From positions 1 through 31,277 of the IMG/VR virus record IMGVR_UViG_3300025603_001173: a DNA stretch of 31,277 bases; one strand, 5' to 3'. Positions 1-31,277 of this stretch are shown here, in pieces. Both the position numbers and the translations under genes were made by a program. This stretch comes from a virus. The notes beneath the pieces were generated by a model that did not search any database, had not been told where the DNA came from, and saw nothing but the letters and a program-made list of their open reading frames with translations. The first letter of the stretch is position 1, and each line of letters starts with the position of its first letter.

Positions 1-15
1 AGATCAGTGTGTCAA
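1..15 (-). promoter_or_regulatory. Partial early promoter at left edge (-35 only)
   Basis: On the minus strand TTGACA lies at 10-15, in the same context (GGTTGACA, with the TGA serving as the stop codon of the upstream gene) as the complete early promoters further right. The expected -10 would fall outside the window, so only half is seen. Confidence 0.4.
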
Positions 16-308
16 CCTTTTTTCAGTGTGCGCCGCGGCTTTTCCACGCGCTGAAGATCAACAGCGTGGCGGTTGCCTGGTAGTAGAACATAGCGGTCAC
101 GCCGGGCGATAGCATATTGTGCTGTGGCTTGATCCAGTGGCGTCCAAGCATCAAAGTCCATTGGCATATCGAACACTGAGGTGCAAGCAGCCTGCAGCCG
201 ATATGCTAGGCTAATAGCAGCGTTAGCGATCTCATCGTTGGCATCAACCTCAGCAGTGTTGCGTAGGTAACCCATAAGTGTTTGGAGGTTCTTAACTGTG
301 AGTTTCAT
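12..308 (-). CDS. Hypothetical phage protein, 98 aa
   Basis: Not recognised. I chose the ATG at 308 (protein starts MKLTVKNLQTLMGYLRN) because an AAGGAATA ribosome binding site lies 6 nt upstream, whereas the longer open frame would run into the preceding gene. It is the second gene after the promoter at 646-674, with its ribosome binding site overlapping the stop of the gene at 314-622. The C-terminus is basic (KPRRTLKKG). The final Gly codon and TGA stop are part of a GGTTGACA promoter element. The base composition is visibly richer in GC than the genes to its right, which may mean recent acquisition. No membrane segment or cysteine cluster is apparent. Confidence 0.65.
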   Translation of the reverse strand: MKLTVKNLQTLMGYLRNTAEVDANDEIANAAISLAYRLQAACTSVFDMPMDFDAWTPLDQATAQYAIARRDRYVLLPGNRHAVDLQRVEKPRRTLKKG

Positions 309-313
309 CGGTG

Positions 314-622
314 CTATTCCTTGTTGAACCATTCTTCTAGAGTATATACGCATGGTAAATCCAGCACCCATTCAATTTTTGTTGAACCCTTTTGTTTTTC
401 ACGTGACCAAATAAAATCATCGATCGAAAATATTTTTTTGCCTACTACAAACTGTCCAATTGGATATTCGTGAGTCGTGTATGATTCTTGAATACAATTT
501 GCGGCCCAATCAGCAAAGTTGCAGATAAATGCCTCTGCCGACTCATATTCAAGTGGAACAACAATTTCATTAGAATATGTACAACCATCCGAGACGGTAT
601 ATTTAATTACAAGCTTTTCCAT
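314..622 (-). CDS. Hypothetical phage protein, 102 aa
   Basis: Not recognised. A small acidic soluble protein with aromatic residues spread throughout (for example FADWAANCIQE and IDDFIWSREKQ), no signal peptide and no membrane segment. It is the first gene after the early promoter at 646-674, about 20 nt downstream of the -10, so the leader is very short; no clear Shine-Dalgarno sequence precedes ATG 622. Its stop codon overlaps the ribosome binding site of the next gene (12-308), so the two are probably translated together early in infection. Confidence 0.65.
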   Translation of the reverse strand: MEKLVIKYTVSDGCTYSNEIVVPLEYESAEAFICNFADWAANCIQESYTTHEYPIGQFVVGKKIFSIDDFIWSREKQKGSTKIEWVLDLPCVYTLEEWFNKE

Positions 623-645
623 AGCATGATGCTTTTGTTATTATT

Positions 646-674
646 AGAATATACCGATTCGGAACAAATGTCAA
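646..674 (-). promoter_or_regulatory. Early (sigma70-type) promoter
   Basis: TTGACA at 669-674, 17 nt spacer containing CCGAATCGGTA, and -10 TATTCT at 646-651 (an overlapping TATATT is also possible). The same spacer recurs in other leftward promoters. It drives the genes at 314-622 and 12-308. Confidence 0.8.
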
Positions 675-838
675 CCATTAAGGGCGCGCTGGGATCCAAC
701 TACAGCTTTATAATCAACAGTAAGCTCTTCTATGTGCAGTTCAAGCTCGTGTATAAGTTCATCTTTCAACTTCAACAGCTCTTTTTGATGGTGTATCTCT
801 TTTTGCATAAATCTATAATTTAGAATAAGTCTGATCAT
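671..838 (-). CDS. Small coiled-coil-like protein, 55 aa
   Basis: Short ORF beginning MIRLILNYRFMQKEIHHQ and rich in Lys, Glu, Leu and His with a heptad-like pattern (KELLKLKDELIHELELHIEEL), suggesting a helical coiled coil. It fills the space between the gene at 845-976 and the next promoter. Its last codons (Asn-Gly-stop) are formed by the GGTTGACA of the promoter at 646-674, the same arrangement as at several other gene ends here. There is no clear ribosome binding site, but it starts 6 nt after the preceding stop, so coupled translation is likely. Function unknown. Confidence 0.5.
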   Translation of the reverse strand: MIRLILNYRFMQKEIHHQKELLKLKDELIHELELHIEELTVDYKAVVGSQRALNG

Positions 839-844
839 TTGAGT

Positions 845-976
845 TTACACTTTATTTAACCAATTCGGTGTTCTTATGACCCAGCCATTAGTCTTGTAAG
901 TCTGATTCCATACAAGTGTGCAATCAGGATAGTATATACCCCATTTACCATATTCTATGTGACAAGCATTCCACAT
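845..976 (-). CDS. Small hypothetical protein, 43 aa
   Basis: Starts MWNACHIEYGKWGIYYPDC and is strikingly rich in Trp and Tyr. The ATG at 976 lies 4 nt after the stop of the gene at 981-1139, which argues for coupled translation; the longer upstream frame overlaps that gene in another frame and is disfavoured. A weak GAAAG could serve as ribosome binding site. Not recognised. Confidence 0.4.
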   Translation of the reverse strand: MWNACHIEYGKWGIYYPDCTLVWNQTYKTNGWVIRTPNWLNKV

Positions 977-980
977 AATA

Positions 981-1139
981 CTAACTTTCACAAGCACTGA
1001 AAGCCAACACGCATAGAAACCCCAACACAGCACCAGCAAAAATAGCTATAAGTGGGTTTGATATGAAAAATACAGCCCACATAAAATTTGCACACTGCAA
1101 GATTACAAGAATCATTTGTAGTAAGAAGAATTTATTCAT
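981..1139 (-). CDS. Small two-helix membrane protein, 52 aa
   Basis: Begins MNKFFLLQMILVILQ. Two hydrophobic stretches (about residues 4-26 and 29-48) separated by an Asn-Pro turn suggest a hairpin-like inner membrane protein. AAAGGAACTGAC precedes ATG 1139, a good ribosome binding site. It lies 11 nt after the macro domain gene on the same strand. T4-like phages carry many such small early membrane proteins of unknown role; no family is recognised. Confidence 0.6.
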   Translation of the reverse strand: MNKFFLLQMILVILQCANFMWAVFFISNPLIAIFAGAVLGFLCVLAFSACES

Positions 1140-1150
1140 GTCAGTTCCTT

Positions 1151-1588
1151 TCAGATTACATATACAACAGGCCGCGTGTTAACCAATGTGTTTTCAATGA
1201 TGGCTGAAATTACATTCCAATCACCGTTTGCCAGCCCAGCACCAATCGCTGGCATTGCAATCTCACCGATATTCCAAGAATCAAGTTTTCGGAATACTTC
1301 AGCAATAGCCCAATATGAAACATAGACCTTACTAGCGTCTCTGCCATAATTATTTTGCGTAATAGCATTATGTATAACAGTACCATCATCTTGCACTGAT
1401 ACTACAATTGTACCCAATTCAAGACCACAACTATTATACACGTCATTGTAATCAGTATATGCTTGTGGATACTTATCTCGAATTGCTTTTGCAACACCTG
1501 AGCCCATTACTCCGCGTCTATTACATCCATGCAAAATATGCTGAACTTCAGTTGTAAGTAGATCACCTTTGCGGTATTCAATTTTCAT
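1151..1588 (-). CDS. Macro domain (ADP-ribose-binding) protein, 145 aa
   Basis: The start MKIEYRKGDLL followed by HILHGCNRRGVMGSGVAKAIR and later AMPAIGAGLANGDW is a typical macro domain, here almost the whole protein. Macro domains of this short type bind ADP-ribose and often hydrolyse ADP-ribose-1''-phosphate or O-acetyl-ADP-ribose; which substrate applies here is not visible. ATG 1588 is chosen because AGGAATAAAG precedes it. The gene overlaps the end of the small Cys-rich ORF upstream and belongs to the early operon from the promoter at 1830-1858. A role in NAD-derived signalling or in clearing by-products of RNA end repair is inference. Confidence 0.85.
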   Translation of the reverse strand: MKIEYRKGDLLTTEVQHILHGCNRRGVMGSGVAKAIRDKYPQAYTDYNDVYNSCGLELGTIVVSVQDDGTVIHNAITQNNYGRDASKVYVSYWAIAEVFRKLDSWNIGEIAMPAIGAGLANGDWNVISAIIENTLVNTRPVVYVI

Positions 1589-1745
1589 CTTTATTCCTAT
1601 CAATGGCTTGCTTAATGAGCCGATTTGATATGCCCAGTTCTTCGAAAAAATCTTCGGTGCAGGCATTACACATCAGAACACATTGGGTTTGATCATATTT
1701 CGGATAAATCCTATCATTACACACCAAACATAACAAAAAGTGCAT
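1578..1745 (-). CDS. Small Cys-rich (zinc-ribbon-like) protein, 55 aa
   Basis: Two pairs CLVC and CNAC about 24 residues apart (residues near 6-9 and 30-33) could bind one zinc ion. The rest is helical and acidic (EDFFEELGISNRLIKQAI). The ATG at 1745 lies inside the preceding 27-aa ORF and its end overlaps the start of the macro domain gene, giving a tightly overlapping cluster. A TTG at 1760 in the same frame is an alternative start. Not assigned to a named family. Confidence 0.5.
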   Translation of the reverse strand: MHFLLCLVCNDRIYPKYDQTQCVLMCNACTEDFFEELGISNRLIKQAIDRNKDEN

Positions 1746-1800
1746 AAAAGATAAAAGCAATAGCTACGGCACCAATAAAACTTTCAATATGGATAAGCAT
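1717..1800 (-). CDS. 27-aa single-pass membrane peptide
   Basis: The sequence MLIHIESFIGAVAIAFIFYA and seven further hydrophobic residues is essentially one membrane helix. AAGGAATACTATC in front of ATG 1800 is a clear ribosome binding site and the start lies about 30 nt after the -10 of the early promoter at 1830-1858, making it the first ORF of that operon. Function unknown. Confidence 0.5.
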   Translation of the reverse strand: MLIHIESFIGAVAIAFIFYALFVMFGV

Positions 1801-1829
1801 GATAGTATTCCTTTTGTTTTCCTATTATT

Positions 1830-1858
1830 AGAATATATCGATTCGGAACAAATGTCAA
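1830..1858 (-). promoter_or_regulatory. Early (sigma70-type) promoter
   Basis: TTGACA at 1853-1858, 17 nt spacer with CCGAATCGATA, -10 TATTCT at 1830-1835. It is nearly identical to the promoter at 646-674. It drives the operon from 1800 down to about 671. Confidence 0.8.
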
Positions 1859-1914
1859 CCTAATTTGAACCAAAAACCTACAGCAACCCAAGTACCAATC
1901 ATACTTTGTGACAT
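1855..1914 (-). CDS. Possible 19-aa peptide
   Basis: MSQSMIGTWVAVGFWFKLG preceded by AAAGG five nt before the ATG, overlapping the end of the 41-aa ORF. The stop codon is inside the -35 of the next promoter (GGTTGACA), as for several recognisable genes. Too short to judge from sequence alone. Confidence 0.25.
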   Translation of the reverse strand: MSQSMIGTWVAVGFWFKLG

Positions 1915-2024
1915 TTGGACCTTTGCCTATCATCAGTTTGTTCAAAAATAACAGGTTCAATTTTTTCTTCGTGGCACAAACTTCTATAGCTATCTAAATT
2001 TTTAACCATAATCCAATAAATCAT
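1899..2024 (-). CDS. Small hypothetical protein, 41 aa
   Basis: Starts MIYWIMVKNLDSYRSLCHEE, with AGGAAAGATTAA in front of ATG 2024 as ribosome binding site. It lies after the Ala-rich late gene; a TATAAACA at 2037-2044 on the minus strand resembles a weak late promoter. No family recognised. Confidence 0.4.
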   Translation of the reverse strand: MIYWIMVKNLDSYRSLCHEEKIEPVIFEQTDDRQRSKCHKV

Positions 2025-2055
2025 TTAATCTTTCCTGTGTTTATAATACTAACAT

Positions 2056-2928
2056 TTACCAGAACTTTAGTTTTTTGCCAACCTTTTTGGCACCACCCTC
2101 AATAGCATCACCGGCTTTCTTACCAGTATCTACTACAGCATCACCAGCTTTTTTACCAGTATCTACTACTTTATCAGCTGCTTTAGTTGTTTCTTTAGCC
2201 ACCGTATTTGCTGCTTTAGTTGTTTCTTTCGCAGTTTCATTTGCTACATTAACTATTTCTTTCTGAGCTGGCTTTGTATCTACACTAACACTAAGGTCAA
2301 CATCAACTCCAGCCAGCAAAGCAACTTCACCACTTACTCCTACAGTAGCAACACCGTTATCCATTGTTGCTCCGCCGCCAACTTCAGCACCTGCTTGAAC
2401 ACCAATACTCACACCACCGGTTGCAGCACCACCATTGCCAGAGCTATCATAAGCACTAGAAGTATTGTCAACGCCAACACTTGCGCCTGCGGTAGCACCA
2501 GCTTGACCAGCTGCACCATCTTTACCGATTTGTGCCGATGCACCAGCGCTTGCTCCAGCTTCTGCATGAACTGAAGTTTCGTTCTTAACTGTCACATCGC
2601 CGACTTGTTGGCTTACAGATGCACTTGCTTCTGCACTTGCGCCAACTTCTGCGCCAACTTCGGCATAAGCATTACCGCCACTTACTCCTGCACTTGCACC
2701 GGCCTCAGCATGGGCCTCTGCGCTAGCGCCTGCTTCTACTGTCGTGTCTCCATATGATGCGCTAGCACCCGCCTCTGCACTGACTCCAGCTCCTGCTGTT
2801 GCAGATGCTGTTGTGTTTGTTACTTCAGTGCCTGCGCTTGCATGAGCTTCTGTACCGGCATGCGCTTCTAAGTTAACGCCGCCTACATTTGTTTCTGTGC
2901 TTGTACCTACTTCTATTTCTTTATTCAT
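2056..2928 (-). CDS. Ala/Gly/Ser-rich low-complexity protein, 290 aa
   Basis: From residue about 15 to 210 the protein is made of degenerate repeats of Ala, Gly, Ser, Glu and Val (for example EAGASAEAHAEAGASAGVSG). The last about 80 residues differ: a Lys/Ala/Asp-rich amphipathic segment with LEA-like repeats (KETTKAA twice, VDTGKKAGDA twice) ending KKLKFW. No signal peptide is seen. It starts within the end of the holin-like gene (8 nt overlap; AGAGGATAATTATA is the ribosome binding site), so both are expressed from the late promoter at 3267-3274. Similar low-complexity proteins occur in other large phages, function unknown to me. A structural, head-internal or lysis-related role is only suggested by the late timing. 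Confidence 0.75.
   Translation of the reverse strand: MNKEIEVGTSTETNVGGVNLEAHAGTEAHASAGTEVTNTTASATAGAGVSAEAGASASYGDTTVEAGASAEAHAEAGASAGVSGGNAYAEVGAEVGASAEASASVSQQVGDVTVKNETSVHAEAGASAGASAQIGKDGAAGQAGATAGASVGVDNTSSAYDSSGNGGAATGGVSIGVQAGAEVGGGATMDNGVATVGVSGEVALLAGVDVDLSVSVDTKPAQKEIVNVANETAKETTKAANTVAKETTKAADKVVDTGKKAGDAVVDTGKKAGDAIEGGAKKVGKKLKFW
2105..2170. repeat. 33-bp tandem repeat, two copies
   Basis: Two adjacent near-identical 33-bp units starting GCATCACC encode the duplicated VDTGKKAGDA segment near the C-terminus of the Ala-rich protein. They differ at a few third-base positions. Confidence 0.7.
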
Positions 2929-3241
2929 TATAATTATCCTCTTCTTTTCTTTTTGCTAAAGCACTGCCTGTTAACAATGCGCCAAACGCCAAATGAAACA
3001 TACCAGCGCCTTTAAGCGTCAGTGGTTCATAAGGCGCCCACACTAATTCTATTAATTGCATTTGGATGTCATGATCCACTTTTGATTGCGCAAATACAGA
3101 TGTATCTAATTGAGCTCTGGTTGCTGCAATCCAAGTAGGAATAATTACAAAGTCGAATACACATATCATTGCATATACTAAAGCAAGAAGGGATTTCCAA
3201 CCTTCATTTTTTTGTAACCATATAAAAAATCTTTTCATCAC
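2921..3241 (-). CDS. Holin-like membrane protein, 106 aa
   Basis: Starts MMKRFFIWLQKNEGWKSL. One long hydrophobic segment at about residues 16-40 (LLALVYAMICVFDFVIIP), then a hydrophilic stretch, then PLTLKGAGMFHLAFGALLTG near residues 73-92, and a charged C-terminal tail (KRKEEDNYNE). The size, two membrane segments and the LTLxGxGxFHxAFGA pattern resemble putative holins of marine T4-like phages (recognition from memory, not a database match). It is the first gene after a late promoter 26 nt upstream, fitting a lysis role. A holin would time pore formation in the inner membrane; a generic membrane protein remains possible. Confidence 0.6.
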   Translation of the reverse strand: MMKRFFIWLQKNEGWKSLLALVYAMICVFDFVIIPTWIAATRAQLDTSVFAQSKVDHDIQMQLIELVWAPYEPLTLKGAGMFHLAFGALLTGSALAKRKEEDNYNE

Positions 3242-3266
3242 TATTCCTTATCGTGTAATAATGATA

Positions 3267-3274
3267 TATTTATA
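3267..3274 (-). promoter_or_regulatory. T4-type late promoter
   Basis: TATAAATA on the minus strand, 26 nt before the ATG of the holin-like gene and immediately beyond the 3' end of the tRNA array. It is the consensus -10 recognised by gp55-containing polymerase, and gp55 is encoded in this window. Confidence 0.75.
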
Positions 3275-3345
3275 TGGTAGCAACAGAAAGACTCGAACTT
3301 TCCCTGGAAATTTATGAGACTTCCGTCAGCACCTGCTGTGTTGCC
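3275..3345 (-). tRNA. tRNA with CAU anticodon (Met or lysidine-dependent Ile2), reduced D arm
   Basis: Acceptor GGCAACA pairs with TGTTGCT (one G-T), anticodon stem GAAGT/ATTTC with loop CTCATAA, T arm GAAAG-TTCGAGT-CTTTC, and an encoded ACCA end. Only 15 nt separate the acceptor and anticodon stems, too few for a normal D arm; a CAGC-AGGT-GCTG hairpin could replace it. The anticodon CAU reads AUG, or AUA if C34 becomes lysidine; a TilS-like gene lies at 7868-8485. Last tRNA of the array. Confidence 0.7.
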
Positions 3346-3349
3346 ATAT

Positions 3350-3425
3350 TGGTGAGTCCCCACGGAATTGAACCGTGTCCTACTGCTCTTCAGGCAGCCG
3401 TACGCACCAGCTATACCAGAGACCC
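3350..3425 (-). tRNA. tRNA-Phe (GAA)
   Basis: 76 nt. Acceptor GGGTCTC/GGGACTC, anticodon stem GCTGC/GCAGT with loop CTGAAGA (anticodon GAA), T arm CACGG-TTCAATT-CCGTG, encoded ACCA. Four nt separate it from the CAU tRNA. Confidence 0.92.
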
Positions 3426-3432
3426 TAAATTT

Positions 3433-3517
3433 TGGTGGGAAGGTGAGGTTACGATCCTCTCCCGGTTAAAGACGAGTTTTACAGACTCGATGCGGAAACC
3501 ATCCGCTTTACCTTCCC
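3433..3517 (-). tRNA. tRNA-Tyr (GTA)
   Basis: 85 nt with a long variable arm, as usual for bacterial tRNA-Tyr. Acceptor GGGAAGG/CCTTCCC, anticodon stem CGAGT/ACTCG with loop CTGTAAA (anticodon GTA), T loop ATCGTAA, encoded ACCA. The outermost T-stem pair is an A-A mismatch. Confidence 0.9.
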
Positions 3518-3522
3518 TTATA

Positions 3523-3591
3523 TGTTACTCCTGGCAGGTGACGACCCTGCAGAGAAAGTCTCGAAACCTTCAATGGCTTATCCTCAGGAGC
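3523..3591 (-). tRNA. Degenerate tRNA-like element, probable anticodon UCG (Arg)
   Basis: Acceptor GCTCCTG pairs with CAGGAGT, and the T arm GCAGG-GTCGTCA-CCTGC is intact, but the rest is unusual. Between the acceptor and the anticodon stem only about 13 nt remain. The anticodon hairpin GAAGG/CTTTC has an 8-nt loop, or a 7-nt loop with a G-A mismatch, placing TCG as anticodon. The end reads AACA, not ACCA. It may be a pseudo-tRNA, a decoy, or a minimal functional tRNA needing CCA repair by the phage enzyme at 11112-12329. Confidence 0.5.
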
Positions 3592-3632
3592 GAGCCTAGT
3601 GACTTTCGAGATCATCTAGGCTTGGTTTATTT

Positions 3633-3707
3633 TGGTAGCGCGTACGGGTTACGATCCCGTCTCTATAGCTTGAAAGGCTATCGATCTCACCAGAAATCCA
3701 ACGCGCC
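3633..3707 (-). tRNA. tRNA-Glu (TTC)
   Basis: 75 nt. Acceptor GGCGCGT/ACGCGCT, D stem GATT/GATC, anticodon stem ATAGC/GCTAT with loop CTTTCAA (anticodon TTC), T arm ACGGG-ATCGTAA-CCCGT, encoded ACCA. Confidence 0.9.
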
Positions 3708-3713
3708 GTTATT

Positions 3714-3787
3714 TGGTAGCCGATGAAGGTTTCGATCCTTCGTTTCAGTCTTATCAGGACTGTGTTCTCCCATTGAACTAATCGGCC
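3714..3787 (-). tRNA. tRNA-Ile (GAT)
   Basis: 74 nt. Acceptor GGCCGAT/ATCGGCT, D stem GTTC/GAAC, anticodon stem CAGTC/GACTG with loop CTGATAA (anticodon GAT), T loop ATCGAAA, encoded ACCA. It reads AUU and AUC. Confidence 0.92.
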
Positions 3788-3799
3788 AAAACTATTATG

Positions 3800-3879
3800 T
3801 GGTGAACCAGATGGGAATCGAACCCGCACGTTTGCCGGTTAAAAGCCGGTTCCTATTGACCAATGATAGGACCTGGTCC
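3800..3879 (-). tRNA. tRNA-Lys (TTT)
   Basis: 80 nt. Acceptor GGACCAG/CTGGTTC, D stem CCTAT/ATAGG, anticodon stem CCGG/CCGG (outer A-C mismatch) with loop CTTTTAA (anticodon TTT), T loop TTCGATT, encoded ACCA. A tRNA of this anticodon is the target of host anticodon nucleases such as PrrC (established knowledge). Confidence 0.9.
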
Positions 3880-3896
3880 ACATCATAATAGTTTAT

Positions 3897-3982
3897 TGGA
3901 GGCGCCCATGAGAGTCAAACTCATTCGTATTGCTACGACCTTGGATTTGCAATCCAGTACCTTATCGTCCGGTCCGAGCGCC
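3897..3982 (-). tRNA. tRNA-Cys (GCA) with long variable arm
   Basis: 86 nt, first tRNA of the array. Acceptor GGCGCTC/GGGCGCC, D stem ACC/GGT, loop TTGCAAA (anticodon GCA), T arm ATGAG-TTTGACT-CTCAT, end TCCA. The discriminator U73 and the GCA anticodon are the cysteine identity set. Unusually, a 16-nt variable region with a CGTA/TACG hairpin is present, although bacterial tRNA-Cys normally has a short one. Confidence 0.85.
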
Positions 3983-4022
3983 AATATTTGTTTTTCTAAA
4001 TTGTCAAAAAGCGTGGAGGAAT

Positions 4023-4057
4023 AAAAAAACCCTCCGAAGTTAATCTTCGGAGGGTTC
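4023..4057 (-). terminator. Intrinsic terminator in front of the tRNA array
   Basis: On the minus strand, AACCCTCCGAAG (4056-4045) pairs perfectly with CTTCGGAGGGTT (4039-4028) around a 5-nt loop, followed by a run of seven T at 4029-4023. It lies 41 nt before the first tRNA (Cys), so transcription from the upstream promoters must pass it to reach the array. A lone TTGACA at 4002-4007, without a convincing -10, could be a weak alternative promoter for the tRNAs. Confidence 0.9.
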
Positions 4058-4146
4058 TAAACAGAATATCTTATTTGCATAAGTTATCAGTCTCGGGAAC
4101 CCTCCCAAGTCATATATTCCTCAAATTTGCAAATAAAGTAAGTCAT
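4028..4146 (-). promoter_or_regulatory. Putative ribosome-mediated attenuator of the tRNA array
   Basis: Leader ORF 4146-4087 followed by the terminator hairpin. GGAGGGTTC (4105-4097), spanning leader codons 14-17, is complementary over 9 nt to GAACCCTCC (4057-4049), the 5' arm of the terminator, so an antiterminator and the terminator exclude each other. A ribosome finishing the leader covers the 4105-4097 segment and lets the terminator form; one stalled on codons 3 to about 9 leaves it free to disrupt the terminator. TTATTTGCA (leader codons 4-7) also pairs with TGCAAATAA at 4080-4071, a further alternative. The pairings are visible in sequence; the mechanism is inferred by analogy with trp/his attenuation. 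Confidence 0.7.
4087..4146 (-). CDS. 19-aa leader peptide of the tRNA array
   Basis: Encodes MTYFICKFEEYMTWEGSRD. Codons 3 to 12 (Tyr, Phe, Ile, Cys, Lys, Phe, Glu, Glu, Tyr, Met) are all read by tRNAs of the downstream array, and every one of its seven clear species is used; codon 18 (CGA, Arg) matches the degenerate UCG element. AGAGAG precedes the ATG. It starts about 30 nt after the early and late promoters and ends 30 nt before the terminator stem. The codon content and the overlap of codons 14-17 with an antiterminator segment suggest the peptide serves only to report tRNA supply to the transcribing polymerase. No protein function is proposed. Confidence 0.7.
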   Translation of the reverse strand: MTYFICKFEEYMTWEGSRD

Positions 4147-4170
4147 GTTTCTCTCTTTTGATTTGTGTTG

Positions 4171-4178
4171 TATTTATA
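4171..4178 (-). promoter_or_regulatory. T4-type late promoter of the tRNA leader
   Basis: TATAAATA on the minus strand, 24 nt upstream of the leader ATG and just downstream of the early promoter at 4182-4210. The leader and tRNA array can therefore be transcribed both early and late. Confidence 0.7.
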
Positions 4179-4181
4179 TTA

Positions 4182-4210
4182 ACTATATACCGATTATTGG
4201 TATATGTCAA
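4182..4210 (-). promoter_or_regulatory. Early promoter of the tRNA leader and array
   Basis: TTGACA at 4205-4210, 17 nt spacer ending AATCGGTA, -10 TATAGT at 4182-4187. It points into the leader peptide, terminator and tRNA genes. Confidence 0.85.
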
Positions 4211-4213
4211 CAG

Positions 4214-4270
4214 TTATTTTACTTTTTTCTCTAGATGTTTTAGACTCTCAATGATAGCTTTAAGTTCCAT
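4214..4270 (-). CDS. 18-aa basic/acidic helical peptide
   Basis: MELKAIIESLKHLEKKVK, preceded by AAGGAT nine nt before the ATG and headed by its own early promoter at 4297-4325. It ends 4 nt before the -35 of the tRNA leader promoter. The peptide would be an amphipathic helix. The complete promoter, ribosome binding site and stop in 110 nt argue that it is a real micro-gene, but nothing shows its role. Confidence 0.4.
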   Translation of the reverse strand: MELKAIIESLKHLEKKVK

Positions 4271-4296
4271 CGGTACATATCCTTTTATATGAGATC

Positions 4297-4325
4297 AATA
4301 TAAACCGATTCGGAACGAGTGTCAA
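4297..4325 (-). promoter_or_regulatory. Early promoter
   Basis: TTGACA at 4320-4325, 17 nt spacer containing CCGAATCGG, -10 TATATT at 4297-4302. The TGA in the -35 is the stop codon of the gene at 4322-4645. Confidence 0.8.
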
Positions 4326-4645
4326 CGCATTTTTAACTGTCTACACCCAGGAAACATTTTAGCTCTACCTTGTGCGACTTGTGGGCCTTTAACCTTTGGT
4401 TTTTCAGCTTTTTTCGCATATACCTCATGTGTATAGATATCAAAGTGATTTTTCTTTGTATTATATGATAGTTTGTATCCAGCATCATGAAAGTCCTTAG
4501 CAGCGGCATCAGTGTAGTTAAATTCGTGTGCTGCTTTGTTGGTTTTTAGTTGCACACCATGCTTGTCCGCTACAGCCTTAAGCTTAGGATCTATCTTTGC
4601 TTCATTTAGTTTTGATTCCAGCATTTCGTTGATAATTTCCTTCAT
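4322..4645 (-). CDS. Hypothetical protein with early and late promoters, 107 aa
   Basis: Starts MKEIINEMLESKLNEAKIDP and is rich in Lys (ending GCRQLKMR). The middle (EFNYTDAAAKDFHDAGYKLS) looks like a compact soluble domain. Both an early promoter (4701-4729) and a consensus late promoter (4689-4696) precede it, so it can be made throughout infection. Its N-terminal helix is vaguely like a head-targeting peptide but lacks the pattern seen in the proteins at 5689-6297 and 10455-11072. Not recognised. Confidence 0.65.
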   Translation of the reverse strand: MKEIINEMLESKLNEAKIDPKLKAVADKHGVQLKTNKAAHEFNYTDAAAKDFHDAGYKLSYNTKKNHFDIYTHEVYAKKAEKPKVKGPQVAQGRAKMFPGCRQLKMR

Positions 4646-4688
4646 AGATATGTATTAGTACCTTCCTATATATGTTTATAATACTATA

Positions 4689-4696
4689 TATTTATA
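4689..4696 (-). promoter_or_regulatory. T4-type late promoter
   Basis: TATAAATA on the minus strand 43 nt before the ATG of the gene at 4322-4645. Confidence 0.65.
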
Positions 4697-4700
4697 AATT

Positions 4701-4729
4701 ATCGTAAACTGATTCGGGATGTTTGTCAA
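4701..4729 (-). promoter_or_regulatory. Early promoter
   Basis: TTGACA at 4724-4729, 17 nt spacer with CCGAATCAGTT, -10 TACGAT at 4701-4706. It is in tandem with the late promoter at 4689-4696. Confidence 0.7.
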
Positions 4730-4737
4730 CATAAAAT

Positions 4738-5103
4738 TTATTCGTGTTCGCCAGTTTCTGCACGACCACCATTGTATTTAACACCGTTCTTTACCATACG
4801 ATTTATTGATTGTGGATTTTTGCTAGATTGATCAAAAACAGTAGCAGTAATTACAATTCCGCTAATCAATAGTATGTGAAACGCTGCACTAATGCCAAAG
4901 GCAATAATACTACCCATCATAGCTGCAAAAATACCAGACCAAACAAACGCAAGTGATTGGAATACCATATGTGCTACAATTGGATCAAGTTTTCTGAGTG
5001 GTGAATTTTCAATAGTCATAACACTATTCCATAAATTCTTAGGTGTCGAAAGTAAAAATGAAATTGTAGTTACCATACCGATAGGCTTTACTGAGTTATT
5101 CAT
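4738..5103 (-). CDS. Putative inner membrane protein, 121 aa
   Basis: Starts MNNSVKPIGMVTTISFLLST. Two strong hydrophobic segments, about residues 43-66 (MVFQSLAFVWSGIFAAMMG) and 68-88 (IAFGISAAFHILLISGIVIT), and a hydrophilic tail ending ETGEHE. AAAGGAATATACT precedes ATG 5103. It is co-transcribed with the gene at 5131-5415 from the early promoter at 5442-5469. Early phage membrane proteins of this size often act in superinfection exclusion or envelope remodelling, but no family is recognised. Confidence 0.65.
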   Translation of the reverse strand: MNNSVKPIGMVTTISFLLSTPKNLWNSVMTIENSPLRKLDPIVAHMVFQSLAFVWSGIFAAMMGSIIAFGISAAFHILLISGIVITATVFDQSSKNPQSINRMVKNGVKYNGGRAETGEHE

Positions 5104-5130
5104 AGTATATTCCTTTGTGTGAATAGGATT

Positions 5131-5415
5131 TCATCCTACCTGTTCATCAATAAACCGAACTAGATCTTCTACAAAAACATCTTCAATGATCTTATCTACA
5201 ATTAGTTGCATTTTACGCACTCGCATAAATTTCAGAATGTAAAGGTCTTTGCCTTCATCAAGGCTAACCTTCACGGTGCCTTTCCAACGAACAGAACCTG
5301 ATGTCTTGAATGACAAGCCATCAGAATGCGCGGTAAGATTTTTAGCACCCCAAGCACCTAGTGCCCAGAAGTCAATTGTTTTAATTTGTTGATGGATGGT
5401 TTTTGCAATTGTCAT
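5131..5415 (-). CDS. Conserved phage hypothetical protein, 94 aa
   Basis: Starts MTIAKTIHQQIKTIDFWALG, followed by AWGAKNL, then SFKTSGSVRWKGTVKVSLDEG and YILKFMRVRK, and ending VEDLVRFIDEQVG. This pattern (AWGAKN, KG.V.V.L..G.DLY, DVFVEDLV..ID..VG) recurs in small proteins of many large phages as I recall, without a known function. First gene after the early promoter at 5442-5469; GGAAACCGATATGAC around the start gives a ribosome binding site. Confidence 0.7.
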   Translation of the reverse strand: MTIAKTIHQQIKTIDFWALGAWGAKNLTAHSDGLSFKTSGSVRWKGTVKVSLDEGKDLYILKFMRVRKMQLIVDKIIEDVFVEDLVRFIDEQVG

Positions 5416-5441
5416 ATCGGTTTCCTTTATCCGTTATGTAC

Positions 5442-5469
5442 ATTATAATCCGATTGGAGTGTTTGTCAA
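5442..5469 (-). promoter_or_regulatory. Early promoter, near-consensus
   Basis: TTGACA at 5464-5469, 16 nt spacer, -10 TATAAT at 5442-5447. The TGA of the -35 is the stop of the gene at 5466-5684. Confidence 0.85.
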
Positions 5470-5684
5470 CATATCTTTTTAGTTGTTGTATCACAAGTAA
5501 ATTCAAGGCCGCAGCTTTGTGTGATATAGAAATTAGGCTTTGTATCTTTGTATAGAGTCATCTTTATAAAACCAGGTAGAATGACATTGATCTTAGTCTT
5601 TTCGGTTTTAGTTAACTCAGCCTCGGTTTCGCGGCCAGTATCGGTGCAGCAAACAGTCACCATTGTTTTAGAGTTGTAGTTCAA
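5466..5684 (-). CDS. Hypothetical protein, 72 aa, probable TTG start
   Basis: Starts (with TTG) MNYNSKTMVTVCCTDTGRE. The TTG at 5684 has AAAGGA eight nt upstream, whereas the internal ATG at 5663 has none, so I prefer TTG. Cysteines at CC, SC, TC and the C-terminal IC are notable. It lies 4 nt after the HD hydrolase gene and is probably co-transcribed from the late promoter at 6318-6325. Not recognised. Confidence 0.5.
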   Translation of the reverse strand: MNYNSKTMVTVCCTDTGRETEAELTKTEKTKINVILPGFIKMTLYKDTKPNFYITQSCGLEFTCDTTTKKIC

Positions 5685-5688
5685 AATC

Positions 5689-6297
5689 TCAATCCTTTAA
5701 TAATGAATCTTCCATGCTCCAATCAGACTTTACCCCAAGAGCTTCTCCAAGAGCATTTAGTGATCTGATGTATCGTTGTGCTATTGATGTATAATTTTCA
5801 GGCAGATCAGCCTTTACACCAAGTTTTTTTGCTATCGTTGTGATGCTTTTCTTATATTTTTCTTGAGAAGCAGCTTTCTTTTCTGGGTCCCAAGTAGACT
5901 TATCGCCAGTAAAGTTCATATAGTTGTCAGCGTATTTTACCATCATTGCACGTTTATTACCGCTTGAAATGATACGTTGAATATTATCAGCATATGACAT
6001 TGACTTATCTTTAGTCAAAAGCTTTACAGCATCTAAGATTTCATCATCAAAACCTAGTTTTTTGAGTTCTGCTTCTTTATACGGTGTATCTTCAATAACA
6101 TCATGAAGAAGCGCAGCCATATAGGCCTTCTGATCAAACTGCGATCCAAAAACCTTTTTACCTACATCAGCAACTGCTTTGGGATGGGTCCAATATGGCC
6201 GTGATCCGTATTTTTGACCAGCATGCGCAGTTTTGATAAACTCAAGTGCCTTTTGCTTATTCATATTCTCAGTAAGATGCTCTGTGAAGCTTTTCAT
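5689..6297 (-). CDS. SpoT/MESH1-like HD hydrolase with capsid-targeting-like N-terminus, 202 aa
   Basis: Residues about 15-130 carry the full set of motifs of (p)ppGpp hydrolases: H25xxQ, RPYWTHP (H38), AALLHDVIEDT (H65-D66, E69-D70), a LGF and LLT segment, and KYADNYMNF (D124, N128). In the RelA/SpoT family these bind Mn2+ and remove the 3' pyrophosphate of (p)ppGpp; no synthetase or regulatory domain is present, as in small alarmone hydrolases. The first ten residues MKSFTEHLTE resemble T4 head-targeting peptides cleaved by the prohead protease after (L/I)xE. A consensus late promoter lies 21 nt before the ATG. Inference: the enzyme is packaged in the head and injected with the DNA. Another HD phosphohydrolase substrate is possible. 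Confidence 0.8.
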   Translation of the reverse strand: MKSFTEHLTENMNKQKALEFIKTAHAGQKYGSRPYWTHPKAVADVGKKVFGSQFDQKAYMAALLHDVIEDTPYKEAELKKLGFDDEILDAVKLLTKDKSMSYADNIQRIISSGNKRAMMVKYADNYMNFTGDKSTWDPEKKAASQEKYKKSITTIAKKLGVKADLPENYTSIAQRYIRSLNALGEALGVKSDWSMEDSLLKD

Positions 6298-6317
6298 TTT
6301 GGATACCTTTTTACAGA

Positions 6318-6325
6318 TATTTATA
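6318..6325 (-). promoter_or_regulatory. T4-type late promoter
   Basis: TATAAATA on the minus strand 21 nt before the HD hydrolase ATG, just after the end of the SHMT gene. Confidence 0.75.
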
Positions 6326-6334
6326 ATTAGTAGT

Positions 6335-7486
6335 TTATTCTAAAATATCTGCAATTTTATGCGCTAGTTTACGGAACCAAATATCGTCATATCCACGAGT
6401 AGTTTCTGCCGCAGTGCCAATTCTTATACCACTTGTCTCTACAAAACTGCGAGGATCATTAGGTATACCATTTTTATTTACTGTAATGCCATTTTTCTCA
6501 AGTAAATCTGCTGCTTGTTTACCACTGTATTTACTATTGCTTAAATCCATTAGAATAATGTGCGAGTCTGTGCCATTGGTCTGAACGGGCAGATCACGCT
6601 GCCTAAAAACATCGCACATTGCTTTGGCATTTTGTACAACTTGTTTAGTATATTCTTCATATTCAGGTGTATCTGCCTCAATAAAACATTGTGCTTTAGC
6701 TGCAATAATATGCATTAGTGGCCCACCCTGAGTTCCAGGAAAAATAGCACTGTTAATTTTACGAGTAAGTTCTTCGTTGTTCCAAAGAATAATACCGCCG
6801 CGAGGACCACGCAGTGTCTTATGTGTCGTACTTGTAACAACATCGGCATAAGGTACAGGATTGGGATATACTCCACCTGCAATAAGACCTGAATAGTGTG
6901 CCATGTCAACTACAAGATACGCACCTACTGTATCAGCAATAGCACGAAACTTTGCCCAGTCAATTTCACGTGGATATGCGCTTGCTCCTGCTACAATAAC
7001 ATCTGGGTTTACTTCAACCGCCTGACGCGCAATAGCATCATAGTCTAAAAAGCCTGCTTCATCTACACCATATGCATAGCAGTCATAAATCTTACCTGAA
7101 ATGTTGTGTTGACTGCCGTGGGACAAATGACCGCCGCTTGCTAAGTCCATTCCTAACAATTTATCACCTGGTTTCATTAGTGCTTGATATACTGCTGTGT
7201 TAGCGTTAGCACCTGAGTGAGGTTGTACGTTTGCAAAATTGGCGCCATACAATTTACATACAGAGTCAATAGCAAGTTGCTCAATATCATCGCAGTTTTC
7301 ACAACCATTATAATATCGTTTTCCAGGATAACCTTCAGCATATTTATTGGTAAATTTACTACCTGATAGTGACATAACAGCATCACTTGCAAAATTTTCA
7401 CTTGCAATTAATTCTATAGTAGAAGCCTGTCTACGCAGTTCGTTTTGTAAAATTTTACTGATTCGTTCATCTGTTTTCATTGCCAT
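6335..7486 (-). CDS. glyA: Serine hydroxymethyltransferase (SHMT), 383 aa
   Basis: PLP enzyme converting serine and tetrahydrofolate to glycine and 5,10-methylene-THF, the one-carbon donor for thymidylate and hydroxymethyl-pyrimidine synthesis. Visible family motifs: [47 protein letters not shown] (residues 194-200), and the PLP lysine K223 in [13 protein letters not shown]. It is shorter than bacterial GlyA (about 417 aa), mainly through a compact C-terminal domain that still keeps [21 protein letters not shown] precedes ATG 7486. It follows the gene at 7526-7735 on the same strand. Likely serves phage nucleotide synthesis, which fits the dCMP deaminase and modification genes on the right. 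Confidence 0.95.
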
Positions 7487-7525
7487 AAATCCTCATATAA
7501 TATTGGTTTGGGTCGAAAAATTCTA

Positions 7526-7735
7526 TTAGTCTACTGCCTTAATATATTCAATGTAATCACTGCTTAACATGACGGTAGACATATAAAAGCGCTTTTTAAA
7601 TTCTTCCTTTGAAATTAATTCCTGATTAAAAGAATACTCATAATTTTTTCTATCCCATCCATCAGGATCAAGCACATTTACTTTAGGGAACCGTTCTTGT
7701 ATTTCTGCTAGCCATTTTTGCGATGTTTTCATCAT
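7526..7735 (-). CDS. Hypothetical protein, 69 aa
   Basis: Starts MMKTSQKWLAEIQERFPKVN, with LDPDGWDR and an aromatic-rich second half (YEYSFNQELISKEEFKKRFY). Short phage proteins with LDPDGWDR are familiar, but without known function. The ATG at 7735 overlaps the TGA of the preceding 51-aa ORF (ATGA), so translation is coupled; ATG 7732 is an alternative start. Confidence 0.65.
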   Translation of the reverse strand: MMKTSQKWLAEIQERFPKVNVLDPDGWDRKNYEYSFNQELISKEEFKKRFYMSTVMLSSDYIEYIKAVD

Positions 7736-7887
7736 TTATTCTTTTCCCATACTGTAAAGAAGAAATTAGTCTCGGCCAGATCTTCCTTGTAATTCCAAAA
7801 CATCTTTTTCTTTATTTTTGGTAGTGTATCAAACCACACCCAAAATTCTTTTTTGAACTTTGGATAATCAGGGTGTTTTGGGCTCAT
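7732..7887 (-). CDS. Small aromatic-rich protein, 51 aa
   Basis: Starts MSPKHPDYPKFKKEFWVWFD and ends NFFFTVWEKNK; basic and very rich in Phe, Trp and Lys. It overlaps the TilS-like gene by 20 nt upstream and the next gene by ATGA downstream, which supports it as a translated member of this overlapping early operon. No family recognised. Confidence 0.55.
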   Translation of the reverse strand: MSPKHPDYPKFKKEFWVWFDTLPKIKKKMFWNYKEDLAETNFFFTVWEKNK

Positions 7888-8485
7888 CTGCTACTACCTT
7901 TTTGCGAATAACCTTGTGGATGCCAGGATTCAAAACTAAAACTTTTGGCATCAGTTCTTGTCTGATAAAGTTTCTCATGTATTTTGTGTCATCGTTTGAT
8001 GCATCTTCAATCCAATGAACATTTTTATTTCTACACCAGTTAGTAAATTCAGATTTTCGATTGAGTCGGAAAGGTCTGATAACATTTTGATTTTGATATG
8101 GAATAATCTTACCTTCACCGTGCATACTAGACCAAAGCCAAGTTTCAGTACAATCATCAAGATGATGGCATGTGATAACTGTTTCATCAAAACTATGAAA
8201 CCATTCATAGCGCTGATTGCGCCAATATTCTTCCCACGATTCCCTATTATCCTTTGATTGTGTGATCTCACCAATCTTCAATTTTGTCTTTGGATATTTA
8301 ATACCCAAACCATAGATATCAGAAAGAAACTCTCTAGCACCTTTTGAAGTTTCAGTACCATGATCAAAGAATAGCAAATTGACTTTATGATTCTGCATCA
8401 AGAAGTCAGCTACAGCCATAGAATCCACACCACCAGAACAGGCAAGATATATCTCACGATCAAGTTTTCCTTGGATTGTGATCAT
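7868..8485 (-). CDS. tilS: tRNA(Ile)-lysidine synthetase-like PP-loop ATPase, 205 aa
   Basis: TilS uses ATP to attach lysine to C34 of tRNA-Ile2 (CAU), changing its decoding from AUG to AUA. Motifs: PP-loop SGGVDS (residues 17-22), FFDHGT, CHHLDDCTETWL, VIRPF, HWIEDASNDDTKYMRN and FIRQELMP. Only the N-terminal catalytic domain is present (E. coli TilS is about 430 aa), as in minimal TilS proteins. I start at ATG 8485; TTG 8503 in frame would add six residues. The phage array contains a CAU-anticodon tRNA, a natural partner. It is in the early operon from the promoter at 8587-8615. Confidence 0.85.
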   Translation of the reverse strand: MITIQGKLDREIYLACSGGVDSMAVADFLMQNHKVNLLFFDHGTETSKGAREFLSDIYGLGIKYPKTKLKIGEITQSKDNRESWEEYWRNQRYEWFHSFDETVITCHHLDDCTETWLWSSMHGEGKIIPYQNQNVIRPFRLNRKSEFTNWCRNKNVHWIEDASNDDTKYMRNFIRQELMPKVLVLNPGIHKVIRKKVVADEPKTP

Positions 8486-8486
8486 T

Positions 8487-8552
8487 TTATGAATTAGCCT
8501 CAACTTGATCTAGCAGATGCTGAATAAATGCGTGATATTCTTCGATAGTCAT
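8487..8552 (-). CDS. 21-aa peptide upstream of tilS
   Basis: MTIEEYHAFIQHLLDQVEAN plus Ser, an acidic helix-like peptide ending 1 nt before the tilS ATG. An AAGGAT lies 12 nt upstream, next to an in-frame ATG-TAA at 8559. It may couple translation to tilS. Weakly supported as a protein. Confidence 0.35.
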   Translation of the reverse strand: MTIEEYHAFIQHLLDQVEANS

Positions 8553-8586
8553 TTACATGGTATATCCTTAATCATCTTATATTAGT

Positions 8587-8615
8587 ATATTATTCAGATT
8601 CAGGTACTAGGTCAA
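8587..8615 (-). promoter_or_regulatory. Early promoter
   Basis: TTGACC at 8610-8615, 17 nt spacer with a diverged CTGAATCTGAA, -10 TAATAT at 8587-8592. The TGA of the -35 is the stop of the gene at 8612-9031. It drives tilS through SHMT. Confidence 0.75.
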
Positions 8616-9031
8616 CCGTTTTGTTGCTGCGCTACCCGCGCGCGCAGGCCACTTGAACTAAATCTATGGTCTCGCTTATTGAAATATAAGTCAATATTTC
8701 GGCGAGTACAAATTGTTTTACCGGTGAAATCTTTATCCTTGTATTCTTCACCTAGTATACGAACATCTATTGGAAACATCTCTAAGATATCTTCCAAATC
8801 TTGCTCAGTCTGATAAGTAATAATCTCATCTACATATTCTACTGCGGATAATTGAATATATCGTTCTACCAATGTTTGAACAGGTTTATTTTTTTCTGGT
8901 CGATCTATTGTAGGATCTGTCTGTAGTGCACAGATAAGATAATCGCATTGTGTTTTTGCTTCCCTTAACATCATCACATGACCTGCGTGTAGCAAATCAA
9001 AGCAAGAAGTAACAAGTCCAATTCGTTTCAT
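8612..9031 (-). CDS. Cytidylyltransferase-like nucleotidyltransferase, 139 aa
   Basis: N-terminal TSCFDLLHAGHV (residues 8-19, HAGH at 15-18) is the nucleotide-binding motif of the TagD/RfaE-type nucleotidyltransferases; PVQTLVERYIQLSAVEYVDEI and the C-terminal HRFSSSGLR (the SSxxxR signature) also fit. These enzymes transfer CMP or AMP to a phosphorylated alcohol or sugar (glycerol-3-phosphate, heptose-phosphate). The substrate is not readable here. ATG 9031 overlaps the TGA of the phosphomannomutase gene (ATGA), so the two enzymes are coupled and may serve one activated-sugar pathway. Confidence 0.85.
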   Translation of the reverse strand: MKRIGLVTSCFDLLHAGHVMMLREAKTQCDYLICALQTDPTIDRPEKNKPVQTLVERYIQLSAVEYVDEIITYQTEQDLEDILEMFPIDVRILGEEYKDKDFTGKTICTRRNIDLYFNKRDHRFSSSGLRARVAQQQNG

Positions 9032-9750
9032 TCACATACTCCTGATTTCACAAAATAATCTAGTATTTCATATGTATCTTGCCATGTTTTTACTTTATAA
9101 TTATGATCACATTTCATTGCGATATCATAGTCATTATAACCCGGCATGATCTGATCCCCAAAATAGTAAAAAGTGCAAGTTGGGAATATAGTTTTCAAAT
9201 ATGAAAGTGTTTGTGTTTTACCCTTACCTACTGGAAAGATATCTAATCCAGTTTCCCCGCCTATATAAGCATCAAGCATGTCTGGGAATCTTGCATTTAG
9301 CTTATTTAGAATTGCCTCACGTTCGCGTGTTTGTTTGTCCCAACGGATATATTCATGGCGTTGTTCTAATGTACAGTTACGGCCTGGGACTGATATATTT
9401 ACCATACCATTACGTAGTTCCACATGCCGGCCAGTTTTGTGTTTGAAATTTGATTTAGAAACTATTTCATCTAACATATTCAACAAATCTGCTGTGGGTT
9501 CCCACGAATTCCTATGGATAAGTCGGTCCTGTTGCCAGAGCTCATTTCCTGCGCAATTAAATGAATATAGTGCCAGATTATATGTATCCTCACCTATCTG
9601 TTCAAGTGTCTTAGGCTTATCACTTCCAGTTACATAGCATACACTATTTGTCCGGCAAAAATCATTAAAAAATTCTTTAAAGTTAGAATCAATTGGTTGC
9701 CTACTTGCAGTAACGGTGCCATCAATATCGAAGATGAACATTTTTTTCAT
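9028..9750 (-). CDS. Eukaryotic-type phosphomannomutase (HAD family), 240 aa
   Basis: Interconverts mannose-6-phosphate and mannose-1-phosphate, the precursor of GDP-mannose. It starts with the HAD motif FDIDGTVT (D8, D10), then VTGSDKPKTLEQIG, the cap with RHVELRNGMVNISVPGR, then YIGGETGLDIFPVGKGKTQTL and YYFGDQIMPGYNDYDIA. This order is that of PMM1/PMM2 of eukaryotes (about 246-260 aa), not the bacterial ManB fold. A good AAAGGAAAA site precedes ATG 9750. Together with the coupled nucleotidyltransferase it suggests production of an activated sugar for the glycosyltransferases near 23.5-30.6 kb (inference). Confidence 0.85.
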   Translation of the reverse strand: MKKMFIFDIDGTVTASRQPIDSNFKEFFNDFCRTNSVCYVTGSDKPKTLEQIGEDTYNLALYSFNCAGNELWQQDRLIHRNSWEPTADLLNMLDEIVSKSNFKHKTGRHVELRNGMVNISVPGRNCTLEQRHEYIRWDKQTREREAILNKLNARFPDMLDAYIGGETGLDIFPVGKGKTQTLSYLKTIFPTCTFYYFGDQIMPGYNDYDIAMKCDHNYKVKTWQDTYEILDYFVKSGVCE

Positions 9751-9814
9751 AATATAAATTTTCCTTTACAATTTATCTACCCAATGAGTACAATCATCAT
9801 GCGGATCATCAACT

Positions 9815-10405
9815 TTATATATTTGTATGTTCTGCAAATGCACAGTAATTAACATATTTATTGATTTCATCCAGAGCATCTTCAATATGGTCAAATCTGT
9901 GACTGCCGTCAGCATAGTGTACCATGGGGAAACCCTCAAAGAGCTCACGAGTCTTGAACGAGTCAATTACATCATCACCCATATCAAGTATAACCAGTGG
10001 CATATAGTCATAATCAGAATCATATGATTTGCAATGCATATATGAGAGAGCCGAGCTTAGCTCAAAGCTACCATTTGTTTTTGTGCTATGATTTGTTTGA
10101 ATACCTACATATTTTTGTAACATATGAGTAGGATCATAACAAGGATTAATGATGACTGACGGAATTCCCAATTTAAAGCCCATTTCAGCAGCCCAATAGC
10201 CGCCGAGCGAAGTACCTACAATAACTGTATCATCCCTATCAGCGTCCGATAGTTGATCTAATAGATCACTGCAAATTTCAGAGTATGTTCCAAGTGAATT
10301 ATAGGTGATACCGATAACATTACCAATTTTGGCAAGTGCTTTTACCTTTTCATTATTAGGGTCAAAAGCAGAGTTGAAGCCGTGTAGATATACGATAGAA
10401 GTCAT
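9815..10405 (-). CDS. YqiA/UPF0227-like alpha/beta hydrolase, 196 aa
   Basis: A small esterase-type fold: MTSIVYLHGFNSAF (oxyanion region), nucleophile elbow GTSLGGYWA (Ser66), IINPCYDP, an acid in DMGDDVID (about 141-148) and the catalytic His in ADGSHRF (H169). This matches the YqiA/YcfP family, length about 190. The natural substrate of these esterases is unknown. First gene of the operon from the early promoter at 10426-10454, followed by the phosphomannomutase about 65 nt downstream. Confidence 0.8.
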   Translation of the reverse strand: MTSIVYLHGFNSAFDPNNEKVKALAKIGNVIGITYNSLGTYSEICSDLLDQLSDADRDDTVIVGTSLGGYWAAEMGFKLGIPSVIINPCYDPTHMLQKYVGIQTNHSTKTNGSFELSSALSYMHCKSYDSDYDYMPLVILDMGDDVIDSFKTRELFEGFPMVHYADGSHRFDHIEDALDEINKYVNYCAFAEHTNI

Positions 10406-10425
10406 GTTTGTCTCCTTATAATAGT

Positions 10426-10454
10426 AATGTATACCGATTCGAGATAAATGTCAA
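10426..10454 (-). promoter_or_regulatory. Early promoter
   Basis: TTGACA at 10449-10454, 17 nt spacer with TCGAATCGGTA, -10 TACATT at 10426-10431. It follows directly after the TAG of the gene at 10455-11072. Confidence 0.75.
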
Positions 10455-11072
10455 CTACTTTTTGTAGATCGGTAAATTTGGTGTTCCCATAGCTGCTTTG
10501 AGATGCATTTCACCATCTAGTTCTCTGATGTAGAAATATGGTCGCATTTTTGGAAATTTATCGTAGGTAAATTTGTCTTTTTCATCGAGATTTTCTGGTC
10601 CAAACTCAGCCACTGTAAGAATTTTATCACCACTGATTTTAGATAACTGCGCTGGTGTCAACAAAAAGTTTTTTAGTTCATCCCATGGTACTGCATTAAT
10701 CATAGTTGCCAGTGCAGGCCCTGATTTTTCACCATAAGATACACCAAGTGAAGCTTTAAAAATGTCACCTACAATTTTTTTACCAAGATCAGAACCATCT
10801 GTGGCAATTGCAACACTCTTACGGCCACCTTTGTCTTTGTAAAAAGCAGCTGCAACAAGCTTGTCACCTTTTGTATATAGTTTCCAAAACGGCAACTTAT
10901 CGATCATATCCTGCTTAGAGCCAAAGCCAGAACCTTTAATACCACCAATTGGCGCATAAGATTTCTGTAAAATATTCCAAGCTTGATCTACCCACTGTTC
11001 TCTTTGCGGCTTTGATTCTGCACCGATAAAGTTCTTATAGTTCTCAGTGATATGTTGCTTGAAAGAAAGCAT
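10455..11072 (-). CDS. Late protein with capsid-targeting-like N-terminus, 205 aa
   Basis: The first ten residues MLSFKQHITE match the pattern of the HD hydrolase N-terminus (xxSFxxHxTEN) and of T4 internal head proteins, with a predicted prohead protease cut after ITE. The body contains SYAPIGGIKGSGFGSKQDMI, PFWKLYTKGDKLVAAAFYKD, GGRKSVAIATDGSDLGKK and ends with an aromatic segment (MRPYFYIREL). I recall this body (GIKG.GF, VA.A.YKDK.GRK) as a recurring family of marine phages with no assigned activity; a GNAT-like fold is a guess. TATAAATA lies 31 nt before the ATG, so it is a late gene. Probably an internal virion protein. Confidence 0.7.
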   Translation of the reverse strand: MLSFKQHITENYKNFIGAESKPQREQWVDQAWNILQKSYAPIGGIKGSGFGSKQDMIDKLPFWKLYTKGDKLVAAAFYKDKGGRKSVAIATDGSDLGKKIVGDIFKASLGVSYGEKSGPALATMINAVPWDELKNFLLTPAQLSKISGDKILTVAEFGPENLDEKDKFTYDKFPKMRPYFYIRELDGEMHLKAAMGTPNLPIYKK

Positions 11073-11102
11073 AGAGTAACTCCTTTTCCAATTATTTCTT
11101 TC

Positions 11103-11110
11103 TATTTATA
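11103..11110 (-). promoter_or_regulatory. T4-type late promoter
   Basis: TATAAATA on the minus strand, 31 nt before ATG 11072; it abuts the stop codon of the CCA-adding enzyme gene. Confidence 0.75.
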
Positions 11111-11111
11111 T

Positions 11112-12329
11112 TCAGGCGGACTTAACTGCCTGAACACGAGCACGGAACATACCGTCCTTGATTCTATTCACATTAGTCTCGCCATCAGGAAAGACATCAG
11201 CAAACTTTACTGCACGAACAGCATTGAACACATTCACTACTTTTACCAGATGATCTACATTAGCATCTTGACTACCCAGACGACCTCGTTCATCTACTTG
11301 GCCCAATCGGTGCAGCAGATTTACTACTACTGGGTCGTTGAAAGCACCCATCTCAGTGAACATTTTCACATAGGTTTTTGGGTTCAGTTGATCCAGGCGG
11401 TGCATATTCATGTGGAATTTTGTCACTGCCATTAGCCTCTGTCGCATCTTAGAAGGCACACTCAGCCGGTTGCAGAAGTACTCTACTACAGGAACTCCCT
11501 TTACATCATGGCCGAAGTGCTTAGGCAACTTATCACGTGGGGTAAGACCTTTACCAAAGTCGTGTACCAGAGCAGCCATACGAGTTTCCAAATCAAACCC
11601 TACACGAGCAGCAGCAGTCAGAACTAAAAGTGAATGCTCCATCGCGTCACCTTCTGGATGCCAACGGAATGATTCCAGCGCAGTCTTCAGTCTGTATACT
11701 TCTGGAAATACTACATGCAGAGCATCTGTTTCCAGCAGAGTATCAAAGAACAATCGAGGATGGGGTTCCATCATTGCGCGGCTCAGTTCTTTCCAGACGC
11801 GCTCGGAAGTCAGTTCATTCAGAGTACCTGCTTTTGCCATCTGGGATATCAGAGTAGCAGTTTCGGGAGCAACTTTCCATTCTGGACCGAAGCGAGCACG
11901 GAAGCGAGCCAGTCGCAGAACACGAACTGGGTCTTCTTTGAAAGCGTCTGAAGTGTGACGTAGAACTTTATTTTTGATATCAACAGCACCATTGAAAGGA
12001 TCAACAACATTACCATCTTCGTCCATTGCCATTGAGTTGGCCGTAAGGTCCCTTCTACCAAGGTCGTCGGCTAAAGTTACATCAGACGAAAATTCCGAAG
12101 TAAAGCCCAGGTAACCAGTACCTGTTTTCTTTTCCCTGCGCGCAAGGGCGTATTCATCCCCTGTCTCTGGATGGAGATAAACTGGGAAGTCAGCGCCGAC
12201 TTTTTCAAAGCCGGCTGCAGCCATTTCATCATGGGTAGAACCAACGACAACATAATCGCGATCTTCTGGATCTTTGCCCATCAGCATGTCGCGCACTGCA
12301 CCGCCGACTAGAAATTTAGATATTGTCAT
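11112..12329 (-). CDS. cca: CCA-adding enzyme (tRNA nucleotidyltransferase), 405 aa
   Basis: Adds or repairs the 3' CCA of tRNAs. The N-terminal nucleotidyltransferase domain shows LVGGAVRDMLMG, DRDYVVVGST (metal ligands near 23-25), EYALARREKKTG, DLGRRDLTANSMA and EDPVRVLRLARFRARFG; the HD domain has ALVHDFGKGLTP. The arrangement and length are very close to E. coli Cca (412 aa). TTAGGAG precedes the ATG. The gene is visibly richer in GC than its neighbours, with long stretches near half GC, suggesting recent transfer from a bacterium. It could finish the phage Arg-like element, which lacks an encoded CCA, and mend tRNAs damaged during infection (inference). Confidence 0.95.
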   Translation of the reverse strand: MTISKFLVGGAVRDMLMGKDPEDRDYVVVGSTHDEMAAAGFEKVGADFPVYLHPETGDEYALARREKKTGTGYLGFTSEFSSDVTLADDLGRRDLTANSMAMDEDGNVVDPFNGAVDIKNKVLRHTSDAFKEDPVRVLRLARFRARFGPEWKVAPETATLISQMAKAGTLNELTSERVWKELSRAMMEPHPRLFFDTLLETDALHVVFPEVYRLKTALESFRWHPEGDAMEHSLLVLTAAARVGFDLETRMAALVHDFGKGLTPRDKLPKHFGHDVKGVPVVEYFCNRLSVPSKMRQRLMAVTKFHMNMHRLDQLNPKTYVKMFTEMGAFNDPVVVNLLHRLGQVDERGRLGSQDANVDHLVKVVNVFNAVRAVKFADVFPDGETNVNRIKDGMFRARVQAVKSA

Positions 12330-12340
12330 TGAAAACTCCT

Positions 12341-12369
12341 AATCTGTACCGATTCATGCCAAGTGTTAA
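12341..12369 (-). promoter_or_regulatory. Degenerate early promoter
   Basis: TTAACA at 12364-12369, 17 nt spacer with the conserved GAATCGGTA, poor -10 CAGATT at 12341-12346. It sits where a promoter for the CCA-adding gene is expected; the TAA in the -35 is the stop of the lipoprotein gene. Confidence 0.45.
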
Positions 12370-12560
12370 TTAAATTCACATTCAAGCTCGTAGTATAAAC
12401 AATCATCAACATATTCAGGATCATAATTAGTGTAGAGGTATTCAAGATAGGCTTGGTGTGCAGCAAAATCTTGTTCAGCTTTAAGATGCGCTTGAAGATC
12501 ATTATCGTATGTTGAGCAAGCAGACAGAAGAATTGCAATTGTAATTGTTACATATTTCAT
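12366..12560 (-). CDS. Small putative lipoprotein, 64 aa
   Basis: MKYVTITIAILLSAC is a short signal peptide ending in a lipobox (LSAC, Cys15), so the mature protein would be a lipid-anchored, acidic 50-residue domain rich in Tyr, Asp and Glu. The residue after Cys is Ser, which favours the outer membrane by the usual sorting rule. AAGGAATAAAATC precedes ATG 12560 and an early promoter lies at 12587-12615. Early expression argues for a superinfection-exclusion role (like T5 Llp) rather than a spanin, but this is inference. Confidence 0.7.
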   Translation of the reverse strand: MKYVTITIAILLSACSTYDNDLQAHLKAEQDFAAHQAYLEYLYTNYDPEYVDDCLYYELECEFN

Positions 12561-12586
12561 GATTTTATTCCTTTGTTTATATGATC

Positions 12587-12615
12587 AACATATACTGATT
12601 CGGATCAGGTGTCAA
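12587..12615 (-). promoter_or_regulatory. Early promoter
   Basis: TTGACA at 12610-12615, 17 nt spacer with CCGAATCAGTA, -10 TATGTT at 12587-12592. It overlaps the last codons of the gene at 12605-12967. Confidence 0.8.
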
Positions 12616-12967
12616 CAGAATTATATTGTTCCAAAAAGTTATCCATATACCCGTGAATGTTTTCTGCACCTACTGGGTTCTTAGAATGAACAAAGTAGCG
12701 GAAATCATCTGGTATATGAACACCATCCATAATCATTTCACAAAGACGCTTGGCTATATCAAATCCTGTCCGCTCATCCTTACCTAGATCATGATCAAAG
12801 CTGATGGTTTCCGGAAACCCTGAAGATACAACAATATCAATCACATCAAACCAATTTCGTGCAATAACCCAATCATCCTGGCGATACATTGCATTTTCTT
12901 GCCAGGTCTTACCCCATGTCACATCTCGTGGATCTCGTTCGTCATCTATAAAAAGTCGGTAAATCAT
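12605..12967 (-). CDS. Cyclic-phosphate-processing receiver-like (cREC) protein, 120 aa
   Basis: LFIDDERDPRD at the start, then VIARNWFDVID, ISFDHDLGKDERTGFDIAKRLCEMI and YFVHSKNPVGAENI. This is the pattern of the receiver-like family predicted by comparative genomics to process cyclic phosphates (IDDER.P, DHDLG..TG.D, HS.NP.G). The predicted activity is not proven for the family as far as I know. AAAGGATAACATT precedes ATG 12967. First leftward gene from the divergent promoter region at 12985-13023. With Cca, TilS and the macro domain it could belong to an RNA-maintenance set (inference). Confidence 0.75.
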   Translation of the reverse strand: MIYRLFIDDERDPRDVTWGKTWQENAMYRQDDWVIARNWFDVIDIVVSSGFPETISFDHDLGKDERTGFDIAKRLCEMIMDGVHIPDDFRYFVHSKNPVGAENIHGYMDNFLEQYNSVDT

Positions 12968-12984
12968 AATGTTATCCTTTTGTT

Positions 12985-12992
12985 TATAAATA
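12985..12992 (+). promoter_or_regulatory. T4-type late promoter for the tail tube gene
   Basis: TATAAATA on the plus strand, 45 nt before ATG 13038. It lies between the leftward cREC gene and its early promoter, so opposite-strand early and late promoters interlock here. Confidence 0.75.
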
Positions 12993-12994
12993 GT

Positions 12995-13023
12995 AACATA
13001 TACCGATTCGGTTAAAATGTCAA
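12995..13023 (-). promoter_or_regulatory. Early promoter
   Basis: TTGACA at 13018-13023, 17 nt spacer with CCGAATCGGTA, -10 TATGTT at 12995-13000. It drives the cREC gene leftward. Confidence 0.85.
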
Positions 13024-13037
13024 CAGGAGTTTTTGCA

Positions 13038-13523
13038 ATGATTACAAATTTTCTCTCCCCGTTAGAGTTCAGAGTAGCAATAAAGCGACTTCCGAATGTT
13101 GAGTTTTTTGTCCAAAGAGCAAATATCCCTGGTATAAGTGCACAGCCGGTTGAAGTTCAAAACCCATTCCGTAAGACATTTAGATCACCCGATCAGTTGG
13201 ATTATTCAAATCTTGATCTTACATTTATTATTGATGAAAATATGAGCAACTATCTTGAGATATATAATTGGATTAGTGACACGACATTTCCACGAGACTT
13301 TAATGAATTCAAACGAATAAGTGAATCTGACGGGGGTCTTGATTCAGATATCACAATTCAGATTCTTAATAGTCATAAAAATTTAAATCTAGAAGTAAGG
13401 TTTGTTAACTGTTTTCCAATTAGTATATCTGATATTGCTCTTGATACGACACAATCTGATCTAATTTATCCTGAAGTAACGGCAACTTTTCAGTACGATT
13501 CATTCAGTATCAACAAACTTTAA
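13038..13523 (+). CDS. Tail tube (gp19-like) protein, 161 aa
   Basis: MITNFLSPLEFRVAIKRLPN, then FFVQRANIPGIS, FRSPDQLDYSNLDLTF and IDENMSNYLEIYNWI. This is the pattern of T4-like tail tube proteins (T4 gp19 is 163 aa), which stack as hexamers inside the sheath. I start at 13038 because AGGAG lies 8 nt upstream; the frame is open further 5' but without a ribosome binding site. It is headed by a late promoter, as expected for a virion protein. It could be a paralogue of the main tube protein, such as a tail terminus or baseplate tube component. Confidence 0.8.
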   Translation: MITNFLSPLEFRVAIKRLPNVEFFVQRANIPGISAQPVEVQNPFRKTFRSPDQLDYSNLDLTFIIDENMSNYLEIYNWISDTTFPRDFNEFKRISESDGGLDSDITIQILNSHKNLNLEVRFVNCFPISISDIALDTTQSDLIYPEVTATFQYDSFSINKL

Positions 13524-13552
13524 TTGACATCTCAAACACTTAGTATTATAAT
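13524..13552 (+). promoter_or_regulatory. Consensus sigma70-type promoter of uvsY
   Basis: TTGACA at 13524-13529, exact 17 nt spacer, TATAAT at 13547-13552. The -35 follows immediately after the TAA of the tail tube gene. It drives uvsY and uvsW. Confidence 0.9.
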
Positions 13553-13583
13553 GTAATTTGATTGTAATGGAGACTATTATAGC

Positions 13584-14027
13584 ATGGCACTAACACTTGA
13601 AGATATAAATGAGATGTGGTCAATTGATGCCAAGATTAACGAAATTGATCTTGGTAATGAAGCACTTAAAATACCAAAATTGCATAACAAATATTACACC
13701 TTTTATGTAAAAGAAATGCTTAGGGTTAAAAAATATCGTGCTCAATTAAAAGAACTTGAAATGGCTAAGCATGAGTATTACACTGGCACAATGGCTGAGG
13801 AAGATCTTAAAGTAAGAGGTTGGAAGCCAAACCCACTGAAGATTATGAAATCAGAAGTTTCACGATATATTGATGCCGATCAAGACATCATTGATCTAAG
13901 TCTTAAAATTGATTATTTTGTTCAGACTGCTTCCTATCTAGAAGATATCATAAAGCAAATAAATAGTCGTAACTTCTACATCCGCGCCGCTATAGATTGG
14001 GCCAAGTTCCAAGCTGGCGGCATGTAA
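13584..14027 (+). CDS. uvsY: UvsY recombination mediator, 147 aa
   Basis: UvsY loads the UvsX recombinase on single-stranded DNA covered by gp32 in recombination-dependent replication. Matches to T4 UvsY (137 aa) include the central KEMLRVKKYRAQLKE, EYYTG, the DADQDI segment and the C-terminal IKQINSRNFYIRAAIDWAKF followed by AGGM. The helical, charged character fits. It precedes uvsW by 16 nt, a neighbourhood conserved in T4-like phages. Confidence 0.9.
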   Translation: MALTLEDINEMWSIDAKINEIDLGNEALKIPKLHNKYYTFYVKEMLRVKKYRAQLKELEMAKHEYYTGTMAEEDLKVRGWKPNPLKIMKSEVSRYIDADQDIIDLSLKIDYFVQTASYLEDIIKQINSRNFYIRAAIDWAKFQAGGM

Positions 14028-14043
14028 AACTAAAAGGTATGAT

Positions 14044-15531
14044 ATGAGAGATATAGTAAAGATTGAAAAAGTTGATGCGGTAAATATGCGAGTAACTGCT
14101 GATCCAGGTATTCGCCAAGAACTCATGAATTACTTTGCCTTTAGACCGGAAGGCTATCAGTTCTCTCCAAAATATAAAAGTAGAGTTTGGGATGGATATA
14201 TCCGCTTATATAATCCCATGAAGCCTTACTTGTTGGCTGGTCTTACAGAATATCTTAAAAAGTTCTGTGATGACCGAGACTATGATCTTGAAATAGAAAA
14301 AGACTTCAATCCTACAGAAGAAATACATGATGGATATGTAGAAGAACTCGTAAAAGAAATAGGTGCAAAATTAAAGCCCCGTGATTATCAAATTGAATAT
14401 GTACTCAATGCACTACGATCAAACAGATCACTTTCATTAAGCCCAACAAGTAGTGGCAAAAGTTTTATTCAGTATCTAATTCAACAACACTACTATAATG
14501 TATATGGCCACAGAACTTTAATAATTGTGCCTACAATTGGTCTTGTGCACCAAATGGCAGGCGACTTCATAGACTATGGATGTGATCCAGACACTATCTA
14601 TAAGATACAAGGCGGAGTCGACAAAAACACCCGAAAGCAGATCGTCATAAGCACGTGGCAAAGTTTGATAAAGCAACCCAAGGAATGGTTCGATCAATTT
14701 CGCGTGATACTTGGTGATGAATGCCATTTGTTTGCTGCAAAATCGCTTCAGACTATTATGTCCAAGTTAGATGAAGCATATTACCGCCACGGGTTTACTG
14801 GTACTATAAGTTCCGATTCAAAGACACACCGACTTATCTTAGAAGGTGTTTTCGGGCCGATACGCAGATTTGTTACTACAAAGGATCTTATTGATCAAGG
14901 AACCGTAGCAAACTTCAATGTAAAGGCACTTGTTCTTACCTATGACAAAGAAACAAAAAAAGCCTTTAACCAGGCAATAAAGAAAACTGATAATGCCAAA
15001 CGTTATCCCGCCGAACGAGCATTTTTGTTTTCAAATCACAAACGTAATATGTTTATACGAAATCTTGTTTGGTCGCTTGATCAAACAAATAATTTAATTT
15101 TGTTTGATCAGATTGAAAATCAAGGTGATATACTCAAGCCATTACTAGAAAAAGAAGGCAGAGTACTTCACTATATACACGGCTCTACATCAGGCGATGA
15201 TAGAGAACGAATCAGACATTTAGTGGAAAATGATCCTATCAAACAACACAACATTTTAGCGTCTTCGGGTACCTTTTCTACTGGAGTTAATTTGAAGCGT
15301 CTAGATGTAGCTATCTTTGTATCAGGCGGCAAGTCTGAAATTCGTACCCTACAATCAATTGGTAGAACATTGCGCAAGGGCAATGGGTCTGACGACGCAA
15401 CATTATATGATATTGCCGATGACCTTTCTGGTGGTTCATTCATCAACTACACGCTGAAGCATTTTAGAACAAGAATTGAAATGTACGCGGCTGAGCAATT
15501 CCCATTCAAAATTTACAACATTAACCTATAA
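14044..15531 (+). CDS. uvsW: UvsW DNA/RNA helicase, 495 aa
   Basis: Superfamily 2 helicase that unwinds branched DNA and R-loops, turning off origin replication in favour of recombination. The N-terminal domain has YKSRVWDGYIRLYN; helicase motifs are SPTSSGKS (Walker A, 133-140), GDECHLF (motif II), GFTGTISS (motif III) and QSIGRTLRKG (motif VI). T4 UvsW is 503 aa. AAGGTATGATATG precedes the start. It is transcribed with uvsY from the consensus promoter at 13524-13552; in T4 the gene is late, but no TATAAATA is seen directly upstream here. Confidence 0.95.
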   Translation: MRDIVKIEKVDAVNMRVTADPGIRQELMNYFAFRPEGYQFSPKYKSRVWDGYIRLYNPMKPYLLAGLTEYLKKFCDDRDYDLEIEKDFNPTEEIHDGYVEELVKEIGAKLKPRDYQIEYVLNALRSNRSLSLSPTSSGKSFIQYLIQQHYYNVYGHRTLIIVPTIGLVHQMAGDFIDYGCDPDTIYKIQGGVDKNTRKQIVISTWQSLIKQPKEWFDQFRVILGDECHLFAAKSLQTIMSKLDEAYYRHGFTGTISSDSKTHRLILEGVFGPIRRFVTTKDLIDQGTVANFNVKALVLTYDKETKKAFNQAIKKTDNAKRYPAERAFLFSNHKRNMFIRNLVWSLDQTNNLILFDQIENQGDILKPLLEKEGRVLHYIHGSTSGDDRERIRHLVENDPIKQHNILASSGTFSTGVNLKRLDVAIFVSGGKSEIRTLQSIGRTLRKGNGSDDATLYDIADDLSGGSFINYTLKHFRTRIEMYAAEQFPFKIYNINL

Positions 15532-15594
15532 TACACATATCAATATATAGTATTATTATAATCATCTGAATTCCATTATATGAATGATAATTCA

Positions 15595-15622
15595 ATTATA
15601 ACATACATCTAGAATTTGTCAA
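15595..15622 (-). promoter_or_regulatory. Consensus promoter antisense to uvsW
   Basis: On the minus strand TTGACA (15617-15622), 16 nt spacer, TATAAT (15595-15600), both perfect. It fires leftward into the 3' end of uvsW with no leftward gene in front, so it would make an antisense RNA. It lies in the 187-nt gap between uvsW and gp55, which otherwise holds the rightward promoter at 15670-15698 and an AT-rich imperfect inverted repeat near 15569-15594. Confidence 0.5.
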
Positions 15623-15669
15623 CAAAAAAATTCACAAAAAGCCGCTTTTATTTTAAGTGTTTATTTTTG

Positions 15670-15698
15670 TTGACAAATCTTACAGATTGGTATATAGT
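15670..15698 (+). promoter_or_regulatory. Early/middle promoter of gp55
   Basis: TTGACA at 15670-15675, 17 nt spacer ending GATTGGTA, -10 TATAGT at 15693-15698. It drives gp55-gp47-gp46. Confidence 0.85.
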
Positions 15699-15718
15699 AA
15701 AAGAAAAAGGATATTTAA

Positions 15719-16243
15719 ATGGCTAGAAGAGTAAAAAAGAACTATGTGAACAACCGCGACTTCTTCGAAGCATTGGTTGCTTATCAAAAACTATGTAAAG
15801 AAGCTGAGGATTCTGATGATGAAAAGCCTCGTGTACCTAACTATATTGGTGATTGTATATGGCAGATAGCTACACGTCTTGCTTCTAAACCCAACTTCAG
15901 TGGCTACACGTACAAAGAAGATATGATCATGGATGGTGTTGAGAACTGTCTGCTTTATATGCACAATTTCAATCCAGAGAAAACCGAAAATCCATTTGCA
16001 TATTTCACACAGATTATTTGGTACGCATTTCTTCGTAGAATTGCAAAGGAAAAGAAACAGATGTATGTGCGTTATAAATCATCACAGTCATTAATTGCAA
16101 ACGGTGGGACGTACGACGGTGATGATATATCACTGAATCTTAATACAGATGTCGACTATATCAATAAATTCATTCAAGACTATGAAGATAAATTGTTCAA
16201 AAAGAAAGTTGTATTGGAAGAAGATTCTAAAGGTGACGAATGA
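15719..16243 (+). CDS. 55: Late sigma factor gp55, 174 aa
   Basis: Directs host RNA polymerase to TATAAATA late promoters with the sliding clamp gp45 as activator. Similarity to T4 gp55 (185 aa) is seen in the N-terminal KKNYVNNRDFFEALVAYQK, the region PNYIGDCIWQIATRLASKPN, MIMDGVENCLLYMHNFNPEK and NPFAYFTQIIWYAFLRRIAKEKKQ, which corresponds to sigma region 2. AAAAAGGATATTTAA precedes the ATG. The stop overlaps gp47 (ATGA). Confidence 0.95.
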   Translation: MARRVKKNYVNNRDFFEALVAYQKLCKEAEDSDDEKPRVPNYIGDCIWQIATRLASKPNFSGYTYKEDMIMDGVENCLLYMHNFNPEKTENPFAYFTQIIWYAFLRRIAKEKKQMYVRYKSSQSLIANGGTYDGDDISLNLNTDVDYINKFIQDYEDKLFKKKVVLEEDSKGDE

Positions 16244-17301
16244 GAATAGCACTACTTTGTGACACACATCTTGGTGCGCGCGGGGACTCAAAAGTATTTC
16301 TAGAACACCAAGCTAACTTTTTCACAAATCAATTCTTTCCTTATCTTGCTGAGCATAAGATAGATACAGTACTTCATCTTGGGGATGTTTTTGACCGCAG
16401 AAAGTATATCAATTTCTATACATTGAAACGATCCAAAGAATTCTTTTTTGATGTACTCAGAAATCAAAAGATTCAGATGCACACTATTCTTGGTAATCAT
16501 GACACAGCATATACCACAACAAATGAAGTAAACTCAGTTTCTCTACTTTTAAAAGAATATGATAACATCATAGTATATGAAAACGAGCCTGTTGAACTTG
16601 AATTTGGTTCCACGAAAATCATGATGTGCCCTTGGCTGGTAAGAGAGACAACTGAGCTATCGCTTAAGAAAATGAATGAATCGACAGCACACATCCTCTG
16701 TGGGCATTTTGATCTCAAGGGATTTGAAATGATGAAAGGTGTTGTCAGCGACCACGGCTTTGACTATAAACAGTTTGATCACTTTGAAGCTGTGTATTCT
16801 GGGCATTATCATCATCAGTCGCAGTATGGAAATGTCAAGTATCTAGGCGCGCAGTACGAGATGAACTGGTCTGATTATGCGTGCAAAAAGGGCTTTCATG
16901 TGCTAGATACCGAAACAAGAGAGTTAACATTTGTTGAAAATTGTGATAGAATATATCATAAGATTGATTATGATGATAAAGATCTAGCTATAGATGATAT
17001 AGCAGCATTAGATACTTCAATGCTGAAAGACTGCTACATCAAAGTGATTGTTAAGAACAGATCCAACCCCTATCTATATGACATGTTTCTTAACCGTCTC
17101 AATGAATGTGGTGCTGCTGATATTAAATCAGTAGAAGATACTCTGAATCTTTCTGGCGCTGGTCTTGATGAGTTAATGGAAGAAGCAAAGGATACTAAAG
17201 ATATACTTCATTCATATATTGACTCAGTCGAAACAAATATAGATAAAAAACGAATTAAAAGTGTTGTTGATGAACTTTATATAGAGGCAATGAATCTTTA
17301 A
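16240..17301 (+). CDS. 47: gp47 recombination nuclease subunit (SbcD/Mre11-like), 353 aa
   Basis: Metallophosphoesterase partner of gp46; together they resect DNA ends for recombination and degrade host DNA. Phosphodiesterase motifs: CDTHLGARGD, LGDVFDRR, TILGNHDTAY, CGHFDLKG and SGHYHHQS. T4 gp47 is 339 aa. It is translationally coupled to gp55 upstream (ATGA) and to gp46 downstream (TAATG). Confidence 0.96.
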   Translation: MRIALLCDTHLGARGDSKVFLEHQANFFTNQFFPYLAEHKIDTVLHLGDVFDRRKYINFYTLKRSKEFFFDVLRNQKIQMHTILGNHDTAYTTTNEVNSVSLLLKEYDNIIVYENEPVELEFGSTKIMMCPWLVRETTELSLKKMNESTAHILCGHFDLKGFEMMKGVVSDHGFDYKQFDHFEAVYSGHYHHQSQYGNVKYLGAQYEMNWSDYACKKGFHVLDTETRELTFVENCDRIYHKIDYDDKDLAIDDIAALDTSMLKDCYIKVIVKNRSNPYLYDMFLNRLNECGAADIKSVEDTLNLSGAGLDELMEEAKDTKDILHSYIDSVETNIDKKRIKSVVDELYIEAMNL

Positions 17302-19013
17302 TGCATATACAATTTACTAAAGTACGATACAAAAATATAATGTCGGTTGGTAACAACTTTATTGAGCTGGAATTAGATAAGTATAAAACTTCCCTGACTT
17401 CTGGGCAAAACGGAGCTGGTAAATCCACCTTTATTGAAGCTATTGTGTATGCTCTATTCAATAAACCTTTCCGCAAAATTAATAAACCGCAATTGGTAAA
17501 TAGCGTGAACGGTAAGGAACTACTTGTTGAGCTCGAGTTTACTATCGGCTCTGATAAGTATGTGATCCGCCGTGGCATGAAACCTGGTATTTTTGAGATC
17601 TGGAAAAACAAAGATCTCTTGAATAAAGATGCAGCATCTAAAGATTATCAACTTTATCTAGAACAAAATATTCTTAAGATGAGTTTTAAATCGTTCTCGC
17701 AGATTGTAATTCTTGGTAGTGCTACATATGTTCCTTTTATGGAACTACCAACTGGACAACGCAGAGAAATCATTGAAGATCTATTGGACATACAAGTATT
17801 TAGCACGATGAATACTTTGCTTAAGGAACGAATCAGTGAAAATAAAGCACTTATAACTGAAAATAATTACCAGATTGATTTGGTTCAGACCAAAATAGAT
17901 TCTGCTAAAGATCATAATGAAGAAATTCAACGAATGAAACAAACAGAAGTAGAAAAGATTAAGTCAAAAATATCAAAAAATCTAGTTGAAATTGAAACAG
18001 AGCAATCTCATACTGAAATGTTTGAAGCGCAGATAACAGAACTAAGTTCCACTATAAATGATAAACAGAAACAAAAGCAACTTCATGAAAAAGTAAAAAC
18101 TCTTCTTTTGGAATTGGAAACAAAAGAGCGAGAATATAAAAAGGAAATTGACTTTTATTCTAAGCATGATAATTGCCCGACATGTAAGCAAGGTATTGAT
18201 CATGAGTTTAAGTCTGAAATAGTAACCGAGCGTAATCTCAAATCCTCGGAGATACATACTGGTCTAGAACAATTATCCCAGAAGAAACTAGAGGTAGAAA
18301 CTAGACTTTCTGAGATATCAAATATAGAAGATGAAATTCAGAAATTTCATAATAAGGCAAATGAACACCGTCTACAGGTTAAGATAATTATGAATCAATT
18401 AAAGGTATATAAAAAAGAACTAGAAGGTGCCGAAAAAGAGGTAGAAGAAATTGATCAAAGTAAAATACTAGAGTTTAATAAACATTTATCGGAAAAACAA
18501 ATCGAACAAACTGAGTTATACGAAAAAAGAGAAACTCTGGGTATTGTTGCTTCTATGCTTAAGGATGGCGGAATTAAGACTAGTATCATTAGAACATACA
18601 TACCAATTATGAATAAACTTATAAATCAGTATCTTTCTGAGTTTGAACTTTTCGTTGACTTTAACCTTGATGAGAATTTTAATGAAACTATTAAGAGTAG
18701 ATTTAGAGATGCGTTCTCGTTTGCTTCGTTCTCTGAAGGTGAGAAGATGCGCATAAGTTTGAGTATTATGTTTACATGGAGAGCAATTGCAAAGCTCAGG
18801 AACTCAGTATCAACTAATTTATTAATAATGGACGAAACTTTAGATTCCGCTTCAGATTCTGCGGGAGTTGAGGCTCTGATCGATATTCTCCATAAGACAC
18901 ATGCCACTGATAACATTTTCGTCATTAGTCACCGCGGTGAAACCTTTGGTGAAAAATTTGACAATCACATACGATTTGAAAAAGTCAAGAATTTTACTCA
19001 GTTGGTGGCATAA
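17301..19013 (+). CDS. 46: gp46 recombination ATPase subunit (SbcC/Rad50-like), 570 aa
   Basis: ABC-type ATPase of the gp46/47 complex. Walker A SGQNGAGKSTF (K41), a long Glu/Lys-rich coiled coil from about residue 180 to 430 interrupted by a zinc hook CPTC near residue 292, then the signature FSEGEKMRISLSIMF, Walker B LLIMDETLDSAS and the final His switch ISHRGE. Length matches T4 gp46 (560 aa). The ATG overlaps the last base of the gp47 stop. Confidence 0.96.
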   Translation: MHIQFTKVRYKNIMSVGNNFIELELDKYKTSLTSGQNGAGKSTFIEAIVYALFNKPFRKINKPQLVNSVNGKELLVELEFTIGSDKYVIRRGMKPGIFEIWKNKDLLNKDAASKDYQLYLEQNILKMSFKSFSQIVILGSATYVPFMELPTGQRREIIEDLLDIQVFSTMNTLLKERISENKALITENNYQIDLVQTKIDSAKDHNEEIQRMKQTEVEKIKSKISKNLVEIETEQSHTEMFEAQITELSSTINDKQKQKQLHEKVKTLLLELETKEREYKKEIDFYSKHDNCPTCKQGIDHEFKSEIVTERNLKSSEIHTGLEQLSQKKLEVETRLSEISNIEDEIQKFHNKANEHRLQVKIIMNQLKVYKKELEGAEKEVEEIDQSKILEFNKHLSEKQIEQTELYEKRETLGIVASMLKDGGIKTSIIRTYIPIMNKLINQYLSEFELFVDFNLDENFNETIKSRFRDAFSFASFSEGEKMRISLSIMFTWRAIAKLRNSVSTNLLIMDETLDSASDSAGVEALIDILHKTHATDNIFVISHRGETFGEKFDNHIRFEKVKNFTQLVA

Positions 19014-19018
19014 AGTAG

Positions 19019-19047
19019 TTGACTTAACCCTATCCATGGGTTATGGT
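19019..19047 (+). promoter_or_regulatory. Probable promoter of the DNA polymerase gene
   Basis: TTGACT at 19019-19024, 17 nt spacer, -10 TATGGT at 19042-19047. Weaker than the other promoters. The spacer contains an ACCC-ATGGGT inverted repeat. Confidence 0.5.
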
Positions 19048-19081
19048 GGAACAAATTACATACATTATTGAAAGGAATTTG

Positions 19082-20578
19082 ATGTCTAAATTCTACACAT
19101 CAGTCGAACGCTATGGTAGTAACATATTATGGAGAGGTTATGATAATGGTCGTCGCTTCTCTAAAAAGATAACATTTGAGCCTACACTTTATCAATATGC
19201 AAAACAAGAGACTAATTTCAAGTCATTGCTCGGTGAAAGATATCTAGCTCCCAAAAAATTTGATAGTATGAACGATGCCAAGGACTTTGTTGAGCGGTAT
19301 AAAGACGTTCATGGGCTTGAAATTTACGGTACCTCTAATTATGTTACACAGTTCATACAGGAACAATATCCTGGTCATATTGACTTTGATATGAGCCAGA
19401 TTAATATCTTTAACTTCGACATTGAGGTTGATATTTCAGAAAAACTTCCAAATATGGAAACAGCCGATAATGAAATTACTTCTATTGCAATCAAATCATC
19501 AAAATCAGATACATATCATCTATTAGGTCGCAAGGATTATGATAAAACTATAACTCTGTCAGGTATTGATCCAGATAATATTCAATTTATGAAGTTTGAT
19601 ACTGAATTACAACTATTGAGTAGATTTATGCAAATTTGGAAAAATGATTATCCAGATATTGTCACTGGTTGGAATGTAGAATATTTTGATATTCAATATA
19701 TTGTAACTCGTATCATACGTCTCTTCGGTGAAGCCAAGGCTAGAGAATTATCGCCTTGGGGTAATATCCGACAGACAAGCAGAGAGATCTTTAACCGTAA
19801 ACAATCAACATATAATATCTCCGGTGTAACTATTATTGACTATATGGATGCCTTTAAAAAGTTTGGCTATAAATATGGCACTCAGGAATCATATAAACTT
19901 GATCATATCGCGCATACAGTGTTAGGTACTAAGAAACTTGACTATTCACAATATGGCTCACTCACTGAATTGTATAACAAAAATCCACAACTGTATCTTG
20001 ATTATAATCTTGTGGATACGCATCTCATTCAACGTATGGAAGAAGAAACCGCTTTGCTGGCACTTGTGCTTACTGTTGCATATGGCGGCGGTGTGAACTA
20101 TTCTGATGCGTTTGGTACTGTTGGTATCTGGGAAGCAACACTATATCGTAAGCTTATGGAAAAGTCACTAATCCCACCAGTTAAAAGTAGTCCTGGTGAC
20201 AAACTAGGGGAATTGGTAGGTGGATATGTAAAGGATCCAGTCACAGGTGTTCATCGCTGGGTAGTCTCGTTTGACCTTAACAGTTTGTATCCACACCTAA
20301 TGTTACAATATAATATGTCACCTGAAACATTTGTTGCGGATAAGCGTGCATATGTTTCACAGGACATGGTTCTTAATGACGAGTATCAAAACGATGATAA
20401 AGATTATTCAGTTTGCGCAAATGGTGTACATTTTACTAATAAGAAACTTGGTATCATCCCAGAGATCATTCAAGAATATTATGCAAATCGTTCAGTAATC
20501 AAAAAGGAAATGTTGCGAGTTGAATCTGAAATCGAAGAGATAAAAAAAGAAATACAAAGAAGAAAAAAAATGTTATAA
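19082..20578 (+). CDS. 43: DNA polymerase gp43, N-terminal part (gp43A), 498 aa
   Basis: Family B replicative polymerase, N-terminal, exonuclease and first palm part. I start at 19082 (MSKFYTSVERYGSNILWRG) with AAAGGA upstream. Exonuclease motifs: FNFDIEVDIS (about residue 112), VTGWNVEYFDIQYI and YNLVDTHLI. Polymerase motif A is SFDLNSLYPHLMLQYNMSPE, near residue 396. The ORF stops after a charged helix (EIKKEIQRRKKML), before motifs B and C, because a homing endonuclease gene is inserted. The missing half is at 21835-23180. A similar split by a mobile endonuclease gene is known for gp43 of Aeromonas T4-like phages, where two subunits make the enzyme. Confidence 0.93.
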   Translation: MSKFYTSVERYGSNILWRGYDNGRRFSKKITFEPTLYQYAKQETNFKSLLGERYLAPKKFDSMNDAKDFVERYKDVHGLEIYGTSNYVTQFIQEQYPGHIDFDMSQINIFNFDIEVDISEKLPNMETADNEITSIAIKSSKSDTYHLLGRKDYDKTITLSGIDPDNIQFMKFDTELQLLSRFMQIWKNDYPDIVTGWNVEYFDIQYIVTRIIRLFGEAKARELSPWGNIRQTSREIFNRKQSTYNISGVTIIDYMDAFKKFGYKYGTQESYKLDHIAHTVLGTKKLDYSQYGSLTELYNKNPQLYLDYNLVDTHLIQRMEEETALLALVLTVAYGGGVNYSDAFGTVGIWEATLYRKLMEKSLIPPVKSSPGDKLGELVGGYVKDPVTGVHRWVVSFDLNSLYPHLMLQYNMSPETFVADKRAYVSQDMVLNDEYQNDDKDYSVCANGVHFTNKKLGIIPEIIQEYYANRSVIKKEMLRVESEIEEIKKEIQRRKKML

Positions 20579-20583
20579 TAAAC

Positions 20584-20635
20584 TCCTATTATGGTTCTAT
20601 TGTATATAAATACTATTCTACTATACATAATAGGG
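20584..20635 (+). promoter_or_regulatory. Hairpin hiding the endonuclease ribosome binding site, with a late promoter in its loop
   Basis: CCTATTATG (20585-20593) pairs with CATAATAGG (20626-20634), extended by one G-U pair. The 3' arm includes the ATAGGG that is the ribosome binding site for ATG 20642. Inside the loop lies TATAAATA (20605-20612), which would start RNA near 20619, after the 5' arm. Early read-through RNA would fold and block translation; late RNA lacks the 5' arm and is translated. T4 I-TevI is controlled in just this way. Confidence 0.7.
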
Positions 20636-20641
20636 AAACAC

Positions 20642-21847
20642 ATGGTTGTTTATAAAGAAATACTAGAAAGTAAACCACACGATAAAAGACAATTAGAAAG
20701 ATATATAAAGTTTATAGAGCACTGTAGAGAAAGTAATGATGCCGATAGAAATATTGGGCATCATATTTGTCCAAGAGCCGCAGAAATGTTCAAGGAATAT
20801 GAATGTTTCAGGAAAAATCCTTGGAATAAAATATTGCTCACGGAGAGACAACACTTTATAGCACATCTTATTCTATGGAAAGTTTATAGGAATGTTTCTA
20901 TGACATTTGCCTTGAATATGATGAGAAACTTCGGAGGTGTCACAGTAACAAGTAGATTATATGAAGAACTTAGGGAAGATGTTTCTTCCATCATAGGCAA
21001 ATCTAATAAAGGAAGAAAAAGAACTAAAGATGTAAGAGATGCAATAGGTAAAAGAACAGAAAACACAATTATAGTATTCGATTGTAATGACACTGATCGT
21101 AACTGCTTTAGGATCAACAAAGATGATGAAAAATATGACCCAGAAATACATTTATTTTATAGGACCGGTTATAAACATAGCGAAGAAACTAAGTTAAAGA
21201 TTGGAAGACCGGGAAAAATATGCTGTTATAATGAAGAAACCAATACTATAAAATATGTAGAAGATGTTGATTCTATACCGGATGGCTTTCGTATTGGAGG
21301 TGGTCCCAATCAAAAGATCTCAGAGTATTTTTCGAATAGTATATGGTGTTACAACCCAAAAACAAAACATCAAATACGTATACCTGAAAATGAAATACCA
21401 AATGATTATATCAGAGGTAGGATCTTAGAAAATAACCCGGGAATTGACAAGGCAAACGCAATGATGGGTGTTGTAGATATAATAGAGCAAAAAGCAACAA
21501 AAACTACCGTAATAGATAAAACCCGGCACGGGCCTGAATCTGGTAGAAGTACTGAAAAAACTGTAGTTGCAGTTTTTAATGATAAGATCTTTACAAACAT
21601 AAAAATCTTAGTTGACTTTTTACATGGCAACGGTTATTATATAACCATAGAAAGAGGTAATAATACATTAAATGCACTGAACCATATGATAATCAAAAAA
21701 CCTCACTTTAACTGTAAAAATGAGATAAACGAATTCAGAAAGAAAAATCAAGGCAAAACTCTAAATGATTTGGGTATATTTTTCTATAAACTCACGGACT
21801 TTGATCTTAAAAAACATAAAGGGAAAGAAATATATTGGAAGACTTAA
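20642..21847 (+). CDS. HNH homing endonuclease inserted in gene 43, 401 aa
   Basis: Residues about 39-80 hold an HNH motif (GHHICPRAAEMF, then NPWNKILLTERQHFIAHLI), followed by NUMOD-like DNA-binding modules: HSEETKLKIGRP, CCYNEETNTIKYVEDVDSIP, WCYNPKTKHQIRIPENEIP and a basic C-terminal domain. Start ATG 20642 is preceded by the sequestered ribosome binding site. The gene interrupts gp43 between the KKM and LED codons; rejoining the flanks restores a continuous charged helix. Its product probably cuts gp43 of related phages to spread itself, and possibly also serves the nearby ORF-less intron. Codon use is more AT-rich than in gp43. Confidence 0.88.
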   Translation: MVVYKEILESKPHDKRQLERYIKFIEHCRESNDADRNIGHHICPRAAEMFKEYECFRKNPWNKILLTERQHFIAHLILWKVYRNVSMTFALNMMRNFGGVTVTSRLYEELREDVSSIIGKSNKGRKRTKDVRDAIGKRTENTIIVFDCNDTDRNCFRINKDDEKYDPEIHLFYRTGYKHSEETKLKIGRPGKICCYNEETNTIKYVEDVDSIPDGFRIGGGPNQKISEYFSNSIWCYNPKTKHQIRIPENEIPNDYIRGRILENNPGIDKANAMMGVVDIIEQKATKTTVIDKTRHGPESGRSTEKTVVAVFNDKIFTNIKILVDFLHGNGYYITIERGNNTLNALNHMIIKKPHFNCKNEINEFRKKNQGKTLNDLGIFFYKLTDFDLKKHKGKEIYWKT

Positions 21848-23180
21848 CATTGGAAGAACTAGAGGAACTTATCGAAAATAAAAAACAGATATCAACACGC
21901 CTGCACAATAAACAGATGTCAATAAAAATCCTTAAACATTCATGAGGCTTCACGGGGTGACCCGTGTCGAAAATTCCGTGAACTGCTGGAAAGCTAAGTG
22001 ATTATAGATCATATGCCAATCAGCATCCAAGCCCGAAAGGGAAGGTTCAGAGACTATCCTATATGGAGTAGGGTTACAAGCTAATGGTAACTCGAAGCGC
22101 GGAACATCTTTATAAAGATGATGATATAGTCCGATACCAGTAGAAATGCTGGAGACAGTTTGCGACTGTCGTAACAAAAAGATGAATAGTTTATACGGCG
22201 CCGTCGCGAACCGTTACTTCCTATACTATATTGCAGAAATGGCAGAAGCAATTACTACATCAGGTCAGCTTTCAATCAGATATGCTGAGAAGTCAATTAA
22301 CGGATATCTTAATAAAGTTTTAAAAACAGACGACATTGACTATGTTTATTACTGCGATACAGACTCCGCTTATGTTAATCTTGAGCCACTGATTGTAAAG
22401 GTTTTCGGCAGTGCCGATATTGATCGAAAAGCCGGTGAAGACTTTATTGATAGTGTCTGTAAGGAAAAGATTGAAAAGGCAATTCAGCATGGCTATGAAG
22501 AATTAGCTAACTATATGGGTGCATATAGAAACGCAATGTCAATGAAACGTGAAAAGATAACCGACAGAACGTTATTCGTTGCTAAAAAGCGCTATATTAT
22601 GAGTGTTTTAAACTCGGAAGGTGTTCATTATGAAACACCCAAGATTTCAGTCACTGGTATTGAATCGGTTAGATCATCAACACCTGAAGTATGCAGGGAT
22701 GCGCTGAAGGAATCCTTTGGTATTATTCTTAATTCGGACGAAAAAACAGCACAGGCTTTTATTGAAGACTTTAGACAGCGATTTGTTACTTTGGCGCCAG
22801 AGCAGGTTGGTAAAGTTTCTGGTACTGATGATATTGCTAAATATACTGATAGAACAGGATCTTATCTCAAAGGTTGTCCAATACACGTACGTGGTGCAAT
22901 TCTATACAATAAAATGATGAAAGAAAAAGGTCTCAATAAGAAATACGAGTTAATTCAGTCAGGTGATAAGGTAAAGTTTGTTTATCTGAAAACACCAAAT
23001 CCTTTGATGGAAAATATTATTTCATTCCCTGGCTTCCTACCAAAGGAACTTGGACTTGACAAATATATTGATCATGAGTTGCAGTTTGAAAAGGTTTTCG
23101 TTAAACCACTCGAAAACATCCTAGACGCACTTAACTGGTCATCAAAGAAAATTGATACACTTGAGGATTTCTTTAGTTGA
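21835..23180 (+). CDS. 43: DNA polymerase gp43, C-terminal part (gp43B), two exons
   Basis: Exon 1 is 21835-21933 and exon 2 is 22182-23180, joined by removal of a group I intron, giving about 365 aa. Exon 1 ends HNKQMSIKIL and exon 2 starts MNSLYGAVANRYF, restoring polymerase motif B (KILMNSLYG); motif C YYCDTDSAY follows near residue 90, and the thumb ends TLEDFFS. TTG at 21835 is the likely start, 11 nt after AGGG, overlapping the endonuclease gene by 13 nt. Without splicing the first exon stops nine nt into the intron region (TGA near 21943). Together with gp43A it supplies the whole polymerase; the two polypeptides must associate. Confidence 0.85.
21934..22181 (+). other. Group I self-splicing intron, 248 nt, ORF-less
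   Basis: P1: exon end TCCTT can pair with GAGG (21944-21947), with the U-G pair at the 5' splice site. P2-like hairpin CACGGG-GTGA-CCCGTG at 21951-21966. CCC-GAAA-GGG stem at 22032-22041. Conserved core strands GTTCAGAGACTA (22045-22056) and ATAGTC (22126-22131), which form P7. P8-like CATCTT-TATA-AAGATG and two P9-region hairpins CCAG/CTGG (22137-22152) and GACAGT/ACTGTC (22154-22170). The last base is G (22181), the usual omega G. Splicing restores the gp43 frame exactly. Confidence 0.9.
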
Positions 23181-23205
23181 CATATAGAGAAAATCGGTAT
23201 ATAAA
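23177..23205 (+). promoter_or_regulatory. Early promoter of the modification island
   Basis: TTGACA at 23177-23182, 17 nt spacer ending AATCGGTA, -10 TATAAA at 23200-23205. The TGA in the -35 is the stop codon of gp43B. Confidence 0.85.
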
Positions 23206-23216
23206 GGATATATTAC

Positions 23217-23540
23217 ATGAAGAATTACGAAATTGATACGTCAGAAGAATACGAAGATTTTGTCGGATACGTTTCCGCAGATAATCTTTCCAAGAACTCA
23301 CTAGGGGATTTTCTCGGTGATGTTCCTGAAGAATACAAGCCATCTGTAAAACCTAAAAATGTTGACCCTGAGTTTCCAGAGGAATGGCAAAGCCTTTTCA
23401 TGAGCTTTGATACTGAGGAAGATGTCAAGGAATTCGTCAAACAATCTGGTATCGTCGTGTCTCCTAAAACAAAAACTATAATATATGAAACAGAAAACGA
23501 TAACAGTAACAGTGGTATCTTTAACTTTATGGGTGATTAA
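23217..23540 (+). CDS. Small acidic protein sharing a domain with the next gene, 107 aa
   Basis: The N-terminal half is acidic (MKNYEIDTSEEYEDFVGYVS). Residues about 60-92 (SLFMSFDTEEDVKEFVKQSG, then KTKTIIYE) match in pattern the N-terminal domain of the next protein (DIKFRTKAARQEFSDKL, then RTNSVWFP). This short module (F.T..D..EF, K/RT.S/TIW/Y) recurs in phage DNA-modification proteins as I recall. AAAGGATATATTAC precedes the ATG. First gene after the promoter at 23177-23205. Function unknown; possibly a partner or regulator of the glycosyltransferase. Confidence 0.65.
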   Translation: MKNYEIDTSEEYEDFVGYVSADNLSKNSLGDFLGDVPEEYKPSVKPKNVDPEFPEEWQSLFMSFDTEEDVKEFVKQSGIVVSPKTKTIIYETENDNSNSGIFNFMGD

Positions 23541-23544
23541 ACAT

Positions 23545-24762
23545 ATGCTAACTACAATTGATACAGTAGAAGAATTACAGAACATGTGGCGCGATCCATA
23601 TGCTCAATGGTATGCTGCGGGTATGCCAGGTTTCTCACAGAAGGAACAAAAAGAGGGCAGACAATTAGATATAAAATTTCGCACAAAGGCGGCACGACAA
23701 GAGTTTTCTGATAAGCTTAATTTAAGCCTTACTGACCGAACCAATTCAGTTTGGTTTCCAGTAAGAGAGCGTGAAAAGAACATGTCTAAGCGATATATTC
23801 TTGAGGACAAAAAAGATCAATATCTGCCAAGATACCCTATTTACATCATTTCCAAAGGTCGCTGGGAAACACGCCACACCTCTAGAGCGCTAGAAAATAT
23901 GGGTGTGCCATACTATATTGCAGTAGAGCCCCAAGAATATGACAACTACTGTGCTGTCATTGACCCAGCAAAGGTGTTGAAACTACCATTCAGCAACCAC
24001 GGTAAAGGATCAGGTCCTGCTCGTAACTGGTGCTGGGAACACTCTAGAGCAAATGGCTTTAAGCGCCACTGGCTAATGGATGATAATATGTCAGAGTTCT
24101 GGAGGCTTCACAGAAATAAGCGATATAGAGTTGACGAGGGCGGTAGCCTTTTTAGTTCTACTGAAGATTTTGTTGATCGGTTTGAGAATATAGCACTCGC
24201 GGGGCTACAATATAAATTCTTTGCTGTTGATAAATGTGACTACCCTCCTTATATTCTAAACACTCGTATCATGTCATGCTTCTTGATTGATAATGATATT
24301 GATATCCGTTGGCGGGGCAAATATAACGAAGACGTAGATCTTTCAATTCGTGCTCTAAAAGAAGGCATGTGCACAATGTTATTCTATTTTGGCTTGTGTG
24401 GTAAACTTAAGACTGGTTCAGTTAAAGGCGGCAACACCGCCGAAATCTATAATAATTATTCCGACGATTCTGCAATGCGTAAATCACAGATGCTCTACGA
24501 AATGCACCCAGACTGTGTTGAATTGATGGAACGATATGGTAGAATACATCACTCTGTAAATCTAGATAAGATTGTAAATAAACGCACCGGCCAACCGGCT
24601 AGGCAAAATGTGCCCATTCTTAAAAAAGACGTTGATATTGTACATGATGTAAATAATTATGGCATGAAATTGGTAGCTAACTTTGATACACCTGAACAAA
24701 AGGAAATTCCAGAGTTTCAGATCAAACATTATCCAGAAGGAAGGAATAATATTCATGAGTAA
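23545..24762 (+). CDS. TET-associated-type glycosyltransferase, 405 aa
   Basis: After an N-terminal module (residues about 35-70) the catalytic part starts RYPIYIISKGRWETRHTSRA, then MGVPYYIAVEPQEYDNY, GKGSGPARNWCWEHSR, HWLMDDNMSEFW (acidic DDN metal site), RIMSCFLIDN and YNEDVDLSIRA. This resembles the TET-associated glycosyltransferase (TAGT) family of phages, which add sugars to hydroxymethylated pyrimidines in DNA (family assignment from memory). No TET/JBP oxygenase is in the window, so the acceptor could be a hydroxymethyl base made otherwise. I start at 23545, four nt after the preceding stop; the upstream frame overlaps that gene. It overlaps the epimerase gene by 8 nt. Confidence 0.75.
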   Translation: MLTTIDTVEELQNMWRDPYAQWYAAGMPGFSQKEQKEGRQLDIKFRTKAARQEFSDKLNLSLTDRTNSVWFPVREREKNMSKRYILEDKKDQYLPRYPIYIISKGRWETRHTSRALENMGVPYYIAVEPQEYDNYCAVIDPAKVLKLPFSNHGKGSGPARNWCWEHSRANGFKRHWLMDDNMSEFWRLHRNKRYRVDEGGSLFSSTEDFVDRFENIALAGLQYKFFAVDKCDYPPYILNTRIMSCFLIDNDIDIRWRGKYNEDVDLSIRALKEGMCTMLFYFGLCGKLKTGSVKGGNTAEIYNNYSDDSAMRKSQMLYEMHPDCVELMERYGRIHHSVNLDKIVNKRTGQPARQNVPILKKDVDIVHDVNNYGMKLVANFDTPEQKEIPEFQIKHYPEGRNNIHE

Positions 24763-25621
24763 AATACTCGTAACTGGTGGCGCCGGCTTTGTTGGCAGCC
24801 ACCTTTGTGAGCGTCTATATTCAATGGGTCATTCGGTAACATCATTGGATAATTATTTTACTGGAAGTACAAGAAATCATGTACCAGGCGTGAACTATAT
24901 TTCTGGGTCTACTGAATTGATTAATAATATTTTTAGAACTATACGGTTCGATATTATATTTCATTTAGGTGAATATTCACGAGTAGAACAAAGCTTCGAT
25001 GATATTAACTTGGTATGGCAATACAATAAACTTGGCACATATGAAGTACTAAAATATGTGCAGAAAAATAAGTCTAAATTAATTTATGCTGGTTCATCGA
25101 CTAAATATGCAGATCATACCCCAGGTTATGTACAAAGCCCCTATACTTGGTCAAAGGCATCAAATACTGAGTTAGTAAAACAATATGCTGAGTGGTATGG
25201 GTTTGATTATGCTATAACATATTTCTATAATGTATATGGTGGACGTGAAATAAGTGATGGAAAATATGCTACACTTATTGCTAAATACAAAGAATTGGCT
25301 AGACAAAATAAGCCTTTACCGGTAGTTCTTCCTGGGACACAAGCCCGCAATTTTACACACATTGATGATATCGTTGATGCTCTAGTTCTAATCGGTGAAA
25401 ATGGTCACGGTGATGAATACGGCATCGGTAATCCATCAGGGTTTACTATTCAGCAAGTTGCAGAGCTATTTGAGCAACCAATCGAACATCTACCAGAACG
25501 CAGAGGTAACCGAATGTCAGCTCCAGTGGTAAGTAATAAGACTAAAGCCCTGGGTTGGGAACCTACTAGAGAATTATTCGACTATATTAATATATTGAAA
25601 CAAAACGGATGGAATATATGA
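24755..25621 (+). CDS. NAD-dependent sugar-nucleotide epimerase/dehydratase (SDR), 288 aa
   Basis: Extended SDR: NAD-binding TGGAGFVGSHL (residues 6-16), SLDNYFTG, FHLGEYSRVEQS, AGSSTKY and the catalytic PYTWSKA (YxxxK), then YFYNVYGG and ARNFTHIDDIVDAL. Closest in pattern to UDP-glucose 4-epimerase or dTDP-glucose dehydratase types; the exact sugar cannot be read. ATG 24755 is chosen for its strong AAGGAAGG site. It overlaps the glycosyltransferase upstream and the dehydrogenase downstream (ATGA), so all three are likely one pathway making and using an activated sugar. Confidence 0.88.
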   Translation: MSKILVTGGAGFVGSHLCERLYSMGHSVTSLDNYFTGSTRNHVPGVNYISGSTELINNIFRTIRFDIIFHLGEYSRVEQSFDDINLVWQYNKLGTYEVLKYVQKNKSKLIYAGSSTKYADHTPGYVQSPYTWSKASNTELVKQYAEWYGFDYAITYFYNVYGGREISDGKYATLIAKYKELARQNKPLPVVLPGTQARNFTHIDDIVDALVLIGENGHGDEYGIGNPSGFTIQQVAELFEQPIEHLPERRGNRMSAPVVSNKTKALGWEPTRELFDYINILKQNGWNI

Positions 25622-26469
25622 GCAAGAAAAAATTGAAAATGGCGATTGTCGGCCATGGCTTTGTCGGGGCTGCGGTTGATTATGGCTTTACAGATACCAA
25701 TTGCGATAAAATTATCATTGATCCAAAATATGGCACCGCCGTAGATAGTCTAGTTGGACTTGGTATACAGGTGTCATTTGTATGTGTTCCTACTCCAATG
25801 GGTAATGATGCAAGTATTGATGCTAGTATATTAATTGATACTATTTCAAAATTGCTTTTACACACAGAAGGACTCGTGGTAGTAAAATCTACCGTTATAC
25901 CTAGCATCATACAAGAACTTGCAAAGAGTGACCGAGTGATCTACAACCCAGAATTTCTTACTGAAAAATCAGCAAATGAAGATTTTGTAAATCCAATTAT
26001 GCATGTATTTGGCGGGTCGCCTGCTAGGACTGAAGAACTAGAAAAGATCTATGAGAAGTATAGTGCGTGCAAACCCTGCCCAGTATATCACATGACGGCC
26101 GATGAAGCCAGTTTTGTAAAATATGGTATGAATTCATTTCTTGCTTCGAAGGTGCTATTCTTTAACCAGTTCCATGATATTGTAGAACAGTTTGGTAGCA
26201 ATTATTCTACCATTATAAAGGCCATAGGCACTGACCCAAGGATCGGACCCTCACATACTATGGTACCAGGCCATGATGGAAGATCCGGTTTCGGTGGAAG
26301 TTGCTTCGTGAAAGATACCGCTGCATTTGTTATGTTTGCTCGAGGACAGGACAGGGATTTTACATTACTAGAGGAAACAATCCGGCGCAATCAAGACTAT
26401 CGAAACTCATATGGCGAGCCACTTGACCGCGAAAAGCAAATGAATGTAAAATTTGATTATGATATCTAA
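25618..26469 (+). CDS. UDP-glucose/GDP-mannose dehydrogenase-like protein, 283 aa
   Basis: Oxidises a nucleotide sugar to a uronic acid with NAD. N-terminal Rossmann motif VGHGFVG (residues 11-17), CVPTPMG, VVKSTVIPSI, YNPEFLTEKSANEDF, DEASFVKYGMNSFLASKV and the catalytic Cys in FGGSCFVKDT. Family members are usually about 390-450 aa; this one ends shortly after the catalytic Cys, lacking most of the C-terminal UDP-binding domain. ATG 25618 overlaps the epimerase stop (ATGA). It may act with another protein, bind a different substrate or be a shortened phage form. Confidence 0.85.
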   Translation: MSKKKLKMAIVGHGFVGAAVDYGFTDTNCDKIIIDPKYGTAVDSLVGLGIQVSFVCVPTPMGNDASIDASILIDTISKLLLHTEGLVVVKSTVIPSIIQELAKSDRVIYNPEFLTEKSANEDFVNPIMHVFGGSPARTEELEKIYEKYSACKPCPVYHMTADEASFVKYGMNSFLASKVLFFNQFHDIVEQFGSNYSTIIKAIGTDPRIGPSHTMVPGHDGRSGFGGSCFVKDTAAFVMFARGQDRDFTLLEETIRRNQDYRNSYGEPLDREKQMNVKFDYDI

Positions 26470-26568
26470 ATGAGCAAGCTTATACTTATAACTGATATAA
26501 TTGAAAGACAAATACCCAAAGATGATACAATACCAGAATCATTTGTCAGGGGTAGACTTAAAAAATGA
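26470..26568 (+). CDS. 32-aa small protein before dCMP deaminase
   Basis: Starts at the base after the previous stop (MSKLILITDIIERQIPKDD) and ends SFVRGRLKK, overlapping the deaminase start (ATGA). The pattern IPKDDTIPESFVRGR resembles the repeat modules of phage HNH endonucleases (compare IPENEIPNDYIRGR in the protein at 20642-21847), so it may be a remnant of such a gene. AGGGG inside it is the ribosome binding site for the deaminase. Confidence 0.45.
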   Translation: MSKLILITDIIERQIPKDDTIPESFVRGRLKK

Positions 26569-26975
26569 AACAAGAGGTTAAGGCTTCGTTTATGAAAGTT
26601 GCATATATATTTTCCGAATTATCAAAAGCAAAAAGACTGAAAGTTGGTGCAATTGCAGTAAAAGATGATAGAATTTTATCAATTGGTTATAATGGGACTC
26701 CATCAGGTTTTGATAATAGCTGTGAAGATGAAAATGGAAATACTAAGATAGAAGTATTGCATGCAGAAGCAAATTGTATTGCAAAACTTGCGAAATCTAA
26801 TGAAAGTTCGGAAGGTGCCATAATTTTTGTAACACATTCTCCGTGTATCGAATGTGCAAAGCAAATTTATGTTGCTGGGATAAAAGAAGTATATTATGAT
26901 ATAGAGTATAGAGATGATAGTGGTATAAAACTTCTAAGAAAGCTAGGGTTGAAAATTGAAAAATATGATTCGTAG
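26565..26975 (+). CDS. cd: dCMP deaminase, 136 aa
   Basis: Zinc enzyme converting dCMP to dUMP for thymidylate synthesis. Active site HAEANCI (H66, E68) and SPCIECAK (C94, C97), with the substrate region GYNGTPSGFDN. T4 Cd is 193 aa; this is a compact form. Translation is coupled to the small ORF upstream. The tail overlaps the start of a second, incomplete deaminase-like ORF. Confidence 0.9.
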   Translation: MKQEVKASFMKVAYIFSELSKAKRLKVGAIAVKDDRILSIGYNGTPSGFDNSCEDENGNTKIEVLHAEANCIAKLAKSNESSEGAIIFVTHSPCIECAKQIYVAGIKEVYYDIEYRDDSGIKLLRKLGLKIEKYDS

Positions 26976-27201
26976 TGGTGTATCAGTTAAAGATTCGACA
27001 ATATATGTTTTGGGTCTGCCACTATGTCCAGATTGTACTAAAGCAATAATCCAATCTGGAATAAAAAGAGTTGTAGTTTCACCAGATCCTTATACCCACA
27101 ATACCAAATGGACTATCAAGTGGGATGAGATCTCAAGACCAATGTTATCAGAGGTAGGGGATATTTCAGTTACGTTTATGAACTCAGATAAACTAGACTA
27201 A
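26965..27201 (+). CDS. Second deaminase-like fragment lacking the HAE motif, 78 aa
   Basis: TIYVLGLPLCPDCTKAIIQS and GIKRVVV are typical of the C-terminal half of cytidine/deoxycytidylate deaminases (PCxxC zinc motif, here C21 and C24), followed by DEISRPMLSEVG. The N-terminal half with the HAE motif is absent, so it cannot be active alone. No good ribosome binding site precedes ATG 26965 (TTG at 26956 in frame is the alternative). It looks like the remains of a tandem deaminase partly replaced by the cd gene before it, or a partner subunit. Confidence 0.55.
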   Translation: MIRSGVSVKDSTIYVLGLPLCPDCTKAIIQSGIKRVVVSPDPYTHNTKWTIKWDEISRPMLSEVGDISVTFMNSDKLD

Positions 27202-27207
27202 GATCTA

Positions 27208-27215
27208 TATAAATA
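27208..27215 (+). promoter_or_regulatory. T4-type late promoter
   Basis: TATAAATA on the plus strand, 22 nt before the methyltransferase ATG 27238. Confidence 0.65.
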
Positions 27216-27237
27216 GTTTCTTTATGATGGATATATT

Positions 27238-27894
27238 ATGACAAAGACCTTGAAGCATATCTATTCTGGTGTAGATCAATCTGACCCTAATAGAAATAAA
27301 AATGATTTGTATAGAACCCCGCCTCTTGCTACTTATATTCTTTGCAAATACACAAAAGTACCCAAGAAAATAGTCGAGCCTTGTGCTGGCTTTGGCAATA
27401 TTGCTATAGAGTTAGAACGCAACGGACATACATTACATTGCTCAGATTTAAACTATTATAAAGAAGCATTGCTTCCGATCAAAACTAGTTATGATGCAAT
27501 GCTTCTTCCTAAAATAGAAGATTATGATGGCGTTGTCACAAACCCCCCTTATCATAAAGACTTACCTAGGAAACTTGCTGAAAAGTTTGTTGCCGAATAT
27601 GACTACGTTGCTTTCTTTGTCAGATTGACATTTTTGGAAGGTATGAAACGATATAAGTTGTTTACAAATAACCCACCCAGTGATATAATTATCTTATCGG
27701 ATCGGGTTAATTTTGGTAGCAAAGAAATTGAGCCGGTTAATTTGGAAGAACAGATAGGCGGCATGATAAGTTATATGTGGGTAATTTGGAATAAAAAGGC
27801 AGAACATACTGATACTAAACTGCAATGGGTCCTACTGAAAGACGAATATCCAGAATGGCGTGAACAATATGATGCTTGGTTAAAATCAAAATGA
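27238..27894 (+). CDS. DNA N6-adenine methyltransferase-like protein (NPPY), 218 aa
   Basis: SAM-binding motif VEPCAGFGNIAIELE (residues near 46-60), acidic HCSDLN, and the catalytic VVTNPPYHKDL (NPPY motif of amino-methylating DNA enzymes). The C-terminal part (SYMWVIWNKK) also fits phage methyltransferases. The N-terminal region has DLYRTPPLATYIL, often seen in Dam-like phage enzymes. Target sequence unknown. A late promoter precedes it, so it could modify progeny DNA. The end overlaps the next gene (ATGA). Confidence 0.82.
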   Translation: MTKTLKHIYSGVDQSDPNRNKNDLYRTPPLATYILCKYTKVPKKIVEPCAGFGNIAIELERNGHTLHCSDLNYYKEALLPIKTSYDAMLLPKIEDYDGVVTNPPYHKDLPRKLAEKFVAEYDYVAFFVRLTFLEGMKRYKLFTNNPPSDIIILSDRVNFGSKEIEPVNLEEQIGGMISYMWVIWNKKAEHTDTKLQWVLLKDEYPEWREQYDAWLKSK

Positions 27895-29081
27895 AAATTT
27901 ATTTCATACCATATACCCTAAAAACATACCTTTCCGAAACTAAGTTCCATAGTGGAATTGATGTTTCTATGATGAGTACTATGAAACTTGTTTCTGCTAT
28001 GGGGCATGATACTCGCGTATTTGCTCTAGCAAGTAATTTAGATGAAACTAAACATAATGTTTTTATTTACAATAAAGATTTAGAAGCATCTGGTGTAAAA
28101 GCATATTATAAGACTCGCAGGAAAGAAATACTCGAGTCTTTATATGCTGATATCATTAAGTATAAGCCCGATCTAATCTTCTCAAATCACGATGTAAATT
28201 CGGTATATTCTAAACTCACATCTATTGTCGATGTGCCTATTATATACCAAAATCATACAATGCCAGGTTTTTTTACCGATCTGAACAATGCAAATCTATT
28301 CTATAAACTTACTAGAAGATCAATTTATGCGCTATGTGTTTCAGACTTTCATAAAACAAAGTTTGAAAAATATTATGCAAAGACCAGATCTGAATGGGAT
28401 TTTGACGAGTTAAAAGCTGACGATGTTCTGCATAGTATCTATACCGAGCAAAAGCATATTGCAAAGGTATCGGATGATATTATCCGACACGTGTCAGCAA
28501 TGAATCCCGGCAAGAAAACATTTGGTATACATGAAGTTCTTAGTGGTACTGAATATAAATCAGAAGTATTTACTACGACAGCTTATCTTTCATCAGACGA
28601 AAAGATAAAAGAATATGGTAAAAAAAATCTTGCTAAGTTTGCTTCCGACCCACTTAGAGTAACACTCTTTGATCAACCACACGATGTCATAATGAATCAT
28701 ATCTCTACTTCTTTGTGTACATTCGTCGGGCTGGCACCTTATGATACATTTACAATTACTTCGTTTGAATCGCTAGTACGAGGTGTGCCATTAATTGTTT
28801 TTGGTACTAAGGGAAACAATCATCCAGCACTAGAGATGTGCGACGATGTAATGAAAAAACGGTACATACGGGTAGTAAGAACAAAGCAAGAGTTCATCAA
28901 AGCTGTTGCTGAATTTAGCAACTTGACTATTACAGATAGGCAAGATCTCGCCGATAGGGCTTATGCACAGAATTCAGATATAAACTTTAAACATAAACTA
29001 GAAACTATCTTCGCGGCTGCTATTACGAAGCATGCTACTGTAGTTGAGGAAGATAATATTGAACGATTCTTCGGTACATAA
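27891..29081 (+). CDS. GT-B fold glycosyltransferase-like protein, 396 aa
   Basis: Starts MKIYFIPYTLKTYLSETKFH with GIDVSMMSTMKLVSAMGHDT, a typical start of GT4-type enzymes. In the C-terminal half FVGLAPYDTFTITSFESLVRGVPLI is the nucleotide-sugar site (normally ExxxxxxxE; here DTFTITSFE). An acceptor-domain segment YQNHTMPGFF and CVSDFHKTKFEKYY also fits. AAAATG with ATGA overlap of the methyltransferase stop sets the start at 27891. Donor and acceptor unknown; context suggests DNA or virion glycosylation. Confidence 0.72.
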   Translation: MKIYFIPYTLKTYLSETKFHSGIDVSMMSTMKLVSAMGHDTRVFALASNLDETKHNVFIYNKDLEASGVKAYYKTRRKEILESLYADIIKYKPDLIFSNHDVNSVYSKLTSIVDVPIIYQNHTMPGFFTDLNNANLFYKLTRRSIYALCVSDFHKTKFEKYYAKTRSEWDFDELKADDVLHSIYTEQKHIAKVSDDIIRHVSAMNPGKKTFGIHEVLSGTEYKSEVFTTTAYLSSDEKIKEYGKKNLAKFASDPLRVTLFDQPHDVIMNHISTSLCTFVGLAPYDTFTITSFESLVRGVPLIVFGTKGNNHPALEMCDDVMKKRYIRVVRTKQEFIKAVAEFSNLTITDRQDLADRAYAQNSDINFKHKLETIFAAAITKHATVVEEDNIERFFGT

Positions 29082-29094
29082 AGGAATTAAATAA

Positions 29095-29727
29095 ATGCGC
29101 CATGCCATCATCGACTTTGAAACTTTCGGTACTAATGTATATGATTGTGCAGTTATTGACTGCTCATATTTTGTATTTGATACTGATAAAATGATTTCAG
29201 CGAACCCATATACGACAAGATCAATTGCCGATATGCAAAAATCCAAACTTTCCGTTAAGGAACAGGTTGACAAATATCAATGGAAGGTATATGATAGCAC
29301 TATACAATTCTGGCAGGATCAACCGCCCGAGATTCAAAAGAAGATTTTACCACTGAAATCTGATAAAACTGTGTCAGAGTTTACCTTGGATTTTCTATCA
29401 TATCTAACTGATGCTGGCAAGATTAACTATTGGTGGTCTCGTTCGAACTCATTTGACCCTCCTATTCTTTGGAGACTATTTGAGTCGCAACAGAAAGAAC
29501 TACATTTAAAGGAGTATCTGCCGCATTGGAAGGTACGAGACACAAGAACATTTATTGATGCAAAACTTGACTTCCCTAAAGTAAACTCGTTTATTCCTAT
29601 TCAGGATGAAAAGTTCTGGGAACAAGTGTTTCAGTTACATGACAGTTCGTGGGATATCCTAGCAGATATATTAAGAATACAAGCAATCCTGCGAGCAGAG
29701 GCTGATTTGGAAATGATTACTCGATGA
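29095..29727 (+). CDS. dexA: Exonuclease A, DexA-like, 210 aa
   Basis: DEDD-type 3'-5' exonuclease. IIDFETFGTNVYDCAVIDCS carries the first acidic pair (DFE), SRSNSFDPPIL the second Asp, and QLHDSSWDILADILRIQAIL the third. T4 DexA is 227 aa and shares the order. AAAGGAATTAAATA precedes the ATG. The stop overlaps the next gene (ATGA). Confidence 0.88.
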   Translation: MRHAIIDFETFGTNVYDCAVIDCSYFVFDTDKMISANPYTTRSIADMQKSKLSVKEQVDKYQWKVYDSTIQFWQDQPPEIQKKILPLKSDKTVSEFTLDFLSYLTDAGKINYWWSRSNSFDPPILWRLFESQQKELHLKEYLPHWKVRDTRTFIDAKLDFPKVNSFIPIQDEKFWEQVFQLHDSSWDILADILRIQAILRAEADLEMITR

Positions 29728-30596
29728 AATTAGAAATAACCGTAGAAGAACTTAGGAAGTACTCTTTGTTCGTTGGAGTACCAATGTTTGGTGGGAATTG
29801 TTCAGGTCTTTTTGCAAAGTCTACTACCGATCTTGCTACTCTGTGTGCTAAATATGGTATTAGGGTAAATTTCTATTATCTTTTTAATGAGAGCTTAATT
29901 ACCCGCGCGCGCAATTATTGCGTCGATGAATTCCTACGTTCTGACTACACACATTTAATGTTCATTGATTCTGATATTGGTTTTAATGCCAATGATGTGC
30001 TTTCCATGCTCGGCATTCAAGTAAGCTACCCAGACAAATATCATGTGATAACTGCCCCATATCCTAAGAAAACAATTGCGTGGGAAAAGATTCAGGCAGC
30101 AGTAGAGAAGAAGATTACTGATAATCCGTTTCAACTAAGCACATATGCATCAGATTTTGTTTTTAATCCTGTAGTAGGTGGATCTTCATTTAGAATTGAT
30201 GAACCAGTTGAAGTTGCAGAGGCAGGTACTGGTTTCATGCTAATTCCACAAACTACTTTTAACATATATGAAAATGCTTATCCTGAACTAAACTACAAGC
30301 CCGACCATGCACGAACTGCACACTTTGATGGCTCTAAGGATATTATGGCATATTTTGATTGCGGAATCGATCCTGAAACTCGCCGATATCTATCAGAGGA
30401 TTATTTCTTTTGTTGGAATACACGAAAAATTGGTCTTTCAGTTTATATGTGCCCATGGATTAAACTAAACCATGTAGGTACATATATCTTTAGGGGTGAT
30501 ATGTCCTCAATTGCAAAACTAGGTGCGTCACCTACTTCGACTAAAAAATCAAATCCAAAAAATTACAAAAAGAAAAAGTTAGGAATTAGACCATGA
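29724..30596 (+). CDS. GT-A fold glycosyltransferase, 290 aa
   Basis: VGVPMFGGNCSGLFA at the start, then NESLITRARNYCVDEFL and HLMFIDSDIGFNANDVL, the DxD metal/nucleotide-sugar site of GT-A enzymes (DSD). Further GGSSFRID, AGTGFMLIP and LSEDYFFCWNTRKIGLSVYM are acceptor-side motifs seen in Anp1-like and phage GT2-like proteins. The C-terminus is very basic (KKSNPKNYKKKKLGIRP), which could help DNA binding. Third glycosyltransferase of the island; the sugar is unknown. Confidence 0.8.
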   Translation: MKLEITVEELRKYSLFVGVPMFGGNCSGLFAKSTTDLATLCAKYGIRVNFYYLFNESLITRARNYCVDEFLRSDYTHLMFIDSDIGFNANDVLSMLGIQVSYPDKYHVITAPYPKKTIAWEKIQAAVEKKITDNPFQLSTYASDFVFNPVVGGSSFRIDEPVEVAEAGTGFMLIPQTTFNIYENAYPELNYKPDHARTAHFDGSKDIMAYFDCGIDPETRRYLSEDYFFCWNTRKIGLSVYMCPWIKLNHVGTYIFRGDMSSIAKLGASPTSTKKSNPKNYKKKKLGIRP

Positions 30597-30931
30597 GTAT
30601 TCTACGTGAACTGCGAGAAAAGAATGCAGAACGGCAAAAGCACTGGGTAGGTTCTGATAAAGTAGATGTGCTATTCAGGGCCGTCGAATTCTCAGGTGAA
30701 GCTGGTGAACTACTAAATGCAGTAAAGAAACTCTATAGAGCTCGAAATGGTATTATCGGGAATAAAAATACAGAAGAAGAATTACTCGAAAACCTACTGG
30801 AAGAAATGGGCGATGTTCTTATAACTCTTGATCTACTAGCTAGTTGCTACGGCATTGATCTAGAAGAAGCTGTAAAGCAAAAGTTTAATAAAACTTCGAC
30901 CAAAGTAAATATAGATGTCTTCATGAACTAA
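30593..30931 (+). CDS. MazG-like nucleotide pyrophosphohydrolase, 112 aa
   Basis: All-helical NTP pyrophosphatase: EFSGEAGELLNAVKK (E36xxE39) and LLEEMGDVLITLDLLA (ExxD, E71 and D74) form the Mg2+ site. The single-domain length fits phage MazG-like proteins. They hydrolyse nucleoside triphosphates to monophosphates; roles proposed for phages include clearing unwanted dNTPs (here perhaps dCTP if cytosine is modified) or lowering alarmones. Start overlaps the GT-A stop (ATGA). Confidence 0.87.
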   Translation: MSILRELREKNAERQKHWVGSDKVDVLFRAVEFSGEAGELLNAVKKLYRARNGIIGNKNTEEELLENLLEEMGDVLITLDLLASCYGIDLEEAVKQKFNKTSTKVNIDVFMN

Positions 30932-30935
30932 ATGA

Positions 30936-30964
30936 TTGACATCTATATACAAATGTTATATTAT
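30936..30964 (+). promoter_or_regulatory. Promoter of the sliding clamp gene
   Basis: TTGACA at 30936-30941, 17 nt spacer, -10 TATTAT at 30959-30964 (TATATT at 30957-30962 overlaps). Confidence 0.75.
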
Positions 30965-30971
30965 AAACCTA

Positions 30972-30983
30972 AGGCAATTGCCT
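30972..30983. repeat. 12-bp perfect palindrome at the gp45 transcription start
   Basis: AGGCAATTGCCT lies about 8 nt after the -10 of the promoter at 30936-30964, where transcription should begin. It may be an operator site or a dimer-binding site; too tight for a stable RNA hairpin. Confidence 0.5.
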
Positions 30984-31013
30984 ATATTATGAAAAAGTGA
31001 ATAAGGAGAAACT

Positions 31014-31277
31014 ATGAAACTTTCAGAACAGACGCTCACAATTCTAAAGAATTTTGCAACAATCAACCCATCGGTTGTATTCAAGCCAGGTTCGGAACTT
31101 CGCACAATCAGTCCACAGAAAACAGTTATGGCAATTGCATCTATTACTGATGAATTTCCGATACAAGCGTGCATTTATGACACATCACGCTTTTTGTCTA
31201 TGTGTAGTCTATACGAAAATCCCGAAATTGACTTTCAAGATAGCAAAGTTTGCTATATCAAAGACGGTAAGCGTAAA
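31014..31277 (+). CDS. 45: Sliding clamp gp45, N-terminal part (cut by window edge)
   Basis: 88 codons are seen, beginning MKLSEQTLTILKNFATINPS; T4 gp45 (228 aa) begins MKLSKDTTALLKNFATINSG. Further ITDEFPIQACIYDTSRFLSM matches the clamp domain 1. gp45 is the trimeric processivity clamp of gp43 and the activator of gp55-dependent late transcription. AAGGAG lies 5 nt before the ATG. Own promoter upstream with a palindrome at its start. Confidence 0.93.
   Translation, partial: MKLSEQTLTILKNFATINPSVVFKPGSELRTISPQKTVMAIASITDEFPIQACIYDTSRFLSMCSLYENPEIDFQDSKVCYIKDGKRK

Follow-up and report, generated by a model that had tools for sequence, protein, structure and literature searches.

Codon compensation and counter-defence are the main answers in a decades-long debate over the presence of tRNA genes in phages. 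In the transcription attenuators of the trp, his and thr type, a leader ORF carries regulatory codons for one amino acid, a ribosome that finishes the leader covers region 2 of the transcript, and mutually exclusive hairpins control the making of enzymes. The ilvGMEDA attenuator is multivalent, with several tRNAs (Ile, Val, Leu) integrated by one leader, and T-box riboswitches sense the state of a tRNA and control a terminator by binding uncharged tRNA directly, without a leader ORF. Attenuation of ilv is named in PMC1183508. Phage tRNAs are reported to rescue infection from tRNA-cleaving defences (PMC10264068, PMC11555353, PMC12409363). Such tRNAs are the same gene product as that of the element described here and could replace cleaved host tRNAs; regulation by attenuation is not described (PMC10264068, PMC11555353), and PMC10264068 mentions neither attenuation nor a leader nor a promoter. 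Searches of open-access papers yielded no account of phage tRNA genes under attenuation, which agrees with the statement of an earlier sequence-only reading of this DNA that no phage case had been described.

We analysed a viral window of 31,277 nt (the whole stretch of IMG/VR record IMGVR_UViG_3300025603_001173, positions 1 to 31,277), in which a tRNA array is preceded by an element that is very probably a ribosome-mediated transcription attenuator of the phage tRNA operon, one of a large class for which we found no description. The mechanism class is known, but not this use of it in phages, where one leader would read several tRNAs and control the genes that encode them. Like the trp, his and thr attenuators, the phage element has a leader ORF with regulatory codons, a finishing ribosome that would cover region 2, and exclusive hairpins, whereas up to about 20 tRNA species take the place of one amino acid and the tRNAs themselves are made instead of enzymes. 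It differs further from trp in that the ribosome-free model mostly forms the antiterminator, and from ilvGMEDA, with its three amino acids and biosynthetic genes, in that the window element reads seven amino acids, others up to 19–20, with tRNA genes as output. With the T-box it would share the sensing of tRNA state and the control of a terminator, but not the direct tRNA binding or the lack of a leader ORF.

The element ahead of the window tRNA genes

The whole element, from promoter to terminator, lies on the minus strand at 4210–4020, 5' of the tRNA genes. A sigma-70-like promoter (4210–4182), assigned from consensus only, consists of a −35 TTGACA (4210–4205) and a −10 TATAGT (4187–4182) with 11 of 12 consensus matches and a 17-nt spacer. 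A weak ribosome site, the Shine-Dalgarno-like AGAGAG (4156–4151), stands directly 5' of the leader ATG, and AGAGGA occupies a comparable position in the sister element L004. The leader ORF, MTYFICKFEEYMTWEGSRD, has 19 codons and a TGA stop (4146–4087), codons 3–12 (4140–4111) forming the putative sensor segment. Region 2, the antiterminator 5' arm GGAGGGTTC (4105–4097), is complementary over 9 nt to region 3, the terminator 5' arm GAACCCTCC (4057–4049), which is common to both hairpins; the inner part of the antiterminator hairpin (4096–4058) was placed from the folding of the corresponding stretch in members of the class. Region 4 (4035–4020) comprises the terminator 3' arm GGAGGGTTT (4035–4027) and the T tract, and the intrinsic terminator (4058–4026) is strong, with 14 pairs and a T tail. 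All the parts that the sequence-only reading had placed before the tRNA array (promoter, 19-codon ORF and terminator) were located, as was its 9-nt pairing. The whole element also matches the Rfam His_leader model (RF00514) at 37 bits, below the 49-bit gathering cut-off, and the T-box covariance model was absent among its Rfam matches up to E 1.

The array, on the same strand, encodes tRNA-Cys (GCA, 3982–3897), tRNA-Lys (UUU, 3879–3800), tRNA-Ile (GAU, 3787–3714), tRNA-Glu (UUC, 3707–3633), tRNA-Tyr (GUA, 3517–3433), tRNA-Phe (GAA, 3425–3350) and tRNA-Met (CAU, 3345–3275). ARAGORN called Lys, Ile, Glu, Phe and Met by default, and Tyr and Cys only with thresholds lowered to 95% and 90%, respectively. 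Each of the ten leader codons 3–12 (Tyr, Phe, Ile, Cys, Lys, Phe, Glu, Glu, Tyr, Met) is decoded by a tRNA of this array (GAG being counted as read through U–G wobble with the anticodon UUC), and all seven species are used, confirming by ARAGORN and codon count what the sequence-only reading had noticed. Array-read codons make up 32.6% of the 9403 codons in the long ORFs of the window, a frequency at which ten in succession have a probability of 1.3e-5, and the earlier estimate (40%, 1 in 10,000) was conservative. None of the 9043 ten-codon stretches in those ORFs is read entirely by the array, and a run of ten with all seven species arose once in 2,000,000 simulated draws. An additional Arg-like UCG element claimed for the array was not recovered, giving no ARAGORN call down to an 80% threshold and no Rfam match at E<1.

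The window transcript folds far better than shuffled sequences (z −6.25). We modelled the transcript as it is before the terminator 3' arm exists, allowing no pairing under the ribosome footprint, which spans 15 nt behind the A-site codon and 14 nt ahead of it. The modelled probability of the antiterminator was 1.00 with the A site at codons 2–10, 0.66 at codon 11, 0.07 at codon 12 and 0 from codon 13 to the stop, so that the modelled changeover to the terminator falls at A-site codons 11–12, where the array-codon run ends. In the window model the antiterminator also prevails when no ribosome is present and the 3' arm has yet to be made, an outcome that kinetics could alter, and the full-length fold contains both the leader hairpins and the terminator. 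Termination of an untranslated leader by way of the leader hairpins was also considered; it is unsupported for most members, the ribosome-free antiterminator being low in only a few of those modelled.

Leader codons and tRNA arrays across phages

A degenerate search for MTYFICKFEE was used to find relatives of the leader. In a second phage (L004/L006/L007) the leader is identical at the DNA level, while the upstream sequence, promoter, ribosome site and terminator loop differ from those of the window; its array holds the same seven species in another order, together with a second Lys tRNA. A diverged homologue, MKRFICTNEWYMPWEGSQD (L013), carries Thr (ACC) and Trp codons in its sensor part, and its array includes tRNA-Thr (GGU) and tRNA-Trp, both absent from the window array. 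The relatives keep the ORF and their codons shift with the tRNA content, as the sequence-only reading had required.

We scanned IMG/VR and bacterial genomes for the pattern GGAGGG..CCCTCC..GGAGGG+T, which specifies three arms and a T tail and includes no tRNA or codon criterion. Viral contigs held 54 such places, 44 of them with tRNA genes within 1 kb downstream; of the places without, four run into the end of the sequence within 534 nt and one has its first tRNA 1–1.5 kb away. The identical pattern in bacterial genomes was accompanied by tRNA in 2 of 124 places. Nearly all tRNA-bearing viral places contain a short ORF with a ribosome site that ends over the first arm, and the same anatomy stands before tRNA arrays in dozens of phages. 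Leaders range from MFATSYSYCYYGSSSSSVSYGYESEEGSMGGKV (L064/L214), which precedes an array limited to Glu, Ser, Tyr, Gly and Cys tRNAs, to MMNATKNMQPISQVLPCAGFIVRGYEWDIMSMEGSIN (L011/L204), which contains 19 of the 20 amino acids and precedes a large array.

Among isolates, a detector accepting any arm sequence found the element in Agrobacterium phage Atu_ph07, with the leader MTNPMQPTTEIIAIERNVFVRAEAAMFWYPISGSDSHTGDKR, and in Sinorhizobium phage Phosso, with a GTG start and 54 codons. The Atu_ph07 leader corresponds to gp469 (339118–339246, minus strand), annotated as a hypothetical protein; the genome paper of this phage reports 33 tRNAs and mentions neither a leader nor attenuation. The element was absent from the regions read of 12 other tRNA-bearing isolates (T5, KVP40, GAP32, XacN1, PA5oct, phiM12, Moby, DSS3_MAL1, DLP_6, RcXuper, RHph_I1_18 and Vibrio phage 2.275.O), so it is not universal. 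Searches of the phage collection with leaders returned nothing convincing, and a capsid search made to place the phages gave a T4-type capsid gene above the cut-off in only 3 of 33 contigs, most of which are fragments.

Among the bacterial matches of the arm pattern are poly-Thr leaders (MILCADFMTTTTTTTTQIATGGT is one), of which two precede threonyl-tRNA synthetase genes (thrS), and leaders with WWC or WWWC that precede TrpB-like enzymes. The stop codons of these Thr and Trp leaders end 12–25 nt past the arm start. As thrS and TrpB-like leaders were retrieved by the same pattern, the anatomy is that of amino-acid attenuators. The attenuator-like bacterial leaders (L081, L116, L145, L157; L079, L161, L167; L075, L084) fall into groups that are poly-Thr before thrS, Trp-rich before TrpB-like genes, or placed before RhtB-type exporters.

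The match between leader codons and arrays was evaluated on 28 non-redundant leaders, each with at least five tRNAs, by comparing their own with permuted arrays. The fraction of codons read was 0.70 with the own array and 0.515 with permuted ones (z 6.8, 0/100,000), the fraction of array species (as amino acids) present in the leader was 0.93 against 0.755, and the Jaccard index gave z 7.8. A second set of 13 leaders, found through other arms (CCGGKT, GGGGCT) or in isolates, gave z 4.5 for the codon match (0/100,000), and all 41 leaders together matched at 0.63 against 0.47 (z 9.1). Some leader types are related, and a set reduced for this reason to one leader per type (22 leaders) retained z 7.2 (0/200,000). 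Codon choice follows the array as well: among codons whose amino acid is represented in the array, 0.652 fit the array anticodon, compared with 0.563 expected from phage codon usage (z 3.5).

Three phages carry two elements with arrays that could both be read. Own codon matches were.68/.59,.83/.86 and.74/.78, and fell to.23/.05,.13/.05 and.13/.13 when the two leaders were swapped; because leader types are related from pair to pair, the three cases are not fully independent. This loss of match inside one phage rules out general codon usage. In the 330-kb phage the two arrays, CEFHIKLMRY and ADGLNPQSTVW, jointly cover all 20 amino acids, with Leu alone in both.

Small arrays show the correspondence directly: ...RWCPPR... 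precedes Trp-Pro-Cys-Arg in L400, ...IICWCPI... precedes Trp-Cys-Ile-Arg in L475, ...HQPQNYDPHSD precedes Pro-Tyr-Asp-His in L376, and ...ANNQNQQTS precedes Gln-Asn-Gln in L481, where the objective ORF rule chose a longer frame that shows the run only in its last part. The Asn-Ser-Thr-Ala group of L400 was searched for a second leader and has none. Poor matches occurred in L198 (0.24) and L402 (0.30), partly because arrays are cut or tRNAs were missed, and leaders of near-complete arrays carry little weight singly, since such arrays match any gene well. In L376 (1926–2335) the array and its leader, rich in Asn, Gln, His, Tyr and Asp, take in most of the queuosine-type (GUN anticodon) tRNAs, a combination that may hint at a queuosine-related trigger.

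Geometry and folding across members

In leaders with the GGAGGG arm, the stop codon ends 18–22 nt past the start of region 2, with a single exception at 15 nt, and 25–37 nt ahead of the terminator arm. All 35 folded members form one long antiterminator hairpin whose inner stem varies in sequence; in 23 of 27 members this inner stretch is more stable than its shuffled versions (mean z −2.66). As the modelled ribosome nears the stop, the antiterminator is lost in 31 of 35 members, the window type included, while in the remaining four, whose stop is 32–38 nt beyond the region 2 start, a masked ribosome near the stop fails to abolish it. Ribosome-free models across members gave mostly the antiterminator. 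Array codons make up 67% of codons upstream of the modelled switch and 52% after it (p 8e-6, computed on cells that are not independent).

The phage elements share with trp/his-type attenuators a short ORF with a ribosome site between promoter and terminator, regulatory codons that are cognate to the operon product in the codon–array tests, exclusive antiterminator and terminator folds with one common arm, and a stop placed so that the terminating ribosome masks region 2 (31/35 modelled). The mutual exclusion of antiterminator and terminator proposed for the window was borne out by folding in the window and in members, and the attenuation reading as a whole is supported by the codon shifts of relatives, the 35/35 antiterminators and the modelled stalls as opposed to completion. 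The expectation that the pairing segments covary stood in part: beyond the searched 6-mer, a 12-nt duplex energy was significant for the own arms (61/20,000), a modest effect, while contiguous extension of the 6-mer arms was not significant (1.11 own against 1.01), and inner terminator pairs were no better than swapped partners.

Mechanism, purpose and alternative explanations

Computation establishes the parts, the match of leader codons to arrays in many phages, the exclusive folds and their conserved geometry; the behaviour of translation and termination in the cell, and what depletes the tRNAs, are inferred. RNA polymerase would start near 4175, with a ribosome following on the 19-codon leader. 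When all tRNAs of the set are available, the ribosome at the stop would cover region 2 (4105–4097), the terminator (4057–4027) would form, and transcription would stop before the tRNAs. When any one of them is short, the ribosome would wait in codons 3–11, leaving region 2 to pair with region 3 (4057–4049); the terminator would then come too late, and the seven tRNA genes would be transcribed. Since the sensed molecules are the products, the same tRNA set, this would amount to end-product feedback on a multi-tRNA pool, and replacement tRNAs are probably produced only once ribosomes lack them.

Whether this attenuator has the specific purpose of detecting host anticodon nucleases (PrrC, RloC, PARIS AriB, retron effectors, VapC) and switching on replacements is a separate matter, which we consider possible but put at somewhat under even chances. 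The rescue from tRNA-cleaving defences reported in PMC10264068, PMC11555353 and PMC12409363 is consistent with it, as is the sensing of many species together, by which any single cleaved tRNA would suffice. However, amino-acid limitation, tRNA decay after host shut-off, heavy late translation and plain supply/demand feedback would use the same codons, and an array that covers nearly all 20 amino acids goes beyond what a single nuclease would demand. With the same reserve we suggest that phage RNA switches of a general class would monitor a tRNA set during infection and answer the loss of any member, typically to a host anticodon-nuclease defence, with a replacement operon, phages with two operons splitting the genetic code between two sensors. 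Regulation by tRNA shortage would mean that the tRNA genes stay off as long as the host supplies enough tRNA. This favours on-demand replacement, and reporters and existing phage isolates could serve to test why phages carry such genes. Attenuation would be extended from one amino acid to a joint reading of as many as about 20 tRNAs, and the sequence signature would name the tRNAs that a phage expects to lose.

Three explanations dispense with attenuation by a translated leader. The leader could encode a small functional peptide or protein, with the terminator and tRNAs as unrelated neighbours; the window peptide is indeed identical in a second phage, and the Atu_ph07 leader is annotated as a hypothetical protein, but across phages the peptides share little except codons that follow the array, the two leaders of one phage are opposite in composition, and the place where the ORF ends is tied to region 2, a constraint also seen in amino-acid attenuators, which leaves this explanation a slim chance. 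An RNA-only tRNA sensor of T-box type, or a simple terminator that ends an upstream transcript, with an ORF present by chance, would account for the intrinsic terminator and the structured leader RNA (z −6.25); with an ORF, ribosome site and codon bias that recur in members, and no Rfam T-box match even at E<1, its chance is slimmer still. There remains the proposal that phages carry tRNAs for the codons they use and that any ORF fits, which holds for near-complete arrays, matched by every gene of the phage concerned (L202, L213, L286). It is contradicted by the leader swap inside one phage, by a leader match that is higher than that of same-locus genes in 32 of 35 cases (p 4e-8), and by an array-species coverage of 0.936 in leaders against 0.666 in gene windows of the same length (p 1e-10), and we give it hardly any chance at all.

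Several further features of the window were recorded. A tiny ORF, MELKAIIESLKHLEKKVK (4270–4214, minus strand), lies just upstream of the attenuator promoter and has its own TTGACA/TATATT promoter (4325–4297). A macro-domain protein (1151–1666, minus strand) matches the PADLOC DarG model at 3.4e-22 and is possibly a phage protein that undoes DarT ADP-ribosylation. A serine hydroxymethyltransferase-like gene (6335–7486, minus strand) is also found in Aeromonas and other phages, and the DNA polymerase is encoded in two ORFs (19043–23180, plus strand) between which lie a group I intron (21924–22153) and an ORF for a homing endonuclease. The window also encodes a phage CCA-adding enzyme (tRNA nucleotidyltransferase; 11112–12329, minus strand), which fits a phage that matures its own tRNAs.
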